Shown piece by piece: positions 1 through 64,000 of a DNA stretch of 64,000 nt; position 1 is the first letter of the stretch; the number at the start of each line of letters is the position of its first letter. Location: assembly GCA_947259375.1 (NCBI GenBank), contig CAMYLZ010000025.1, positions 186,001-250,000 of the forward strand. Direction: 5' to 3'. Under the pieces are notes generated by a model. It did no database searches and was not told where the DNA came from. It worked only from the letters and a program-made list of their open reading frames with translations. The stretch comes from an uncultured Parvularculaceae bacterium. GTDB taxonomy: Bacteria; Pseudomonadota; Alphaproteobacteria; Caulobacterales; Parvularculaceae. Both the position numbers and the translations under genes were made by a program.

Positions 1-620
1 GCGACAAACAGCACCGGCTTTGACGTCAAAAGCTGCAGACCGGCCCAGGCTTTTTTATCGTCATCGTCGATGACGGCGTTGCGGGCCGGGCGGCCTTCGC
101 GCAATTCGTCGAGCGCCTTGTCAATCAGCACCAGCGCAGCCTTGGCTTCCTTGTCCTGGCCCTTGGCTTTTTTCTCCATATTGACGCGGCGCTTTTCGAG
201 GCTTTCAAGGTCGGCGAGCATCAGCTCGGTTTCGACGATTTCAAAATCCGTGATCGGATCGATCTTGCCGGCGACATGGGTGATGTCGTCGTCTTCAAAG
301 CAGCGCAACACGTAAGCGACCGCATCGACCTCGCGGATATTGGCGAGGAACTGGTTGCCGAGCCCTTCGCCTTTCGATGCGCCTTTAACGAGGCCGGCGA
401 TATCAACGAACTGCATGCGCGCGGGAAGGATTTCCTTCGAACCGGCGATTTCGGCGAGTTTTTTAAGGCGCGCTTCCGGCACCGCGACATCGCCGACATT
501 CGGCTCGATGGTGCAAAAAGGATAATTCGCGGCCTGCGCCGCGGCCGTCTTTGTCAGGGCGTTGAAAAGGGTCGACTTGCCGACATTGGGCAGTCCGACG
601 ATGCCGCATTTAAATCCCAT
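1..620 (-). CDS. ychF: Ribosome-binding ATPase YchF (partial, C-terminus beyond window)
   Basis: This is the N-terminal 206 codons of an Obg-family P-loop ATPase of the YchF type, a cytosolic ribosome-associated nucleotidase. The protein starts [17 protein letters not shown], with the P-loop at residues 9-17. The YchF-typical stretch [12 protein letters not shown] follows, and then [26 protein letters not shown] (quoted here only as the G3 region [10 protein letters not shown]). The ATG at 620 lies 14 nt beyond the stop of pth (635). The gene pair pth-ychF is a common bacterial arrangement. The gene runs off the left edge, so the C-terminal TGS domain cannot be checked. Confidence 0.95.
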
Positions 621-634
621 TATTCGAAGTCTTT

Positions 635-1387
635 CTATTTCTTGCCGCGCAGGAGGTGCTGGAACGCCTCCGCGAATGGGTTTTTGTCCTGTTTGGCCGG
701 AGCGGTGTCTCTGGCGTCTTTTATCGCGTCTTCCGCCGCGTTTCCGGCGGGCGCCGTTTTTGCCCGTCCCGCTGTTGCTTTGGCCGCAGGTTCTTTTGCC
801 GGCCGGGCCGGCGCCAGCTTGTGCGCGACCGCCGTCTGGAAGCGGTTATTGTCGTTTTCGTTCAGCAGCGGCGCCGCATCGGCGATGGCGCCCAGCATCG
901 CCTCGAGCCAGTCGCGGTCGGCCTTTGCGAAGTCGCCGAGCACATGGCCGGTGACCCGCGCCTTGTCGCCGGGATGGCCGATGCCGATCCTGACGCGGCG
1001 GAAATTATTGCCGATATGCGCGTCGATCGAACGTATGCCGTTATGGCCGGCCGCGCCGCCGCCGGTCTTCATCCGCAGCTTGCCCGGCGCAAGGTCGAGC
1101 TCGTCATAGAAAACCACGACATCCGCCGGCGTAAGCTTGTAGAACCGCATCGCTTCGCCAACGGCGCGGCCGGATTCGTTCATGAAGGTCTGGGGCTTGA
1201 GGATCAGCGCCTTTTCCCGGCCGTTGCGGCCGGCAAGGAAGCCCTCTTGCAGGGCGCCCTGAAACTTGCCGCGCGCCGGTCCAAAGCCGTGGGCTTCGGC
1301 GACCGCCTCGACCGCCATGAAGCCCACATTGTGCCGGTGGTTTGCGTATTTCTCGCCGGGATTGCCGAGACCGACAAGCAGCAGCAT
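635..1387 (-). CDS. pth: Peptidyl-tRNA hydrolase
   Basis: This enzyme cleaves peptidyl-tRNA released by drop-off and so recycles tRNA in the cytosol. The start MLLLVGLGNPGEKYANHR and the following HNVGF contain the family's conserved Asn and catalytic His. YDELDLAPGKLR and GGGAAGHNGIRS are further Pth signatures. At 250 residues it is longer than the usual ~190: the last 55 or so residues form an Ala/Lys/Pro-rich tail with little predicted order. Such tails occur in alphaproteobacterial Pth. It lies between rplY upstream and ychF downstream on the same strand, so the three probably form one translation-related unit. Confidence 0.96.
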   Translation of the reverse strand: MLLLVGLGNPGEKYANHRHNVGFMAVEAVAEAHGFGPARGKFQGALQEGFLAGRNGREKALILKPQTFMNESGRAVGEAMRFYKLTPADVVVFYDELDLAPGKLRMKTGGGAAGHNGIRSIDAHIGNNFRRVRIGIGHPGDKARVTGHVLGDFAKADRDWLEAMLGAIADAAPLLNENDNNRFQTAVAHKLAPARPAKEPAAKATAGRAKTAPAGNAAEDAIKDARDTAPAKQDKNPFAEAFQHLLRGKK

Positions 1388-1432
1388 GGAGCGCTCCAGG
1401 GCGTCGGGGGCGTGAGGCGGAGGAGGAGGGGC

Positions 1433-2089
1433 TTACTCGTCCCCGTTTTCCTCGTCCTTTTCGCCGGCTTCAGTTTCTTCGCCTTCGTCGCTCTCGCCTT
1501 CGTCAGCCGAGCGAAGCGCGGACGGCGCCGCGATGGTGGCGATGGTGAAGTCGCGATCGGTGATGACGAGTTTCACGCCGGCCGGCAGCTTGACCGCGGA
1601 TGCGTGAATGCCGTCGCCCACTTCAAGGCCGGTAACGTCGAGTTCGAAAACTTCCGGAATGGCGGTCGCCGGCGCGTAAACTTCAACCGCATGACGCACA
1701 ATGTTCAACACGCCGCCTTTCTTGAGGCCCGGCGAGCTTTCTTCATTGATGAAGCGCACCGGCACGGCGACGTCGATCTGCGTTTTTTCGTTAACGCGCA
1801 TCAGGTCGACATGAACCGGCATGCCTTTGACCGGGTGAACCTGAACGTCACGGGCGATGACCGGCTGCTGGCCGTCTTCGCCGGGAACGTCGATTTTCGC
1901 CAATTGCGCGCGCAGGCGGCCGTTTTTAAATGCTTTGAGCACTTCATTGCTCTTCAGCTTGATCGCCACTGGCTCAGCATCGCCGCCATAAAGGACGCCT
2001 GGCACCCAGCCGTCGCGGCGAGTGGCCCGGGCGCCGCCCGTGCCCGTATTCTCACGGGGTTCGCAATAGAAAACGTCGGTCTCTACCAT
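1433..2089 (-). CDS. rplY: 50S ribosomal protein L25 (general stress protein Ctc, long form)
   Basis: Binds 5S rRNA in the large ribosomal subunit. The N-terminal L25 domain spans roughly residues 5-95, with RDGWVPGVLYGGDAEPVAIK and DVQVHPVKGMPVHVDLMRV as typical L25/TL5 stretches. A second beta domain of the TL5/Ctc type follows to about residue 190. The last ~25 residues are strongly acidic (Glu/Asp/Gly). The length of 218 residues fits the long Ctc form rather than the ~94-residue E. coli L25. It is first in the rplY-pth-ychF order, with 45 nt before pth. Confidence 0.95.
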   Translation of the reverse strand: MVETDVFYCEPRENTGTGGARATRRDGWVPGVLYGGDAEPVAIKLKSNEVLKAFKNGRLRAQLAKIDVPGEDGQQPVIARDVQVHPVKGMPVHVDLMRVNEKTQIDVAVPVRFINEESSPGLKKGGVLNIVRHAVEVYAPATAIPEVFELDVTGLEVGDGIHASAVKLPAGVKLVITDRDFTIATIAAPSALRSADEGESDEGEETEAGEKDEENGDE

Positions 2090-2582
2090 GGTCGTCGGGC
2101 GTCCTTAGCGCAAAAACCGCCACGGCGGAGAGCCCTGCCTTCGGCTCCCGCTGCGGCGCGGAAATCCAGATTGAGCGGCGGTCTATAGAGGAAAGGCGCG
2201 CGATCCGCAAGCGTCGAAAAGCGGCTTTTCTTCAGTCTGTTGCGGCGTCGGCGGCCAGTCCGACGGGCGCTGTCGAGGGCTGCGAAATTCTCGCCGGCTT
2301 TTGGCGGCAATTAAGGGCCCGGCGCGCCCACGGTGAAAGGGCGCTGACCCCGGCCGACCCGGCCTGAGACGCGCCGGCTCGAAGCCGCACGCATGAGAAA
2401 TATAGAGACAAGAATAGAATTGGCGTCCATTTGCGAATATTCGCGAAGCATGATGTGAGTTATTGAAGGGTTCTTAACAAAAGCGCCAATCGCGGGTGAA
2501 GGGGCTGTTAACCTAAAGGTCTTACGCTTCGCGACAGTGTTAGAAGTTCACACAAATAAAAATTCGGGGCGAAATACAAGAA
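2090..2582. other. Intergenic region between divergent rplY and the sensor kinase
   Basis: No convincing gene lies in these 493 bases; frames that stay open here have no ribosome binding site or recognisable protein. The right half (about 2395-2580) is clearly more AT-rich than the coding DNA around it and presumably carries the kinase promoter. It contains a perfect 12-bp palindrome, GCGAATATTCGC, at 2433-2444. There are also two TTAAC half-sites, at about 2475 and 2509. Confidence 0.5.
2433..2444. repeat. 12-bp perfect palindrome upstream of the sensor kinase
   Basis: GCGAATATTCGC is fully self-complementary, and TT/AA pairs extend it by two bases outside one mismatch. It lies about 140 bp upstream of the kinase ATG in AT-rich intergenic DNA, so it could be an operator. 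No factor can be named. Confidence 0.35.
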
Positions 2583-5171
2583 ATGTTGAAAAGTTTGGAG
2601 CGGGACGCGGGGGCGCCCTCCGGAACGCGTCTGATGGCGACGGCGCTTGCCGCGGGCACGATTACCGTGCTGGCGATCTTCCTGGCGTTTGCAGTTTATC
2701 ATGACTACTCGGAACATGATCTTCGCAAGAAAGAACTCAACAAATATCTGGAAACAGTCGGCGAAGCGACTGCGTGGGGGGCGGATAACTGGCTCGCCCA
2801 TCGCGTCACGCTGGCCGATAATCTCGCCCATTCGATCACCCAGTCATTTGACGGCGAAAGCGCGGTCGACGTCCTCAGGAACCCGATCTACAATGAAGCG
2901 TTCATCTGGACATATTTTGGCGAAGCCAATGGCGGGTATCATATCTGGCCGCCTGATGATCTGCCTGAGGATTACGATCCGCGCACGCGCCCCTGGTATG
3001 CGGCGGCGCTGATTGCGCGCGAAAGCACGCTGACCGAACCCTATTTCGACATCTCAACCAATGTGGAGACGATCACCGTCGCTGCGCCGGTATATCAGGA
3101 AAACAAATTGCTGGGCGTGGCGGCGGCGGATTTTTCGACCCAGTCGCTGAGCAATGTTCTTAAGGAAACCAATCTTGGCGGCCTCGGGCATGCCTTTCTG
3201 GTCACGGGCGACGGCAAGATCCTGGCGCATCCCAATCGCGAGCTGGTCTCGCAGGATATCGCGATGGCGTATCCCGGTCAGCGGCCTGAGATCGGCGGTT
3301 CGGTTCAGTATCTGGACAATATGGAAAGCCCGCAGATCGTCACATTTCACAAATTGCCATCCGTGAGCTCGGTCGACTGGTACCTGGTGCTATCCGTCGA
3401 CAAGTCGCTCGCTTTCCAGAGCCTCAAGGAGTTTCGCACCTCGGCGGCGATCGCGACGCTGGCGGCGGCGGTTCTGATGATTACGGTTCTCGGCTTTGTC
3501 ATCCACAGGCTTCTCGTCTGTCCACTGATGAAGGCGCGGCTTGCCGCCGATGCGGCGAATGTGGCGAAATCCGAATTCCTCGCCTCCATGAGCCACGAAA
3601 TCAGGACGCCGATGAACGGCGTTCTCGGCATGGCGGAGGTGTTGTCCAACACCAAGCTCGATCAACGACAACAAGAACTCGCATCGATCATCGTTTCCTC
3701 CGGCAATGCGCTGATGACGGTGATCAACGATATTCTGGATTTCGCAAAACTCGAGGCGGGGAAGTTCCGCCTTTCGCCGCGCCCGTTCAATCTTCGCCAG
3801 ACGGTCTTTGAGGTGGCGACGATGATGCAGGCGAGGGCGCTCGAAAAAGACATTGAACTGATTGTCCGCTATGCGCCTGATCTGCCGGAAGGCATTGTTG
3901 CGGATGATTGCCGGCTGCGCCAGGTGCTCGGTAATCTGATTGGTAATGCGGTGAAATTCACGGAGCATGGATATGTTCTGATCGATGTGACCGGCGTGCG
4001 GCAGGACGGAAAGATTTGCCTAAACTTCTCGGTCAAGGATACGGGCGTCGGCATTCCCGCTGAACAGATCCCGCGCATGTTTGAAAAGTTTGAGCAGGCG
4101 GATGGTTCGCATACGCGCCGATTTGGCGGCACGGGGCTGGGGCTCGCCATCTGCAAGAATATCGTCGAGCTGATGGATGGAGAGATCGCCGCGGAAAGCG
4201 AGGTCGGCAAGGGCTCGCGCTTCTGGTTTACGATGTCGCTGCCGATTGACGAGAGCATTCAATCCTTGCCGGCGATCCCGCAAACAAGTTTCGAGGGCGT
4301 GCGAATTCTCGCGGTCGATGACAATCCGGTCAACCGGCGCATTCTCAAGGAATTGATGGACGGGTGGGGCTTCCGCTCGACCGTGGTCGGCGATCCGGTG
4401 CGGGCGATGGCGGCGCTAGAAAAATCAGTTGTCGAAAATGACTGTTATCATGCGCTATTGCTCGATTTCCAAATGCCGGGCGAAGACGGCCTGTCTTTGG
4501 CGAAACGTGTGCAGGCCGATCCGCGTTTTGCCGGCACGCCGACGCTGATCCTCTCGTCGATTGATGAGGCGGCGACCGATGAGGCCATCGCCGAGGCGAA
4601 AGTCGCGGCTTGCCTGTCGAAGCCGATACGCCCGTCGCAATTGATGGACGCGCTGGTGCGGGTGCTGGCGGATGGCGCGCCGCATTTGCTCAAACGGACG
4701 GCAAGCGCCGCATACGCCAATGACGATATTGAGGATCCGGCGGAGAGCGAAGAGAATTACGGATCGCGGCAGTTGGTGCTGGTCGCGGAAGACAATGTCG
4801 TCAATCAGATGGTGGTCAGTCAATTCATTGACAAGCGGATGATTGAGTTGCTGATCGCCGAAAACGGCAAGGTTGCGTTTGAGATGTACGCGAAACGCAA
4901 GCCGGAAATCGTGTTGATGGATCTTTCCATGCCGGTTATGGACGGTTTTGAGGCGACCGCGAGGATCCGCGCCTATGAGGCCGAAAACGGCATGGCGAAA
5001 GCCGCGATTATCGCAACAACGGCGCATGTGCTGGATGAAGATCGCGAGAAATGCCGGCGCGCGGGCATGGATGATTTCCTTTCGAAGCCGATGAAAAAAG
5101 CGGCGCTTGACGCGGTGCTTGAGCGCTGGATGTCCGCCGATAGTGAAAGCGGAAAACAGGCCGAGGCGTGA
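2583..5171 (+). CDS. Hybrid sensor histidine kinase with dCache sensor and two receiver domains
   Basis: An inner-membrane hybrid kinase of 862 residues. TM1 is at about 20-40 and TM2 at about 287-310. The periplasmic part between them carries the dCache signature YDPRTRPWY (131-139), a fold that binds small molecules. HisKA follows with SMSHEIRTPMNG, phospho-acceptor His338. The ATPase has an N box QVLGNLIGNAVKF, G1 DTGVGIP and G2 GGTGLGLAI. Receiver 1 (573-697) has acceptor Asp628; receiver 2 (731-855) has Asp780. Both keep the conserved Lys (SKP). No Hpt domain is present, so an external phosphotransferase would be needed for a relay. The ligand and the output are unknown. It is monocistronic or at most leads into the yerC-like gene 75 nt downstream. 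Confidence 0.93.
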   Translation: MLKSLERDAGAPSGTRLMATALAAGTITVLAIFLAFAVYHDYSEHDLRKKELNKYLETVGEATAWGADNWLAHRVTLADNLAHSITQSFDGESAVDVLRNPIYNEAFIWTYFGEANGGYHIWPPDDLPEDYDPRTRPWYAAALIARESTLTEPYFDISTNVETITVAAPVYQENKLLGVAAADFSTQSLSNVLKETNLGGLGHAFLVTGDGKILAHPNRELVSQDIAMAYPGQRPEIGGSVQYLDNMESPQIVTFHKLPSVSSVDWYLVLSVDKSLAFQSLKEFRTSAAIATLAAAVLMITVLGFVIHRLLVCPLMKARLAADAANVAKSEFLASMSHEIRTPMNGVLGMAEVLSNTKLDQRQQELASIIVSSGNALMTVINDILDFAKLEAGKFRLSPRPFNLRQTVFEVATMMQARALEKDIELIVRYAPDLPEGIVADDCRLRQVLGNLIGNAVKFTEHGYVLIDVTGVRQDGKICLNFSVKDTGVGIPAEQIPRMFEKFEQADGSHTRRFGGTGLGLAICKNIVELMDGEIAAESEVGKGSRFWFTMSLPIDESIQSLPAIPQTSFEGVRILAVDDNPVNRRILKELMDGWGFRSTVVGDPVRAMAALEKSVVENDCYHALLLDFQMPGEDGLSLAKRVQADPRFAGTPTLILSSIDEAATDEAIAEAKVAACLSKPIRPSQLMDALVRVLADGAPHLLKRTASAAYANDDIEDPAESEENYGSRQLVLVAEDNVVNQMVVSQFIDKRMIELLIAENGKVAFEMYAKRKPEIVLMDLSMPVMDGFEATARIRAYEAENGMAKAAIIATTAHVLDEDREKCRRAGMDDFLSKPMKKAALDAVLERWMSADSESGKQAEA

Positions 5172-5246
5172 TGCGCCTATATGCGGGCGGGGCATTGAAC
5201 CGCGCCGCCCGCTTCGATAAAACGGCGTGGCGAAGAAGCGGAATCG

Positions 5247-5561
5247 ATGCCTGGTCCCAATAAAAAAAACGCCGCCGGAAGCCGTGAAAGCGACGAGCAG
5301 GCGCTGTTCGATGCTTTCGCGCGCCTCAAAAACCGCAAGGAAATCGAACGCTTTTTGCGCGATTTAACGACGCCGGCGGAACTCGATGCGTTCGCCGAGC
5401 GATGGCGCATTGCGCGGCTGCTCGATTCGGGGGCGCATTCCTATCGGGAGATCGCGGCGGAGACCGGCGCCTCAACGACGACGGTCGCCCGGGTTGCGCG
5501 TTTCCTGCGCGAGGAAGCCAATTCCGGCTACCGTTTGGTGCTTGACCGCAAGAACCGCTGA
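5247..5561 (+). CDS. YerC/YecD-family TrpR-like DNA-binding protein
   Basis: A 104-residue all-helical protein of the TrpR superfamily. Residues 17-55 (LFDAFARLKNRKEIERFLRD, then LTTPAELDAFAERW) match the YerC dimerisation helices. Residues 64-88 (HSYREIAAETGASTTTVARV) form the helix-turn-helix. YerC proteins in Gram-positive bacteria have been proposed by comparative genomics to repress histidine genes (HisR), and hisG is the next gene here. A perfect palindrome lies in the gap (5611-5630). The repressor role is an inference from family and context; the ligand is unknown. The ATG at 5247 gives the family's usual length. Confidence 0.88.
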   Translation: MPGPNKKNAAGSRESDEQALFDAFARLKNRKEIERFLRDLTTPAELDAFAERWRIARLLDSGAHSYREIAAETGASTTTVARVARFLREEANSGYRLVLDRKNR

Positions 5562-5610
5562 GGCGCGGTGCAATGCGGCGTTGGCGGGTTTTTCCGCTTC
5601 AGGGGTTGAT

Positions 5611-5630
5611 TTAGCGTATTAATACGCTAA
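5611..5630. promoter_or_regulatory. Perfect 20-bp palindrome, candidate operator for hisG
   Basis: TTAGCGTATTAATACGCTAA is completely self-complementary. It sits 50 bp after the yerC-like gene and 83 bp before the hisG ATG, in the only gap of this cluster. It is followed by a partial third copy of the arm (ACGCTA, 5632-5637). AT-rich symmetry of this length is unlikely by chance in GC-rich DNA and is the size expected for a dimeric TrpR-fold repressor. Binding by the neighbouring YerC-like protein is inferred, not shown. Confidence 0.6.
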
Positions 5631-5712
5631 CACGCTACGCAACAGGGCGGCGCCGGCCATTGCGCCGCTCGCCAGTTTGCCGCGCGATCATCGCGCGCCG
5701 GGAGCGAGTGAC

Positions 5713-6600
5713 ATGAGCGAAGAGCGGTTGCGGATCGCCATCCAGAAATCGGGCCGCCTGTCGGAAGGCAGTTTCGACCTTCTTAAAAGTTGCGGGCTCA
5801 AGGTCTCGCGCGGCAAGGACAAGCTTTATGGGCGCGTGCATGAATTGCCGATCGACGTGCTGTTGCTGCGCGATGACGACATTCCTTCATTCGTGGCGGA
5901 TGACGCCTGCGATGTCGGCATTGTCGGGCAGAATGTCTTCGAGGAAGACCGGCTCAATCTGGAGCAGGAGCACGCCGCCGAGGCAGTGATGGCGCTCGGC
6001 TTCGCCCGCTGCAAGCTGATGCTCGCCGCACCGAAGGAATGGACCTTTGACAGCCCGGAAATGCTCGAGGGCAAGCGCATCGCGACCTCCTATCCGGGGC
6101 TGACGCGCCTGTGGCTCAAAGAACATGGGGTCAAGGCCCGGCCGGTGATGATGAAGGGCTCGGTCGAGGTCGCGCCGCGCCTAAAAATCGCCGACGCCGT
6201 TTGCGACATCGTTTCCACCGGGGCGACGCTCGACGCCAATGGGCTGAAACCCGTCGCCACCGTGTTCGAATCGCAAGCCGCGCTGATCCGCCGGCGCGCG
6301 CCATTTTCCGCTGAAAAACAGGCGACATTCGAGGCGCTGCTCAAACGCATCAATGGCGTCATCACCTCGCGCGATGCAAAATATGTGATGATGAACGCGC
6401 CGCGCAGCGCCGTCGCCGCGATCACCGAATATCTGCCGGGCGCGGATGCGCCGACCATCCTTGAGCTGGCTGGGGCGAGCGACAAGGTCGCCATTCACGC
6501 AGTCTGTCGCGAAAGCGTCTTCTGGGACCATCTTGAGGAGCTTAAAAATCTCGGCGCCAGCGCGATCCTGGTCCTGCCGATCGAGAAAATGATGCCGTAA
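5713..6600 (+). CDS. hisG: ATP phosphoribosyltransferase, long form
   Basis: Catalyses the first committed step of histidine biosynthesis, joining ATP and PRPP. The start LRIAIQKSGRLSEGS is the classic long-form N-terminus, followed by LPIDVLLLRDDDIPSFVADD and GIVGQNVFEED. The PRPP-binding segment DIVSTGATLDANGL is near residue 165. The 295-residue length and the C-terminal ~75 residues indicate the long form with its own ACT-like regulatory domain. No hisZ partner is therefore needed and histidine feedback should act directly on the enzyme. The ATG at 5713 has GGGAGCG just upstream and matches the family start better than an in-frame codon at 5677. It is far from hisD here, so his genes are scattered. 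Confidence 0.96.
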   Translation: MSEERLRIAIQKSGRLSEGSFDLLKSCGLKVSRGKDKLYGRVHELPIDVLLLRDDDIPSFVADDACDVGIVGQNVFEEDRLNLEQEHAAEAVMALGFARCKLMLAAPKEWTFDSPEMLEGKRIATSYPGLTRLWLKEHGVKARPVMMKGSVEVAPRLKIADAVCDIVSTGATLDANGLKPVATVFESQAALIRRRAPFSAEKQATFEALLKRINGVITSRDAKYVMMNAPRSAVAAITEYLPGADAPTILELAGASDKVAIHAVCRESVFWDHLEELKNLGASAILVLPIEKMMP

Positions 6601-6721
6601 GCAGGGCCGGGGAGGCGCGCGCCCCGCGATCAGGAATTTTTCGCGCGAACCGGCTTCCCAAGGCGGCGCGGGCGCGTTATACCGCCGCCTCTTTTCGCGG
6701 AGCCGCGCGCTTCGCCGGATC

Positions 6722-6796
6722 GCTGCCGTAGCTCAGGGGTAGAGCACTCCCTTGGTAAGGGAGAGGCCGAGAGTTCAATTCTCTCCGGCAGCACCA
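6722..6796 (+). tRNA. tRNA-Thr (anticodon GGT)
   Basis: The acceptor stem GCTGCCG (6722-6728) pairs with CGGCAGC (6786-6792). The D arm is GCTC/GAGC, and the anticodon stem CTCCC/GGGAG encloses loop TTGGTAA with anticodon GGT at 6754-6756. The T arm is GAGAG/CTCTC with loop TTCAATT. The discriminator is A and CCA is encoded (6794-6796). Confidence 0.95.
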
Positions 6797-7113
6797 TCAA
6801 AATTCCAATGTTATGTACGTTCTTTCGTGGATCGCACGTCTGTGCGGTTTTCCGTTATGTCGCGAATAGGCTGGAACTGTTCGTGAATGCGCCGACCTTC
6901 CGGTAAACAAGAATGACAAGGTTTTCATGCCTTGAATCGAGGCTGTTTGCGGCCGATTCGGCGAAGTCCCAACACATTGCGAGAAAGCATTGCGCCACCC
7001 CGGGCGCGCGAGGCCGGTTTATCGTTTGGCCTCGATTGAGCGCTGGCAGGCAAGCGAGCTGCAAGCGCTCCGCCACAAGCGCCATCAACTCGACGAAGAC
7101 GCCTAAACAAGCC
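6797..7113. other. Intergenic region downstream of tRNA-Thr
   Basis: About 317 bases without a supported gene. A plus-strand frame ending at a TAA near 7109 reads SIERWQASELQALRHKR just before its stop, which looks protein-like. It has no start codon with a ribosome binding site, so it may be the decayed tail of a lost gene. No att-like repeat of the tRNA 3' end was seen. Confidence 0.4.
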
Positions 7114-7515
7114 TCATCCGCCGAAAGCTTCCATGTCCTGCTTGCCGTCGTCGCCGATTTCGTCCCAGGCGGCTTTTGAGCCGACCCAAATATGATGCGC
7201 AACACGCAAGCGTTCGCCACCTTCAGTGATCAGTCCTGCGGGCACGAACATGCGCTCTTCGTCATTTGCGCCCGGCAGCGCTGAGCCGCAAGTCCGACAA
7301 AACGCCGATAGCCAGTCAGCGTCCGGCTTTTTCCAGGTCGCTATCTGATCCTCGCCACGTCGCCAACGGAACGCGTCATTGTGCGCGATGACAACTGCAA
7401 CGCCAGCGGCGCCCGTATATTTCCGGCAGATTGAACAATGACAGACGTAAACGTCCTTGATGTCCGTTGTGATCTCGAACGCCACTACGCCGCAATTGCA
7501 TTCGCCATAAACCAT
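7114..7515 (-). CDS. GFA-domain zinc protein (glutathione-dependent formaldehyde-activating enzyme-like)
   Basis: A 133-residue protein of the GFA/CENP-V fold. Cysteine ligands are visible as CNC (7-9), CHCSIC (30-35) and CRTCGSAL (about 94-101), the pattern that binds two structural zinc ions in Gfa. Members bind glutathione or act as small-molecule-handling enzymes, but most are uncharacterised and a true formaldehyde role cannot be assigned. The ATG at 7515 is the natural start. It is separated from the PD40 gene upstream by an intrinsic terminator, so it is probably its own unit. Confidence 0.85.
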   Translation of the reverse strand: MVYGECNCGVVAFEITTDIKDVYVCHCSICRKYTGAAGVAVVIAHNDAFRWRRGEDQIATWKKPDADWLSAFCRTCGSALPGANDEERMFVPAGLITEGGERLRVAHHIWVGSKAAWDEIGDDGKQDMEAFGG

Positions 7516-7541
7516 GGGTCGATCCCTCTCAGCGGTTTGGC

Positions 7542-7573
7542 AAAAAACACACCTGTTAGACCAAGTGTTTTTT
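7542..7573 (-). terminator. Intrinsic terminator after the PD40 protein gene
   Basis: Read on the minus strand, AAAAAACAC and GTGTTTTTT form a 9-bp stem around a 14-nt middle. An alternative inner pairing (ACACTTG/CAGGTGT) shortens the loop to 6 nt. The structure ends in a run of six T. It lies 10 nt after the PD40 gene stop and before the GFA gene. Confidence 0.65.
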
Positions 7574-7582
7574 ATCCATTTA

Positions 7583-8467
7583 TTATTCCGGCCTCAGCGC
7601 GTCGATAAATTTCGCATCGACCCAGAATATGTCGACATTTTCATAGCTGTCCGAGCCGACATTGCGGTTGAAAAAGAGATATTTGCCGTCCGGCGTCACG
7701 CTTGCGGAGGCTTCCCACGCGTCGGTGTTGATTTGATCGCCGAGATTGATGGCCGCGCCCCATGCGCCGTCCGGCTGCCGGAAGCTGATATAAAGGTCCG
7801 AGCCGCCATATCCGCCTTGTCTGTCTGCATCCCAGATCAGATAGGACTCATCAGGCGCGATAAAGGGATGGTTGAGATAGGTTCCGGTGTTGATCGCCGC
7901 GCTCAAGGCTTTTGGTTCCTCGTGTTTGTCGTCGACAAGGCGTGAGTAACGAATGGGAAATGCGGGATCATTCTCGTCATAGGTGTCGAAAAAATACGTT
8001 CCCTTGGCGGAGGCGGTGAGGCGCATAATCAGGCTGTCGGCAAACGGCGCGTCGAGCGGTTTGACGTCCGACCAGCCGGTTTCGGTGCGCTCCATATAGC
8101 GCCGGCCGAGATGCATGGTCTGGCCGTCGGGTGAGACAAAAGGCTGGCCGACGCGCGGCGAGAGCACGGATTTGCGCCATTGATCGCCCTCCTGTTCGAC
8201 AATGATGAAGGTGTGATCGTCATATGGCCCGCCCGCAGCGATGAAGTAGAATTCTTTCATATCGGGCGAAAAGACGCCGCTATATTCGTAATGCTCGGTC
8301 GAGACGATGCCGGGCGCGAACGGGACCGGCGTCGCGCCGGGCGGCGTCTGGCCAAGATAAGGCCCGTCGGGGATCGGGACGGTGTTTTGATCCTGACCAT
8401 GGCTGTTGCCGCTCAGGATCAGTGTAAAGAGCAATAGGGCGGCTGGTGTTGAAAAAATCTTCATCAT
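7583..8467 (-). CDS. Secreted PD40/TolB-like beta-propeller protein
   Basis: About 294 residues. The N-terminus MMKIFSTPAALLLFTLILSG is a clear signal peptide with a likely cut after SHGQ, so the protein is exported. The mature part contains repeated PD40-type blades: FSPDMKEFYFIAAG, VSPDGQTMHLGRRY, IAPDESYLIWDADR and VTPDGKYLFFNRN. These propellers usually bind proteins or carbohydrate; no catalytic residue was recognised. An in-frame GTG at 8497 overlaps the stop of the hydrolase gene upstream, but the ATG pair at 8464-8467 gives the better signal peptide. It is likely co-transcribed with the esterase-like gene. Confidence 0.8.
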   Translation of the reverse strand: MMKIFSTPAALLLFTLILSGNSHGQDQNTVPIPDGPYLGQTPPGATPVPFAPGIVSTEHYEYSGVFSPDMKEFYFIAAGGPYDDHTFIIVEQEGDQWRKSVLSPRVGQPFVSPDGQTMHLGRRYMERTETGWSDVKPLDAPFADSLIMRLTASAKGTYFFDTYDENDPAFPIRYSRLVDDKHEEPKALSAAINTGTYLNHPFIAPDESYLIWDADRQGGYGGSDLYISFRQPDGAWGAAINLGDQINTDAWEASASVTPDGKYLFFNRNVGSDSYENVDIFWVDAKFIDALRPE

Positions 8468-8493
8468 ATTTGCTCGTTTCGTGTACGGAAAAT

Positions 8494-9339
8494 TCACTCA
8501 GCGTTCAGTTTCGACAGCCATTTGACGCCGCGAATGGCGGTTTCGGGGAAGGCCGCGCCATGGTCGGAATCCGCGATGATCTCAAGCCCGGTCAATGCTA
8601 TCCCGGTCTGGCGGCGACGCTGCAATAAAGACATGAACTCTTCGGTGATGCGCATCTCGTCGGTTTCGAGTTCGCCGATGGATACAAAGACATTGACGTC
8701 GGGATCGCCTTGGGCGGGCGCCTTTTCCGCTTCCAGCGCGGCAAGATAGGCGAGGCTGCGTTCGCTGAGCGCGGGGCTGCCGAGCACGTAAGTGTTGAAC
8801 GCGTCAGGCGCCGCGAATAATGCGTAGGCCCCGAACTGGCCGCCCAGCGAATAGCCGAAATAAGTGCGCGCGCCGGGCTTGGTGCGGTAATGGTCATCAA
8901 TAAATTCGAACACGTCGTTTCGAATGAAATTGAGGTGCTGGGCCGCTTGCCCGCCTTGATATCGAGCCTGAATGTCAGGATTGGCGAACGCCAGGACGGT
9001 GTAATCGCGAAACCGGCTGGCATGCGCATTTTCAGCGCCAAGATCGGTTTGCCAGGATATGCCGACCAGGATCGCGTTCGGCATCAGATATTCCGTGGCG
9101 CCGGACAGCATGTCCATGTGCCAGAGGGCGTCGGTCGTGTAAATGACAGGATAGCGCGCGCCGGCGTCGTCTGCATATCCTTCCGGCAATTTGACAAAGA
9201 GCGCATAGCGCCGGCCGGTTTCGCTGTCGGTTATCGGCGCGACCTCGGTTCGCGGCATTGCGTATGGTCGCGGCTCGCTTGCCTCAACCCCGGCGATGGC
9301 GAGCAGAAACGAAATAGCCGCGACGAAAAACCTGTTCAT
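8494..9339 (-). CDS. Secreted alpha/beta hydrolase, esterase D / IroE-like
   Basis: A 281-residue protein with a signal peptide (MNRFFVAAISFLLAIAGVEA). The PF00756-type esterase core follows: YPVIYTTDALWHMDMLSG, then the nucleophile elbow FGYSLGGQFGAYAL (GYSLG) at about residue 150. A late Asp/His region (DSDHGAAFPETAIRG) supplies the catalytic His. Relatives include siderophore esterases (IroE, Fes) and S-formylglutathione hydrolases; the substrate cannot be set. The start at 9339 is chosen because upstream codons add a stretch lacking signal-peptide character. It probably forms an operon with the PD40 gene, whose alternative GTG start overlaps this stop. Confidence 0.82.
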   Translation of the reverse strand: MNRFFVAAISFLLAIAGVEASEPRPYAMPRTEVAPITDSETGRRYALFVKLPEGYADDAGARYPVIYTTDALWHMDMLSGATEYLMPNAILVGISWQTDLGAENAHASRFRDYTVLAFANPDIQARYQGGQAAQHLNFIRNDVFEFIDDHYRTKPGARTYFGYSLGGQFGAYALFAAPDAFNTYVLGSPALSERSLAYLAALEAEKAPAQGDPDVNVFVSIGELETDEMRITEEFMSLLQRRRQTGIALTGLEIIADSDHGAAFPETAIRGVKWLSKLNAE

Positions 9340-9536
9340 ATTATTTGGCCCATTTCGAAAGGCGGCGCGCTGGGACTGTTCGATTACGCTCTCCAGCACA
9401 TGACAGTTGCGGGTTTCGTGCAAACAAAAATGCGCTCCGAGCGTTTGTCCTGAACCGCAAGCTGCATCCTCCGTCTCATGAATGCGCGGCTCGGCCGCCC
9501 CGCATTGACGCGACCTTCCCGCATAGAAATGACCTG

Positions 9537-9557
9537 CGCAATGTCCATGACATTGCG
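9537..9557. repeat. 9-3-9 perfect inverted repeat
   Basis: CGCAATGTC, spacer CAT, GACATTGCG. It lies about 200 bp upstream of the hydrolase start (9339) and 70 bp past the end of the thioesterase gene, in a 287-bp gap that holds no gene. The symmetry is that of a TetR- or GntR-type operator; no owner can be named. Confidence 0.4.
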
Positions 9558-9626
9558 GCGTAGCGTTCTGCTGACGGGACGAGGCGTTGTCCGATGATGG
9601 CGGCCGGTACCGTTGCAGCCGTAATT

Positions 9627-10115
9627 TCAGCCCGTTTCACCGGTCTCGTCGCCCTTGATGCCGAAGGGCGCAAAGATTTCCGGGCCGACCCGTTTGGGCT
9701 TGCGGGTCTTTGCGTCGATGAGGCACCAGTCGGTAAGAACCTTGGCGGAAAAACGCGCGGCGCCGGGTTTTCTGATATCCACATGCCGCGCAAAGCGCGG
9801 GCCTGCGGCGCGCCCCAGCCAGGTGCGGATCTCGACCGTTTCGCCGGCCAGCACCTGGTCGCGATAATCAATCTCGTGGCGCAGCGCCACCCAGACATAC
9901 TGGTCGCGCAATTCCTTAGTCCCGACCGTGCGCCAATGGGCGACGGCGATATCCTGCGCCCAGATCAGATAGACTGCATTATTGACATGGCCGAGCTCAT
10001 CAATGTCGCATTCCGACGCCTGCCGGGTCATCAGGGCCGCGGTCTCGAATGAGGCGGCGCCGATGAGATTGCCGGCAAGAGCCGGCAGGTCGTCAGGCGT
10101 TTGCATTTTGATCAT
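9627..10115 (-). CDS. Acyl-CoA thioesterase, 4HBT hotdog fold
   Basis: A 162-residue single hotdog domain. The 4-hydroxybenzoyl-CoA thioesterase signature DELGHVNNAVYLIWAQ (residues 38-53) includes the catalytic-type Asp and the GHVNN loop. LRHEIDYRDQVLAGETVEIRTW is the central helix/strand region. It probably hydrolyses acyl-CoA thioesters in the cytosol, chain length unknown. The ATG overlaps the stop of the upstream LOG gene as ATGA (10112-10115), so the two are translationally coupled. Confidence 0.87.
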   Translation of the reverse strand: MIKMQTPDDLPALAGNLIGAASFETAALMTRQASECDIDELGHVNNAVYLIWAQDIAVAHWRTVGTKELRDQYVWVALRHEIDYRDQVLAGETVEIRTWLGRAAGPRFARHVDIRKPGAARFSAKVLTDWCLIDAKTRKPKRVGPEIFAPFGIKGDETGETG

Positions 10116-10690
10116 CGGCGCAATTCATCGACCCATTTGCGGTCTTTCGGCAATTCGGCGGCGGCGAGCTTGTCCATCAGCGCGCCGGGATCTTCGTCGG
10201 CGCAGAGGATCGACCGGTGCGCCTGCTTGACGAAGGCTTCCGAGACGAGATTGTCGAGGAACCGCTCAAGCCCGTCAAAGAACCCGGCGACATTCAACAG
10301 ACCCACGGGCTTGGCGTGGAAGCCGAGCTGCGACCAGGTCCAGACCTCGAACATTTCCTCCAGCGTGCCAATGCCACCGGGCAGGGCGATGAACGCGTCC
10401 GACATGTCGGCCATCTTCGCTTTGCGCTCATGCATGGAGGTGACGATATGCAGCTCGGTGAGATTGTCATGGGCGATTTCAAGATCGGCCAGCGCCTTTG
10501 GCAGGACGCCGTAAACCGGCCCGTCATGTTCGAGCGCCGCATCGGCGACAACGCCCATCAGCCCTACCGAAGCGCCGCCATAGACGAGGCCGATATCGCG
10601 CTCAGCCAGGGTTTTTCCAAGCCGCCAGGCCGCTTCGCGATAATCCTCGCGCGCGCCAAGGCTCGATCCGCAGAAAACACAAATATTCAT
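10112..10690 (-). CDS. LOG-family nucleoside-5'-monophosphate phosphoribohydrolase
   Basis: A 192-residue Rossmann-fold protein of the TIGR00730/LOG family (lysine-decarboxylase-like). The start MNICVFCGSSLGAREDY is characteristic, and PGGIGTLEEMFEVWTWSQLG carries the PGGxGTxxE active-site motif near residue 100. LOG enzymes release the base from nucleoside monophosphates (cytokinin activation in plants; bacterial role less clear). An open extension upstream to 10819 has no family similarity, so 10690 is taken as start. It is divergent from the murA cluster and coupled to the thioesterase gene. Confidence 0.9.
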   Translation of the reverse strand: MNICVFCGSSLGAREDYREAAWRLGKTLAERDIGLVYGGASVGLMGVVADAALEHDGPVYGVLPKALADLEIAHDNLTELHIVTSMHERKAKMADMSDAFIALPGGIGTLEEMFEVWTWSQLGFHAKPVGLLNVAGFFDGLERFLDNLVSEAFVKQAHRSILCADEDPGALMDKLAAAELPKDRKWVDELRR

Positions 10691-10790
10691 GGCCGAGCGA
10701 ATGGCATGATGCGCTTGCGAAATCCAGCCTTTCGCGCGCCGGTCAAGCGATCTTGACGCCGCCCCCGTGAAGGCCTTTAAGTCCGCGGTC

Positions 10791-10967
10791 ATGCCGTCGA
10801 AACCGCCATCACAGGACAAGCCCGAAGATCGTCAGACCGGCGCCCCGGAAAAGCCCGCTTCCGGCGCGAAGGGGGCGGACCGCGAGGCGCGGCTGGCGGA
10901 GGCGCTAAGGGCCAATCTGCGCCGGCGCAAGCAAAGCGCCCCCCAAACCGATGAGAAAGACGCATAA
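10791..10967 (+). CDS. Small charged hypothetical protein upstream of murA
   Basis: A 58-residue Lys/Glu/Pro/Ala-rich protein, MPSKPPSQDKPEDRQTGAPE followed by REARLAEALRANLRRRKQ. The first half looks disordered, the second half a basic helix. Its TAA ends exactly one base before the murA ATG (10968), so the two are almost certainly co-translated. Short basic proteins just upstream of murA occur in other alphaproteobacteria; no function is known to me. The Shine-Dalgarno sequence is weak. A GTG at 10767 is an alternative start. Confidence 0.6.
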   Translation: MPSKPPSQDKPEDRQTGAPEKPASGAKGADREARLAEALRANLRRRKQSAPQTDEKDA

Positions 10968-12227
10968 ATGGATAAATTGGCGATTATTGGCGGGCGCCCG
11001 CTCTATGGCGTCATCCCGATCAGCGGGGCGAAGAATTCGGCGCTGAAAGTGATGGCGGCCGCGCTGCTGACGGACGAGGCGCTGACCCTGACCAATGTGC
11101 CGCGGCTGGCCGATGTGGACATGCTGTTGCGCCTGCTTGAGCAGCACGGCGTCACGTCAAGCTTTGAGGGGTCGACCCTGCGCCTGCATGCGCAAACCAT
11201 CATCTCGACTGAGGCGCCTTACGATCTCGTGCGGAAAATGCGCGCGAGCTTTAATGTGCTGGGCCCGCTTCTGGCGCGCGAGGGCAAGGCGCGGGTGTCG
11301 CTGCCGGGCGGTTGCGCGATTGGCGCGCGACCTGTCGATCTGCATCTCAAGGCGCTCGAAGCGATGGGCGCCAAAATCGATCTCGATGAAGGCTATGTGA
11401 TCGCCGAGGCGGCGAACGGCCTGCACGGCGCGGAAATTGCGTTTCCCTTCGTCTCTGTGGGCGCGACCGAGCACGCCATGCTCGCCGCGACTTTGGCCAA
11501 GGGAACGACGGTGCTGGAAAACGCCGCCCGCGAGCCGGAGATCGCCGACCTCGCCGACTGCCTGAACGCCATGGGCGCGAAAGTTTCCGGCGCCGGGCAT
11601 TCGACCGTCACTATAGAAGGCGTCGATAGGCTGCATGGCGGCGAACATCGCGTTTTGCCCGACCGGATCGAAACCGGGGCCTATGTGATGGCGGTGGCGG
11701 CGACCGGCGGCGAGCTGACCCTTACCGGTACGGATGCGAGCCTTCTCGGCGCGGCCTGGGGCGTGTTGCAGGAAACCGGCCTCGACATGGAAGAGCGCGA
11801 CGGCGGCATTTGCGTCAAGCGCAATGGCGAGCGCTACAAGGCGAGCGATATCGTCACCCAGCCTTTCCCCGGCTTTCCGACGGATTTGCAGGCGCAATTC
11901 ATGGCGCTGATGGCGACCGCTGACGGCGTGTCCAAAATCAAGGAAACGATTTTCGAAAACCGCTTTATGCACGCGCCGGAGCTGGCGCGCATGGGCGCGA
12001 AGATTTCCGTCGACGGACAGACGGCGACGGTGCAGGGCGTGCCGCGCCTCAAAGGCGCGCCGGTAATGGCGACTGACTTGCGCGCATCCATGTCGTTGAT
12101 CATCGCGGCGCTCGCCGCCGAAGGCCAAACCATGGTCAATCGCGTATATCACCTTGACCGGGGCTTTGAACGGCTTGAAGAAAAGCTGCAAACCTGCGGG
12201 GCCCTGATCGAACGGGTGAAAGAATAG
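10968..12227 (+). CDS. murA: UDP-N-acetylglucosamine 1-carboxyvinyltransferase
   Basis: First committed step of peptidoglycan synthesis: transfers enolpyruvate from PEP to UDP-GlcNAc in the cytosol. The start [20 protein letters not shown] is followed by AKNSALK with conserved Lys22/Asn23. [20 protein letters not shown] carries the PEP-binding, fosfomycin-targeted Cys116. [12 protein letters not shown] and the C-terminal [15 protein letters not shown] are also typical. The length of 419 residues is standard. It is followed after 9 nt by the DUF2948 gene. Confidence 0.97.
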
Positions 12228-12236
12228 GAGCGGGCG

Positions 12237-12689
12237 GTGTCAGCGCTGAAAGATTACAAGCCGCTGCGGCTGATGGCCGGGGACGAAGAAGACCTTGGCG
12301 TGATTTCCGCCTGTCTTCAGGATGCGGTCGGCAAGCTGGGCGACATGGCGTGGCTGCCGGATGAGCGGCGCTTTGTCCTGGTGGTCAATCGCTTCGTGTG
12401 GGAATGCGCCGGCGAGCGGCGCGCCGGGCCTTTCGTGCGAGTGCGCGCCGGGCTTCATTTCGATGATGTAAAGGCCGCGCAGTTCCAGCATTTGCGCACC
12501 GAGGCGAAAGAGGCGGTGGTCGAGCTGCTTGCGATCCGTTTCGAAGCGGCGGCGGATGGCGAGGGCGTCTTGGTGCTTGATTTCGCCGGCGGCGGCGCGC
12601 TGCGCCTCGAAGTCGAAAGCGTCAACGCCTATATGTCGGACATTTCCGAGCCTTGGCGCACCCGCGCGAAGCCGATCCACGAAGAGTGA
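12237..12689 (+). CDS. DUF2948 family protein
   Basis: A 150-residue cytosolic protein with the alphaproteobacterial DUF2948 pattern: YKPLRLMAGDEEDLGVISAC at the start, a middle MAWLPDERRFVLVVNRFVWE, and the end NAYMSDISEPWRTRAKPIHE. The function is unknown. The family sits characteristically between murA and hisD, as here. It starts at a GTG preceded by AGGAGCGGG, and hisD follows at once, which suggests one transcript from murA through hisD. Confidence 0.85.
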   Translation: MSALKDYKPLRLMAGDEEDLGVISACLQDAVGKLGDMAWLPDERRFVLVVNRFVWECAGERRAGPFVRVRAGLHFDDVKAAQFQHLRTEAKEAVVELLAIRFEAAADGEGVLVLDFAGGGALRLEVESVNAYMSDISEPWRTRAKPIHEE

Positions 12690-12719
12690 GCTTTAGCCTT
12701 ATCCCGGCGTGAAGGCGGC

Positions 12720-14054
12720 GTGCAACGCCGCTTCCTTGATCCGGAGGGCTGGGAGATGATCATGGCGCAACGCCTGAATTCCGCCGATGCCGGTTTCGCC
12801 GCCGCGTTTGACGCGTTTGTCGTGAAAGACCGCGATGGCGGCGCAGATGTGAGCGCGGTGGTGCGCGAAGTTATCGCGCAGGTGCGCGCTGACGGCATCG
12901 AGGCGGTCAGGGCGTATACGGCGCAATTCGATCATTTTGCGCTGACCGACGAAACCCTTCGCGTGACGCCCGAAGAAATCGACCGTGCGGAAGCCGAATG
13001 CGACGCAGACGATCTCAAGGCGCTTGATTTCGCCGTCGCGCGCATCCGCGCCTATCACGAAAAGCAATTGCCGAAAGATACGCGTTATACGGACGATCAG
13101 GGCGTGACGCTCGGCTGGCGCTGGACATGCGTCGATGCGGCCGGGCTTTATGCGCCGGGCGGGCGGGCCGCCTATCCGTCGAGCGTTCTCATGAACGCGA
13201 TCCCGGCGAAAGTCGCTGGCGTCAAGCGCCTCGCCATGGCGACGCCGGCGCCGAATGGCGAAATGAACCCGCTTGTCCTCGCCGCCGCAAAACGCGCGGG
13301 CGTCGATGAAATCTACCGCATTGGCGGGGCGCAGGCGATCGCGGCGCTGGCCTATGGCGCCGGGCCGATTACGCCCGTCGACGTTATTGTCGGGCCAGGC
13401 AACGCCTATGTGGCCGAGGCGAAACGGCAAGTCTTCGGCATGGTCGGCATCGATAGCGTTGCGGGGCCGTCGGAAATCCTCGTAGTGGCGGACGGCCAAA
13501 ACGATCCCGATTGGATCGCCGCGGATCTTTTGAGCCAGGCCGAGCATGATCCCTCCTCGCAAAGCGTTCTGATCACGGATGATGCGGCTTTTGCCGACAA
13601 GGTCGCCGCAGCGGTGGATGTGCAATTGCGTGAAAACCCGCGCCGCGACATCGCCGAAGCGGCGTGGCGGAAGAATTCGGCGATCGTCATCGTTGCATCG
13701 CTCGACGATGCGCCGGCCCTGGTTGACAAGATCGCGCCGGAACACCTCGAACTCGCGGTCGCCGATCCTGAAAGCCTGTTCAACAAAATCCGCCATGCCG
13801 GCGCGATTTTTCTTGGCCGGCATACGCCCGAAGCGGTTGGCGATTATGTCGCCGGGCCGGACCATGTGCTGCCCACCGCGCGGGCCACGCGCTACGCCTC
13901 CGGGCTGTCGGTGCTCGACTTCATGAAACGCACATCGATCATCGGCTGCGACGAGAAAGCGCTGGCGAAAATCGGCCCCGAGGCTGCGCGCCTCGCCGAC
14001 GCCGAAGGCCTGCCGAGCCATGCGAAATCGGTGCGCGTGCGGTTGAAGGACTAA
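12720..14054 (+). CDS. hisD: Histidinol dehydrogenase
   Basis: Last two steps of histidine synthesis: oxidises L-histidinol to L-histidine, Zn- and NAD-dependent. Signature stretches are VDAAGLYAPGGRAAYPSSVL, YRIGGAQAIAALAYG, DVIVGPGNAYVAEAK, VAGPSEILVV and LLSQAEHDPSSQSVLI. The late GLSVLDFMKRTS is the usual C-terminal landmark. The length of 444 residues from the GTG at 12720 compares with ~430 for the family. ATGs at 12756 and 12762 are plausible alternatives, with GGGAG directly before the first. It lies downstream of the DUF2948 gene, on its own from other his genes. Confidence 0.95.
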   Translation: MQRRFLDPEGWEMIMAQRLNSADAGFAAAFDAFVVKDRDGGADVSAVVREVIAQVRADGIEAVRAYTAQFDHFALTDETLRVTPEEIDRAEAECDADDLKALDFAVARIRAYHEKQLPKDTRYTDDQGVTLGWRWTCVDAAGLYAPGGRAAYPSSVLMNAIPAKVAGVKRLAMATPAPNGEMNPLVLAAAKRAGVDEIYRIGGAQAIAALAYGAGPITPVDVIVGPGNAYVAEAKRQVFGMVGIDSVAGPSEILVVADGQNDPDWIAADLLSQAEHDPSSQSVLITDDAAFADKVAAAVDVQLRENPRRDIAEAAWRKNSAIVIVASLDDAPALVDKIAPEHLELAVADPESLFNKIRHAGAIFLGRHTPEAVGDYVAGPDHVLPTARATRYASGLSVLDFMKRTSIIGCDEKALAKIGPEAARLADAEGLPSHAKSVRVRLKD

Positions 14055-14096
14055 CGGGAGGGCGAGTCTTAACGCTGAAAACGCCAATATCTCACA

Positions 14097-15215
14097 TCAA
14101 TGCGCAGGCTGAGCAAACTGACGCTTGGCGATCACCACCGTCATGGTCGCGATGGTCTCATACCCGGCATTGTTGTTGTTCAGCAAAATGACGATGCCGT
14201 CATGCTCGGGGAAATATGAAATGATCGACGTGTATCCCGACACTTCGCCATTATAAGTGATGATTCCGGCCGGGTCTTCGCTGTCCGAGAGGGGCACGGC
14301 GCCGACAGTCCACGCCATGGGCTTTTCCCGGTCGAATAAAAGCGCCTTGCTGGCCTCGGTGAGCAGCGTGTCGTCCTTGAGCGCGGTCATCCACCGATAG
14401 AGATCGTCCGTCGTCGAATAGAGCGAGGCGGTCGCCCGGAAAAGACGCGGATTGACGATTGGGACGGGCGTCAGGGCGCCGTCTTCACGCATGTAATTCT
14501 GGGCAAGGCGTTCTGTCTGCGGCGTGTTGTAGATTTGTCCGGTATTCGCAAGACCAAGCGGCGCGAGGATGCGGTTTTCGAGCTCGGTTTCGTAAGGTGC
14601 GTCGGCGACGGCGTCGATGATCCGGCCGAGCAGATAGTAGTTCACGTTAGAATAAAGATAATCGGCGTCCGGTTCAAATTTAAGCGGCAGGGCGGCAATG
14701 ACCTGCACGAAACTCTCGTCGGTTTGCGCCTGTTTGAACGCGTTATCGAACCAGCCGGGAATTTCGATGAAATGCGGGATGCCCGAGCGGTTCTGCAGCA
14801 AATGCGCAACGGTCACGTCATTACTATAAGGCGCCTCAAAGTCTGGCAGCAGGGTTGCAATGCTATCGTCGAGCGACAGTTTTCCTTCCTCGATGAGTTG
14901 CAGAACGAGCGCGGCCGTGAAGCTCTTGGTCATGGAGGCGATGACGAATTTTGTTTCGGGCGTGTTCGTGCGCCCGTCATCGATCTGCGCGAGCCCGTAG
15001 CCCTCTTTGAGGAGGATGCCGGTCTGATCGGCCACCAGAATGGCGCCCGAAAAACCGTTTTCCTCTACGAGCCGGCGAACATCTTGCGCAATGCCGTTCT
15101 GCGCTTTTTGTTGCACGGGCGCGGTTTCACCGCTTTGCGTTGACGCGGATTGCTCGCAGGCGGCGACGGATAGCGCGCAGATCAGCGCGGCGGTGACAGC
15201 CGGCATTCGTGACAT
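14097..15215 (-). CDS. Serine hydrolase, class C beta-lactamase/penicillin-binding-like lipoprotein
   Basis: A 372-residue exported protein. The N-terminus MSRMPAVTAALICALSVAAC ends in a lipobox (VAAC), so it is probably a lipoprotein. The catalytic SxxK is SMTK in KFVIASMTKSFTAALVL (about residue 93) and the Tyr motif is YSNVNY. The C-terminal region TYNGEVSGYTSIISYFPEHD supplies an HxG-equivalent position without a canonical HTG/KTG box. Such proteins are usually esterases, peptidases or D-aminopeptidases rather than true beta-lactamases. The gene ends facing hisD and starts 22 nt after the GST stop, so it may be last in a trhO-GST-hydrolase unit. Confidence 0.85.
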   Translation of the reverse strand: MSRMPAVTAALICALSVAACEQSASTQSGETAPVQQKAQNGIAQDVRRLVEENGFSGAILVADQTGILLKEGYGLAQIDDGRTNTPETKFVIASMTKSFTAALVLQLIEEGKLSLDDSIATLLPDFEAPYSNDVTVAHLLQNRSGIPHFIEIPGWFDNAFKQAQTDESFVQVIAALPLKFEPDADYLYSNVNYYLLGRIIDAVADAPYETELENRILAPLGLANTGQIYNTPQTERLAQNYMREDGALTPVPIVNPRLFRATASLYSTTDDLYRWMTALKDDTLLTEASKALLFDREKPMAWTVGAVPLSDSEDPAGIITYNGEVSGYTSIISYFPEHDGIVILLNNNNAGYETIATMTVVIAKRQFAQPAH

Positions 15216-15237
15216 GGTTTTTGCGTCCCCTCAAAAC

Positions 15238-15870
15238 TTACGCCGGAAAAGGAATTTCCTCTCCGGTCTCTTTCCACAACGGATATTTACGCATTACAGA
15301 CAGGAAAAGCGCTGAACACGTCAAGGTCTTGAGCCAGCGCTGAACGTGCGGAATGCTCGCTTCGTCGAACCAGTCGGGATCGGCGATGCGAAACTGGCGC
15401 ACGAAAGGAAAGATCGCGATATCGGCGAGGCTGCGGCGCGCGCCATATAGATATTCCGTTTGCGCAAGGCGGGCATCGAGCTTTTGCAGAAACGTCATGC
15501 CCGCCGCGCGGTGTTCATCCGCATCGGCGCCGTCATAGCGGCTCGCATATTTGTAGCGATCGAGATGATGCTTGAACGGGCCGTCCGCCTCGGTGATGAG
15601 GCTGTCTTCGTCGCCCGCCGCAAGCCAGCCCTCCGGGTCGTTCCGGCGCAGCGCCCAATGCATCACGTCGATGCTTTCATCGATCACCCGCCCGTCAGCG
15701 AGCAATACGGGAACGGTGCCTTTGGGCGAGGCGGCGAGCATCTCGGCCGGCTTGTCGCGCAGGATGATTTCGCGCAGGGCGACAGGCGCGCCGCTTGCCG
15801 TAATCGCCATTCGCGCGCGCATGGCGTAGGGGCAGCGCCTGAAGGAATAAAGCGTGGGCGTCTCAGTCAT
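15238..15870 (-). CDS. Glutathione S-transferase family protein
   Basis: A 210-residue GST. The thioredoxin-like N-terminus is [20 protein letters not shown] with a CPYA motif (14-17), and the glutathione-binding stretch is [20 protein letters not shown] (VPVL ... ESxD). A helical C-terminal domain runs from about residue 90. The Cys-containing motif suggests an omega/beta-type or glutaredoxin-like activity rather than classical conjugation; the substrate is unknown. Its start overlaps the trhO stop by 8 nt, indicating coupling. Confidence 0.88.
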
Positions 15871-16786
15871 TTGTCGGTTTGGCCCCTAAATGCCGTTCGC
15901 CGCGCGCTTTCGCCAGGTCGATCTGTTTCTGGCGTTCAGCGAAAGCGCGGCGCTTTTCCTCAGAATATTTGTCGTGGCAATGCGGGCAGGAAACGCCGGG
16001 CGCGTAATGTTCGGAGCGCTTGTCGTCTTCGGTGATCGGCTGGCGGCAGGCATGGCACATATCATAGGAGCCGGGCGCGAGATCATGGCCCACCGAAACG
16101 CGATTGTCGAAGACGAAACATTCCCCGCGCCACAGGCTTTCATCTTCCGGCACGGTTTCGAGATATTTGAGGATGCCGCCTTTCAAATGCACCACATCGT
16201 CGATCCCTTCGGCGCGCAAGAAGGCGGTCGACTTCTCGCAGCGAATGCCGCCGGTGCAGAACATCGCGACTTTCTTGAGTGGATTCTGTGTGCGGAATTT
16301 TCGGAACCATTCGGGAAACTCGCGGAAGGACGTGGTTTCCGGGTTGACGGCCCCTTCAAAGGTGCCGATCGAGACTTCATAATCATTGCGCGTGTCGATG
16401 ACGATGGTGTCGGGATCGGAAATAACGCGGTTCCAGTCATGGGGTTCCACATAGCGCTCACGGCTGTTTTCCGGGTCGATCCCTTCGCAGCCCATGGTGA
16501 CGATCTCTCTTTTGAGCCGCACTTTCATGCGCAGGAACGGATTGTCGTCCGTATAGGACTCTTTCCAGTCGAGATCGGCGCAGCCCGGCAGCGATTTCAG
16601 ATGCGACAGCATCGCGTCGATCCCTTCGCGCGGGCCCGCAATCGTGCCGTTGACGCCCTCCGGCGCGAGCAGCAGCGTGCCTTTGACGCCGCCTTGATCG
16701 GCGGTCGCGCGCAAGGGCGCCTGATAATCCGCGAAATCCGGCATCGCGGTGAATTTGTATAGGGCGGCGACAACAATCTGGGGCAT
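15863..16786 (-). CDS. trhO: tRNA uridine(34) hydroxylase, rhodanese-type (YceA family)
   Basis: TrhO uses oxygen to make 5-hydroxyuridine at position 34 of tRNAs. Of the 307 residues, the N-terminal acylphosphatase-like domain includes [19 protein letters not shown]. The rhodanese domain has the active-site loop [12 protein letters not shown] with the essential Cys (in CTGGIR) at about residue 180. Zinc-type Cys pairs follow in CHACRQPI and CPHCHDKY near the C-terminus, as in the long YceA form. ATG at 16786. The 3' end overlaps the GST gene. Confidence 0.93.
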
Positions 16787-16996
16787 GGCGGCGCTATTTA
16801 CGCCAGCCCCGCCTTTCGCTCAACCATTGCGATGCAATTACGAGTCGGCACCCAGTAATCTTTTGAGGTAATGTTTGTCATGTTTTTTAGTGGGGGAGTT
16901 TCAGATAGTTGTTCAGTCTATTTGCGATAGTGTCAAGTATACCTTGTAGTCGGACATCTGATTCTTATATGCGTTGCTTAAAATAAGAGGAGCCTC
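16787..16996. promoter_or_regulatory. AT-rich upstream region of the 81-residue gene, with promoter-like boxes
   Basis: Base composition drops sharply here relative to the flanking genes. TTGTAG (16944-16949) and TATATG (16966-16971), 16 bp apart, resemble -35 and -10 elements on the plus strand, about 25 bp upstream of the start at 16997. They are weak matches, and the region could equally be imported DNA of different composition. Confidence 0.35.
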
Positions 16997-17242
16997 ATGA
17001 CGCAGTACATAATTTTAGGCAAGGGTGAGCAATTCTCCAAAGGATTTAGCCAAACCGCGGAATCAGCAACAGAGGCACTTAGCAAGTATGATGCGGTAAA
17101 AAAACTTTGCGGCAGCGCAAGTGCTACAGATTCCAAAGGAAAAGCAGTTTCGCGAACGGCTCTTGGACAGCTTGCGAAAGGGGAGCGAAGGGCCGAGCGA
17201 AGTGAGTTAATGCAAAAGGATACGGCGGGCATAAGCAAGTAA
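16997..17242 (+). CDS. Small hypothetical protein in an AT-rich patch
   Basis: An 81-residue hydrophilic protein, not recognised. It starts MTQYIILGKGEQFSKGFSQT and is rich in Ser, Ala, Lys and Thr, with one Cys and no membrane segment. The strongest support is AGAGGAG seven nt before the ATG. Codon use (AAA, TTA, GCA, ACA) is much more AT-rich than in all neighbours. The upstream DNA is also AT-rich, which suggests recent acquisition. No mobile element or repeat borders were seen. It could be a phage- or plasmid-derived orphan. Confidence 0.55.
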   Translation: MTQYIILGKGEQFSKGFSQTAESATEALSKYDAVKKLCGSASATDSKGKAVSRTALGQLAKGERRAERSELMQKDTAGISK

Positions 17243-17281
17243 GTAACACTTACTGTTGGTGTCTCGCTTCAAAACTAGAGC

Positions 17282-18319
17282 TCAAAACCCGTAAATCAGC
17301 GAGGCTTTGGCGATGGTGTCGGTGTTTTCGCGATTGTCGGGCGGGTCGGTCTCATAGCGATATTCGAATGACAGTCCGGTCGACAGCTCGCCCCACAGCT
17401 TGGTGGTCAGGGCGGCGACGGATTGCACGGTGGTGGTCGGCGACGTCCAGGTGACGTTGACGTCATGCTCGAATTTCAGGTCGTCGCGGATCAGCCAGTC
17501 AATCTCGTTGGCGGCATAAAACGCTGCATGCTGTTCAACCGCTCGGGTAATATCGATGGGCGAATAGCGATATCCGGGGCCGCCTTCGAGCTTCCAGGAA
17601 AACGCGCTCTCCTTGAAAAAAGCGTGGCCGAGCCCGCCGCCGGCGAACAGGCGATAGTCGAAACCGGAAAACTGGTCTTCATCATAGGAAAGGCGGGCGA
17701 AAGCGTAGGTGCGGTCGCCGAGATCATAATCGAGCTTGTAGGATGCGCCCCAGCGTTTCTGGTTGGTGACGCCGTTCGACTCGCCAATGTCGAAATAGGC
17801 CTTGATGTTGTGTTTGAAGGCGCCGGCGGCGCGGGCGGCGTCGATCGCAACGCCGATGGCGGCGTTTTCCGAATTGCCGGAAGAGACAATGCCCGACGCG
17901 CTGACTTTGCCGTCCCATGGCGCCATTGCAAGGATCGCCTTGCGGGTCGTCTCCGGCGCGGCATCCATCACTGGCGCTGCAACAGCTTTGAGCGCCGCTT
18001 CGGCGGGGAGCGCGGGCGGTCCTGGCGGCGACGGGGCCGGCGGCGACGTTTCTGACGAGGCCTGCAGCGCGGCTATTTTTTGGGCGGCTTGCGCGGCGAT
18101 TGCCGCATCATGATCGGGAAAGACGGCGCGCGCGGCCTTCGCCACATGGGCGATTTCCTCCGGATCGCCGCTTGCATAGGCGGCGTCGAGCAAGGCGCGG
18201 GCGATATCGGGAATTGGGACGTCGCTCTGGGCGGCGCCGTAAGCAGCGCCGTCAATAGCAAGAGAGGCGGCGAAAGCGAGAAGGACGGCGAATGCGCTGC
18301 AACAACGGACGGAACTCAT
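17282..18319 (-). CDS. DUF481 family outer-membrane beta-barrel protein (YdiY-like)
   Basis: A 345-residue exported protein with a signal peptide (CSAFAVLLAFAASLAIDGAA). A Pro/Ala-rich helical part runs to about residue 130. The DUF481 barrel follows with alternating strands: GKVSASGIVSSGNSENAAIG, WGASYKLDYDLGDRTYAFAR, RLFAGGGLGHAFF and AASLIYGF, the last residues, ending in the C-terminal aromatic typical of outer-membrane proteins. Relatives include salt-induced outer-membrane protein YdiY. It is divergent from the UPF0262 gene, and a CtrA-like motif lies in the shared upstream gap. Confidence 0.82.
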   Translation of the reverse strand: MSSVRCCSAFAVLLAFAASLAIDGAAYGAAQSDVPIPDIARALLDAAYASGDPEEIAHVAKAARAVFPDHDAAIAAQAAQKIAALQASSETSPPAPSPPGPPALPAEAALKAVAAPVMDAAPETTRKAILAMAPWDGKVSASGIVSSGNSENAAIGVAIDAARAAGAFKHNIKAYFDIGESNGVTNQKRWGASYKLDYDLGDRTYAFARLSYDEDQFSGFDYRLFAGGGLGHAFFKESAFSWKLEGGPGYRYSPIDITRAVEQHAAFYAANEIDWLIRDDLKFEHDVNVTWTSPTTTVQSVAALTTKLWGELSTGLSFEYRYETDPPDNRENTDTIAKASLIYGF

Positions 18320-18343
18320 GCGGGCACTCAGTTACGGCGAATG

Positions 18344-18358
18344 GTTTATGAATGGTTA
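18344..18358 (+). promoter_or_regulatory. CtrA-like motif TTTA-N7-TTAA
   Basis: Matches the alphaproteobacterial CtrA consensus TTAA-N7-TTAA in 7 of 8 fixed positions. It lies between the divergent DUF481 gene (start 18319) and the UPF0262 gene (start 18469). One mismatch in AT-rich DNA makes a chance match quite possible. Confidence 0.3.
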
Positions 18359-18468
18359 AGTTTCGCGATTCGCCTATAAGCTGAATGCGTTCGCATCAAG
18401 TCAGCGGAGGCCCGTGACGCCGACAATCTCCGCGGCTATGAAGATGGCGGGCGATTGCGGAGCCGTGC

Positions 18469-18963
18469 GTGCCAGACCTTGAAGGCGATCAGTCTGATTT
18501 TCGTATCGTCAAGATCGAACTTGACGAGCGTTCGCTCGCGCCGGCGACTGCCGATATCGAACATGAACGCAAGGTCGCGATCTACGATCTTCTCGAAGAG
18601 AATTGTTTCAAACCTGCCGCCGCGGAACCGGGCGCCGGTCCGTATGAGCTTTACCTTTCAAATGTCGAGCGCCGGCTGGTGTTTGATGTTCGGCGCGCGG
18701 GCGGCGCGGCGCTGGGGCAGGTGCATCTGTCGATGACGCCGTTCCGTAAGATCATCAAAGACTACTTCTTGCTGTGCGAGAGTTATTACGATGCGATCCG
18801 CAATGCCGCGCCGGCGCAAATCGAAACCATCGATATGGCGCGGCGCGCCATGCATGATGAGGGATCGGACATTCTTCGCGAACGCCTGAAAGACAAAATC
18901 GAACTCGATAAAAACACGGCGCGGCGGCTGTTCACGCTGATCTGCTCCTTCCATATGCGATGA
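18469..18963 (+). CDS. UPF0262 family protein
   Basis: A 164-residue cytosolic protein of unknown function, with UPF0262 landmarks: RIVKIELDERSLAPATADIE, HERKVAIYDLLEENCFKP, LVFDVRRAGG and FRKIIKDYFLLCESYYDAIR. The family is nearly confined to alphaproteobacteria. It sits, as here, at the head of a conserved string with a low-molecular-weight phosphatase, infA, maf and RNase E/G. It starts at a GTG, and the stop lies 7 nt before the phosphatase ATG. Confidence 0.87.
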   Translation: MPDLEGDQSDFRIVKIELDERSLAPATADIEHERKVAIYDLLEENCFKPAAAEPGAGPYELYLSNVERRLVFDVRRAGGAALGQVHLSMTPFRKIIKDYFLLCESYYDAIRNAAPAQIETIDMARRAMHDEGSDILRERLKDKIELDKNTARRLFTLICSFHMR

Positions 18964-18970
18964 GGCCCTG

Positions 18971-19396
18971 ATGACGCGGAACGTGCTCTTTGTCTGCAAT
19001 ATGAACTCGGTGCGCTCGCCGATGGCGGCCGCGCTGCTGCGTCGCCAGGCGGGCGCGGCGGCGTTGGTCGACTCCGCCGGGGTCTATGAAGGCGGCCTTG
19101 ATCCGTTTGTGGAGATGGTCATGGCCGAACTTGGCGTCGCGCTGCATGACCATGAGCCAAAAGCCCTGATAGACGTTGATTTGTCGCGATTTTCCACCGT
19201 GATCGCGTTAACGCCGGAGGCCGCCATTGAGGCGCGCCGGTTTTTGCCGCGCGCGGCGATCGAGTTCTGGAATACCGAAAATCCGTCGGAAGAGCGGGGC
19301 GGCCGGGAGGCGATCCTGACGGCCTATCGCAATGTCCGCGACACGCTGGCTGCCAAGATCGCCGAGCGTTTTCCTCAAGCGCACGAAAAATCTTGA
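18971..19396 (+). CDS. Low-molecular-weight protein-tyrosine-phosphatase-like protein
   Basis: A 141-residue LMW-PTP/arsenate-reductase fold. The phosphate loop is VCNMNSVRSPMAAALL, i.e. C9-x5-R15-S16. Helices match the family through residue 137. The position where the family's general-acid Asp-Pro is expected reads ENPSEER, with Asn instead of Asp, so catalytic strength is uncertain. It is likely co-transcribed with the UPF0262 gene and infA. The substrate is unknown. Confidence 0.85.
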   Translation: MTRNVLFVCNMNSVRSPMAAALLRRQAGAAALVDSAGVYEGGLDPFVEMVMAELGVALHDHEPKALIDVDLSRFSTVIALTPEAAIEARRFLPRAAIEFWNTENPSEERGGREAILTAYRNVRDTLAAKIAERFPQAHEKS

Positions 19397-19480
19397 TTTT
19401 CGACCCGCACCCAACCATGTTCGCGCCGCATCGGGCGCGCGGTGAGGCTGCGCGGCGAACTGGCTTGGATTGAGGCGCGA

Positions 19481-19699
19481 ATGGCGAAGGAAGAATTACT
19501 CGAGTTTGAAGGCACGGTGGAAGAATTGCTGCCAAATGCGACGTTTCGCGTGAAGCTCGAGAATGATCACGAAATTATCGCGCATACCGCCGGGAAGATG
19601 CGCAAGAACCGGATTCGCGTCCTTGCCGGCGACAAGGTGCTTGTCGAAATGACCCCTTACGACCTGACCAAGGGTCGCATCACCTATCGCTTCAAGTAA
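19481..19699 (+). CDS. infA: Translation initiation factor IF-1
   Basis: A 72-residue S1-like OB-fold protein that binds the ribosomal A site during initiation. It starts [20 protein letters not shown] and continues [40 protein letters not shown] and [11 protein letters not shown]. The family's universal start is the ATG at 19481; an open extension to 19442 is not conserved. maf begins 9 nt after its stop. Confidence 0.97.
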
Positions 19700-19707
19700 G
19701 CGGTGCG

Positions 19708-20286
19708 GTGATCGGCGCGTCGCTCATTCTCGCCAGCGCCAGCCCGAGGCGGCAATCGCTTCTGGCGATGATCGGCGTGACGCCGGACGAGATCATTCCT
19801 GCGGATATTGATGAAACCGAGCTGAAAGGCGAGCTGCCGCGCGATTATGTCTTGCGGCTGGCGCGCGAAAAGGCGCTGCGCGTGGCGCGCGATCATCCGG
19901 GCGCGCTGGTGCTCGGTTCGGATACGGCGGTGGCGGTCGGCCGGCGGATCTTGCCCAAGGCGGAAGACGAAGCCACCGCGCGCGCCTGTCTCGAGGCGAT
20001 TTCCGGGCGCGCCCACCGTGTCTATACCGGCGTCGCACTGGCGCGGCCGGGCGGCGCGGTATCGGCGAAGATCGCTGAGACGCGGGTGAAAGTGCGCGTT
20101 CTCGATCAAGCGGCCATAGACGAGTATGCGGCCTGCGATGAATGGCGCGGCAAGGCGGGCGGCTACGCCATTCAGGGACTATTCGCCAAGCATATCGTCA
20201 CCATGGTCGGCTCGCATTCCAATGTGGTGGGGCTGCCGCTTTACGAGACCGCCAATCTGTTGACCGGCGCCGGCTGGACGCGATGA
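19708..20286 (+). CDS. maf: Maf-like nucleoside triphosphate pyrophosphatase
   Basis: A 192-residue Maf protein that hydrolyses NTPs to NMPs, preferring dTTP/UTP or modified bases depending on subtype; it acts as a house-cleaning enzyme. ILASASPRRQSLLAMIG holds the SxSPRR nucleotide loop near residue 10, VLGSDTAVAVG the catalytic Asp region, and DEWRGKAGGYAIQGL the KAG(G)YAIQG signature. The start is a GTG at 19708. Its TGA overlaps the RNase gene's ATG (ATGA, 20283-20286). Confidence 0.94.
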   Translation: MIGASLILASASPRRQSLLAMIGVTPDEIIPADIDETELKGELPRDYVLRLAREKALRVARDHPGALVLGSDTAVAVGRRILPKAEDEATARACLEAISGRAHRVYTGVALARPGGAVSAKIAETRVKVRVLDQAAIDEYAACDEWRGKAGGYAIQGLFAKHIVTMVGSHSNVVGLPLYETANLLTGAGWTR

Positions 20287-21455
20287 CGCGCCGGATCGTC
20301 ATTGAGTGCGGCGTCGCGGAAACGCGCGCAGCGCTGCTTGATGACGATCGGGTTTGGAAATTCTGGTTCGGACCGGCGCGCGGCGACGAAACCGCGGACC
20401 ATTTTCCGCGTGCCGGCCGCCGGTTTGCCGGCCGCGTCAAGGCAGTCGATCGCGCGCTCAACGCCGTTTTTGTCGATATTGGCGATGATCGCGATTCCTA
20501 TCTCGCCCTGACCAAAGGCAACACCCCGCATCTCGTCGAAGGGGCGATGATCGAAACCGAAATCAAGTCGCCGCCGCGTCAGCAAAAAGGCGCGGTGTTG
20601 CGTTTTATCGGCCCGGCGCAGGGCGACGCCGCGCCGGGCCGCACCGCGCCGTTTCCAGATGCGGCGGTGGAAGCGGTTGAAGCGCTCGGCGGCGAGGATT
20701 GCGAGATTGTCATTGACGAGGGCGCGGCGTCGCGCGTCCTTCAAAGCGTCGGCTTTGGCGATGTCCGGCATGAGACGCATCCGGCCTCGCTTTTCGAAAC
20801 GGCAGGCGTCGATGCGGAATTGTCGGCGGCCTTCGACCGCCTTGTTCCCTTGCCGGGCGGAGGGCGTATTATTATCGATGAAGCACAGGCGCTGACGGCG
20901 ATCGATGTCGACACTGCGGGCCTTAACGCCGCGTCGCCAGCGCGTTTGCGCGAAAAGATCGGCCTTGCAGCGGCGCGCGGAGCGGTTCGGCAAGTCAGTC
21001 TACGGAATATTGGCGGGCATGTGGTGATCGATTTCCCGGCGCTTACCGGCGAGACCCAGCGCCGACGTTTTGCGGAAAAAGTCAAAACCGAAATCGCGAA
21101 AATCGACGGCGCCGGCGCGGCGAGTTTTTCGAAATCGGGCCTGTTCAGTTTTACCGCGCCGCATGGCGCGCTGTCGCTGCTGGACCGGTTTTGCGAGCCG
21201 GCGGAGAGCTTTCCGGTGCGCGGCGCGCGCTTAACGCTCGAAGCGGTTGCGAAACGGGCGATCCGCACGCTGGAAACGCGCTTGCGGGCGCAGCCTGCCG
21301 CGCGCTTCCGTCTTGCCAGCGGCGCTGCGCTCGGTGCATATCTGGCGGCTGCTCCGGCTTGGCGGGCGCGGCTGAATGAGCGCTTTGGGGGGCGGTTCGA
21401 ATTCGCCATCGACAATGATCTCGAGGAGAGACGGTTTGACCTCGCCGAGCAATGA
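20283..21455 (+). CDS. Short ribonuclease E/G family protein
   Basis: A 390-residue RNase E/G-type endoribonuclease. An S1-like region (FAGRVKAVDRALNAVFVDIG) lies near residues 40-60. The DNase-I-like catalytic core has IIIDEAQALTAIDVDTAGLN and RNIGGHVVIDFPAL, which keep the two magnesium-binding Asp residues equivalent to E. coli Asp303 and Asp346. The Zn-link CPxCxG motif and any scaffold domain are absent. Such short forms sit after maf and before yacG in many alphaproteobacteria; a full-length RNase E probably exists elsewhere. The start ATG at 20283 is coupled to maf by ATGA. Confidence 0.88.
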   Translation: MTRRIVIECGVAETRAALLDDDRVWKFWFGPARGDETADHFPRAGRRFAGRVKAVDRALNAVFVDIGDDRDSYLALTKGNTPHLVEGAMIETEIKSPPRQQKGAVLRFIGPAQGDAAPGRTAPFPDAAVEAVEALGGEDCEIVIDEGAASRVLQSVGFGDVRHETHPASLFETAGVDAELSAAFDRLVPLPGGGRIIIDEAQALTAIDVDTAGLNAASPARLREKIGLAAARGAVRQVSLRNIGGHVVIDFPALTGETQRRRFAEKVKTEIAKIDGAGAASFSKSGLFSFTAPHGALSLLDRFCEPAESFPVRGARLTLEAVAKRAIRTLETRLRAQPAARFRLASGAALGAYLAAAPAWRARLNERFGGRFEFAIDNDLEERRFDLAEQ

Positions 21456-21654
21456 CAAGTCTGTGAGCCGTAGTCGAAAAGGCGCCGCGCCATGCCCAAT
21501 CTGTGGTGCGGCGAGTGCGCAAGGCTATGATCCGTTCTGCTCAAAGCGTTGCGCAGATGTCGATTTGCATCGCTGGCTCTCCGGGCGGTATGCGATCCCG
21601 GCGGAGGACGACGATAGCGACGGAATGTCGGCTGACGACGGCGAAGCGGGTTGA
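21436..21654 (+). CDS. yacG: DNA gyrase inhibitor YacG (zinc-binding)
   Basis: A 72-residue zinc-ribbon protein. APCPICGAASAQGYDPFCSK holds the CPIC pair, and FCSKRCADVDLHRWLSGRYA holds the second pair (CSKRC), followed by the DLxxWLxxxY signature. YacG binds GyrB and blocks DNA binding in E. coli. The likely start is a TTG at 21436 with GGAGAG seven nt upstream, inside the end of the RNase gene; a GTG at 21463 would give 63 residues. The acidic tail (EDDDSDGMSADDGEAG) is usual. Confidence 0.9.
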   Translation: MTSPSNDKSVSRSRKGAAPCPICGAASAQGYDPFCSKRCADVDLHRWLSGRYAIPAEDDDSDGMSADDGEAG

Positions 21655-21723
21655 GCATTCATGGACAAAGGGCCGTGATTGTGAGATTATCACAGGCTTG
21701 AGAAGCTCCTCTCAGGGGAATCG

Positions 21724-22038
21724 ATGACCTTTGGCGCGAGAATAGACTGGCGGTCGAAAATCGGCGCGGCGTTAGTCGCCGCGGTGGCGGCATTCTTTGT
21801 CTCGCAAGTCGTCATCGCGGCGCACACCGCCAAATATGGCGATGGTCCTCATGAGCATGGCGGTCAGGTTTGCGTATTGTCGATGGTCGCGCCGCAGACT
21901 GACAAAGCGGTGGGCGCGGCGGCTGTCGTCCTACTGATGGTCATGACGGTCTGGCGTGCGGCCGATCAGATAACGCAGACCGAACGCGCGCTTCTCGTTA
22001 TCCGTGCAGCGCGCCCGCGCGGTCCTCCGACCCTTTAA
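21724..22038 (+). CDS. Small two-helix membrane protein with His-rich loop, before a TonB receptor
   Basis: A 104-residue protein with TM1 at about 11-33 (IGAALVAAVAAFFVSQVVIA) and TM2 at about 62-80 (AVGAAAVVLLMVMTVWRAA). The loop between has His and Cys in GDGPHEHGGQVCVLSMV, resembling DUF2946-type proteins that accompany metal uptake genes. AGGGGAA precedes the ATG. The family call is tentative and the function unknown. The TAA stop lies inside the 34-bp palindrome that precedes the ZnuD-like receptor gene. Confidence 0.55.
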   Translation: MTFGARIDWRSKIGAALVAAVAAFFVSQVVIAAHTAKYGDGPHEHGGQVCVLSMVAPQTDKAVGAAAVVLLMVMTVWRAADQITQTERALLVIRAARPRGPPTL

Positions 22039-22067
22039 TCAATCCGAACACGTTCGATTTGATTAAA
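22034..22067. promoter_or_regulatory. 34-bp imperfect palindrome upstream of the TonB receptor
   Basis: Left arm TTTAATCAATCCGAACA and right arm CGTTCGATTTGATTAAA match at 14 of 17 positions, including outer TTTAATCAA/TTGATTAAA and inner CGAAC/GTTCG. It starts within the stop of the small membrane protein and ends 46 bp before the receptor's GTG. It looks like a repressor operator; it is not the usual alphaproteobacterial Zur box. It is followed by a 7-bp hairpin CCGGCGC-GTT-GCGCCGG (22071-22087). Confidence 0.5.
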
Positions 22068-22113
22068 ACCCCGGCGCGTTGCGCCGGTAAAAAGGCTTGA
22101 AGGAGTCCTTAAG

Positions 22114-24201
22114 GTGCATAAGAAATTATTGTTGACCGGTACGGCTGCCATTTTCACGGCGCTGCCGGCAAACGCGATGGCGCAAGCGGGGAATCAGTTC
22201 GCGGATCAAGGCCCGGAGGATGACGAGATTGTCGTCACCGGCTCGCCTATCGCGCATCCCGAACATGAATCGATCATTGCCGCATCGGTGCTCACCAAGG
22301 AAGAGCTCGCCTCGCGCGGCGAAGCCTCCATCGGCGAGCTGTTGCGGCGCGAGCCGGGCGTGTCGTCGACCTTTTTTGGGCCGGCGGCGAGCCGGCCGAT
22401 CATTCGCGGTCTTGGCGGTGATCGGGTCAGCGTGCTGGATGCGGGCATCGGCTCCATCGACGCCTCGACGGTGAGCGACGATCATGCGGTGGCGGTTGAG
22501 CCTGCGACGGCGGAGCGTATTGAGATCGTGCGCGGCGCGGCGACGTTGTTTTATGGCAGTTCCGCGGCTGGCGGCGTCGTCAACGTTTTCGACGGACGCA
22601 TACCGGACAAGGTTCCAGAAGGCGGCGTCGACGGCGCGCTGCGCACCAGCTACGGCACGGTCGATGAGTCGATTGAAACGGCTGGCGGGTTCGACGTTCT
22701 GCTTGGTAAAATCGGCGAGACCAGCATCGTTTTTCACGGCGACGGTTATTTTCGCGATACGGAAGATTATGAAATTCCGGGTTTTGCCGAATCCGCCGCC
22801 TTGCGCGCGGCGGAAGAAACTGAAGACGAAGATCTCGATCATGACGAAGAAGAGGCCTTTGGCGTTGTTGAAAACTCGGCGCTGCAGTCAAAAGGCGGCT
22901 CGTTTGGCGGCTCGCTGATCTTCCCCGACGGTTTCATCGGTGTTTCAGCGAAAATCGCCCGCTCGCGCTATGGCGTGCCCGGCGGCCATCATCATGAAGA
23001 GGAAGAAGGGGGCGAAGAAGAGGGCGAAGAGCTGGTCAGCATCGACCTCGAACAGGAACGTTATGATCTGATGGGCGAGCTCAACAAGCCCTTCCTGATC
23101 TTCGAGACGACGAAATTCCGTTTTGGCTATGCGGATTATGTGCATCAGGAGCTTGAAGGCGCCGAGATCGGCACGACTTTCAAAAACGAAGGTTATGAAG
23201 GCCGGATCGAGCTCATTGAAAAAGAATTTGGCGGGTTTCGCGGTGCGTCCGGCTTCCAGTTCAAGCGGCGCGATTTCGAGGCGATTGGCGATGAGGCCTT
23301 CACGCCGCCGAACATCACCAATCAGTTCGGCGCCTTTACGGTGCGCGAATATGAGACCGGTTCCTGGCATCTCCAGGTCGCGGGCCGGTATGAACATACG
23401 GACACGGAAGCGAAGTCGGTGGGGTTAAAACGCGAATTCGATGCATTCAGCGTTTCGGCGGGCGTCGGCTTTGAGCCGAATGAGAATATCTTCCTCGGCG
23501 TCAACGCCTTGCGCACAGAGCGCGCGCCGGCCCCGGAAGAGCTGTTCTCCGATGGGCCGCATCTGGCGACCAATGCGTTCGAGATCGGCGATCCGACGCT
23601 TGGCCTTGAGACGGCGCGCGGCGTCGAGACGACCTTTCATGGCGAGCTCGGGCCCGTCTCTCTCACCGTGAATGGTTTTTATACAGACTATAAAGACTTC
23701 GTCTCGTTGAGCCCGAATGGTGAAGAAGAAGACAGCCTGCCTGTGTTCGAATTCATCGCCCAGGATACGGTTTTCAAGGGCTTCGAATCGCAGGTGGAAG
23801 CCGATTTGTTTACCGCCGGCGGGTTTGACGTTTCGGGCCGCGCGCAGGTCGATTATGTGCGGGCGAAATTCAAGGATGATGGCGGCGACGTGCCGCGCAT
23901 TCCGCCCTTGCGCTCAATCCTCGGGCTTGAAGCGGAATCCGACTATGTGGATCTGCGCGGCGAGGTCGAAATTGCGGCGGACCAGGAAAAGATCGCAGCT
24001 GATGAGCTGCCGACCGAAGGATATACGCTGGTCAATTTCGCGGCGACCTTCCGGCCGGCGGGCAGGGATAGCGGCCTTTCCGTGCAATTGCGCGCCGACA
24101 ATGTCACCGACGAGGAAGCGCGCCTGCATACGTCCTTCCTGAAGGATGTGACGCCCTTGCCGGGCCGCAGTTTCAAGGTGACCTTGCGCGGCGAGTTTTG
24201 A
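22114..24201 (+). CDS. TonB-dependent receptor, ZnuD-like (probable zinc uptake)
   Basis: A 695-residue outer-membrane receptor with signal peptide HKKLLLTGTAAIFTALPANA. The TonB box region EIVVTG is at about 33-40. The plug has LLRREPGVSSTFFGPAASRP and VSVLDAGIGSIDASTVSDDH. The barrel ends in FKVTLRGEF. Two acidic/His stretches (EEETEDEDLDHDEEE and GGHHHEEEEGGEEE) match the metal-capturing loops of ZnuD receptors, and IDLEQERYDLMGEL is a ZnuD-type strand. Zinc is inferred, not proven. The GTG start is preceded by AAGGAG. The DNA just upstream carries a large palindrome. Confidence 0.87.
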   Translation: MHKKLLLTGTAAIFTALPANAMAQAGNQFADQGPEDDEIVVTGSPIAHPEHESIIAASVLTKEELASRGEASIGELLRREPGVSSTFFGPAASRPIIRGLGGDRVSVLDAGIGSIDASTVSDDHAVAVEPATAERIEIVRGAATLFYGSSAAGGVVNVFDGRIPDKVPEGGVDGALRTSYGTVDESIETAGGFDVLLGKIGETSIVFHGDGYFRDTEDYEIPGFAESAALRAAEETEDEDLDHDEEEAFGVVENSALQSKGGSFGGSLIFPDGFIGVSAKIARSRYGVPGGHHHEEEEGGEEEGEELVSIDLEQERYDLMGELNKPFLIFETTKFRFGYADYVHQELEGAEIGTTFKNEGYEGRIELIEKEFGGFRGASGFQFKRRDFEAIGDEAFTPPNITNQFGAFTVREYETGSWHLQVAGRYEHTDTEAKSVGLKREFDAFSVSAGVGFEPNENIFLGVNALRTERAPAPEELFSDGPHLATNAFEIGDPTLGLETARGVETTFHGELGPVSLTVNGFYTDYKDFVSLSPNGEEEDSLPVFEFIAQDTVFKGFESQVEADLFTAGGFDVSGRAQVDYVRAKFKDDGGDVPRIPPLRSILGLEAESDYVDLRGEVEIAADQEKIAADELPTEGYTLVNFAATFRPAGRDSGLSVQLRADNVTDEEARLHTSFLKDVTPLPGRSFKVTLRGEF

Positions 24202-24264
24202 TCAGGGTGTGCGGCGGGTTGAAAGCCGCGCTACCGCATTCATTGCTCGGCGATACGAGCGTAC

Positions 24265-24296
24265 TGTGCCGCAGGCGACCATTCACCTGCGGCACA
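24265..24296 (+). terminator. Hairpin after the TonB receptor gene, probable terminator
   Basis: An 11-bp perfect stem TGTGCCGCAGG / CCTGCGGCACA with a 10-nt loop, 63 nt after the receptor stop. A T-rich stretch (AAATTTTTG) comes 11 nt later rather than immediately, so termination efficiency is uncertain. Confidence 0.45.
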
Positions 24297-24342
24297 CATT
24301 CCTGAAATTTTTGAAAAATCGGCCTTAGCAGATTATGCTAAA

Positions 24343-24675
24343 TCACCGGAGCGGCACCCGGCCCCGCGTCCGCTCCCGCATCGTCTTCAGATACCGCTCC
24401 CCATTGATCTTGGGGGCGTTCTTGACGCTATCCTGCTCTTTGAGCCAAGTAGTCGAGGGGATCTCCTCCCCCCGCTCCTTCGCCTCGACCATCAACCGCC
24501 GCGCCTCCACGGCCTGCCCATGGAACGGGAACGGGCCGCGATTATACTGCTTACCTTCAGCATAAAGCTTGGCGCCCCAGCGTGACCCCCTGATGTTATG
24601 CACACCTTTATATGGGCTTGACTTCGGCAATTTCCAATTTCTCCAATAATGGTTCCCAGACGTCTTTTTTTACCA
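24343..24675 (-). pseudogene. AP2-like DNA-binding domain gene, apparently frameshifted
   Basis: The downstream frame (24343-24630, TTG start) encodes 95 residues with an AP2/ERF-like domain, YKGVHNIRGSRWGAKLYAEG followed by KQYNRGPFPFHGQAVEARRL, as found in phage and homing-endonuclease proteins. Another frame reads MVKKDVWEPLLEKLEIAEVK from the ATG at 24675 and stops at the point where YKGVHN begins in the first frame. One indel near 24613 would fuse them into one ~110-residue protein. Either the gene is broken or the TTG start (GGAG upstream) is used. The isolated position between a hairpin and the patatin gene fits a mobile remnant. The AP2 assignment is by eye. Confidence 0.5.
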
Positions 24676-24796
24676 TCACGCCCCCCGAACGTCCACAAGT
24701 GTGAGGCCTGAAAAGGCGGTTACTTCTGTTCCAGTGTTCTGTTTATTTACTTGCCGGAAGGCGCAGCTAATCAGCGGCACAGAGTTGTGTCGGGCG

Positions 24797-25840
24797 TCAC
24801 GCGCCGCCGTCGAACATCGCTTTCAGATCGACAGATGAGCGTTCGCCAATAGCATCGAAATTCTCGGACAGCCATTGATCGGCGATCTCGCGGCCCTTTT
24901 CCTTGAGGCCGGCAAGGAAAGCCCAATCGGTGCGGAACTTGCTGGCGATGTCATAATCCTGCAGCGCCTTGTCCGAGCGAATGGAATGGATGCGAATATC
25001 GCGCAGCCGGTCGCGATATTCGTCCTTGATCCAGCCATCATCGAGCAGTTTGTGTACAAAGTTTATTGCACGCAGCTCGCGCAACAATGACGAATTGAAA
25101 CTGATCTCATTGACCCGGTTCATGATCGTCGCGGCGGTTTTCGGCACTTCCTCGCGCTCGATCGGATTGACGTGGACGATCAGGATGTCGCGCGCGCAGG
25201 CTTCGTAGAAAAATGGGAACAGCACCGGATTGCCCATATAACCGCCGTCCCAATAATGCTCGCCGTCGATTTCGACAGCCTTGAACAGGAAGGGCAGGCA
25301 GGCGGACGCGCACACCACATCCGCCGAGACATGAGAGGTGTCGAAAACATGCACCTTGCCGTTGCGCACATTCGTCGCCGACAAAAACAGCTTGGTGACC
25401 TTGCAGCGCCGCAGGCTTTCGAAATCGATGCAATCGCTGATGATGTCGCGCAGCGGATTAAGGTCGAACGGATTGAGCTGATAGGGCGAAAGCGCGCGCG
25501 TCACCGCGTCGAACATCTGGTAGGAGATGGTGTTGATCAGGTCGCCGGCGCCGAAATTGACCGGGAACGGATTGCCGCGCACCGGGCTGTAGAGCTTGCC
25601 CGCCTCGCTGATCCGCCGCCAGAGATGATCGAGCGCCTCGCGCCCGCCCTGAAGCCCGTTCTTGTGCAGCCCATAGGCGAGGGCGGCGGCGTTCACCGCG
25701 CCGGCGCTGGAGCCGGAAATGCCGTCGATTGCAATGCGCCCGTCCTGCAACAGCCTGTCCGCAACGCCCCAAGTGACCGCGCCATGGGCGCCGCCGCCCT
25801 GAAAGGCGAGATTGACGCGTTTTGCAGCGGACGCCGCCAT
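24797..25840 (-). CDS. Patatin-like phospholipase family protein
   Basis: A 347-residue serine lipase/acyl hydrolase. The oxyanion loop is FQGGGAHGAVTWGV (14-27), the nucleophile elbow GSSAGAVNAAALAYG (GxSxG) at about residue 44, and the catalytic Asp in WDGGYMGNPVLFP (DGG) at about residue 200, giving the Ser-Asp dyad of patatins. No signal peptide is evident, so it is cytosolic or membrane-associated. Its ATG overlaps the bdhA TAA as TAATG, so the two are coupled; a link to polyhydroxybutyrate granule or lipid turnover is plausible but inferred. Confidence 0.9.
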   Translation of the reverse strand: MAASAAKRVNLAFQGGGAHGAVTWGVADRLLQDGRIAIDGISGSSAGAVNAAALAYGLHKNGLQGGREALDHLWRRISEAGKLYSPVRGNPFPVNFGAGDLINTISYQMFDAVTRALSPYQLNPFDLNPLRDIISDCIDFESLRRCKVTKLFLSATNVRNGKVHVFDTSHVSADVVCASACLPFLFKAVEIDGEHYWDGGYMGNPVLFPFFYEACARDILIVHVNPIEREEVPKTAATIMNRVNEISFNSSLLRELRAINFVHKLLDDGWIKDEYRDRLRDIRIHSIRSDKALQDYDIASKFRTDWAFLAGLKEKGREIADQWLSENFDAIGERSSVDLKAMFDGGA

Positions 25841-26622
25841 TATTTGGCGACCCAGCCGCCGTCGATCTGATGCGCGGCGCCGGTGATTTGCGCGGCGCTG
25901 TCCGAAGCGAGAAACACGGCGAACGCGCCGATCTGTTCGACGGTGACGAACTGTTTCGTCGGCTGCGCTTCGAGAATGACTTTTTGCACCACTTCTTCTT
26001 CGCTCATGCCGCGCGCTTTCGCCGTGTCGGGGATCTGCGCCTCGACCAGCGGGGTTTTCACATAGCCGGGACAGATGGCGTTGCAGGTGACGCCATGTTC
26101 GGCGCCTTCAAGCGCGAGTGTTTTGGTAAAGCCGACAATGCCATGTTTGGCGGCCACATAAGCCGACTTGAACGGCGAGGCGACGAGACCGTGGGCGGAG
26201 GCGATATTGATGATCCGGCCGAAGCCGCGTTTTTTCATGCCCGCGAAAACCGCCTTTGAGGCGTGAAATGCGGAAGTCAGATTGATGGCAATAATTGCGT
26301 CCCACTTTTCTTCGGGGAAGTCTTCGACCGGTGCGACATGCTGGATGCCGGCATTGTTGACGAGAATATCAACCTGCCCAAAGGCTTCCTCGGCGGCGTT
26401 GATCAGGGCGCGGATTTCATCCGGCCGGGTCATGTCCGCGCCATTGTAGAGAACCTTGATGCCGTGTTTTTTCTCAAGCGCGGCTCGGGTCGCCTCGATC
26501 TGGTCAGCCTCGCCAAAGCCGTTGAGCATGACGTTCCAGCCTGCGGCGGCGAAAGCGGTCGCGACGCCAAGGCCGATGCCGGAGGTGGAGCCGGTGACAA
26601 CGGCGTTCAACGGGCGGGTCAT
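25840..26622 (-). CDS. bdhA: D-3-hydroxybutyrate dehydrogenase (SDR)
   Basis: Interconverts 3-hydroxybutyrate and acetoacetate with NAD, in ketone-body/PHB degradation. The 260-residue SDR has TGSTSGIGLGVATAFAAAG for cofactor binding, NNAG in LVNNAGIQHVAPVEDF, the catalytic Tyr-x3-Lys in SAYVAAKHGIVGFTK and the C-terminal IDGGWVAK typical of bacterial 3-hydroxybutyrate dehydrogenases. It is first in a two-gene unit with the patatin gene. Confidence 0.92.
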   Translation of the reverse strand: MTRPLNAVVTGSTSGIGLGVATAFAAAGWNVMLNGFGEADQIEATRAALEKKHGIKVLYNGADMTRPDEIRALINAAEEAFGQVDILVNNAGIQHVAPVEDFPEEKWDAIIAINLTSAFHASKAVFAGMKKRGFGRIINIASAHGLVASPFKSAYVAAKHGIVGFTKTLALEGAEHGVTCNAICPGYVKTPLVEAQIPDTAKARGMSEEEVVQKVILEAQPTKQFVTVEQIGAFAVFLASDSAAQITGAAHQIDGGWVAK

Positions 26623-26811
26623 GGGCGCATCCTTTCAGTTTTTGCGAAACTGCCGCCAGCATACTTGTTGCGGCGCACAAAACAACGCCGGGATAAAGCG
26701 TTGCGCCATAAGGGGCGCTGCGGAAGCGGTTTTCGACCCGGACCAGCGCTTCGGAAAAAGGCGGGGCTGGGATATTCTGGCGTTCCAGCAAAAACAAGGA
26801 GCCTCGCGACC

Positions 26812-27345
26812 ATGCGCAAATTATTGATCCCGGCGATCATGATCGGGCTCGGCGCGCCCGCCGCCGCTCAGATGTCGGTCACCACCATCGGCGCCAGCGA
26901 TGCCGGCGCCTGTTATGAAAACGCGATCAACGATTTGGCGCGCGATACGGGCCCATGCGATGCGGCGCTTGATGACCCGGTCACCACGCGCGCCGACAAG
27001 GCCAAAACGCGGGTCAATCGCGGCGTCATCCATAACCGCAACGGCGCGATCGATGCGGCGGTCGCGGATTTCAACGCCGCGTTGGAAATCAACGACACGC
27101 TCGGCGAGGCTTATCTCAATCGCGGCAACAGTCATTATCTCGCAGCGCGGCTTGATGCGGCGCTCGCCGATTATGAGCGCGCGCTCGACCTCGACGTCAG
27201 CCAGCCCTGGGCCGCCTGGTACAATATCGGCTTGATTCACGATGCGCGGAACAATGCTGACAAAGCGCGCGAAGCATATGAAAAGGCGCTGGAAGAAAAT
27301 CCGGGCTTCACGCTCGCACAGCAAAAACTGGAAGGCCGTCCTTGA
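26812..27345 (+). CDS. Exported tetratricopeptide-repeat protein
   Basis: A 177-residue protein with a signal peptide (MRKLLIPAIMIGLGAPAAAQ). Three TPRs follow: AKTRVNRGVIHNRNGAIDAA, GEAYLNRGNSHYLAARLDAA and WAAWYNIGLIHDARNNADKA, with spacing of about 34 residues. It presumably scaffolds a periplasmic protein interaction; the partner is unknown. An open stretch upstream to 26263 is antisense to bdhA, so the ATG at 26812 is the start (AAGGAG 14 nt before). Its TGA overlaps the threonine synthase TTG start (27342-27345). Confidence 0.85.
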   Translation: MRKLLIPAIMIGLGAPAAAQMSVTTIGASDAGACYENAINDLARDTGPCDAALDDPVTTRADKAKTRVNRGVIHNRNGAIDAAVADFNAALEINDTLGEAYLNRGNSHYLAARLDAALADYERALDLDVSQPWAAWYNIGLIHDARNNADKAREAYEKALEENPGFTLAQQKLEGRP

Positions 27346-28553
27346 GTTTCGTCACCCATCTTGAATGTTCCATGACCGGCAAGCGCTATGAAGCAGGCCG
27401 GCCGCATAATCTGTCCGAAGCGGGCAAGCCGCTGCTGGTGCGCTATGACCTTGACGCGCTCGCGAAATCCGTCAGCAAGGAAGCGTTGTCGCACCGCACG
27501 GAGGGCTTTTGGCGATATCGCGAGTTTCTGCCGGTGGAAAATGCTGAAAACCGCATTTCGCTGGGCGAAGTCGTAACGCCGCTCATCAGACTTCCGCATG
27601 CTGAGAAAAAGCTTGGCGCGGCGCAAATCATCGTCAAGGACGAAGGGCGCCTGCCGACCGGATCGTTCAAGGCGCGCGGGCTGGCGCTCGCGGTTTCCAT
27701 GGCGCGCGAGCTGGGGCTTGGCCATCTCGCCATGCCGACAAACGGCAATGCGGGCGCGGCCATGGCGGCCTATGCGAGCGCCGGCGGCATGCGCACGACC
27801 ATTTTTTGTCCGGATGACACGCCGCGCGTGAATGTGGAAGAGATCGCGCTTCAGGGGGGCGAGGTCTATCTCGTGAACGGCCTGATTGGCGATTGCGGCA
27901 AGATCGTCGGCGAGGGCAAGGAAAAGGCCGGCTGGTTCGACGTTTCGACCCTGAAAGAGCCTTATCGCATCGAAGGCAAGAAGACGATGGGCCTCGAGCT
28001 TGCCGAACAGATGGGCTGGGAGTTGCCGGACGCGATTTTCTATCCGACTGGCGGCGGCACCGGGCTGATCGGCATGTGGAAGGCGTTTGACGAGCTTGAG
28101 GCGATGGGCTGGATCGGCGCGAAACGGCCGAAAATGATCGCCGTGCAGGCGGCGGGCTGCGCGCCGATCGTCAAGGCGTGGGAAGACGGCGCCGAGCACG
28201 CGCCGTTGTGGGAAAACGCGCATACGGCGGCCGCCGGCATTCGCGTGCCGAGCGCGGTCGGCGATTTCCTGATCCTGCGCGCGGTGCGCGACAGCGGCGG
28301 TTTCGCCGTCGCCGTCGAAGAGCAAGCGATTTTCGACGCGCGCGACGAGATCGCCCGCACTGACGGCTTGCTTTTGTGTCCCGAAGGCGCGGCAACCTAT
28401 GCCGCATACGAACAATCGCTGCATGAGGGGCGCATTTCGGCGGGCGACCGCGTCGTCCTGTTCAATTGCGCCACCGGCCTTAAATATCCGATGCAAAGCG
28501 AAACCCGCTTCATCGACCGGACGAAGCCGATTGACTATGCGCAGTTCGGCTAG
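27342..28553 (+). CDS. Threonine synthase
   Basis: A PLP-dependent fold-type II enzyme converting O-phosphohomoserine to threonine. It starts with the linker MSFVTHLECSMTGKRYEAGR seen in bacterial long threonine synthases. PTGSFKARGLALAVSMAREL holds the PLP Lys, PTNGNAGAAMAAYASAGG the phosphate loop, and YPTGGGTGLIGMWKAFDELE the Gly-rich loop. The 403-residue length fits. The start is a TTG overlapping the stop of the TPR gene. A related activity (diaminopropionate or cysteate synthase-like) cannot be excluded, but the CSMTGKRY N-terminus favours threonine synthase. Confidence 0.88.
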   Translation: MSFVTHLECSMTGKRYEAGRPHNLSEAGKPLLVRYDLDALAKSVSKEALSHRTEGFWRYREFLPVENAENRISLGEVVTPLIRLPHAEKKLGAAQIIVKDEGRLPTGSFKARGLALAVSMARELGLGHLAMPTNGNAGAAMAAYASAGGMRTTIFCPDDTPRVNVEEIALQGGEVYLVNGLIGDCGKIVGEGKEKAGWFDVSTLKEPYRIEGKKTMGLELAEQMGWELPDAIFYPTGGGTGLIGMWKAFDELEAMGWIGAKRPKMIAVQAAGCAPIVKAWEDGAEHAPLWENAHTAAAGIRVPSAVGDFLILRAVRDSGGFAVAVEEQAIFDARDEIARTDGLLLCPEGAATYAAYEQSLHEGRISAGDRVVLFNCATGLKYPMQSETRFIDRTKPIDYAQFG

Positions 28554-28762
28554 AACCGGCGGGCGCGCCTCAAGGCCGGGGCGCTCCCGTAGACAATTCG
28601 CTGCGCCAATGATAGGCGGATAAGCCAGATTTTAAAGGACCGCCCGGACCGATGAACAACTAACTCCAGCAGCCCCGCGATTGGCGATGCCGCACGGCGC
28701 ACACCCAGCGGCAGAGCCGCTTTATTCGCCGCCCCGGCAATATTGTTTTACTGGAGTTTTCC

Positions 28763-29410
28763 ATGCCTGTTTCGAAAAATGGTCCGAATCCGAACAATCC
28801 TTATCCTATGCCCGGCGCGCCGCAAGTCGGGTTTTTAAAGGCGCTGGTCGATCACCCGATGATCGAGATCGGCGATTACACCTATTATGACGACCCGGCG
28901 GGGCCGGCGCATTTTGTCGAGCGCTGCGTGCGCTATCATTTCGCCCATATGAACGACCGGCTGATCATCGGCCGGTTCTGCGCCATCGCCTCCGGCGTGC
29001 AATTTATCATGAACGGCGCCAATCACGCGCTGGGCGGATTATCGACCTATCCTTTCGCGATCTTCGCCGAAGGCTGGGAAGACCCGGACGCGGATTGGGC
29101 GAAGGGCGCGCGCGGCGACACGATCATCGGCAATGATGTGTGGATAGGCACGGACGCGGTGATCCTGCCGGGCGTCACGGTGGGCGACGGGGCGATCATC
29201 GGCGCGAAAGCCGTCGTCGCTTCTGACGTGCCCGCTTTCGCCGTCGCCGCCGGCAACCCCGCGCGCGCCGTCAAACGCCGCTTTGACGAGGCGACCATCG
29301 ACGCGCTCCTCGCCATCGCCTGGTGGCACTGGCCGGCGGAGAAAATCACCGAAAATCTTAGCGCCATTCGCGGCGGGGATTTGGAAGCGTTGCGGGCGGC
29401 GGGGGCGTGA
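28763..29410 (+). CDS. CatB/Vat-type hexapeptide O-acetyltransferase
   Basis: A 215-residue left-handed beta-helix acetyltransferase. RLIIGRFCAIASGVQFIMNG, then NHALGGLSTYPFAIF with the catalytic His, then IIGNDVWIGTDAVILPGVTV and GDGAIIGAKAVVASDVPAFA are the hexapeptide coils, and GNPARAVKRRFDEA ends the coil region as in Vat/CatB (xenobiotic acetyltransferases). Chromosomal members are often not antibiotic-related; the substrate is unknown. CTGGAG precedes the ATG. The 209 nt after threonine synthase hold no gene. Confidence 0.88.
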   Translation: MPVSKNGPNPNNPYPMPGAPQVGFLKALVDHPMIEIGDYTYYDDPAGPAHFVERCVRYHFAHMNDRLIIGRFCAIASGVQFIMNGANHALGGLSTYPFAIFAEGWEDPDADWAKGARGDTIIGNDVWIGTDAVILPGVTVGDGAIIGAKAVVASDVPAFAVAAGNPARAVKRRFDEATIDALLAIAWWHWPAEKITENLSAIRGGDLEALRAAGA

Positions 29411-29432
29411 ATTTGAGTAGCGTGCTTCGACC

Positions 29433-29454
29433 GTAGGGCGGGCATTTGCCCGCC
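29433..29454. repeat. REP-like hairpin, left of the RAYT remnant
   Basis: GTAG followed by an 8-bp perfect stem GGCGGGCA-TT-TGCCCGCC. It shares the opening GTAGGGCGGG with the hairpin at 29619-29654 on the other side of a transposase remnant. Confidence 0.6.
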
Positions 29455-29504
29455 AATTCTTTGGGTTGGCTTGCGGGCGTATATGTTCATGGCTCAATCG
29501 CGCC

Positions 29505-29597
29505 ATGCCCGAATACCGAGGACTTTACGCAGAGGGCGGAACGTATTTTTTAACGCTATGCCTTGATGGCCGGCGCAGCGATCGGCTGGTGCGCTAG
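29505..29597 (+). pseudogene. REP-associated tyrosine transposase (RAYT) N-terminal remnant
   Basis: The frame MPEYRGLYAEGGTYFLTLCL continues DGRRSDRLVR and ends at a TAG after 30 codons. This is the standard N-terminus of Y1/RAYT transposases (MPxYRRxxxxGGxYFFTxxL). The HUH motif and catalytic Tyr that should follow are missing, so the gene is truncated. REP-like hairpins lie on both sides (29433-29454 and 29619-29654), which is the usual setting of RAYT genes. Confidence 0.75.
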
Positions 29598-29618
29598 ATC
29601 GATAGTAGCGGCCAGCCG

Positions 29619-29654
29619 GTAGGGCGGGTATCGCTGACGCTCAACCCGCCCTAC
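29619..29654. repeat. REP-like hairpin, right of the RAYT remnant
   Basis: An 11-bp perfect stem GTAGGGCGGGT / ACCCGCCCTAC with a 14-nt loop. It has the same core as the hairpin at 29433 and similar orientation. It lies 44 nt from the pirin gene's 3' end and could also act as a transcription end or mRNA-stability element. Confidence 0.65.
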
Positions 29655-29697
29655 GTTCGCTGCGGCGCCGGGCATGCGGATCAGCCTCCGGCGCGCG

Positions 29698-30567
29698 TTA
29701 ATCGAGCGCGCCAAGCGCGCCATTTTGATGGGCGGCGATCATCGCCTCGATTTCCGCGTCGGTGGACATGGCGAACGGCCCGCGCTGCACAAACGGCTCG
29801 CGGATGGGCGCGGCCTGCAGCAAAACGAGATGGCTTTTTGAAACCCCATGCATGCGGAGCGCGGCGCCGGCATCGCCGGCATGAATTGACGTCGAATATC
29901 CGGCCTCCATTGCCAGCGGCGCGTCACCCCGGTCAAGGCGCACGGATCCGCTTACGGAGAGAATAAAGGCGGCGCGCCCGGCCGGTATTTCATGTTCAAA
30001 CCGGCCGTCTTTATCCAGATGAATATCCAATATGGTCATCGGCAGGGCAGGCGCGCTGGCGCCATTCGTCCCCTGGCTTTGTCCCAGCGCGATGCGCGTT
30101 CGCCAGCCCGCGCCCTCCAGCACTGGCATGTCGCGCGCCTTGACGTGCAGCGCGTCGGGGGCGTCATATTTCATGGCCGCAGGCAAATTCACAAAGACCT
30201 GCAGCGCATGCGTCCGGCCGCCCGGTTTTGGCTTTTCGTCATGGACCGCGCCGCAGCCCGCTTTCAGCCAATAGAGGTCGCCGGGCATAAGGTCGAGATC
30301 ATTGCCGAGACTGTCCTGATTGTTGAACGCGCCGACGCTGTCCTCAAACAGCAGCGAAACCGCGGACAGGCCCGCATGCGGGTGAGGGCCGAAGGTCGGC
30401 GCGCGCATCGTGAAATGATCCACCATGATCAGGGGATCCATCATTCCGGCATATTGCGCATGCCTGAAGCTGAGCGCCTTGAAGCCGGTTCCAACCGCGA
30501 ATGGTTGCCCGGCAATCAGGCCGGAATGCCGGGTCAGCCCATGCCTGCGCTGTTTTGTGTCCTGCAT
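29698..30567 (-). CDS. Pirin family bicupin protein
   Basis: A 289-residue bicupin. The N-terminal cupin has the metal ligands in FGPHPHAGLSAVSLLF (HPH) and LKAGCGAVHDEKPKPGG (His, Glu); the C-terminal domain matches the pirin C-terminal family. Bacterial pirins include quercetin dioxygenases and stress-induced regulators; the activity here is unknown. It is divergent from a LysR regulator 97 bp away, an arrangement often seen with pirins, so the regulator probably controls it. Confidence 0.9.
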   Translation of the reverse strand: MQDTKQRRHGLTRHSGLIAGQPFAVGTGFKALSFRHAQYAGMMDPLIMVDHFTMRAPTFGPHPHAGLSAVSLLFEDSVGAFNNQDSLGNDLDLMPGDLYWLKAGCGAVHDEKPKPGGRTHALQVFVNLPAAMKYDAPDALHVKARDMPVLEGAGWRTRIALGQSQGTNGASAPALPMTILDIHLDKDGRFEHEIPAGRAAFILSVSGSVRLDRGDAPLAMEAGYSTSIHAGDAGAALRMHGVSKSHLVLLQAAPIREPFVQRGPFAMSTDAEIEAMIAAHQNGALGALD

Positions 30568-30638
30568 GGAAATTGCTCCTGCTTTGCTTCGAGGGGCAAT
30601 ATATATTCGGAACGAAAGGCCGAAAATGGCTTGTTTCA

Positions 30639-30651
30639 GGACTTATCGTCC
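30639..30651. promoter_or_regulatory. Candidate LysR operator between pirin and lysR genes
   Basis: GGAC-TTATC-GTCC is a 4-5-4 inverted repeat just before the LysR start, in the 97-bp divergent spacer. The same spacer holds AT-rich ATATATATTCGG on the pirin side. The site is short, and assignment rests only on position. Confidence 0.3.
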
Positions 30652-30664
30652 CTAAAATAGAACG

Positions 30665-31585
30665 ATGGAACATGATCCACGCCTTGATCTCAATGACTAT
30701 CTTTATTTTGCGCATGTGGTGGACCATGGCGGCTTCGCTTCGGCTGGTCGGGCGCTGGGGATCCCGAAATCCCGGCTGAGCCGCCATGTCCAGCAGCTCG
30801 AAGACCGGCTCGATGCGCGCCTGTTGCAACGAACGTCGCGGCGGTTTGCCGTCACGGACGCCGGGGCGGCGTTTTACCGGCATGCAAAAGCGGTCATGGA
30901 CGAGATGCAGGCTGCGGAAACCGCGATGTCGAGCCTGCGCCGCGAATTGACCGGAACGATCCGCCTGTCCTGCTCCCTGGGGCTCGCGCAATCAGCGCTG
31001 AGCGCGTTGTTGGCCGGTTTTTTGAAAAAACATCCCGGCGTCAATATCAGCCAGCTTGTCACCAATGAACTGGTGGATCTGGTCGGCGCCGGCGTTGATG
31101 TGGCGATCCGCGGACATGTGGAAAACCTGCCGGATTCGAGCCTCATTCAGCGCCGGCTTGTCCGGGTGGAATGGGGGTTATTCGCCTCGCCGCGCTATCT
31201 TGAAGATCATGGCGAGCCTGCCGCGCCCGGCCGGTTGGCCGGCCATGCGGGCCTGGCCCTTGGCTGGAATGCGGCGATTGGCGAATGGCGCCTCGAAAGC
31301 CAAAGCGGCGAGGCCGGAATTGTCCAGTTCGCGCCAAGGCTTTGCAGCGATGACATGGCGACGTTGAAAGGCGCCGCCGCATCGGGGCTGGGCGTCGTCT
31401 CGCTGCCCGCCTATGTCTGCCGGTGCGACGTCGAAAGCGGGCGTCTCGTCCGGGTTCTTCCCGGCTGGACGTCGGGCAAGGCGACGCTTAGCCTCATCAC
31501 GCCCAGTCGCAAAGGCGCGCCGGCGGCGGTTAAGGCGTTTACGGACTATCTTTGTGAAGAACTGCCGAAAGCCCTGTCGCCGTGA
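30665..31585 (+). CDS. LysR-family transcriptional regulator
   Basis: A 306-residue LTTR. The winged HTH is at about 10-65: LDLNDYLYFAHVVDHGGFAS, AGRALGIPKSRLSRHVQQLE and RLLQRTSRRFAVTDAG. The effector domain runs from residue 95. It belongs to the group with DLNDLxxFxxVVxxGGF starts, often divergent from pirin or quinone-responsive genes. Probable target: the adjacent pirin gene. The stop falls in a 12-bp tandem duplication (31577-31600), which may have arisen by slippage. Confidence 0.9.
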   Translation: MEHDPRLDLNDYLYFAHVVDHGGFASAGRALGIPKSRLSRHVQQLEDRLDARLLQRTSRRFAVTDAGAAFYRHAKAVMDEMQAAETAMSSLRRELTGTIRLSCSLGLAQSALSALLAGFLKKHPGVNISQLVTNELVDLVGAGVDVAIRGHVENLPDSSLIQRRLVRVEWGLFASPRYLEDHGEPAAPGRLAGHAGLALGWNAAIGEWRLESQSGEAGIVQFAPRLCSDDMATLKGAAASGLGVVSLPAYVCRCDVESGRLVRVLPGWTSGKATLSLITPSRKGAPAAVKAFTDYLCEELPKALSP

Positions 31586-31600
31586 TGGTCGCCGTGATGG
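31577..31600. repeat. 12-bp tandem duplication at the 3' end of the LysR gene
   Basis: TCGCCGTGATGG occurs twice in direct succession. The first copy contains the gene's TGA, so the duplication does not alter the protein. It is a small slippage scar. Confidence 0.7.
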
Positions 31601-31695
31601 TTGCAATTGGGTGGTCGGGGCGGGGTGCGTTTCGCTGGCGCGGCGTAAGTCCCGCCGATGGACAAATCCGGGCGCCTCGCCTTCCAAAAAATCCC

Positions 31696-31737
31696 TCGAC
31701 ATGAGAACAAAAAGGGAATATAGAACAAACAGCGAAC
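31696..31737 (+). promoter_or_regulatory. SOS-type promoter: -35/-10 boxes with LexA operator GAAC-N7-GAAC
   Basis: TCGACA (31696-31701) and TATAGA (31719-31724) are separated by exactly 17 bp and resemble sigma-70-type -35/-10 boxes. GAAC (31723-31726) and GAAC (31734-31737) are 7 bp apart, the exact alphaproteobacterial LexA box GAAC-N7-GAAC. The operator overlaps the -10 box and the predicted transcription start, where LexA would block polymerase. A third GAAC occurs at 31705. The downstream gene is a 31-residue membrane peptide. The match is read directly from sequence; LexA binding is inferred. Confidence 0.72.
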
Positions 31738-31769
31738 TTTATCGCAGCCAGTCAGTCAGGAGGGGCCTT

Positions 31770-31865
31770 ATGGAAAACGAAAGCTTGCGCGACATCGTCG
31801 GACTCGGCGTATTGCTCTGTGTTATCGGCGCGGCGCAATTCTGGGGCGCGCTTTTGGGGGCGTGA
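31770..31865 (+). CDS. 31-residue single-span membrane peptide, putative SOS-induced (SidA-like)
   Basis: The peptide begins MENESLRDIVGLGVLLCVIG and ends AAQFWGALLGA. A charged N-terminus (1-8) precedes one transmembrane helix (about 9-30) with Cys17 and Trp25. AGGAGG (31758-31763) lies 6 nt before the ATG, a very strong ribosome binding site. The LexA-type promoter ends 32 nt upstream. In Caulobacter the LexA-controlled 29-residue inner-membrane protein SidA halts division by binding the FtsW/FtsN machinery; size, topology and control are alike here, though no sequence comparison was possible. It lies upstream of dnaE, separated by a hairpin (31938-31956). Confidence 0.72.
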   Translation: MENESLRDIVGLGVLLCVIGAAQFWGALLGA

Positions 31866-31937
31866 GGCCCCACCGCTGATTTCCAGGCATGTCGAACGGC
31901 CCGGTTATTCCATGGCCTGGTAACGCTATGGTGGAGC

Positions 31938-31956
31938 CCGCCCGGCAGTCGGGCGG
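31938..31956 (+). terminator. GC-rich hairpin between the membrane peptide gene and dnaE
   Basis: A 7-bp perfect stem CCGCCCG / CGGGCGG with a 5-nt loop, then TTGTTA. The tail is only weakly T-rich, so it may be a partial terminator or attenuator separating the SOS-type unit from dnaE. Confidence 0.4.
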
Positions 31957-31980
31957 TTGTTACGGAAAGGCTCGATCACG

Positions 31981-34900
31981 GTGACGGCGCAATTTGTTCA
32001 TCTCCACCTTCATTCGGCCTATTCCCTCGCCGAGGGGGCGATCCGCATCGGCCAGTTGAAGGATTTGTGCCTCGCGGACGCCATGCCGGCGGTCGCCGTC
32101 ACCGACACCAACAACCTGTTTGGCGCGCTTGAAGCCTCCGAAACCTTGTCGGGGGCCGGCATCCAGCCGATTACCGGTTTGCAGCAATCGTTTGACGCCG
32201 GCGATTTCGGGCTGCCTTTGGCGCGCGGCGCGCGCCCGCCGGCGCTGGTGCTGCTCGCCCAGTCTGAGGCCGGTTACAAAAACCTTCTGAAAATCACCAG
32301 CCGGGCGTTTCTGGAATCGCGCTCTGACGATGTCGCCTGCGCCGGCCTCGACTGGCTCGAGGGGGCGAGCGACGGGCTGATCTGCCTCACTGGCGGGTTT
32401 GACGGGCCGATCGACCGCCTGCTGCGCGAGGGGCGGGGCGGCGAGGCGCGCGCCGCGCTTGAAAAGCTTGGCGCGCTGTTTCCGAACCGCCTTTATGTGG
32501 AGGTGCAGCGCCATGATGCGCGCGGCGCGGACAGCATCGAGGCTGAGCTGGTGGATCTTGCTTACGCGCTTGACCTGCCGCTGGTGGCGACGAATGAGCC
32601 GTTCTTTCCGTCAACGGATGATTACGAGGCCCATGACGCGCTGTTGTGCATTGCCGAGGGCGCTTATGTGCACCAGGACGATCGCCGCAAGGTTACGGCC
32701 GATCATTGCTTCAAGACCGCCGGGGAAATGGCGGCGCTGTTTGCGGATTTGCCCGAAGCGATCGACAACACGCTGGAAGTGGCGCGGCGCTGCGCCTTCC
32801 GGCCGCGCTTCCATCCGCCGATCCTGCCGAGTTTCGCCGAGTCGCCTGATGGCGACACCGCGACGGCGGAGGCGAGCGAGCTGGAACGCCAGGCCCGCGA
32901 AGGCCTCAAGGCGCGGCTTGCGGCGGCGCCGCCTTCCGCGCCCGAGGACGATTATTGGGACCGCCTCAAGATCGAGCTCGACATCATCAACCGCATGGGA
33001 TTTCCCGGCTACTTCCTGATCGTTTCGGATTTCATCAAATGGGCGAAGGCCGAGGGCGTGCCGGTGGGGCCGGGGCGCGGTTCGGGCGCCGGTTCGCTGG
33101 TCGCCTGGTCGCTGACCATCACCGATCTCGACCCGCTGCGCTTCGGTCTGCTGTTCGAACGGTTTCTCAACCCCGAACGCGTCTCCATGCCGGACTTCGA
33201 CATCGATTTCTGCCAGGACCGGCGCGACGAGGTGATCCGCTATGTGCAGGAGAAATACGGCCGCGATCGCGTGGCGCAGATCATCACCTTCGGAAAACTT
33301 CAGGCGCGCGCCGTTCTGCGCGATGTCGGCCGTGTGCTGAACATGCCCTTTGGCCAGGTCGACCGGATCTGCAAGCTGGTGCCGAACAACCCGGCCAATC
33401 CGGTGACGCTCGCCGAAGCGCTCGACACCGAACCGCGCCTGCGCGAGGAGCGCGACGGCGATGAGGCGGTCGCGGCGCTAATCGAAAAGGCGCTGAAGCT
33501 CGAAGGGCTGTACCGCCACGCCTCGACCCACGCCGCCGGCGTCGTCATCGGCGATCGCCCGCTGGACGAGCTGGTGCCGCTTTATCGCGATCCGCGTTCC
33601 GACATGCCGGCGACCCAGTTCAACATGAAATGGGTCGAGCCGGCTGGCCTCGTCAAATTCGACTTTCTCGGGCTGAAAACGCTGACGGTGATCGACCGCG
33701 CGGTCATGTTCATCAAACAGCGCGGCATCGATGTCGATATGAGCCAGGTTCCGCTCGACGACGCACCGACCTATGCGATGCTGGGCGAGGGCGCGGCGAC
33801 CGGCGTGTTCCAGCTTGAAAGTACGGGCATGCGCTCAACCCTGCGGGCGATGAAGCCGGACACGCTTGAGGACATTATCGCGCTGGTCTCGCTTTACCGT
33901 CCCGGCCCGATGGAGAACATCCCGACCTATATTGAGCGCAAGCAGGGCAAGCAGGAGCCGGACTATCTGCACCCGCTGCTCGAAGGCGTGCTGAAAGAAA
34001 CCTACGGCGTCATTATCTATCAGGAACAGGTGATGCAGATCGCGCAGATCCTGTCCGGTTACTCGCTCGGCGAGGCGGACCTGCTGCGCCGCGCCATGGG
34101 TAAGAAAAAGAAAGAGGAGATGGACCGGCAGCGCATCCGGTTCGTTGACGGCGCCAAGGAAAAAGGCGTCGATCCGCAAAAGGCCTCGTCGATTTTCGAC
34201 CTGGTGCAGAAATTCGCCGGCTACGGTTTCAACAAGTCGCACGCCGCCGCCTATGCCTATATCGCCTATCAGACCGGCTGGTTGAAAGCCAATTACGGGG
34301 CGGAGTTTCTGGCCGCGTCCATGTCGCTCGACCGGGCGAATACCGACAAGCTGGCGATTTTCCTCAAAGAAGCGCGCCGCACGGAGGTTGAGGTGCTGGC
34401 GCCGCATATCAATCATTCGCAGGCGGATTTTTCGGTCAAGGACGGCGCGATCATCTATGCATTGTCGGCGGTGAAAAATGTCGGCGAGGCGGCGATGGCG
34501 CATATCGCCGAAGAACGCGCGAAAAACGGTCCCTTCGCCGATCTTATGGACTTTGCAGAGCGCGTGGATCTGAAACTCGTCGGCAAGCGCTCGCTCGAAA
34601 ATCTCGCCCGCGCGGGCGCGCTGGACGGGCTTGGCGGGACGCGGGCGCAGGCCTTTGCCGCAGCGGAGCTGTTGATCCGCACATCCGCCGCCATCAATGA
34701 AGAGCGCAATAGCGCGCAAGCCGGCCTTTTTGCGCTCGACAGCGCGCCGGCGCTCGCCAAGCCGAAACTCCCCGTGGTTGAGGAATGGACGCCGCAGGCC
34801 CGGCTCGATGAGGAGCGCGCCGCTGTCGGTTTTTATTTCAGCGGCCATCCGCTCGATGATTATGACAAGGAGCTCAAGCGCCTCAATGTCGTCAGCCATG

Positions 34901-35430
34901 CCGATGCGCTGGTGCGGGCGAAATCGGGCCGCGCGGCGATTCAGATGGCGGGCGTTATTCGCGCTGTGCGCATGCGCCGGTCGAAAAGCGGCAAACCTTT
35001 CGCCTGGGTCGAGCTTTCCGATCAAAGCGGCGAGTTCGAGATCACCATGTTTTCCGAAACGCTGAACGCCTCGCGTGATTTTCTTGAATCCGGCGCCATG
35101 GTGCTGGCCGGGGTGACTGTGGAAGACCGGGATGGCGATGTGCGCTTCACCTGTGAGTCGCTGCGCGGGCTTGATGCCGCGGCGGCTGCGTCGGTCTCGC
35201 AATTGCGCGTGTCGGTGTCGTCGCAATCGGCGCTTGAGGGGCTGAAGCGCCGGCTCGGCTCGGTAAAGCCGGCGAGCGCGCGCGAGGCCGGGTCCGTGGT
35301 CGTCACCATGCGGTTGCCGGAAAGCGGCCGCGAGGTTGAGGTCGCCTTGCCGGGATCAGCCGCTTGCACGCCGGCGATGCGCGGCGCGCTCAAAAGCATC
35401 GACGGCGTCACCGATGTGGAGTTGATATAA
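31981..35430 (+). CDS. dnaE: DNA polymerase III subunit alpha
   Basis: The replicative polymerase, 1149 residues. The N-terminal PHP domain starts QFVHLHLHSAYSLAEGAIRI. The family C polymerase catalytic Asp pair is in MPDFDIDFCQDRRDEVIRYV (DxD), with palm-type VGPGRGSGAGSLVAWSLTIT before it. A HhH/OB region near the end (GVIRAVRMRRSKSGKPFAWV) binds DNA and ssDNA. The length and the beta-binding region fit replicative DnaE1 rather than the damage-inducible DnaE2. The GTG at 31981 gives the conserved start; a TTG at 31957 sits directly against a hairpin and is less likely. Confidence 0.96.
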   Translation: MTAQFVHLHLHSAYSLAEGAIRIGQLKDLCLADAMPAVAVTDTNNLFGALEASETLSGAGIQPITGLQQSFDAGDFGLPLARGARPPALVLLAQSEAGYKNLLKITSRAFLESRSDDVACAGLDWLEGASDGLICLTGGFDGPIDRLLREGRGGEARAALEKLGALFPNRLYVEVQRHDARGADSIEAELVDLAYALDLPLVATNEPFFPSTDDYEAHDALLCIAEGAYVHQDDRRKVTADHCFKTAGEMAALFADLPEAIDNTLEVARRCAFRPRFHPPILPSFAESPDGDTATAEASELERQAREGLKARLAAAPPSAPEDDYWDRLKIELDIINRMGFPGYFLIVSDFIKWAKAEGVPVGPGRGSGAGSLVAWSLTITDLDPLRFGLLFERFLNPERVSMPDFDIDFCQDRRDEVIRYVQEKYGRDRVAQIITFGKLQARAVLRDVGRVLNMPFGQVDRICKLVPNNPANPVTLAEALDTEPRLREERDGDEAVAALIEKALKLEGLYRHASTHAAGVVIGDRPLDELVPLYRDPRSDMPATQFNMKWVEPAGLVKFDFLGLKTLTVIDRAVMFIKQRGIDVDMSQVPLDDAPTYAMLGEGAATGVFQLESTGMRSTLRAMKPDTLEDIIALVSLYRPGPMENIPTYIERKQGKQEPDYLHPLLEGVLKETYGVIIYQEQVMQIAQILSGYSLGEADLLRRAMGKKKKEEMDRQRIRFVDGAKEKGVDPQKASSIFDLVQKFAGYGFNKSHAAAYAYIAYQTGWLKANYGAEFLAASMSLDRANTDKLAIFLKEARRTEVEVLAPHINHSQADFSVKDGAIIYALSAVKNVGEAAMAHIAEERAKNGPFADLMDFAERVDLKLVGKRSLENLARAGALDGLGGTRAQAFAAAELLIRTSAAINEERNSAQAGLFALDSAPALAKPKLPVVEEWTPQARLDEERAAVGFYFSGHPLDDYDKELKRLNVVSHADALVRAKSGRAAIQMAGVIRAVRMRRSKSGKPFAWVELSDQSGEFEITMFSETLNASRDFLESGAMVLAGVTVEDRDGDVRFTCESLRGLDAAAAASVSQLRVSVSSQSALEGLKRRLGSVKPASAREAGSVVVTMRLPESGREVEVALPGSAACTPAMRGALKSIDGVTDVELI

Positions 35431-35446
35431 CCCGGACCGGGCCGGC

Positions 35447-36331
35447 TCACACCTGTTCGCGGATAAAGCTTTTCAATGCATCTGCGAATTCCGGCCGCTT
35501 GAGGCCGAGCGCGATATTCGCTTTCAGCCAGCCGAGCTTGTCGCCGCAATCATGGCTGACGCCGTCATAAACATACGCGAAAAAGGATTGCTGCTTCATC
35601 AGCGCGTCCATCGCGTCGGTGAGTTGAATTTCGCCGCCGGCGCCGCGCGGGGTCGTTTCGAGCAGGCCGAATATCTCCGGCTGGAGAATATAACGGCCGG
35701 TAATGGCGAGATTTGACGGCGCGTCTTCCGGCGCCGGTTTTTCGACCATGCCGGACATTTCGAACAGTGGGCCGTTGACCGCGTCTTTCGGCGCGACGAC
35801 GCCATATTTATTGGTTGCTTCGCGCGGTACTTCTTCGACGGCGATAATATTACCGCCGGACTTTTCATATTCGCCGACCATCTGTTTCAGACAACCCGGA
35901 CCGGCGTCGATGACGACATCGGGCAGGGAAATCGCAAAAGGTTCATCGCCGATAATGTCGCGCGCGCACCAGATGGCATGGCCAAGACCTAGCGGCGCTT
36001 GCTGACGGGTATAGGACATGGCGCCGGCTTTCGGAATGACGCGGCGCACGCTGTCGAGAATGTCGGTCTTGTTTTTGGCTTCGAGGCCCGCTTCCAGCTC
36101 GAACGCATGATCGAAATAGTCGTCGATCGCGCCCTTGCCGCGACCCGTGACCAGCACCACGTGCTCAATGCCGGCCTCGAACGCTTCATTGACGACATAA
36201 TCGATGAGCGGGCGGTCAACCAGCGGCAACAGTTCCTTTGGCGTTGACTTGGTGGCGGGCAGAACGCGGGTGCCATGGCCGGCGACGGGGATGACGACTT
36301 TGCGGACCGGTTTCATTTTGTTTTTATCCAT
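35447..36331 (-). CDS. galU: UTP-glucose-1-phosphate uridylyltransferase
   Basis: Makes UDP-glucose for cell-surface polysaccharides. 294 residues, with the nucleotidyltransferase start VVIPVAGHGTRVLPATKSTP (family GxGTRxLPxTK) followed by KELLPLVDRPLIDYVVNEAF. PLGLGHAIWCARDIIGDEPF and LPDVVID are the sugar-nucleotide binding stretches. The usual GAGLGTR reads AGHGTR here, a mild variation. It converges with dnaE with 16 bp between the stops. Confidence 0.95.
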   Translation of the reverse strand: MDKNKMKPVRKVVIPVAGHGTRVLPATKSTPKELLPLVDRPLIDYVVNEAFEAGIEHVVLVTGRGKGAIDDYFDHAFELEAGLEAKNKTDILDSVRRVIPKAGAMSYTRQQAPLGLGHAIWCARDIIGDEPFAISLPDVVIDAGPGCLKQMVGEYEKSGGNIIAVEEVPREATNKYGVVAPKDAVNGPLFEMSGMVEKPAPEDAPSNLAITGRYILQPEIFGLLETTPRGAGGEIQLTDAMDALMKQQSFFAYVYDGVSHDCGDKLGWLKANIALGLKRPEFADALKSFIREQV

Positions 36332-36588
36332 TCGTGATCGGGCGTCAGTAAACAGGCGTTAAGGATTGGCGCGGCCGGCAATCATTTGGACACGCTTTGG
36401 TCTTATCCTCACTCCCGGCGCCAAGATCAACCGCGGCCAGCGGCGCAAAAGGCGGCCGGCCGCGCGTTTACCCAGGGATCGCCGCATTGGCGCCAAATGG
36501 CGCTGCTTTGCTTGATGATGCACAAAACGGCATTGATGTGTTAACGAATAGGGGCCGGCGCCGTACCGGCGGTTAGTATGAGCGAGAG

Positions 36589-37413
36589 ATGAGCGACGAA
36601 GGCGAACATAACACCCAGGATCAGGCTGAAGACGGGGCGGGGCTGAAAGCCGACACGCCGCTGATCCAGCCGAAAAAGCAGAGTTTTCTGTCCAATGTCT
36701 GGTCGAACTTCCTCGCCGGCGTGGTGGTGGTGGCGCCGATCGGCATCACGGTATGGCTGTTTTATCTGTTGGTGAGCGGGCCGATGGCGCGGCTCGATGC
36801 GTTCGTCAAACGCAGCCTGCCGGTCAGCGCGGAATTGCGCGAGCAGGTGCTGCAAGTGTTGCCGGGGGTCGGCGTGCTGGTGGCGATTGTTGCGCTGGTG
36901 TTGTTGGGTGCGTTTGCGAAAAACTTCATCGGCCGCTCGTTTATTCGCGCAGGCGAACGGTTTTTTGAATCGATCCCGATCATTCGCAATGTATTCGGCT
37001 TTTTCAAAAACGTATTCGAGACCGCGCTGCGCCAGTCCGACCGTTCCTTCAAGGAAGTGGCGCTGGTGGAATATCCGCGCAAGGGCGCCTGGGTGATGGC
37101 GTTTGTCGTTGGCGAAACGAAAGGCGAGGTGCGCGCCAAGCTCGACGATATGGGCGATGCGCTAACGTCGATCTTTATCCCGACAGTGCCGAATCCGACC
37201 TCTGGGTTTTTGCTGTTTGTTCCGCGTGCGGATTTACGCATGCTTGAAATGACGGTCGAAGAGGCAGCAAAAGTGGTCTTTTCACTTGGCCTTGTGGTGC
37301 CGGAATATGTGGACGGGGCGGAAGCCGTACGCAAGCTCGAAGAGCTGGCTGGCGAGGCGTCGGGCGGCAAACCGCCGCTGCGCAAGCGCCTGTTCAAATC
37401 CTGGAAGGCCTAG
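36589..37413 (+). CDS. DUF502 family membrane protein
   Basis: A 274-residue inner-membrane protein with two transmembrane helices: FLAGVVVVAPIGITVWLFYL at about 44-64 and VGVLVAIVALVLLGAFAKNF at about 94-114. The DUF502 signatures IPIIRNVFGFFKNVFETALR and TVPNPTSGFLLFVPRADLRM follow. The function is unknown; the family is widespread and often near recG in alphaproteobacteria, as here. Its stop TAG shares the palindrome CTAG (37410-37413) with the stop of convergent recG. The 257 bp upstream carry a small palindrome TTGGCGCCAA and one TTAACG motif. Confidence 0.85.
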   Translation: MSDEGEHNTQDQAEDGAGLKADTPLIQPKKQSFLSNVWSNFLAGVVVVAPIGITVWLFYLLVSGPMARLDAFVKRSLPVSAELREQVLQVLPGVGVLVAIVALVLLGAFAKNFIGRSFIRAGERFFESIPIIRNVFGFFKNVFETALRQSDRSFKEVALVEYPRKGAWVMAFVVGETKGEVRAKLDDMGDALTSIFIPTVPNPTSGFLLFVPRADLRMLEMTVEEAAKVVFSLGLVVPEYVDGAEAVRKLEELAGEASGGKPPLRKRLFKSWKA

Positions 37414-39497
37414 CCGGCGCTGAGCAGCTTTGCCGCATCATCGCGGCTGAAGAGATAGAGCAGCGTTTTCAACGCTTCGCCGCGCGGGGATTTGAGTTCT
37501 GCATCCCGTTCGAGGATCAGTTTTGCGTCATCGCGCGCGGCGGCCAGCAATTCGCCGTGAACGGCGATGTCGGCGAGGCGAAAGCGCGGAAAACCGGATT
37601 GCGCCGCGCCCAACACATCGCCAGCGCCGCGCAGCCGCAAATCTTCCTCTGCGATGACAAAGCCGTCTTCCGTATCACGCAAAACTTTAAGGCGCGCGGT
37701 CGCGGTCTCGCCCAGCGGGGGCTTGTATAAAAGGATACAGCTCGATTTTTTGTCGCCGCGGCCGACCCGGCCGCGCAATTGATGAAGCTGCGCCAGTCCG
37801 AAACGCTCCGCATGTTCGATGATCATGATCGTCGCATTTGGCGCGTTGACGCCCACTTCGATCACGGTCGTGGCGATCAGCACCGCCAGCTCGCCGCGAT
37901 AAAACCGCTCCATCACCGCGTCTTTCTCCGGTCCTGACATGCGCCCATGGACAAGGCCGACGCGCTCGCCGCCGATCGCCGCCTTTAGGCTTTCAAACCG
38001 CTCTTCCGCCGCAGTCAGGTCAAGCAATTCGGATTCTTCGACCAGCGGGCACACCCAGTACGCCTGTTCGCCCTTCGCCGCCGCGCGGTTCAGGCCGGCG
38101 ATGATTTCATCAATGCGGCTCATCGGCACGGTGCGGGTGTCGACCGGTTTGCGGCCCGGCGGTTTTTCGGTGATGCGGCTGTGGTCCATGTCGCCATAAG
38201 CGGTAAGCGATAGCGTGCGCGGGATTGGCGTCGCCGTCATCACCAGAAGATCCGGCTTCGGACCTTTTTGGGTGAGGGCGATACGCTGACGCACGCCAAA
38301 GCGATGTTGTTCGTCGATCACCACCAGCGCGAGATTGCGGAAGGCGACCTCTTCCTGGAACAGCGCATGGGTGCCGATCAAGATATCGATCTCCCCGGCG
38401 CCAAGCCGCGCGAGTTTTTCCGCCCGCGCGGCGCTCTTGTCGCGGCCGGTGAGGATTTCCATGGATATGCCGGCGGCCGCGGCGAGAGGAGCCAGCGTTT
38501 CAAGATGCTGGCGCGCCAGAATTTCGGTCGGCGCCATCAACGCCGCCTGGGCGCTGGTTTCAACCGCGGCCAGCATGGCGAATAATGCAACGATGGTCTT
38601 GCCGGAGCCGACATCGCCCTGCAACAGGCGCACCATGCGTTCGGGCGCGCGCATATCAGCAAAGACGTCGCCAAGCGCATCTTTCTGGGCGTCGGTCAGG
38701 GAAAAGGGCAACGCCTTTTTTGCTTTCGCCAGCAATCGTCCGTCGCCATTGATCGCGCGGCCGCGAGATTTGATGCGCGCCTTACGGATCAGCATCAACG
38801 CCAATTGGTTGGCGAGCAATTCGTCATAGGCAAGGCGCTGACGGTCCGGCGAGAGCAATGACAGCGCCGATTGATCGCGCGGGCCATGCAGCGCTTGCAT
38901 CGCGGTTTTCCAGCCGGACCATCCGCGCGCCTTCAACCAGCTTTCATCCTGCCATTCGGCGAGGTCGGGTGCGCGGGCAACCGCTTGCGCCGCCGCCTTG
39001 CGCATCACCGCAGCGGAAAGACCCGCGGTGAGCGGGTAGACCGGTTCGAATTCCGGCATGTCGCCAGGCTTGTCCGGATCGGCAATATAATCCGGATGCG
39101 CCATTTGCCGGGCGCCGTTGAAATCCTCGATCTTGCCGGACACCAGCCGGCGCGCGCCTTCCGGCAGGGTTTTCTTAAGGTAATCCGCGCGTGCGTGAAA
39201 AAACACCAGGGTGACGTAGCCGGTCTCATCGGAACAGATGACCTTGTAAGGCAGGCGCCGGCCTTTGGGCGGCGCATCGTGGCGATCCACCGTGATGTCA
39301 AGGGTGAGAATCCGGCCCATCGGCGCGTCTGCGATTTTCGGCCGGAATGAGCGGTCGACGAGTCCGGCCGGCGCGGTTAGCAACAAATCGACAATGCGCG
39401 GGCCGGCGGCGCGGGCGATCAGCGCGGCGATTTTCGGGCCGACGCCGGCGAGCACGGTGACATCGGCAAACAGGGGATTGAGGATCGCAGGGCGCAT
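37410..39497 (-). CDS. recG: ATP-dependent DNA helicase RecG
   Basis: Remodels stalled replication forks and Holliday junctions. The N-terminal OB/wedge part starts MRPAILNPLFADVTVLAGVG. The helicase motifs are RLLQGDVGSGKTIVALFAML (I), MAPTEILARQHLETLAPLAA (Ia), VVIDEQHRFGVRQR (II), MTATPIPRTLSLTAYGDMDH (III) and IIEHAERFGLAQLHQLRGRV (VI). 695 residues is standard. The ATG at 39497 matches family starts; in-frame upstream codons to 39542 are possible. It overlaps the DUF502 stop by CTAG. Confidence 0.95.
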   Translation of the reverse strand: MRPAILNPLFADVTVLAGVGPKIAALIARAAGPRIVDLLLTAPAGLVDRSFRPKIADAPMGRILTLDITVDRHDAPPKGRRLPYKVICSDETGYVTLVFFHARADYLKKTLPEGARRLVSGKIEDFNGARQMAHPDYIADPDKPGDMPEFEPVYPLTAGLSAAVMRKAAAQAVARAPDLAEWQDESWLKARGWSGWKTAMQALHGPRDQSALSLLSPDRQRLAYDELLANQLALMLIRKARIKSRGRAINGDGRLLAKAKKALPFSLTDAQKDALGDVFADMRAPERMVRLLQGDVGSGKTIVALFAMLAAVETSAQAALMAPTEILARQHLETLAPLAAAAGISMEILTGRDKSAARAEKLARLGAGEIDILIGTHALFQEEVAFRNLALVVIDEQHRFGVRQRIALTQKGPKPDLLVMTATPIPRTLSLTAYGDMDHSRITEKPPGRKPVDTRTVPMSRIDEIIAGLNRAAAKGEQAYWVCPLVEESELLDLTAAEERFESLKAAIGGERVGLVHGRMSGPEKDAVMERFYRGELAVLIATTVIEVGVNAPNATIMIIEHAERFGLAQLHQLRGRVGRGDKKSSCILLYKPPLGETATARLKVLRDTEDGFVIAEEDLRLRGAGDVLGAAQSGFPRFRLADIAVHGELLAAARDDAKLILERDAELKSPRGEALKTLLYLFSRDDAAKLLSAG

Positions 39498-39588
39498 AAG
39501 CGACTGCATAGCGCTGTTCACAGGGGTTTTCCATTTCTCCATTGCCTATAAAAGACAAGGATGAGGCGCCCATTATGGTGAGAGTTCG

Positions 39589-39630
39589 ATGTTGAGGTCG
39601 TCATGTTGAGATTGTCATGTTGAGATCGTT
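39589..39630. repeat. Three 14-bp tandem repeats including a start codon
   Basis: ATGTTGAGGTCGTC, ATGTTGAGATTGTC and ATGTTGAGATCGTT follow each other at 39589, 39603 and 39617. The third contains the ATG of the membrane protein gene. The unit length (14) is not a multiple of 3. The first two ATGs open tiny frames that end in TGA within the next repeat. Confidence 0.85.
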
Positions 39631-40009
39631 GGCCGCCGCCATCATTGCAGTGATTGTCGGCCTGACGGCCGCGAAACTGGTCGAGGCGCTCGGCGCGGGC
39701 CTTGCAGGCGCGGCGCCGGCGCAAGCGGCTTATGCGGGCATCCTTGCCGCGAGCTGGTTTGCGGGCGCATTCATCGCAGGCGTTGTCGCGCTGCTGATCG
39801 CGCGGCGCTGGGCGCCGGTTGGGATGATCGCCTCGAGCGCGATTTTTCTTTCCGCCTTCGCAGCGCTCATCTCCGCGCCGCTCGCCTGGATCGCCTGGCC
39901 GGCTTCGGTGCTGGCGACCGCGCTTGGCGGGCTCGCCGCGATCAAGGCGACAGGCGCGCGTTTTGCGCCGCCGCAGCCCGCCGCAAAGGAAGGTTTTTTG
40001 GATGGGTGA
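39617..40009 (+). CDS. Four-helix membrane protein, hypothetical
   Basis: A 130-residue, strongly hydrophobic protein with four predicted helices: LAAAIIAVIVGLTAAKLVEA, AGILAASWFAGAFIAGVVAL, VGMIASSAIFLSAFAALISA and AWIAWPASVLATALGGLAAI. No family was recognised. The ATG lies in the third of three 14-bp tandem repeats and has no good Shine-Dalgarno sequence, only GAG of the previous repeat. It overlaps the NUDIX gene start by 8 nt, so it is probably co-translated with it. It could be a small transporter-like or scaffold protein. Confidence 0.65.
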   Translation: MLRSLAAAIIAVIVGLTAAKLVEALGAGLAGAAPAQAAYAGILAASWFAGAFIAGVVALLIARRWAPVGMIASSAIFLSAFAALISAPLAWIAWPASVLATALGGLAAIKATGARFAPPQPAAKEGFLDG

Positions 40010-40781
40010 CGGTTACATCCCGGCGTCGACGGTTTTGCTGCTGCGCGACTCCCCGGCGCTTGAGGTGCTAATGGTCGAGCGCCATGCGGATATCGCTTTT
40101 GCCGGCGGCGCCATGGTGTTTCCCGGCGGGCGGCTGGAGCAGAGCGACAAGGATGCTGCGTGGACGGAGCATTGCGACGGGCTCGGCGCCGTGCCGGCCG
40201 AAGAGCTGGGCTTTCGCATCGCCGCCATCCGCGAGGCGTTTGAAGAGGCGGGCGTATTGCTTGCGCGCCGCGACGGCGCATTGCTGGGCGATGAAGCGGG
40301 CGACTATGACGGGTTGCGCAAGGAGATCGAGGCCGAGGACCGGAAATTTATCGACTTCATTCGCGCGGAAAAGCTCAAGCTGGCGCTCGATCAGTTGCGG
40401 CTTTTTGCAAGATGGCGCCCGCCGCTCGCCGCCACCCATAAACGCTTTGATACGCGCTTTTTCGCCGCCAAAGCGCCCTTGCGTCAGAAGGCGCGCGCGG
40501 ACGGGTCGGAAGCAACGGACCTTGTCTGGACGACGCCGGCGGATGTGCTGGCCGACCGCGAGGCCGGCAAGCGCAAGATGATCTTTCCGACCTCACGCAA
40601 TGTCGAGCTGCTCGGCGTTAGCGCCTCGTCGGCGGAGGCGTTGCAGTTCGCTGAAACACGCGCGATCCGACCGGTCACCCCGGAAGTCGTCAGGCGCGAC
40701 GGCGTTGCCTATCTCACCATACCTGAGGATCTCGGCTACCCGGTGACCGAGGAACTCTTGGAAACCGCATTCAGGATTTGA
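40002..40781 (+). CDS. NUDIX hydrolase (NUDT19-like)
   Basis: A 259-residue cytosolic hydrolase. The entry strand is ASTVLLLRDSPALEVLMVER, then GGAMVFPGGRLEQSDKDAAW. The NUDIX box core is FRIAAIREAFEEAGVLLARR, giving RExxEEAG, with an insertion after the FPGG motif as in long NUDT19-type enzymes that can cleave CoA derivatives. The substrate is not certain. GGAAGG precedes the ATG at 40002, inside the end of the membrane protein gene. Confidence 0.85.
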   Translation: MGDGYIPASTVLLLRDSPALEVLMVERHADIAFAGGAMVFPGGRLEQSDKDAAWTEHCDGLGAVPAEELGFRIAAIREAFEEAGVLLARRDGALLGDEAGDYDGLRKEIEAEDRKFIDFIRAEKLKLALDQLRLFARWRPPLAATHKRFDTRFFAAKAPLRQKARADGSEATDLVWTTPADVLADREAGKRKMIFPTSRNVELLGVSASSAEALQFAETRAIRPVTPEVVRRDGVAYLTIPEDLGYPVTEELLETAFRI

Positions 40782-40794
40782 GGCGCGGGGCAGG

Positions 40795-41403
40795 CTAAAA
40801 TCTGTGCGTGCGCCACTTGTCGACCGCCCGCCGCGTATATTCCAGCGCCGCCGCGTCATAAAGCGCGTGGGTCACGATCGGGGCCAGAAGGTTTTCGGTC
40901 AGCACGAAAAGCACGCCCAGATAGACGCCCACGAGACCGGCAATGAGCGCGTAAAGAATTGTGCGCATATGCAAGGCCGCAAAGATCAGATTTGCCACGA
41001 TGATGGCGATGAATGCCGGCGCATATCCATCGATCCAGGTCTGCAACACGCCGCGAAATACAATCTCTTCCGAAACACCCGCCGCGATCGCCATTAATGC
41101 GATGCGCGCAGGGGTGAAGGAAAACCCGATCTCGGCGAAAAACTTGATCTGCGAACGGCGGAACGCTGCGAGATGTTCCAGCGTCGTGTTGGAAAACCAC
41201 CACAGGAAAATCACCAGCGGCAAGGTGGCGATCACGCCGATCAGGAACGCGTTCGGGTCCGGGCTGAATTGCGCCATGAGCGGCGTGCCAAGCACGAAGC
41301 TTAAAATGACGCCGCCAACGCCCAGCAAAACCGTACCGCCCAATACGAGCAGGAACGCGTTTGATTCTGACGCCGGCGGCGGAGGGGAGGAGTGGTTTTT
41401 CAC
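40795..41403 (-). CDS. CPBP (Abi) family intramembrane metalloprotease
   Basis: A 202-residue inner-membrane protein with about six helices. Motif 1 is GVSEEIVFRGVLQTWID (EExxxR) at about residue 108, motif 2 NLIFAALHMRTILYAL (FxxxH), and motif 3 a late APIVTHALYDAAALEY (HxxxD). These are the zinc-type catalytic positions of CAAX-protease/bacteriocin-processing proteins. The substrate is unknown. It ends 9 nt before the HerA-like gene stop region on the same strand and starts after it, so it is likely the downstream partner in one transcript. Confidence 0.88.
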   Translation of the reverse strand: MKNHSSPPPPASESNAFLLVLGGTVLLGVGGVILSFVLGTPLMAQFSPDPNAFLIGVIATLPLVIFLWWFSNTTLEHLAAFRRSQIKFFAEIGFSFTPARIALMAIAAGVSEEIVFRGVLQTWIDGYAPAFIAIIVANLIFAALHMRTILYALIAGLVGVYLGVLFVLTENLLAPIVTHALYDAAALEYTRRAVDKWRTHRF

Positions 41404-41411
41404 GAGATCGT

Positions 41412-42893
41412 CTATCGTTTTTTCAGCGTGCCAAGCAGGCCGCGCACCAACTCGCGCGCCAGCGTGCGCGCGGCGGATTTGAAGGCGGCTTCGCTGACGC
41501 TCTGGCGGTTGGAGCGGCGCCGGCGCGCTGGACGGGTGCGTGTGTTGCGCGTGCGCGTGGTGCGCGCGGCTTTTTCTTCCCGCGCCTGTTGCGCTTCCAG
41601 CGCCTTGGCGCGCCGTTCGGCATGTTCTTTCAAAATCTCATAGGCGGATTCCCGATCGACCGTCGCGTCATATTTGTCCGCCATATCCGAATAGCGCAGC
41701 ACTTCGCGCCGTTCCGCCTTGGTGATCGGCCCCATGCGCGAGGCCGGCGGCCGGATCAGCGTGCGCTCGACGACGCCCGGGACGCCCTTTTTTTCCAATG
41801 TAGAGACCAGCGCCTCGCCGATGCCGAGTTCGGTGATGACATCGAGCGTCTTGAACGCCGGGTTCGGACGAAACGTCTCCGCCGCCGCGCGAATAACCCG
41901 CTGTTCGCGCGGCGTGAAAGCCCGCAAGGCGTGTTGCACCCGATTGCCAAGCTGGTTTGAGACGCTGTCTGGCACGTCGAGCGGGTTTTGCGTGACGAAA
42001 AAAACGCCGACGCCCTTTGAGCGTATGAGGCGCACGACCTGTTCGACTTTGTCGATCAGCGCGTCCGGCGCATCGTCGAAAAGCAGATGGGCTTCATCGA
42101 AAAAGAACACCAGCCGCGGTTTATCCGGATCGCCGATCTCCGGCAGCTCTTCGAACAGTTCGGACAACAACCACAAAAGGAACGTCGCATATAATTTCGG
42201 CGTCTGCATCAGCTTGTCGGCGGCGAGGATATTGACGATGCCGGCGCCGTTTTCATCGATGCGCAGAAAATCATCCAATTCGAGTGCGGGCTCGCCGAAA
42301 AATTCCTCCGCCCCCTGTTCTTCCAGCGCCAGCAACCGGCGTTGGATGGCGCCGACCGATGCGCGCGAGACATGGCCATATTCGGCGGACAGCTCTTTCG
42401 CGCGTTCGGCCACCGTGACGAGCAGCGCGCGAAGATCTTTGAGATCCAGAAGCAACAGCCCTTCATCATCGGCGAGGCGAAAGGCGAGGGTCAACACCCC
42501 TTCCTGGGTCTCGTTGAGATCGAGCAGCCGCGCCAACAGAAGCGGGCCCATTTCCGAAACGGTGGCGCGAATCGGGTGGCCCTGTTTTCCATTCAGATCC
42601 CACAGGCAAACTGGAAAACCGGCGGGCGTATACGGATCAAGCCCGACTGTTTTCGCTCGTTTGGAAAGAAAGTCCTTCATCTCCACGGGCTGTGAAAGAC
42701 CGGCGAGATCGCCTTTGACATCGGCTGCGAAGACCGGGACGCCGGCTTTCGAAAACCCTTCGGCCATAATCTGCAGGGTGACGGTTTTTCCGGTTCCGGT
42801 GGCGCCGGATATCAGCCCGTGCCGGTTTGCGTATTTGAGCGCGAGTGATTGGGGCTCGCCGCTCTTTCCCAGAAAAACTGACTGATTCGTCAT
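41412..42893 (-). CDS. DUF853 family HerA-like P-loop ATPase
   Basis: 493 residues. The Walker A is in [20 protein letters not shown] (about 26-45), and the Walker B-like hhhhDE is in [20 protein letters not shown] at about residue 250. The late [20 protein letters not shown] is an arginine-finger/sensor region. These match the DUF853 branch of HerA/FtsK helicases. The C-terminal ~80 residues are Arg/Ala-rich ([20 protein letters not shown]), a basic tail that may bind nucleic acid. The biological role is unknown in this family. It precedes the CPBP protease gene on the same strand. Confidence 0.9.
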
Positions 42894-43163
42894 AATTCCC
42901 CCGCATGCGGCGCATTCGCGCCTTAGGCGTCGAATGCCCGGATTTACGCGGGGTTCGGCGCCACTGCAAGCGCTAAGCTGGTGATTTTTACAGGTAAATC
43001 CGTGAAAGAACGGGGAGAATGCGCCCCGCTCGGAGCATTTACGCCTTTAAAGAAACCGGATAAAATACTTCCAGTTGTGCCGTGTGCTATCGCCGCAATG
43101 GGCGGTGAAGAAGGGGTGCGCAACACATGCATCGGGCATAGAATACCAGAGGAAGGGGCTATC

Positions 43164-43655
43164 ATGCTTAGAATTTTGCTTGTCATCGCGGTCGCGCTGG
43201 CGGTGATTATCGGACTGATGAGGTTGACCAATCGTGACGCCGGCGAAGACGCGGCGGTCACCGAAGGGGCTGCGGCTGTGGAAGAAGCGGCCGGTGAAGC
43301 CGCCGATGGCGCAGAGGCCGCGGGCGACGCCATGGAAGGCGAAGCGATGGAAGGCGAAGCGCATGACGCCATGGACGCGGCGGAAGACATGGCGGACGAG
43401 GCCATGGGCGCAGCGGAAGGCATGGCGGATGAAGCCATGGGCGCGGCTGAGGAAATGGCGGATGACGCCATGGATGCGGCAGGCGAAATGGCTGACGAGG
43501 CAGGCGCGGCCATGGATGAAATGGCGGCGGACGCCGAAGAGGCGGCCGGCGAGATGATGGACGAGGCCGAGGAAGCGGTCGACGAGGCCGCTGACGAAGC
43601 CGCGCCGGAAGGTGAAGAAACGACGGAAGAACCGGAAGAAGAAACGGCGAACTAA
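43164..43655 (+). CDS. Membrane-anchored acidic protein made of 11-residue repeats
   Basis: 163 residues. The N-terminal helix LRILLVIAVALAVIIGLMRL (2-21) anchors it. Residues 40-147 are an Ala/Glu/Asp/Met-rich array of 11-residue units such as EDMADEAMGAA, EGMADEAMGAA, EEMADDAMDAA and DEMAADAEEAA, with one 12-residue unit. The tail is Glu/Thr-rich. There are no aromatic residues and no Cys. Hendecads form amphipathic helices or right-handed coiled coils, as in LEA proteins and apolipoproteins, so a stress, envelope-spacing or membrane-binding role is conceivable. GAGGAAGGGG precedes the ATG, and an intrinsic terminator follows. Confidence 0.75.
   Translation: MLRILLVIAVALAVIIGLMRLTNRDAGEDAAVTEGAAAVEEAAGEAADGAEAAGDAMEGEAMEGEAHDAMDAAEDMADEAMGAAEGMADEAMGAAEEMADDAMDAAGEMADEAGAAMDEMAADAEEAAGEMMDEAEEAVDEAADEAAPEGEETTEEPEEETAN
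43281..43604 (+). repeat. 33-bp-periodic coding repeats (hendecad array)
   Basis: About ten units of 33 bp, one of 36, encode the consensus [ED]-E-M-A-D-E-A-M-x-A-A. The units have diverged at the DNA level, so the array is not fresh. Confidence 0.75.
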
Positions 43656-43683
43656 CCGGACGACAGTCGTCTAATTTTTGAGC

Positions 43684-43718
43684 AAAGCCGCGTTTTCAGC
43701 ATGGAAACGCGGCTTTTT
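43684..43718 (+). terminator. Intrinsic terminator
   Basis: A 12-bp perfect stem AAAGCCGCGTTT / AAACGCGGCTTT with a 9-nt loop, ending in TTTTT. It follows the hendecad-repeat gene by 28 nt and separates it from the Hpt gene. Confidence 0.88.
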
Positions 43719-43722
43719 AAAT

Positions 43723-43737
43723 TTAACGCCCGATTTA
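43723..43737 (+). promoter_or_regulatory. CtrA-like motif TTAA-N7-TTTA upstream of the Hpt gene
   Basis: Seven of eight fixed positions match TTAA-N7-TTAA, and a second TTTAAC half-site follows at about 43755. It lies in the 65 bp between a terminator and the Hpt gene. CtrA control of phosphorelay genes is common in the class, but this match is inferred from sequence only. Confidence 0.4.
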
Positions 43738-43818
43738 CCATCGCGAATAAAAATTTAACGGCATTGTAGCGATCAGCGCCTAGCCTTGAGGCATGGTCAG
43801 CAGGTCGGGAAACCTAAA

Positions 43819-44172
43819 ATGACAGCCGTTTGCGCGATCGATCTAAATCATCTCAACAAATATGTCCTTGGCGACGACACGTTGCGGGATGAAGTGCTTG
43901 AGATTTTTGTCGAGCAGTTGAATACGCTGCTCGGCGCCCTTGATCCGTCAGAGGATGATTTCGTCTGGAAGAACACCGCCCATACGCTGAAAGGCGCGGC
44001 GCGCGGCGTCGGCGCCTGGGATGTCGGCGATCTGTGTCAGGAGGCGGAAACGCTGATCGGCGAGGTCAACCGCAAGGCGGAAGCCCGGGAGGCTCTGTTG
44101 CGCGCCTTGCGCTGGAAGGCGATGGAAGCGATCTACGCGGTCGAGGCGCTTGCCGGCAAGACCCGGTCATAA
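43819..44172 (+). CDS. Hpt-domain phosphotransferase
   Basis: A 117-residue single Hpt four-helix bundle. WKNTAHTLKGAARGVGAWDV carries phospho-acceptor His55 in the HxLKGxAxxxG motif. EVLEIFVEQLNTLLGALDPS is the preceding helix. Such orphan Hpt proteins pass phosphate between hybrid kinases and response regulators. The hybrid kinase at 2583-5171 lacks its own Hpt, but a direct link is speculation. The ATG at 43819 is preferred over a TTG at 43786. Its TAA abuts the TAA of the convergent VWA gene. Confidence 0.88.
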   Translation: MTAVCAIDLNHLNKYVLGDDTLRDEVLEIFVEQLNTLLGALDPSEDDFVWKNTAHTLKGAARGVGAWDVGDLCQEAETLIGEVNRKAEAREALLRALRWKAMEAIYAVEALAGKTRS

Positions 44173-45348
44173 TTAGCGCTTGAGTTCCGTCATCGCCTGT
44201 TCGATACCGCCCAGAGTGAGCGGATACATGCGATCACCAATCAGTTCACGGATCAGTTGCGTTGACGGGGTATAATCCCAACTGTCTTTTTTTATCGGAT
44301 TAAGCCAGACAACGCGCTCATAGATGCTTGTCAGCCGCTGCATCCAGATCGCTCCGGCTTCTTCGTTGAAATATTCGACCGACCCGCCGGGGACTGTGAT
44401 TTCATAAGGCGACATGGACGCGTCGCCGACGAAAATCACTTTGTAATCATGCGGATATTTGTGCAGCACGTCCCAGGTCGGCGTTTTTTCCGACCAGCGC
44501 CGGCGGTTGTCCTTCCACACATAGTCGTAAAGGCAATTGTGGAAGTAGAAATATTCCATGTGCTTGAATTCGGCGCGGGCGGCGGAAAACAGCTCCTCGG
44601 AAATTTTGATGAATGGGTCCATTGAGCCGCCCACGTCGAAAAAGATCAGCACTTTGATCGTGTTTCGCCGTTCGGGGCGCATCTTGATGTCGAGATAGCC
44701 GGCGCGCGCCGTTGCGTCGATGGTCTCGTCAAGGTCGAACTCTTCGGCCGCGCCTTCGCGGGCGAAACGGCGCAGCCGCCGCAAGGCCAATTTGATGTTG
44801 CGGGTGCCGAGCTCGACCGAGTCGTCGAGGTTTTTATAATCCCGCTTTTCCCAGACCTTGACAGCGCGGCCCTGGCGCTGGCCCGCATTGCCGATGCGCA
44901 CGCCTTCCGGATTATAGCCGCCTGAACCAAAAGGCGAGGTGCCGCCCGTGCCGATCCATTTCGACCCGCCCTGATGGCGCTTTTCCTGTTCTTCGAGCCG
45001 CTTTTTCAGCGTCTCCATCAGCTTGTCCCAGCCGCCGAGCGCCTCGATTTCCTTCATTTCCTCTTCGGAGAAATAGCGCTCGGTCATCGCCCGCAGCCAG
45101 TCCTCGGGCACATTGGCCGCGAAATCCTCGGCGATGGATTCCAGCCCTTTGAAAACATGGGCGAACACCCGGTCGAATTTGTCGAGATTGCGCTCGTCCT
45201 TCACCAGCGCCGCGCGCGAGAGGTAATAGAAATCCGCCACATTGCGGTTCGCCAAGTCGGCGTTCATGGCCTCGACCAGGGTCAGGTATTCGCGCAGCGA
45301 GACGGGCAGGCCCGCCGATTTCAACTCGTGGAAAAACTTTGTGAACAT
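44173..45348 (-). CDS. VWA domain-containing CoxE-like protein
   Basis: 391 residues. It starts MFTKFFHELKSAGLPVSLRE, typical of CoxE-like proteins, and has a middle linker HQGGSKWIGTGGTSPFGSGG. The VWA domain has KVLIFFDVGGSMDPFIKISE, where DxGxS is the MIDAS site. CoxE-type proteins pair with MoxR AAA+ ATPases to mature metalloenzymes. No such ATPase lies beside it here. AGGA precedes the ATG at 45348 by 8 nt; ATGs at 45357 and 45372 are alternatives. Confidence 0.87.
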   Translation of the reverse strand: MFTKFFHELKSAGLPVSLREYLTLVEAMNADLANRNVADFYYLSRAALVKDERNLDKFDRVFAHVFKGLESIAEDFAANVPEDWLRAMTERYFSEEEMKEIEALGGWDKLMETLKKRLEEQEKRHQGGSKWIGTGGTSPFGSGGYNPEGVRIGNAGQRQGRAVKVWEKRDYKNLDDSVELGTRNIKLALRRLRRFAREGAAEEFDLDETIDATARAGYLDIKMRPERRNTIKVLIFFDVGGSMDPFIKISEELFSAARAEFKHMEYFYFHNCLYDYVWKDNRRRWSEKTPTWDVLHKYPHDYKVIFVGDASMSPYEITVPGGSVEYFNEEAGAIWMQRLTSIYERVVWLNPIKKDSWDYTPSTQLIRELIGDRMYPLTLGGIEQAMTELKR

Positions 45349-45466
45349 GGCGGCCATCCTAGCCTCTCGCACGCGCGAGGAAAGAGCGCGCCGCAGCCCC
45401 CTTCACTTTATATTTTAACGTGCTAGAGCGGCCTTACCGCTCGCATCAAAACCGGAGCCGCGTTCC

Positions 45467-46777
45467 ATGGACCACGGAAAGAACGAATTCGCCACCAATG
45501 AGAGCCTCAAAGCCCGCCGCGACGAGGCGTGCCCGGTTGGGCTGCCGTCAAAATCGGGGATTTACGCCGCCCGCGCCAAGGGCGCCGAGCTGTGGGACGT
45601 CGAGGGCAAGCGCTATATCGATTTCATTGGCGGCATCGGCGTTTTGAATGTCGGCCACGCGCATCCGAAAGTGGTCGAGGCGGTCAAGAAGCAATCCGAA
45701 GAGTTTCTCCATACCGCCTTCGGCATCGCCCAGTATGAAAGCTATATCGAGGTTTGCGAGAAGCTGAACCGGTTGACGCCGGGTGGGACGCCGAAGAAAA
45801 CCGCGCTCTTCAACTCTGGCGCCGAGGCGGTCGAAAACGCGGTTAAATTCGCGCGCCAGATCACCGGCCGTCCGGGCGTCATCGCTTTTGCCGGCGCGTT
45901 CCACGGCCGCACGCTGCTTGCGACAACGCTGACCGGCAAGTCCAAGCCCTATAAGGTGGGTTTCGGCCCTTACGTGCCGGCGGTGTTCCACGGGCAATAT
46001 CCGGACGCCTATCACGGCGTTTCCGTCGCCGACGCGCTGGCGAGCGTCGACCACATCTTCAAGACGATGATCAACGCCAATGAAATCGCGGCGATGATCG
46101 TCGAACCGGTGCAGGGCGAGGGCGGTTTTAACCCGGCGCCGAAAGAATTCCTCGAAGGGCTTCGCGCCAAATGCGACGAGCACGGAATTTTGCTGATTGC
46201 CGACGAGATCCAGTCGGGCATGGGCCGCACGGGCAAATATTTCGCTTTTGAACTGTCAGGCGTCGAGCCGGATTTCATCTGCATCGCGAAATCGATCGCC
46301 GCGGGCCTGCCGCTTTCCGCGCTGACCGGCAAGGCGGAACTGATGGACAAGGTGGTGCCGGGCTCCATGGGCTCGACCTATGGCGGCAATCCGGTCGCCT
46401 GCGCCGCGGCGCGCGCGGTCTTCGAAATCATCGAAGAAGAGGGCCTGCTCGCCCGCGCGGAAGCAATCGGCGCGAAAACCGAAGCGCGCTGGCGCGCGCT
46501 GCAACAGGGCGTCGCCAAAAGCGTGATGGGCGATGTGCGCCGGGTCGGCGGCATGTGCGCGGTCGAATTCGTCAAGGATGGCGACGCGTCGAAACCCAAT
46601 GGCGATGTCGCTGCGGCGATCTTGGTGGAAGCGCGCAAGCGTGGGCTCATCATGACCACCGCCGGCGCTTATGCCCAGTGTCTCAGGTCGCTCGTCCCGC
46701 TGGTCATCTCCGACGAATTGCTCGACGAAGGCCTCGACATTTTCGCGGATGCGACGGAAGCGGTGCTGAAGGGTTAA
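45467..46777 (+). CDS. gabT: 4-aminobutyrate aminotransferase (class III)
   Basis: Transfers the amino group of GABA (or a related omega-amine) to 2-oxoglutarate, using PLP. 436 residues: NSGAEAVENAVKFARQITGR is the phosphate-binding stretch, LLIADEIQSGMGRTGKYFAF the PLP-ring Asp region, and DFICIAKSIAAGLPLSALTG contains the Schiff-base Lys. GSMGSTYGGNPVACAAARAV is also typical of GabT. Its TAA shares TTAA (46774-46777) with the stop of the convergent 84-residue gene. Confidence 0.9.
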   Translation: MDHGKNEFATNESLKARRDEACPVGLPSKSGIYAARAKGAELWDVEGKRYIDFIGGIGVLNVGHAHPKVVEAVKKQSEEFLHTAFGIAQYESYIEVCEKLNRLTPGGTPKKTALFNSGAEAVENAVKFARQITGRPGVIAFAGAFHGRTLLATTLTGKSKPYKVGFGPYVPAVFHGQYPDAYHGVSVADALASVDHIFKTMINANEIAAMIVEPVQGEGGFNPAPKEFLEGLRAKCDEHGILLIADEIQSGMGRTGKYFAFELSGVEPDFICIAKSIAAGLPLSALTGKAELMDKVVPGSMGSTYGGNPVACAAARAVFEIIEEEGLLARAEAIGAKTEARWRALQQGVAKSVMGDVRRVGGMCAVEFVKDGDASKPNGDVAAAILVEARKRGLIMTTAGAYAQCLRSLVPLVISDELLDEGLDIFADATEAVLKG

Positions 46778-47028
46778 TCCGCCGACGAACTTAACACAAA
46801 ATCTATGACCTTCGCCGCCGCCATTTCGCAGGGGTGAAGGTCGTCGCCTTTTTTGAGGCGATAGAGATTGAACGACACATGGTCCTTGCGCGCCAGGCCC
46901 GCCGCATAAAGCTTGATCAGCCTGCCTGATTGCAACGTGGTTTTCGTCGTTTTGTATTTCTGGCCGCGCCAATAGCGGATGCTGGCGCCGTCAGGGATCT
47001 GACGGAGCGCATCAATAAAGCGGTTCAT
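46774..47028 (-). CDS. Conserved-looking small hypothetical protein next to korB
   Basis: 84 residues, starting MNRFIDALRQIPDGASIRYW and including KTTKTTLQSGRLIKLYAAGL, SFNLYRLKKGDDLHPCEM and VIDFVLSS. No family was recognised. It lies 5 nt after the korB stop on the same strand, so it is probably the last gene of the korAB transcript. It has a balanced composition and no membrane segment. Overlapping stops with gabT support a real gene end. Confidence 0.7.
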   Translation of the reverse strand: MNRFIDALRQIPDGASIRYWRGQKYKTTKTTLQSGRLIKLYAAGLARKDHVSFNLYRLKKGDDLHPCEMAAAKVIDFVLSSSAD

Positions 47029-47033
47029 CTCGC

Positions 47034-48035
47034 TTAGGACTTTTTCCAGACGCTTCCCTTGCGCAGGGCGTCGGCGACTTTGCCGGTGCGTTTGCGCCCG
47101 CTCGGATGATGCTGGCTGAACGCATCGTCAAAGCTTTGCGCCGGTTCGCGATAGATGACGCCGAGCGGCATCGGGAATTCGCCCATCGGCAGGGTCAGGA
47201 GCATCTGCGCCAGAACGCGATTGGTTTCGTCATGCACCAGCACGTCCTCGACCGGCGTTGCGTTCTCGCCCACATCGACGATTTCGAGTTTCAAAGTTGC
47301 GGCGTTGAGCTTCAGGCCCTTCGCGCCTTTCGCGAACAGCAGCGGTTTTCCGTGTTCGCAATGGATTTGCGTGTCGGCGGCGGTTTTCTTGGCGACGAAA
47401 TCCTCGAACCGGTCCTTGTTATAGACGATGCAGTTCTGGAAGATCTCGACAAACGCCGCGCCCTTGAATTCGCGCGCGGCCTTGAGCACCGGCGAGAGGT
47501 TTTTCGCATCCGTGTCGATGCCGCGGGCGATGAAGCGGGCATTGGCGCCGAGCGCAAAGGCGCCGGGCGAGACCGGCGCGTCAATGGACCCGGACGGCGT
47601 CGAAGGCGAGCGCGTGCCGACGCGGCTCGTCGGCGAGTACTGACCCTTGGTGAGGCCGTAAATCTCGTTGTTGAAGAGCAGCACCTGCGTGTCGAGATTG
47701 CGGCGCAGGACATGAAGTAAATGATTGCCGCCGATCGACAGCCCGTCGCCGTCGCCGGTGACGATCCACACGTCAAGTTCCGGATTGGCGAGCTTCAACC
47801 CCGTCGCAAAGGCCGGCGCGCGGCCATGGATCGTGTGAAAGCCGTAGCTGTTCATGTAATACGGAAAGCGTGAGGAGCAGCCGATGCCGGAAACGAACAC
47901 CGTCTTGTCCGGGTCCGCCTCAACATCGGCGAGGGTCTTTTGCATGCATTTCAGGATGGCGTAATCGCCGCAGCCGGGGCACCAGCGCACTTCCTGATCG
48001 GTGGCGAAATCTTTTGCGGTGAGGGGCTTGTTCAT
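47034..48035 (-). CDS. korB: 2-oxoacid:ferredoxin oxidoreductase, beta subunit
   Basis: The TPP-binding subunit that decarboxylates 2-oxoglutarate (or another 2-oxoacid) and passes electrons to ferredoxin. 333 residues. VRWCPGCGDYAILKCMQKTL has the Cys pair of the iron-sulfur cluster region. IVTGDGDGLSIGGNHLLHVL is the TPP motif (GDG). NNEIYGLTKGQYSPTSRVGT is highly typical of KorB. It follows korA by 11 nt. Confidence 0.93.
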   Translation of the reverse strand: MNKPLTAKDFATDQEVRWCPGCGDYAILKCMQKTLADVEADPDKTVFVSGIGCSSRFPYYMNSYGFHTIHGRAPAFATGLKLANPELDVWIVTGDGDGLSIGGNHLLHVLRRNLDTQVLLFNNEIYGLTKGQYSPTSRVGTRSPSTPSGSIDAPVSPGAFALGANARFIARGIDTDAKNLSPVLKAAREFKGAAFVEIFQNCIVYNKDRFEDFVAKKTAADTQIHCEHGKPLLFAKGAKGLKLNAATLKLEIVDVGENATPVEDVLVHDETNRVLAQMLLTLPMGEFPMPLGVIYREPAQSFDDAFSQHHPSGRKRTGKVADALRKGSVWKKS

Positions 48036-48046
48036 CTTGCTGATTC

Positions 48047-49936
48047 CTACTCCGCCGCTTGCTTGGCGCCCGGATAATTCTCACGGATCGCGTTCAGGAT
48101 CTCGGTAATCTTGAAAGGCTGGCCGGAAACCTTGTTAAGCTGCACGACGTTGAGCCCAAGCTTGTCGCGCAACAGCGTCGCGCATTGGCCCATATTCATT
48201 TCCGGCAGCAAGACGCGATCATAATCCGACAAGAGCCGGCCGAGATTTTTTGGCAGCGGCGACAGCCAACGCAAATGAATTTGCGCCACATCAAGGCCCT
48301 CATCGCGGGCCATCTGCACGGCGCGCCAGATCGCCCCATGGGTCGATCCCCAGCCGACCACGGCGAGCGGGCCCTTGGAATTGCCCTGTTCGACTTCCTG
48401 ATCGGGGATGAAATCGGCGACAGCGGCGACTTTCCTCGCGCGCAGTTCCGACATCGCCTGGTGGTTCGCCGCGTCATAGGAAATGTCGCCGGTCTCGATA
48501 TCCTTTTCGAGCCCGCCGATACGGTGTGCGAGACCGCTCGCGCCCGGCGCCACCCAAGGCCGGCCGAGGCTCGACGGATCGCGGTTCCAGATCGTTTTTT
48601 TGAGCGCCGTCGGATCGTCGCCATTCGCCGCATCGCCATTAACGGCATTGGTCAGGATCGGCTCGTAATCGTCCATATTCGGCAATTCCCACGGACCGGC
48701 CGCATTGGCGATGTAACCGTCCGTAAGCAGAAAGACCGGCGTCATGTGGCGCAAAGCGACGCGCGTCGCCTCGATCGCCGCATCAAAGCAATCGCCGGGG
48801 CCCGCCGCCGCCACGACCGGCAGGGGTGCGTCCGCATTGCGTCCGTAGACGGATTGGTAAAGATCCGATTGTTCGGTCTTGGTGGGCAGGCCAGTCGACG
48901 GGCCGCCGCGCTGCGAATTGACGATGACCAGCGGCAGTTCCGCCGCCATGCCGAGGCCGATCGCTTCGGTCTTGAGGGCGATGCCGGGACCGGAGGAGGA
49001 GGTCACGCCAATCGCGCCGCCATAAGACGCGCCAATGGCCGCGCAACAGGCGGCGATTTCGTCTTCCGCCTGAAAGGTCGACACGCCGAGATCGCCCATC
49101 CGCGAGAGATGATGCAAAATCGACGAGGCCGGGGTGATCGGGTAGCCGCAAAACATCACTTCGCGGCCCGCCAGTTCGCCGGCGGCGGCAAGGCCCAGCG
49201 ACAAGGCTTCCGCGCCGGTGATCGAGCGATACTCGCCTGCTTCCATCGGCGCTTCGCCGATGACGAATTGCGGGATTTCCGCTGACAACTCGGCGGTTTC
49301 CGCATAGGCGTGGCCGGCATTCAGCGCCGCAACATTGCCGACGAGAATTTCCGCCGGCTTCCTGCTGAATTTTTTGGTCGCCCAATTGATGATCGGCTCG
49401 CGGTCGCGCCCGAACATCCACAAAACCGCACCCAGCGACCAGAAGTTCTTGCACTGCTCAGCATCGCTTTTCGACAGGCCGTGCGGCTTTACCGCTTCGA
49501 GCGTCTGGGTGGAGATGGCGATTTCGATGACCTGATAGTCGTCGAGCTCGCCGGTCTGGCGCGGGTCGGCGGCGATATTGGCTTTTGAAAAATTCCGATC
49601 GGTGAAAGCATCCGTGTTCAGAATGATAACGGCGCCTTTCGGCAAGGTCGGCAGATTGACCTTCAGCGCCGCCGGATTAAGCGCCACCAGCACATCGGGC
49701 TGGTCGCCGGCGGTCGAGATGCGCCGGGCGCCGAGATTGATCTGAAAGGCCGAAACCCCGAATGTGGTGCCGACCGGCGCGCGAATTTCCGCCGGGAAAT
49801 CAGGGAAAGTCGAAAAGTCGGCGCCGGCGAGCGCGGTCGACTCGGCAAACTGACCGCCAAGGAGCTGCACGCCGTCGCCGGAGTCGCCGGCAAAGCGCAC
49901 GACGATCGACTGATTTTCTGGGGTAATTTTACTCAT
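48047..49936 (-). CDS. korA: 2-oxoacid:acceptor oxidoreductase, fused gamma-alpha subunit
   Basis: 629 residues. The N-terminal gamma domain has VRFAGDSGDGVQLLGGQFAE and FPDFPAEIRAPVGTTFGVSA. The alpha domain from about 225 has FCGYPITPASSILHHLSRMG and VTSSSGPGIALKTEAIGLGM, both KorA landmarks. It forms the enzyme with KorB and gives a CoA-acylating, ferredoxin-reducing step beside or in place of the 2-oxoglutarate dehydrogenase complex. The fused type is oxygen-tolerant in some aerobes. It is first in the korA-korB-(84-residue gene) unit. Confidence 0.93.
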   Translation of the reverse strand: MSKITPENQSIVVRFAGDSGDGVQLLGGQFAESTALAGADFSTFPDFPAEIRAPVGTTFGVSAFQINLGARRISTAGDQPDVLVALNPAALKVNLPTLPKGAVIILNTDAFTDRNFSKANIAADPRQTGELDDYQVIEIAISTQTLEAVKPHGLSKSDAEQCKNFWSLGAVLWMFGRDREPIINWATKKFSRKPAEILVGNVAALNAGHAYAETAELSAEIPQFVIGEAPMEAGEYRSITGAEALSLGLAAAGELAGREVMFCGYPITPASSILHHLSRMGDLGVSTFQAEDEIAACCAAIGASYGGAIGVTSSSGPGIALKTEAIGLGMAAELPLVIVNSQRGGPSTGLPTKTEQSDLYQSVYGRNADAPLPVVAAAGPGDCFDAAIEATRVALRHMTPVFLLTDGYIANAAGPWELPNMDDYEPILTNAVNGDAANGDDPTALKKTIWNRDPSSLGRPWVAPGASGLAHRIGGLEKDIETGDISYDAANHQAMSELRARKVAAVADFIPDQEVEQGNSKGPLAVVGWGSTHGAIWRAVQMARDEGLDVAQIHLRWLSPLPKNLGRLLSDYDRVLLPEMNMGQCATLLRDKLGLNVVQLNKVSGQPFKITEILNAIRENYPGAKQAAE

Positions 49937-50306
49937 GGGATCAGCCCATCCGTCTTTGAGCCGGTTAGCATGTCAAAACCGTCAATAAAAACAAGCGCGT
50001 GCCGTAAAAAATCCTTTCCGGCCCGCGCGCTCTCGCATCTCGCATATCTCAACCATCGGCCAAGAAAACAAGTCCCCCGAGATGCGGCCTCTCGGCCTAG
50101 TGATGCAAGCCCCTTTCTGGGCGATATTTGTTGCGCTGCGGTTTAGAAAAACTGGCTGAAATCAAGCCTGTTCGCTAATCTGGCCGCTTCGCCGCCATGA
50201 TTGCCCGAAGCGGCGAATCCGTGGCCTAGAATATCGCACCGATTCCGGGTTAGGAACGAAAAGCCATTCGGGGCGGGGGGTAACCGCCAAAAGTGAAAGA
50301 CTGAAC
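49937..50306. other. Intergenic region between divergent korA and the transaldolase-like gene
   Basis: 370 bases without a supported gene. It contains a 9-bp perfect inverted repeat GCCGCTTCG / CGAAGCGGC (50183-50191 and 50206-50214, 14-nt loop) and a GC-rich stretch GGGGCGGGGGG near 50270. A small RNA cannot be ruled out, but nothing recognisable was seen. Confidence 0.45.
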
Positions 50307-50960
50307 ATGAAATTCTTCCTGGACACCGCCGATGTCGCGGAAATCGAATCCCTGATCCCGACCGGATTAGTTGACGGCGTGACCACCAATCCGAGCTTGG
50401 TCATGAAGTCCGGGCGTGATTTTCGCGAAGTCATCGCCGAAATCTGCGATCTGGTGGACGGGCCGGTAAGCGCTGAAGTGACCGCCCTGGAGGCCGGCGC
50501 GATGATCGCCGAAGGCAAGTCTCTGGCGGCGATCGCCGGCAATGTCACGGTCAAGCTGCCGCTCACTGTCGATGGGTTGATTGCTTGCAAGGCGCTGCGC
50601 GGCGAAGGCATCGACACCAATGTCACTTTGTGCTTTTCGGCCAATCAGGCGCTGCTGGCGGCGAAAGCGGGTGCGACCTACATCTCGCCATTCATCGGCC
50701 GCCTCGACGATATCAATATTGACGGCATGGAGCTGATCCGCGACATCCGCGTCATTTACGACAATTACGACTTCGAAACGCAAATTCTTGCGGCATCGAT
50801 CCGCAACGCCAATCACGTCAAGGATGCAGCGCTTTACGGCGCCGACGTAGCGACTGTGCCGCCGGGCGTGGTTAAGGCGCTGGTCAAGCATCCGTTGACG
50901 GATAAAGGGATCGAGGCGTTTTTGAGCGACTGGTCGAAGACCGGCCAGAAAATCCTTTAG
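50307..50960 (+). CDS. Transaldolase-like aldolase (TalC/Fsa type)
   Basis: 217 residues, the short transaldolase class. [40 protein letters not shown] and [20 protein letters not shown] (with the Schiff-base Lys) are diagnostic. [20 protein letters not shown] and [20 protein letters not shown] also fit. Family members are either transaldolases of the pentose phosphate pathway or fructose-6-phosphate aldolases; the sequence alone does not separate them. It is followed 9 nt later by the zntB-like gene. Confidence 0.92.
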
Positions 50961-50969
50961 GGAGCGGCG

Positions 50970-51977
50970 ATGCAGGCAGCGACTCCCGCCGGTCCGTCCG
51001 GCGACTTCGACACGGGCCCTCCATTTGTTTTCGGCTTCGGCTTCAAGGACGGGGCCGCTAGCGAAATGCACTGGGAAGATCTTGCCGCGCGCGAGGCCGG
51101 TTACGACTGGGTCTGGCTGCATCTCAACATGAACAACGTGGAGACGCAGCGCTGGGTGCGCGCCCGCACGGATATTCCCTATGCCGCGCGCGAGGCCCTG
51201 CTGGCGGGGGAGACGCGCCCGCGCGTTTCGGCCGTCGCTGACGGGCTGATGATCAATCTGCGCGGCGTTAACCTCAATGAGGGCGCCGATCCCGAAGACA
51301 TGGTTTCCATCCGTGTCTGGATGAGCGCAAGGCGGATCGTGTCAACGCGCCGGCGCCGCTTGCGGGCGGCGATGGATATCCGCGACGAGATTCTCGGCGG
51401 GCGCAAATTTGCGGCGCCTGGCTTGCTGGTGGCGCGGCTCGCCGGGCAATTGACCCAGCGCATGTCGCCGTTTGTCGAACAGATCGACGAGCGTATCGAC
51501 GACGTCGAAGATGAAATGCTGACCGGCGCCGGCGAGCGGGTGCGCGCTCGCCTTGCCGCCGCGCGTCATGAGGCGGTTTTGTTCCGCCGCTTCATTGCGC
51601 CGCAGCGCGAAGCGCTGGCGCGGCTGGCGGCGGATGACGGGCCGCTATTCGATCCGCATACGCGCATCGATTTGCGTGAGACGGCCGATCAGGTCACGCG
51701 GCTTACCGAGGATATCGACGCCGCACGCGAACGGGCGATGGTGTTGCAGGACCAGCTTACCGATCAACGCGCCGAGGAAATGAACCGCAATATGATGGTG
51801 TTGTCGGTTGTCGCGGCGATTTTCCTGCCGCTCGGATTTTTGACAGGGCTATTCGGAATCAATGTCGGCGGCATGCCGGGGATCGACGAGCCGGCGGCGT
51901 TCTGGTTGGTGCTTGGCGCTTGCGCGGTGACCGGCTTCGGATTGCTGGTGATTTTCAGGATCATGAAATGGCTTTGA
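50970..51977 (+). CDS. ZntB-type CorA-superfamily transporter
   Basis: 335 residues. A large cytosolic funnel domain (1-270) ends in a long helix, followed by two C-terminal helices: MVLSVVAAIFLPLGFLTGLF and FWLVLGACAVTGFGLLVIFR. The loop reads GINVGGMPGIDEP; GIN in place of the GMN of CorA is the ZntB mark. ZntB-type proteins move zinc or other divalent ions. The 3' end overlaps the MscS gene start by 10 nt. Confidence 0.9.
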   Translation: MQAATPAGPSGDFDTGPPFVFGFGFKDGAASEMHWEDLAAREAGYDWVWLHLNMNNVETQRWVRARTDIPYAAREALLAGETRPRVSAVADGLMINLRGVNLNEGADPEDMVSIRVWMSARRIVSTRRRRLRAAMDIRDEILGGRKFAAPGLLVARLAGQLTQRMSPFVEQIDERIDDVEDEMLTGAGERVRARLAAARHEAVLFRRFIAPQREALARLAADDGPLFDPHTRIDLRETADQVTRLTEDIDAARERAMVLQDQLTDQRAEEMNRNMMVLSVVAAIFLPLGFLTGLFGINVGGMPGIDEPAAFWLVLGACAVTGFGLLVIFRIMKWL

Positions 51978-54340
51978 TAACAGGGCTCATGCGCCGGATC
52001 GGCATTGTCGTCTTGGTCCTCGCCGCCTTTGCCGGCGCATGCGCGTTCGCGCAGGATGAACGCGTCGCGGCGATCGAGGCGGCAAGCCGCGATATCGCCA
52101 ATCTGCGGGCGACGGTTGAAGCCGATGAAGTCGACAATCCCGAAATACTGGAAGGGCGATTGCGCGATATTCGCAGCGCCAGCCGATTGCGGCTTTCTTC
52201 GGTGGAACGCGATATTGAAGCAAACCGGGCGCAGTTGGAACTGCTCGGCCCGGCGCCGGCGGAAGGCGAACCGGCCGAAAGCGAGGTCATCGCTGGCGAG
52301 CGCGCAGCGCTTCTGGAAAGGCAGGCGCGCCTTAATGGCGAGCGCACGCGCGTGCTCGCCAATATCTATGAGAGCGGCGAATTGCTGGCGCGGCTTTCGG
52401 GCGCGCAGGTTGGCGCGCTCTATAAGGGATTGCTCGAACGCGGCGCCTCGCCGCTGGCGCCGGGCGAATGGCGGGCCGCATGGGCCGGCGCCGGCCAAGT
52501 TACGGCGCGGATTGGCGTTTATTTTCAGAACTGGGCTGACGGCCGCCGCCAGAACGGCGCGTTGCGGACGGCGCTGGTCGCCATCGTCGCCGCGGTCGCG
52601 ATTTCCATTTTGATGTTCGGGCCCGTGAGCCGCTGGGTGGCGGCGACGTTCTCGGTCCAGACTGCACGCCGGCAGCCAACCCGGTCGCGCCGAATATTCG
52701 TGGCGGCGATGACGATGGTCGCGCGGATCGCGCCCGGCGTCATTGGTGGGCTGGTCATTATCGAGACCTTGCGCGCATTCGGCGTGTTGACCGGCGAAGG
52801 CGAGCAGGCGGCGCGCGCTTTCTGGCTGGGCGTTCTTTCGGTACTGACCGTTTCGGGTTTTGCCGCCGGCGTCTTTTCGCCGTCAGCGCCGGACTGGCGC
52901 ATCGCACCCATCGAATCGCGCGGCGCGAAAACCGTTGCGCGCATCGCGCTGGCGATTGCCGTCGTCTTCGCCTTGCGGGTATTGCTGACCGCAATCTGGG
53001 ATACGACGGGCGCGGACGGCGCACTCATGCGCATGACGCGCTCCAGCGCGGCGATCGCCATCGGCGTTTTACTTTACGCCTTTTGCCGGCGGCGATGGTG
53101 GCGCGTCGAAGACGCGGAAGAGGCCGCCGGGAATGGCTGGCGGTTGGCGCGCCGTCTGGTCCGGGCGCTGGCGATTATCGCCATCGTCGCCGGGCTGGCC
53201 GGCTATGTGGCGCTTGCGGATTTCATTGTCCTGCGGATTTGCTTGCTGGCGCTGCTGCTGGGCCTCGCCTGGCTGATGCGCATGATGCTTGGCGAAACCG
53301 CGATGCGCATTCGCGCGCATCTTTCCGGCAGCGAGGGCGACACAGAAGAGGCCAGGACCGCATCGGAGAATTTCCGTTTCTGGTCGCGGCTCGTGATCGA
53401 CGTGCTGCTGGTGCTGGCGCTGGCGCCCGCCGTGTTGATCCTGTTTGGCGTTCCTGTTGAAACCGTGCGCGATATGGCGGGCCAGGCGTTGTTCGGGTTC
53501 AATATTGGCGGGGTGCAAATACCGTCAATTGCAAAACTGTTCTCGGCGATCCTCGTTTTTGTCATCATCATGGCGCTGACACGGCTCATCCAGACCGGCG
53601 TCAAGCGCGGGCCGCTCGCCCATTCGCGCGCTGATATTGGCGTGCAGAATTCGCTGATCACGCTGCTCGGTTATGCGGGTATGGTGATCGCGCTGTTTCT
53701 CGGCATTTCCGCGCTCGGCTTTGACCTGTCGAACCTGGCGTTGATAGCCGGCGCCTTGTCGGTCGGCATCGGTTTCGGCCTGCAATCAATCGTCAATAAT
53801 TTCGTGTCCGGGCTGATCCTGCTCTTCGAAAGGCCGATCAAGGTTGGCGACTGGATCATTACGCCGTCCGGCGAAGGGACGGTCAAAAAGATCAGTGTGC
53901 GCTCAACAGAGATTGAGACCTTTGACCGATCGTCGATTATCATCCCCAATTCGGAACTGATCGCGTCGCCGGTCACCAACTGGACGCACAAAAACAAGAT
54001 CGGGCGCATCACAGTGCCGGTCGGCGTGTCCTATGGCGCGGACCCTGAATTGGTGAAAGCGACCTTGCTGAAATGCGCGCGCGAGCACCCGAAAGTCGTC
54101 GCTTATCCTGAACCGTTCGTGACCTGGATGGGTTTTGGCGATTCCTCGCTCGATTTCGAAATTCGCGCTTATTTGCGCGATATTTCAGAGGGCCTTTCGG
54201 TGCGCACCGATCTGCGTTTTGCGATCTTCAAGGCGCTTGGCGAAGCGGGCGTCGAAATCCCGTTCCCGCAGCGCGATGTGCATGTGAAATCCTGGCCGGA
54301 AACGGCGCCGAAGGACCGCGCGCCGGATAGAGAGGTCTGA
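51968..54340 (+). CDS. Large mechanosensitive channel (MscS family, DUF3772-type)
   Basis: 790 residues. A signal peptide (RRIGIVVLVLAAFAGACAFA) is followed by a periplasmic coiled region with DUF3772-like helices (AAIEAASRDIANLRATVEAD). About ten transmembrane helices follow. The MscS core is at about 590-770: LNLALIAGALSVGIGFGLQS (written here in part as NLALIAGALSVGIGFGLQSI), LLFERPIKVGDWIITPSGEG and IIIPNSELIASPVTNWTHKN. It releases solutes on hypo-osmotic shock. The ATG at 51968 lies inside the zntB end; the TGA overlaps the next ATG (TGATG). Confidence 0.9.
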   Translation: MALITGLMRRIGIVVLVLAAFAGACAFAQDERVAAIEAASRDIANLRATVEADEVDNPEILEGRLRDIRSASRLRLSSVERDIEANRAQLELLGPAPAEGEPAESEVIAGERAALLERQARLNGERTRVLANIYESGELLARLSGAQVGALYKGLLERGASPLAPGEWRAAWAGAGQVTARIGVYFQNWADGRRQNGALRTALVAIVAAVAISILMFGPVSRWVAATFSVQTARRQPTRSRRIFVAAMTMVARIAPGVIGGLVIIETLRAFGVLTGEGEQAARAFWLGVLSVLTVSGFAAGVFSPSAPDWRIAPIESRGAKTVARIALAIAVVFALRVLLTAIWDTTGADGALMRMTRSSAAIAIGVLLYAFCRRRWWRVEDAEEAAGNGWRLARRLVRALAIIAIVAGLAGYVALADFIVLRICLLALLLGLAWLMRMMLGETAMRIRAHLSGSEGDTEEARTASENFRFWSRLVIDVLLVLALAPAVLILFGVPVETVRDMAGQALFGFNIGGVQIPSIAKLFSAILVFVIIMALTRLIQTGVKRGPLAHSRADIGVQNSLITLLGYAGMVIALFLGISALGFDLSNLALIAGALSVGIGFGLQSIVNNFVSGLILLFERPIKVGDWIITPSGEGTVKKISVRSTEIETFDRSSIIIPNSELIASPVTNWTHKNKIGRITVPVGVSYGADPELVKATLLKCAREHPKVVAYPEPFVTWMGFGDSSLDFEIRAYLRDISEGLSVRTDLRFAIFKALGEAGVEIPFPQRDVHVKSWPETAPKDRAPDREV

Positions 54341-54762
54341 TGACGGCGAACTGGATCATTACCGCCGGCGCGTTTATTTTTTTCGCGTTAGGGGCGTTGC
54401 ATTTCCGCATGAGCGTTGCGGACCTCAAAGACCCGAAAAGATTCATCCCGGCGAAACGCGGCCTTCTGGAAGAATTGCAAAATACGCGGATGAATTTTCG
54501 TGAGGATTTGAAAGATTTTTGGCGAACGTCGCTCGGCTTTCATTTCAGCCATTCAATCGGCGTGATGTTTTATGCGCTTGTGGTTGCTTATTGCGCGCTC
54601 GCCCGGCCGGATATTCTCGTCGATTTTATGGCGCGAATTGCTATTGTGGTTTTTGGCGCATCTTATGTGCTGATGGCGCGGGCGTTCTGGTTTATCATCC
54701 CGTTCATCGGCGCATTGATTGGCGTCAGCCTCATCGCTGTCGGCATGGCGATGCTCTATTAG
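54340..54762 (+). CDS. Small four-helix membrane protein, hypothetical
   Basis: 140 residues. Helix 1 is WIITAGAFIFFALGALHFRM, helix 2 HFSHSIGVMFYALVVAYCAL, helix 3 IAIVVFGASYVLMARAFWFI, and a final helix is IGALIGVSLIAVGMAMLY. A conserved-looking soluble loop lies at 27-66 (DLKDPKRFIPAKRGLLEELQ). It resembles the uncharacterised LIC_13387-type small membrane proteins, but this is not certain. It is translationally coupled to the MscS channel by TGATG. Confidence 0.75.
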   Translation: MTANWIITAGAFIFFALGALHFRMSVADLKDPKRFIPAKRGLLEELQNTRMNFREDLKDFWRTSLGFHFSHSIGVMFYALVVAYCALARPDILVDFMARIAIVVFGASYVLMARAFWFIIPFIGALIGVSLIAVGMAMLY

Positions 54763-54791
54763 CAACATCATCTGTGTCACCGGGCGTGCTT

Positions 54792-55475
54792 ATGAATTTC
54801 GTGATCGATCCGCCAGACCGGCCTGCTGTCGCTGTGAAGGGCGGCGGCGCTTTTCCCGTGCGCCGTATTTTCTGCATTGGGCGAAATTATGCGGACCATG
54901 TCCGCGAGATGGGCGGCGATCCGAAATCCTCGCCGCCGGTGTTCTTCACCAAACCGGCCGATGCGGTCGTTGCCGACGGCGCCGAGATCGCGTTTGCGCA
55001 AGCGACGACGAATTTGCATTTCGAGGGCGAGCTGGTGGTCGCGCTCGCCGGCGGCGGCAAGGACATCGCGTCAGAAGACGATGCGGCCGCGCTGATTTAT
55101 GGCTATGCCGCCGGGTGCGATTTGACCCGCCGGGATCATCAGGCGCGCGCGAAACAAGCCGGCGCGCCATGGGATACGGCAAAAGGGTTTGATCAGTCCG
55201 CGCCGGTGGGCGCGATCGCGCCGATTGACGCCGCTGCGCTTGGCGCCGCCCGGTTGCAGACCCGGATCAATGGGGATTTGCGTCAGGATGCGCCGCTCGA
55301 TCAGATGATCTGGTCGATTCCGGAGATTATCATCGCCTTGTCCAGGCAATTCGAACTGAAAGCCGGGGATTTGATTTTTACCGGCACGCCGGAAGGTGTC
55401 GGGCCGCTTTCGCCGGGGGACGCGGCCGAGGTGGCGATCGGCGATGATTTGCAGGTACGTTTTCAGATTTCTTAA
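54792..55475 (+). CDS. Fumarylacetoacetate hydrolase family protein
   Basis: 227 residues with the FAH C-terminal catalytic fold. IFCIGRNYADHVREMGGDPK is the entry, and FHFEGELVVALAGG-type residues (NLHFEGELVVAL) hold the metal-binding Glu pair. GYAAGCDLTRRDHQARAKQA holds the Asp, and FTGTPEGVGPLSPGDA is the late signature. Related enzymes are acylpyruvases, oxaloacetate decarboxylases/tautomerases or 2-hydroxyhepta-dienedioate isomerases. The ATG at 54792 fits the family length. Confidence 0.9.
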   Translation: MNFVIDPPDRPAVAVKGGGAFPVRRIFCIGRNYADHVREMGGDPKSSPPVFFTKPADAVVADGAEIAFAQATTNLHFEGELVVALAGGGKDIASEDDAAALIYGYAAGCDLTRRDHQARAKQAGAPWDTAKGFDQSAPVGAIAPIDAAALGAARLQTRINGDLRQDAPLDQMIWSIPEIIIALSRQFELKAGDLIFTGTPEGVGPLSPGDAAEVAIGDDLQVRFQIS

Positions 55476-55552
55476 AAATCCCGGCCGCCGGCGTGTCGAT
55501 TCCGGGCGTGGGCGGTCTTGTCATCTCAACGATGCCCTTTATGTGTGCGCCC

Positions 55553-56023
55553 ATGACACCAGAACAAAAAGCAGACCGCTACGCCGAAGTCGCCAAAGAG
55601 ATTGCCGCCGTTATTGATGGCGAGACCAATCTCATCGCCCGTATGGCGACTGTCTCGAATATTTTGCATCATGCGTTTGGGCATTATTTCTGGACCGGCT
55701 TTTACATCGTCGACCCGGAAAAGCCGGAAGAGCTTGTGGTCGGTCCGTATCAAGGCAGCATGGGCTGTTTGCGCATTCCGTTCGGCAGGGGCGTGTGCGG
55801 TGCGGCGGCGGCGAGCCGCGAGGTGCAGATCGTCGAGGATGTGCACGCCTTTGCCGGGCATATCGCTTGCGATGCGCGCTCTCGTTCGGAAATCGTCCTG
55901 CCGGTGATGAATGCGGCGGGCGAGCTGATCGCGGTGTTCGACGTCGATAGTGATGAGAAATCGATGTTCGACGATATTGACCGCGCGGGGCTGGAACCTA
56001 TCCTCAGCGCCGCATTTGGATAA
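55553..56023 (+). CDS. msrC: Free methionine-(R)-sulfoxide reductase (GAF domain)
   Basis: 156 residues, a single GAF domain. HYFWTGFYIVDPEKPEELVV, GPYQGSMGCLRIPFGRGVCG and HIACDARSRSEIVLPV hold the three Cys residues (MGC, GVCG, IAC) that do the thiol chemistry in fRMsr. It reduces free Met-R-SO using thioredoxin, in oxidative stress repair. In-frame ATGs at 55493-55541 are possible alternatives; 55553 gives the family start MTPEQKADRY. Confidence 0.88.
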   Translation: MTPEQKADRYAEVAKEIAAVIDGETNLIARMATVSNILHHAFGHYFWTGFYIVDPEKPEELVVGPYQGSMGCLRIPFGRGVCGAAAASREVQIVEDVHAFAGHIACDARSRSEIVLPVMNAAGELIAVFDVDSDEKSMFDDIDRAGLEPILSAAFG

Positions 56024-56047
56024 AGTGCCTGATCGAGGGGTTTTGCA

Positions 56048-57352
56048 TTGCGTTTTTTCAAAGATTTGACGCCGGCTTTATTGGCGTCGGCGGCGATTAT
56101 CCTGGCGTCTTGCGCGCCGGAGACCGGCGTCGCCAACCCTGATCGTCAATCGCGGCTATCGGCCGAACATTTGCAACGCATTGACGCGGTATTGCAGGAA
56201 GAAGTCGATCAGGGCCTGCGCGCGGGGTTTGTTGCGTTGGTCACCAGCGATGACGGCGTTGTCTATGAAAGCGCTGTTGGCCTTGCCGATCCGTATCATG
56301 ACGAACCCATGCGGGTCGATACGCGCTTTCGCATGGCCAGCATGACCAAGCCGATCGTCACGGCGGGCGTCATGCAACTGGTCGATCGCGGCGCCTTGCG
56401 CCTCGACGACCCTGTGTCGCTGTTCATTCCGTCATTTGCCGGCGTTCAGGTGGCGACGTCGCATGCGCGCAATGGCGCGGGCGCTTTCGACACGCGCGCG
56501 CCTTCGCGCCCGGTCACCGTGCACGATTTGCTGACGCACATGTCCGGGTTTGGTTACGTGTTTGACGGTGAGAGCGATCTCGGCCGCGCCTATATTGAAG
56601 CGGATCTTTACGGGCGGGCAGGCACGCTGGCGGAGCGGATCGACCGGCTTGCGACATTACCGCTTTACGAAGACCCCGGTGAGAAATGGCGCTACAGCTT
56701 TTCAACCGACGTGGCGGGAAGGTTGATCGAAGTCGTCAGCGGGCTTTCGCTCGAAGCGTATCTTAAAGCCAATTTTTTCGATCCGCTTGGCATGACGGAT
56801 ACGGAATTTTTTGTCGATGAGACAGATTTCGAACGGCTCGCGGTCGTTAATGCGTTTGATGAAACTGGCGGCATGGTTCGGCTCGAAGCAGGCGCGCTCA
56901 GCGCCGCAAGCGTCAATGACGAAGCGTTCGGTATCATGTCCGGTGGAGCGGGGCTTGTATCAACCGCGCGCGATTACGCCCGCTTTATGCGCATGCTGCT
57001 CAATGACGGAACGCTTGACGGCGCGCATATTCTCTCGCCGGCGACGGTGCGGCTGATGATGAGCGATACGGCGCCGGTTGCGGCGCGACCGGAGGATTGG
57101 CGCCGCAAAGGAATTACATTCGGCCTTGGCGGCGCGATCATTATCGAGCCCGGCTATTTCGGCGGCGTCGCGGCGAAAGGCGAGTGGGGTTGGTCCGGCT
57201 TCTGGGACACGTCATTCGCCATCAGCCCGGCGGACGATATCGGTTTTGTCTTGCTGGCGCAGACCCAGCCGGGACCGCATATGCCCCCTTCGCGCGCCCG
57301 TGAACGCGTCAAGGCGATCGCTTATGGGGCGCTTCAAGAAGGGGCGCGTTAG
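56048..57352 (+). CDS. Serine hydrolase, class C beta-lactamase-like lipoprotein
   Basis: 434 residues, second member of this fold in the window. The N-terminus RFFKDLTPALLASAAIILAS ends in a lipobox (LASC). SxxK is SMTK in RFRMASMTKPIVTAGVMQLV at about residue 97, YxS/N is YSFSTDVAGRLIEVVS, and a late GGVAAKGEWGWSGFWDTSFA stands where HxG/KTG is expected. Likely an esterase or beta-lactamase-like EstB-type enzyme. It starts at a TTG 24 nt after the msrC stop. Confidence 0.86.
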   Translation: MRFFKDLTPALLASAAIILASCAPETGVANPDRQSRLSAEHLQRIDAVLQEEVDQGLRAGFVALVTSDDGVVYESAVGLADPYHDEPMRVDTRFRMASMTKPIVTAGVMQLVDRGALRLDDPVSLFIPSFAGVQVATSHARNGAGAFDTRAPSRPVTVHDLLTHMSGFGYVFDGESDLGRAYIEADLYGRAGTLAERIDRLATLPLYEDPGEKWRYSFSTDVAGRLIEVVSGLSLEAYLKANFFDPLGMTDTEFFVDETDFERLAVVNAFDETGGMVRLEAGALSAASVNDEAFGIMSGGAGLVSTARDYARFMRMLLNDGTLDGAHILSPATVRLMMSDTAPVAARPEDWRRKGITFGLGGAIIIEPGYFGGVAAKGEWGWSGFWDTSFAISPADDIGFVLLAQTQPGPHMPPSRARERVKAIAYGALQEGAR

Positions 57353-57364
57353 ACGGATTGACCG

Positions 57365-57895
57365 TCAGTCGTCGTCATTGCCGGCCTTGCGATCGGTCGT
57401 GCGCAACGCTGATTTCGCGTTTTCGATAATGCGCCGCAGGTGAATGGGGTTGTCGAGATTGGGCAGGGTGATGACGCCGACGCCGGTGCCGCGAAGGATT
57501 AGCTTGCCATAACCGAGAAACCGGCCCCAGATCGACTGGTGCAGGGTGATTTCCTCGATCTTGTTGAGGCTGACTTCCTGCGTATCGCGTGAGATCAGCC
57601 CCTTCTTGTAGACGAAGCGGTAAGTGGTGACGATGATCTCCGTCGTCACCAGTATGACGACATGGGTCAGGAGAATGATCGAGCCGCAGGCGGCGGCGAC
57701 AATCGCCGACCACCAGCCGACCCGCAATTCCGCATAAGGCACGCCAGCGCCGAACTGGATGAAAAACATCAAGGCGAGGGACGCGGCCCCGAGCGAGAAC
57801 CACAATGTTGGAAAAAAGCTGTAGGTCCAGTTGAAATTGGCCCGGTGAATGATTTCTTCGCCGCCCGCAAGCGTCTGTTCGACGTATCCCGCCAT
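57365..57895 (-). CDS. bPH2/YdbT-like PH-domain membrane protein
   Basis: 176 residues. A short N-terminus (GEEIIHRANFNW) is followed by two transmembrane helices, FFPTLWFSLGAASLALMFFI and WWSAIVAAACGSIILLTHVV. The bacterial PH domain then runs IIVTTYRFVYKKGLISRDTQ and EVSLNKIEEITLHQSIWGRF, and ends GTGVGVITLPNLDNPIHLRR. The function is unknown. It converges with the serine hydrolase gene (12 nt gap). Confidence 0.88.
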   Translation of the reverse strand: MAGYVEQTLAGGEEIIHRANFNWTYSFFPTLWFSLGAASLALMFFIQFGAGVPYAELRVGWWSAIVAAACGSIILLTHVVILVTTEIIVTTYRFVYKKGLISRDTQEVSLNKIEEITLHQSIWGRFLGYGKLILRGTGVGVITLPNLDNPIHLRRIIENAKSALRTTDRKAGNDDD

Positions 57896-58061
57896 TATGT
57901 CGCCCTATCCCCGCTATTTTCCTTTGCCGGCTATCATATAAGCGATGATTGCCGCATCTGGAACGCCGCCATGCGTTGAAATGACCCCGCAAGCGCGATA
58001 AGACGCGCCGCTGTTCCCCCGTTGCAACGCAAAAACACCTTCAAGGAGCCTGAAAGGCGCT

Positions 58062-59729
<1,668 letters not shown>

Positions 59730-59760
59730 AGCGGGCGTGGAGCGCGGGACAATGCGCGGC

Positions 59761-60363
59761 TCAGGTCGTGCAATTGTTCTGCGCGTCGCATAGCTGCACG
59801 CGATTGGTGACGCGCGGCCAGCGGATTGACTGTTGCCGGAATTCGATTGGCGAGCGGATGATATAGCTCGTCAGATCGGTGTCATAGGCGTAAATCATCT
59901 CGACAATGATGAGCGATGCGCTGGCGCTGACCACATCATTGTTGTCGAGCTTCGTATAATCGGCGCCGGCTGCGTAAGGCGCGGCGCCGGTGCGGTCGCG
60001 GCTCCAATGGACAACCGGATTGCCATCGCCGTCAAGCACGACGCTGACCAGCGACATCTGGATGGTGCTGCCGTCCGTTTCTTCGAGCACGTCGATCACG
60101 CCTTCGAATAGATCGGTGATCTCGTTTTCGAATAGCTGTTCGGATTGCGCGGCGAGGTCCGCCAGCATATTGGCGGAGATGGCGACGCGGCGATTGACGG
60201 TCATGGCGTTTGACGCCTCGATGAGGCCGAAAAACATCACCACCATCACCGGCAACAGCAAGGCGAATTCGGTGGCGGCGAGACCGTTCCGGCATTCGCG
60301 CAGGCGGCGCGCCGGCTTGCGAAAGCAATCGATCAAGGCTTTGTTGCGCATATCAGCTCTCAT
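59761..60363 (-). CDS. TadE/TadG-like pilus assembly pseudopilin protein
   Basis: 200 residues. The basic N-terminus CFRKPARRLRECRNGLAATE leads into the TadE helix LAATEFALLLPVMVVMFFGL with the Glu of the prepilin-type motif. The rest is a periplasmic domain with C-terminal Cys residues (LCDAQNNCTT). Minor pseudopilins of the Tad/Flp pilus. The start overlaps the preceding TadE gene by 11 nt; the third gene of the tad string here. Confidence 0.82.
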   Translation of the reverse strand: MRADMRNKALIDCFRKPARRLRECRNGLAATEFALLLPVMVVMFFGLIEASNAMTVNRRVAISANMLADLAAQSEQLFENEITDLFEGVIDVLEETDGSTIQMSLVSVVLDGDGNPVVHWSRDRTGAAPYAAGADYTKLDNNDVVSASASLIIVEMIYAYDTDLTSYIIRSPIEFRQQSIRWPRVTNRVQLCDAQNNCTT

Positions 60364-60943
60364 CGCCGCTATTGAGCTCGTAAGGCTCGTTTCGGAAAAT
60401 CATGGTGGAGATCAGGCGGCGTTTACTCGTGCCTTCCTCGGCGAGATTGACGCCGACCGCCGGATTGAGAGTCGTGTAAATGTAGCAGACCCGGACCCGG
60501 ACAATCTGCAACTCGGCGCCGGGGTCGAACGGCAAAGCCTCCAGGTCTTCCGGCGGCGCATCCGCGCATGTCGCAGGCGTATTGTCCGCGGCCAATTCGG
60601 TAAATGTATCGAAGGTATCGACTTCAAGGGTCAGCCGGTTTTCACAACCGCCAAATGATGCAACGACGTCGCAGACATCTTCGTAAAGCGCGTCATATTT
60701 TTGCTCGTCAGTGCCGTCCCAGCCTTGCACCTGGCCGGTCTTGATGAGGCGCGCCATGTCGGTGATCGCCGCATCGACGGCCGAATTGGCGAAATAGAAC
60801 CAGCCGACCTCGAAAGTCGAGAACATCATGGTCAGGAACAGGGGAGTGACGATGGCGAATTCCACCGCCGTCGACCCGCAAGCGTCGGAGCGAAAACCGC
60901 TCCGCCGCCGTTTCAATCGTGACCTTTTAATTAAACTCAACAT
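60353..60943 (-). CDS. TadE-family pilus assembly protein
   Basis: 196 residues, with the TadE N-terminal helix GSTAVEFAIVTPLFLTMMFS (Glu at +5) followed by FEVGWFYFANSAVDAAITDM. Mature part with Cys in DVCDVVASFGGCENRL. Minor pseudopilin of the Flp pilus system. It lies 14 nt after tadG and overlaps the following TadE-like gene. Confidence 0.87.
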   Translation of the reverse strand: MLSLIKRSRLKRRRSGFRSDACGSTAVEFAIVTPLFLTMMFSTFEVGWFYFANSAVDAAITDMARLIKTGQVQGWDGTDEQKYDALYEDVCDVVASFGGCENRLTLEVDTFDTFTELAADNTPATCADAPPEDLEALPFDPGAELQIVRVRVCYIYTTLNPAVGVNLAEEGTSKRRLISTMIFRNEPYELNSGDES

Positions 60944-60957
60944 GGCGAGCGTCCCGA

Positions 60958-63063
60958 TTATTTACTGATATGCAGGTCGACCAGGTCGGCTGCGATATCC
61001 CCGAAAGCGTCTTCGAGATCATCGCCATCGACCGCATCGTGGAAATAGGGCGCCGTCGGCTTGGTCGCGCAGGCCTTGAAGATGTTGCGGACCGAATTGC
61101 TGTCGAGACCGAACATGATCGTGTAGACGAGATAGCCTTCCGCCTTCATGCGATGGCACACGCGCAACAATTTCGAATCGAGCTCGTCGCGCATTTCTGT
61201 TCGCGTGTTGAGGCCGGCGCCCATGCGCTCTTCGGTGGCGAAGCCATATTGACCCTGGCTTGAGTCCCAGTGAGTGCTGTCGCTGCCGACGACATTCTCG
61301 CCGTCCGTCATGATGACAACCGCCTTTTGCCATTTCTCATAATCCGGATCGCCCGGCCCGATGCCTTCGGTGAACGGCGCCTCCTTGGAGAGGATCCGCC
61401 AGCCCCACGCGGCGCCATGGGCGACGTCCGTATTGCCGTCCGGGCTCAGCCCGTTGACATGGTCCTGGATATCGTCGCGCACATTGGTCAGCGGCAGGAT
61501 CGGGTCGGGGCAATCGATCTCCGGGCCTACCTGATTGACGCTGAAGTTATTCGGCGTGTCGTATTTGCCCTTGTAGGTCGAGGTGACCGGATCCCACCAG
61601 CCGACATAGGCCGTGCGCAGAATATATTCCTGCTTGCCATAGCCATAGTTGGAGCTGGATAAAGGCGAAGTGGAGATGGTCAGTTCATCCAGGAAATCCA
61701 CGAAATCGGGATAGGAGACATTCCCTCTCAAAACCTCGCGGAAGTCATATACCGTCTTGGCGTATTTATCGAACTGCGCGTTCCCGGCATGGGTGTAATT
61801 ATTGTCGTTGATGAAATAACGGTTGCCATAGGACGATTCATTGATGTTGCCGGAGGGGTGTGAATTGTCCGAGTCGGGATCGTCAAAATAATAGCCGACC
61901 CAGGGCGTGCCGTAGCTCGTCGTGCCGCTGTCATTGGAATAGCTACTGTCGGTTTCACAGTCTTCGCTGTTGTTGCAATCCGGTTCGTCAGGCAGAAAGA
62001 CCGGCACCCATTTAAAATTGGCGGGGCTGGTCAGCTCGCTTGAGGCGATGGAATAGTTCGGCGCGCTATTGAACGCGTCGTACATTTCCGACTCTTGAGC
62101 GTTTTCCTGATCGCTGTAATCGGACGGGATATCCAAATAGGCGTTGAGATCGGCCGAAGACAACGAGCCGCCCGGCGGAATGTCGAGTTCGTCCAGCGGA
62201 TAAGGGCGTGACTCGACGCAGCCGCGCCAGTCGGTTCCTGGCAGGGATTCATAAAGGTCGAAATGGTTGACCTTGGTGTTCATGTCGATATTGCCGTTAT
62301 TGTCGACATGGAAAAAGCGCCGGCCGTGATAATAGGCGTTGGCGCTGGTGTCGGCCCATTCATTGGACCAGCTTGCGGCGCCGCCCGGATTGACATTGGC
62401 GTTGAACGGCACGACGCCGATCTTGATGTTTTCGCTGGTGTCGTCAGACCCGTACATGACGTCAAGCATCGTATCGACGGAGTCTTTCAAGCTGGTGATC
62501 TTTTTCTTGCCGTCTATTGATTGGTTCATGGAGCCGGTGACGTCGAGCACGAGCGCAAGCTCGATGCGGCCGGAGCCTTTCTTGGTAATTTCAACGCATT
62601 TATCGATGTCGAGATTATGAATGCCGGCAACGCCCAGCAGATAGGTGTTGATCTTGCCGGAAATGCAAGTGCCGATGATGGCGTCGTCATTCAGGGCAAA
62701 GACGATGTTCCAGCCGGGCTCCAGGCTGGTTTCATAATCGAAATTGGCTTCGAAAAACTTCCGGCCATAGTCCTTGAGCTCCGCTTCCGTCAGGTCGGGA
62801 TTGGTCGCCGCCAACTGGGCGAGGGCGAGGCTCGCGGCGTCCATGGATTCGACCATGTCGGCGCGCACCGCATTCCAGCGGGAATAATCCACTGCGCCGC
62901 CTGCGAAAAGGAAAAGGACAGTCGTCATGAAGGCAAACAGGAAGACGATGTTCCCGTTGCGATCGCGACCGAAACGTTTGACTAACGACGTGAACGGACG
63001 GGGTTTGCGTTTTGCAATTCCATCCTTGGTGCTGCCGTCTACACCGGCATGTTGGACCAGCAT
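60958..63063 (-). CDS. tadG: TadG-type pilus assembly protein with VWA domain
   Basis: 701 residues. A cytosolic basic N-terminus precedes the helix NIVFLFAFMTTVLFLFAGGA (about 38-57), with the TadE/TadG N-terminal signature RNGNIVFLFA. The VWA domain runs from about residue 165: GRIELALVLDVTGSMNQSID holds the MIDAS motif DxTGS. A long Tyr/Ser/Asp/Asn-rich insertion lies at 270-480. The end KAEGYLVYTIMFGLDSNSVR closes the VWA fold. Heads a three-gene tad unit; the remaining tad genes (rcpA, tadABC) are not in the window. Confidence 0.88.
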   Translation of the reverse strand: MLVQHAGVDGSTKDGIAKRKPRPFTSLVKRFGRDRNGNIVFLFAFMTTVLFLFAGGAVDYSRWNAVRADMVESMDAASLALAQLAATNPDLTEAELKDYGRKFFEANFDYETSLEPGWNIVFALNDDAIIGTCISGKINTYLLGVAGIHNLDIDKCVEITKKGSGRIELALVLDVTGSMNQSIDGKKKITSLKDSVDTMLDVMYGSDDTSENIKIGVVPFNANVNPGGAASWSNEWADTSANAYYHGRRFFHVDNNGNIDMNTKVNHFDLYESLPGTDWRGCVESRPYPLDELDIPPGGSLSSADLNAYLDIPSDYSDQENAQESEMYDAFNSAPNYSIASSELTSPANFKWVPVFLPDEPDCNNSEDCETDSSYSNDSGTTSYGTPWVGYYFDDPDSDNSHPSGNINESSYGNRYFINDNNYTHAGNAQFDKYAKTVYDFREVLRGNVSYPDFVDFLDELTISTSPLSSSNYGYGKQEYILRTAYVGWWDPVTSTYKGKYDTPNNFSVNQVGPEIDCPDPILPLTNVRDDIQDHVNGLSPDGNTDVAHGAAWGWRILSKEAPFTEGIGPGDPDYEKWQKAVVIMTDGENVVGSDSTHWDSSQGQYGFATEERMGAGLNTRTEMRDELDSKLLRVCHRMKAEGYLVYTIMFGLDSNSVRNIFKACATKPTAPYFHDAVDGDDLEDAFGDIAADLVDLHISK

Positions 63064-63619
63064 AGGATACTCCCCGCATCTAAACTCGTGCAGCGTGGAT
63101 GATGCGGGGCTGTCGTTAAGGCGGCGTAAGGAAAGTTAGTTAATAGGCAAAGAAACTTCACAATTTTATCAAACCCGGAAAGCGGCTGGAAATCACTCGC
63201 TCAGCGCGGGTTTGATGCGATGAAGCGCAAGATTGGCGTTAAGATACATAGCGCAAGCGCTTCTTTGACGGGTGTTGCGCGTTTCGAATCGGTGGTGATG
63301 CTGGCGCGGCGGCGCGCAAGGCTAGCGTTAATATCCACACCGTCCGACGCTTTCGCGCATTTTGCAAAAGGCCGCCTGATAATATCGGCGAGCGACGACC
63401 TTAAGGGCGCTCGATCATGGGGTTGGCAGGCGGATTGTTGCAACTAATCCAATCGCTTGGCGGGCAACCTGCAAGTCTTTTCTGAATGGCGGCGCGGGAA
63501 TCGGAATGGGCGGTCGCGCCAGGCGGTTTCGGGGGATAAGATTTTGGCGCGGCGCGGCGCCCATTTGGTTGCAAACCGTGCTATTAACGATATTCGCAGT
63601 TTCGGGATGGAGGGGAGCC
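63064..63619. other. Intergenic region between divergent tadG and the LysM gene
   Basis: 556 bases. The part nearest tadG (63125-63175) is AT-rich and contains TTAACTAAC on the minus strand, a possible half CtrA site. Plus- and minus-strand frames at 63200-63447 stay open but lack ribosome binding sites and protein-like composition. GCGTTAA occurs twice (about 63236 and 63324). No RNA gene was recognised. Confidence 0.4.
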
Positions 63620-64000
63620 ATGGGATCCGCGCTTTTGATGAAACGCGCCGCGATGGGCATCGCGCTTGCGGCCGGGTTGTGCGCGGCGACGCCGGCGGTG
63701 GCCGGACGTTGCGGCCATAGCTATGCGGTTGATGCGCCGACAACGCTGTCGAAGGTGGCGCGGGCTTGCAATGTTTCCTATGCGGCGCTCCTTGAGGCCA
63801 ATCGCGGGGTGGATCCGGGCAATGTGCGTCCGGGCCAGCATCTTGCCATACCGGACGAGGTTGCCGATGCCAGCGAGATCGCCGCGCCGGCGAGCGACGC
63901 GGCGGCGGACAAGCCGTCGCAAATCGCGCATCCTTATATCTCAGCGCGGCCGGAAAGCGCCTATTCGACCTATTTTGATGGCGGCGCGGGCGTTCAGCCG
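63620..64000 (+). CDS. LysM domain protein, probable peptidoglycan-binding envelope protein (partial)
   Basis: First 127 codons. The signal peptide is MKRAAMGIALAAGLCAATPA (from residue 7), then a mature start GRCGHSYAVD. One LysM domain: SYAVDAPTTLSKVARACNVS with YAALLEANRGVDPGNVRPGQ and LAIP. An Ala/Ser linker follows. Its end is beyond the right edge, so a catalytic domain such as an M23 peptidase cannot be checked. GGAGGGG precedes the ATG at 63620. Confidence 0.8.
   Translation, partial: MGSALLMKRAAMGIALAAGLCAATPAVAGRCGHSYAVDAPTTLSKVARACNVSYAALLEANRGVDPGNVRPGQHLAIPDEVADASEIAAPASDAAADKPSQIAHPYISARPESAYSTYFDGGAGVQP

What the first reader, a model, noticed from the sequence alone, without database searches (positions are those of the whole stretch)
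31696..31865. LexA-type promoter driving a 31-residue membrane peptide beside dnaE: candidate SidA-like SOS division inhibitor
Seen: TCGACA-17 bp-TATAGA, an exact GAAC-N7-GAAC operator over the -10 box and start site, AGGAGG six nt before an ATG, and a 31-codon frame with a single membrane helix. Known: alphaproteobacterial LexA binds GAAC/GTTC-N7 repeats, and Caulobacter SidA is a 29-residue LexA-controlled membrane peptide that blocks division through FtsW. Inference: this is a DNA-damage-induced cell-division inhibitor, too short for routine gene callers and so probably unannotated in relatives.
Basis: partly seen in the sequence, partly recalled or inferred. Interest (0 to 1): 0.78.

Follow-up and report, generated by a model that had tools for sequence, protein, structure and literature searches.

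The report
SidA-like SOS peptide gene beside dnaE
Just before the gene for the main DNA polymerase lies a tiny gene, probably switched on by DNA damage, whose 31-residue membrane peptide appears to be a distant relative of the Caulobacter peptide SidA, which stops cells dividing until their DNA is repaired.

Summary
Window 31770-31865 encodes a 31-residue single-helix peptide under purifying selection (pN/pS 0.31), found in 47 of 62 genomes of its family. Its promoter carries two LexA-type boxes, not one: GAACAAAAAGGGAAT between -35 and -10, and GAACAAACAGCGAAC over the -10. Exact boxes also precede this genome's lexA, ssb/uvrA and chlI.

The box-peptide-dnaE arrangement recurs in 63 of 80 named loci. 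Among them is Caulobacter, where the peptide is SidA itself (NCBIfam NF033228, E 1.9e-16). The window branch is missed by that model (0 of 24) and shows no direct profile similarity to SidA; it is joined to SidA only through intermediates. In a survey of one genome per family, 10 of 80 dnaE upstream regions have TTGAC plus an exact box, against 0.005 expected, and 9 of the 10 are followed by a membrane peptide.

Best reading: a diverged SidA, one member of a class-wide family. Division inhibition is untested here. A GANTC-containing motif frozen inside the frame probably belongs to dnaE control.

The parts
31696..31701 (+). -35 element TCGACA (TTGACA-like, same place in relatives)
   Evidence: 62 of 63 named loci with dnaE have a -35-like match in the 12 nt before box 1 (loose pattern); not called by the simple promoter scan
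31705..31719 (+).
   Evidence: the tandem pattern drew 80 named loci
31719..31724 (+). -10 element TATAGA
31723..31737 (+). LexA-type box 2, GAACAAACAGCGAAC (exact GAAC-N7-GAAC)
   Evidence: an exact box lies within 700 nt upstream of dnaE in 26 of 29 family regions, window included
31758..31763 (+). Shine-Dalgarno AGGAGG
31770..31865 (+). 31-codon gene for a single-helix membrane peptide, SidA-like
31800..31811 (+). GGACTCGGCGTA, codons 11-14, frozen at synonymous sites, holding a GANTC (CcrM-type) site at 31801-31805; probably part of dnaE regulation
   Evidence: changed in the one same-genus copy found away from dnaE
31981..35430 (+). dnaE, replicative DNA polymerase III alpha (start codon inferred)

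Best explanation
This is a diverged SidA gene. LexA sits on two tandem boxes around the -10 element and keeps the promoter off. DNA damage makes RecA trigger LexA cleavage, and the 31-residue peptide is made. It inserts in the inner membrane as one helix and holds the late division complex (FtsW/FtsI/FtsN) inactive until repair is done and LexA returns. Shown here: the gene, its conservation as protein, the LexA-type promoter, the shared locus with SidA, and profile homology through intermediates. Inferred: LexA binding, induction, translation, membrane insertion and the FtsW target, carried over from Caulobacter SidA.
For: Purifying selection on the frame. Exact boxes before lexA, ssb/uvrA and chlI in this genome. 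The tandem-box pattern finds box + membrane peptide + dnaE in 63 of 80 named loci, including Caulobacter loci whose peptide is SidA by NF033228 (Caulobacter vibrioides is the only one of 14 control genomes that rings). 72 of 75 Caulobacter-genus genomes have the peptide; dnaE lies 123-223 nt after its start in 28 of the 30 best. Published: sidA = CCNA_02004 (passage); 29 aa, acts on FtsW (passages); dnaE = CC1926 (table passage). hhalign: window group vs Robiginitomaculum group 80% (0 of 300 permutations as high), SidA vs Robiginitomaculum 84% (not permuted); window group vs class set 92%, SidA vs class set 95% (0 of 100 permutations each).
Against: The window group compared directly with 13 Caulobacteraceae SidA peptides scores no better than permuted columns (57 of 150 and 85 of 150 reach it). 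Against the mixed A2 set it gives 40% probability, with 0 of 150 full but 3 of 150 helix-only permutations as high. No member of the window group matches NF033228 (0 of 24). In Caulobacter only 12 of 30 loci have an exact box and 10 of 30 show both boxes by my pattern, though 29 of 30 have at least one GAACN7GAA[CT]. Single-helix peptides are simple, so profile matches weigh less than for globular proteins. In genus g2 of the same family only 2 of 10 genomes have it. No functional data exist for this branch.
Confidence: 0.8

Rival explanations
1. A LexA-controlled membrane peptide with another job, for example a membrane-depolarising SOS peptide of the TisB/DinQ kind rather than a divisome inhibitor.
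For: Same size class and same SOS logic; no functional test; direct sequence similarity to SidA is at null level.
Against: Same locus, similar promoter and bridged profile homology with SidA. No antisense RNA or toxin hallmark was looked for.
Confidence: 0.12
2. A leader peptide: its translation or its transcript controls dnaE, and the conserved product is incidental.
For: It precedes dnaE in most genomes seen, with gaps of 4-116 nt in 12 sequences (window included) and no conserved terminator.
Against: The amino-acid sequence is under selection. A same-genus genome (G040, L025) keeps the peptide with both boxes and no dnaE in the 4 kb fetched; in Robiginitomaculum L124 the next gene is a convergent AA-kinase/decarboxylase fusion, and L095 has no dnaE in the DNA held. 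The window itself has a terminator-like hairpin with TTGTT in the gap, though the terminator scan did not call it.
Confidence: 0.05
3. Convergent analogue: an unrelated membrane peptide recruited to the same LexA promoter in this family.
For: Window group and SidA group do not match each other directly.
Against: Both match the same intermediates over most of their length, above nulls where nulls were run, at the same locus.
Confidence: 0.08
4. Chance open frame.
For: Short frame; exact boxes are common, 58 per genome.
Against: Found in 24 of 28 same-genus genomes, own included; pN/pS 0.31 and fixed stop.
Confidence: 0.01

Closest known systems
SidA of Caulobacter crescentus (CCNA_02004; NCBIfam NF033228)
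   Same: 29 vs 31 residues, one membrane helix, LexA-type box inside the -35/-10 spacer (a second box in 10 of 30 Caulobacter loci by my pattern), gene directly upstream of dnaE
   Different: Window group falls outside the NCBIfam model and has no direct profile match; N-terminus MENESLRD, helix pattern GLGVL
DidA of Caulobacter crescentus
   Same: Small single-helix damage-induced division inhibitor (passages)
   Different: 71 residues, SOS-independent (DriD), binds FtsN
YneA / SosA of Firmicutes
   Same: SOS-induced division inhibitors; YneA is a membrane protein reported to act on FtsW (titles and abstracts in the listing)
   Different: No relation in sequence or locus was tested; comparison from listings and recall
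SulA of Escherichia coli
   Same: SOS-induced division inhibitor
   Different: Acts on FtsZ (passage); not a membrane peptide (recall)

Membership tests
SidA (NF033228 equivalog) | Scores above the 35-bit cut-off of NF033228 | tested here: not met
   0 of 24 members of the window group match; none of the 50 matching genomes (279 searched) belongs to the window's family
SidA (wider family) | About 29-31 residues, single membrane helix | tested here: met
   31 aa; helix 2-30; membrane insertion inferred from hydrophobicity
SidA (wider family) | LexA box at the promoter | tested here: met
   Two boxes; exact boxes also before lexA, ssb/uvrA, chlI; no binding assay
SidA (wider family) | Located directly upstream of dnaE, as in Caulobacter | tested here: met
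SidA (wider family) | Sequence homology to SidA | tested here: inconclusive
   Direct: null level; through Robiginitomaculum and class-wide sets: above nulls where run
SidA (wider family) | RecA/LexA-dependent induction by DNA damage | not testable with these tools
   needs RNA data
SidA (wider family) | Blocks division through FtsW | not testable with these tools
   needs bench work
TisB/DinQ-type SOS peptides | Antisense RNA control and membrane depolarisation | not tested
   considered only; features recalled

The most novel reading that the evidence does not exclude
SidA is not a Caulobacter peculiarity. It is one tip of an ancient, class-wide alphaproteobacterial family of about 30-residue LexA-controlled division inhibitors, kept beside dnaE in families well outside its order and mostly beyond the reach of the NCBI SidA model. 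In this branch the inhibitor frame also houses a CcrM/GcrA-type methylation element of the dnaE promoter, so the checkpoint gene and replicative polymerase control are physically interlocked.
Probability: 0.6. Interest if true: 0.75.

Novelty: new variant of a known kind. Interest (0 to 1): 0.63.

Why it matters
If true, many alphaproteobacteria have an SOS division inhibitor in a predictable place, immediately upstream of dnaE, likely overlooked because it is about 30 codons long and too diverged for the NCBI model. A promoter-first search (TTGAC, LexA box, short frame, dnaE) finds it where a protein search failed. The family also offers natural variation for mapping how a bare helix shuts off FtsW/FtsI, and a way to test checkpoint evolution across a whole class.

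Tried and rejected
Class-wide HMM search with the window group (385 genomes): 171 had some match at E up to 1; the three outside the family below E 0.01 lie in frames of 423-1306 aa, so none was taken as real. Direct profile match to SidA: null level. Scan of 31550-32100: no sigma-70-type promoter and no terminator called. Hairpins between peptide and dnaE: not conserved in 12 sequences, although the window and L024 have strong ones followed by T-rich stretches; RNA fold z-score -0.18. Pfam VUPS match of window-group peptides (best E 0.0014, 6 of 24; window peptide 17.1 bits against a cut-off of 27) taken as generic helix similarity. The original SidA paper is not held (by DOI; one search used a wrong id), so its sequence figure was not seen; the SidA identity rests on NF033228. 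Tandem-box hits with no peptide or dnaE (L082, L090, L108, L132 and others) were treated as other sites. The SRAP gene near an exact box (L336) was dropped as support, because the box lies beyond its 3' end.

Rows dropped and choices made by hand: from the class survey, L251 (unclear promoter) and L265 (peptide seen only by HMM) were left out of the 14-peptide class profile. Where several start codons were open I chose the one near the conserved start, in A1, A2 and the class set (there L202, L226, L231, L236 and L116). The 20 box sites fetched were picked of 58, mostly for A/T-rich spacers.

Full report
WHAT IS THERE. One thing was missed: a second box, GAACAAAAAGGGAAT, fills the spacer between -35 and -10, so the promoter reads TCGACA - box 1 - TATAGA/box 2. 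In relatives the same layout recurs, typically a TTGACA-like hexamer, then GAACAAAAAGGGAATATAGAACAAAAGACGAAC. The simple sigma-70 scan does not call this promoter. The gene downstream is the replicative dnaE; a second DnaE copy lies elsewhere in the genome.

IS IT A GENE. One-sequence tblastn found the peptide over 30-31 of 31 residues in all 9 other same-genus genomes sampled, at 77-93% identity, and in other genera of the family (41 genomes). A profile found it in 47 of 62 genomes of the family and 24 of 28 of the genus, own included (some of these genomes contributed to the profile). Of 33 regions fetched around hits, 28 contain DnaE. In 27 coding sequences a stop follows codon 31 every time. 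Over 26 distinct ones (three from other genera) pN/pS is 0.31, against 0.93 and 2.85 when the same alignment is read in the shifted frames. AlphaFold2 on the single sequence gives one helix, residues 2-30.

IS IT UNDER LEXA. The genome has one match to the LexA DNA-binding domain. I fetched 20 of the 58 exact box sites, picked mostly for A/T-rich spacers. Of the 21 boxes in them, 8 lie inside frames over 150 aa and look like chance. But one lies about 100 nt before the start of the LexA domain (L338; TTGAC is 9 nt upstream of it), one between ssb and uvrA (L349; TTGAC 5 nt upstream, close to the layout of the window), one upstream of the chlI domain (L335) and one before a radical-SAM frame (L334) (10 proteins scanned). 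An SRAP gene lies beside another box (L336), but the box is past its 3' end. chlI and uvrA are SOS genes in Caulobacter (PMC12700426, passages), whose LexA box is GTTCN7GTTC, the same motif on the other strand. So GAACN7GAAC is most likely the LexA box here; this is inference from promoters, not a binding assay.

WHAT ELSE HAS THIS PROMOTER. In 63 of 80, dnaE begins within 600 nt downstream on the same strand, and all 63 carry a 22-50 aa hydrophobic peptide in between; 62 of those 63 have a -35-like match. Of the other 17, L095 and L124 (Robiginitomaculum) have the peptide without dnaE in the DNA held. L126 (peptide present), L158 and L084 run out of DNA. L145 has a weak peptide and no -35. 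Eleven have neither peptide nor dnaE, among them Bacteroidales, Pedobacter, Limosilactobacillus and Beijerinckiaceae. The 63 include Caulobacter, Phenylobacterium, Brevundimonas, Robiginitomaculum, Parvularculaceae, Zhengella, Chelatococcus and a Sneathiellales MAG.

THE LINK TO SIDA. The Caulobacter peptide at this locus, 29 residues, matches NCBIfam NF033228 'cell division inhibitor SidA' at E 1.9e-16; 13 of 20 members of that alignment match. In a search of 279 genomes of the order, 50 match at E up to 0.01 and 33 pass the cut-off; all 33 are in family f2, which holds Caulobacter, and none of the 50 is in the window's family. Caulobacter vibrioides is the only one of 14 control genomes to ring. 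72 of 75 Caulobacter-genus genomes have the peptide. Of the 30 best, 28 have dnaE 123-223 nt after the peptide start; in the other two the contig ends 48 and 237 nt beyond the peptide. There, 29 of 30 have at least one GAACN7GAA[CT] within 140 nt upstream, but only 12 have an exact box and 10 show two, so the window's clean tandem is not universal. In print, sidA is CCNA_02004 (PMC11034885, passage), dnaE is CC1926 (PMC1839093, table passage), and SidA is a 29-residue inner-membrane protein acting on FtsW (PMC4211646, passages). No listing or passage that I saw states that sidA neighbours dnaE; it comes from the genomes here.

IS THE WINDOW PEPTIDE A MEMBER. By NCBI's model, no: 0 of 24. By direct profile comparison with 13 Caulobacteraceae SidA peptides, no signal (score 7.8, null mean 7.6). 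Against the mixed set A2 the signal is weak (40%; score 17.1, 0 of 150 full and 3 of 150 helix-only permutations as high). Through intermediates it is stronger: window group vs 5 Robiginitomaculum peptides 80%, score 22.3, 0 of 300 permutations as high; SidA vs the same 84%, not permuted. Against 14 peptides from other families, the window group scores 92% and SidA 95%, 0 of 100 permutations each. The commonest pattern is a basic-acidic pair (KD, RD, RE) at the start of the helix and a tryptophan further along; some members lack one or the other. I therefore say it works like SidA and is most likely homologous, but I do not file it under NF033228.

HOW WIDE. Independently of any peptide or box, dnaE was located in one genome per family across the class (123 genomes, 112 with a hit), and 80 upstream regions were fetched. 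TTGAC plus 3-7 nt plus an exact sense box occurs in 10 of 80, against a shuffle mean of 0.005 (maximum 1 in 200 shuffles). A 22-50 aa hydrophobic peptide follows in 9 of the 10, against 156 of 1975 random positions; the tenth, a genome of the window's own order, has one by HMM. Exact boxes alone are also above shuffle in both senses (11 sense against 0.9, 7 antisense against 0.6), so shuffles understate bare boxes; the TTGAC layout and the peptide are the telling parts. The A2 profile finds the peptide of G043 (family f6), which is the one seen upstream of dnaE in L226, at E 8.9e-5. So about one family in eight of this sample has the arrangement; the rest lack it, lost it or keep it elsewhere.

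A SECOND LAYER. Codons 11-14 of the window-type gene are frozen as GGA CTC GGC GTA: 25, 26, 24 and 24 of 26, although GGA is 3 of 88 glycine and GTA 1 of 76 valine codons in dnaE. They contain GACTC, a GANTC site of the kind CcrM methylates and GcrA reads (PMC7987155, passages). Between the LexA boxes and dnaE, 57 of 63 named loci hold at least one GANTC, against 23% expected (73 sites against 16.8; the loci are related, so these are not 63 independent events). In many Phenylobacterium loci it lies inside the frame; in Caulobacter L102, L103 and L150 it overlaps the peptide's stop codon; several Robiginitomaculum loci have none. G040, the one same-genus genome found with the peptide gene and both boxes but no dnaE in the fetched 4 kb, reads GGC CTC GGA GTG here: it accounts for the only exception at codon 11 and one of the two at codons 13 and 14. 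The simplest reading is that the motif serves a dnaE promoter inside or just after the sidA-like frame. It is one case and needs a test. The stand-alone copies (G040, L124) also argue against a mere leader peptide.

SUPPORT BY STEP. My estimates: gene real 0.98; LexA control 0.95; homologous to SidA 0.87; inhibits division 0.82; through FtsW/FtsI/FtsN 0.7. On checking against the calls I dropped SRAP as a box-preceded gene and corrected the genus g2 count to 2 of 10; neither changes these odds.

Noticed in passing
window 31800-31811: GGACTCGGCGTA inside the peptide frame is frozen at synonymous sites and contains a GANTC site; probable dnaE promoter element.
   Followed up: partly
L025 1514-1609 (G040:C33): Same-genus genome with the peptide and both LexA boxes but no dnaE in the fetched region, and with the frozen codons changed.
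   Followed up: partly
L124 4254-4430: Robiginitomaculum: tandem boxes and peptide next to a convergent AA-kinase/PLP-decarboxylase fusion gene instead of dnaE.
   Followed up: partly
L082, L090, L108, L132: Beijerinckiaceae (L082, L132), Methylocystis (L090) and an unnamed alphaproteobacterium (L108) carry the tandem LexA-like pattern without peptide or dnaE; what it controls is unknown.
   Followed up: no
L334-L353 (own genome): Putative LexA targets by exact box: lexA, ssb/uvrA, chlI and a radical-SAM protein (L334); in L336 a box lies between the 3' end of an SRAP gene and a frame without Pfam match.
   Followed up: partly
family genus g2: Only 2 of 10 genomes of this genus have the peptide by profile; Parvularcula dongshanensis L126 has a diverged form under tandem boxes, so some apparent losses may be divergence.
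   Followed up: no
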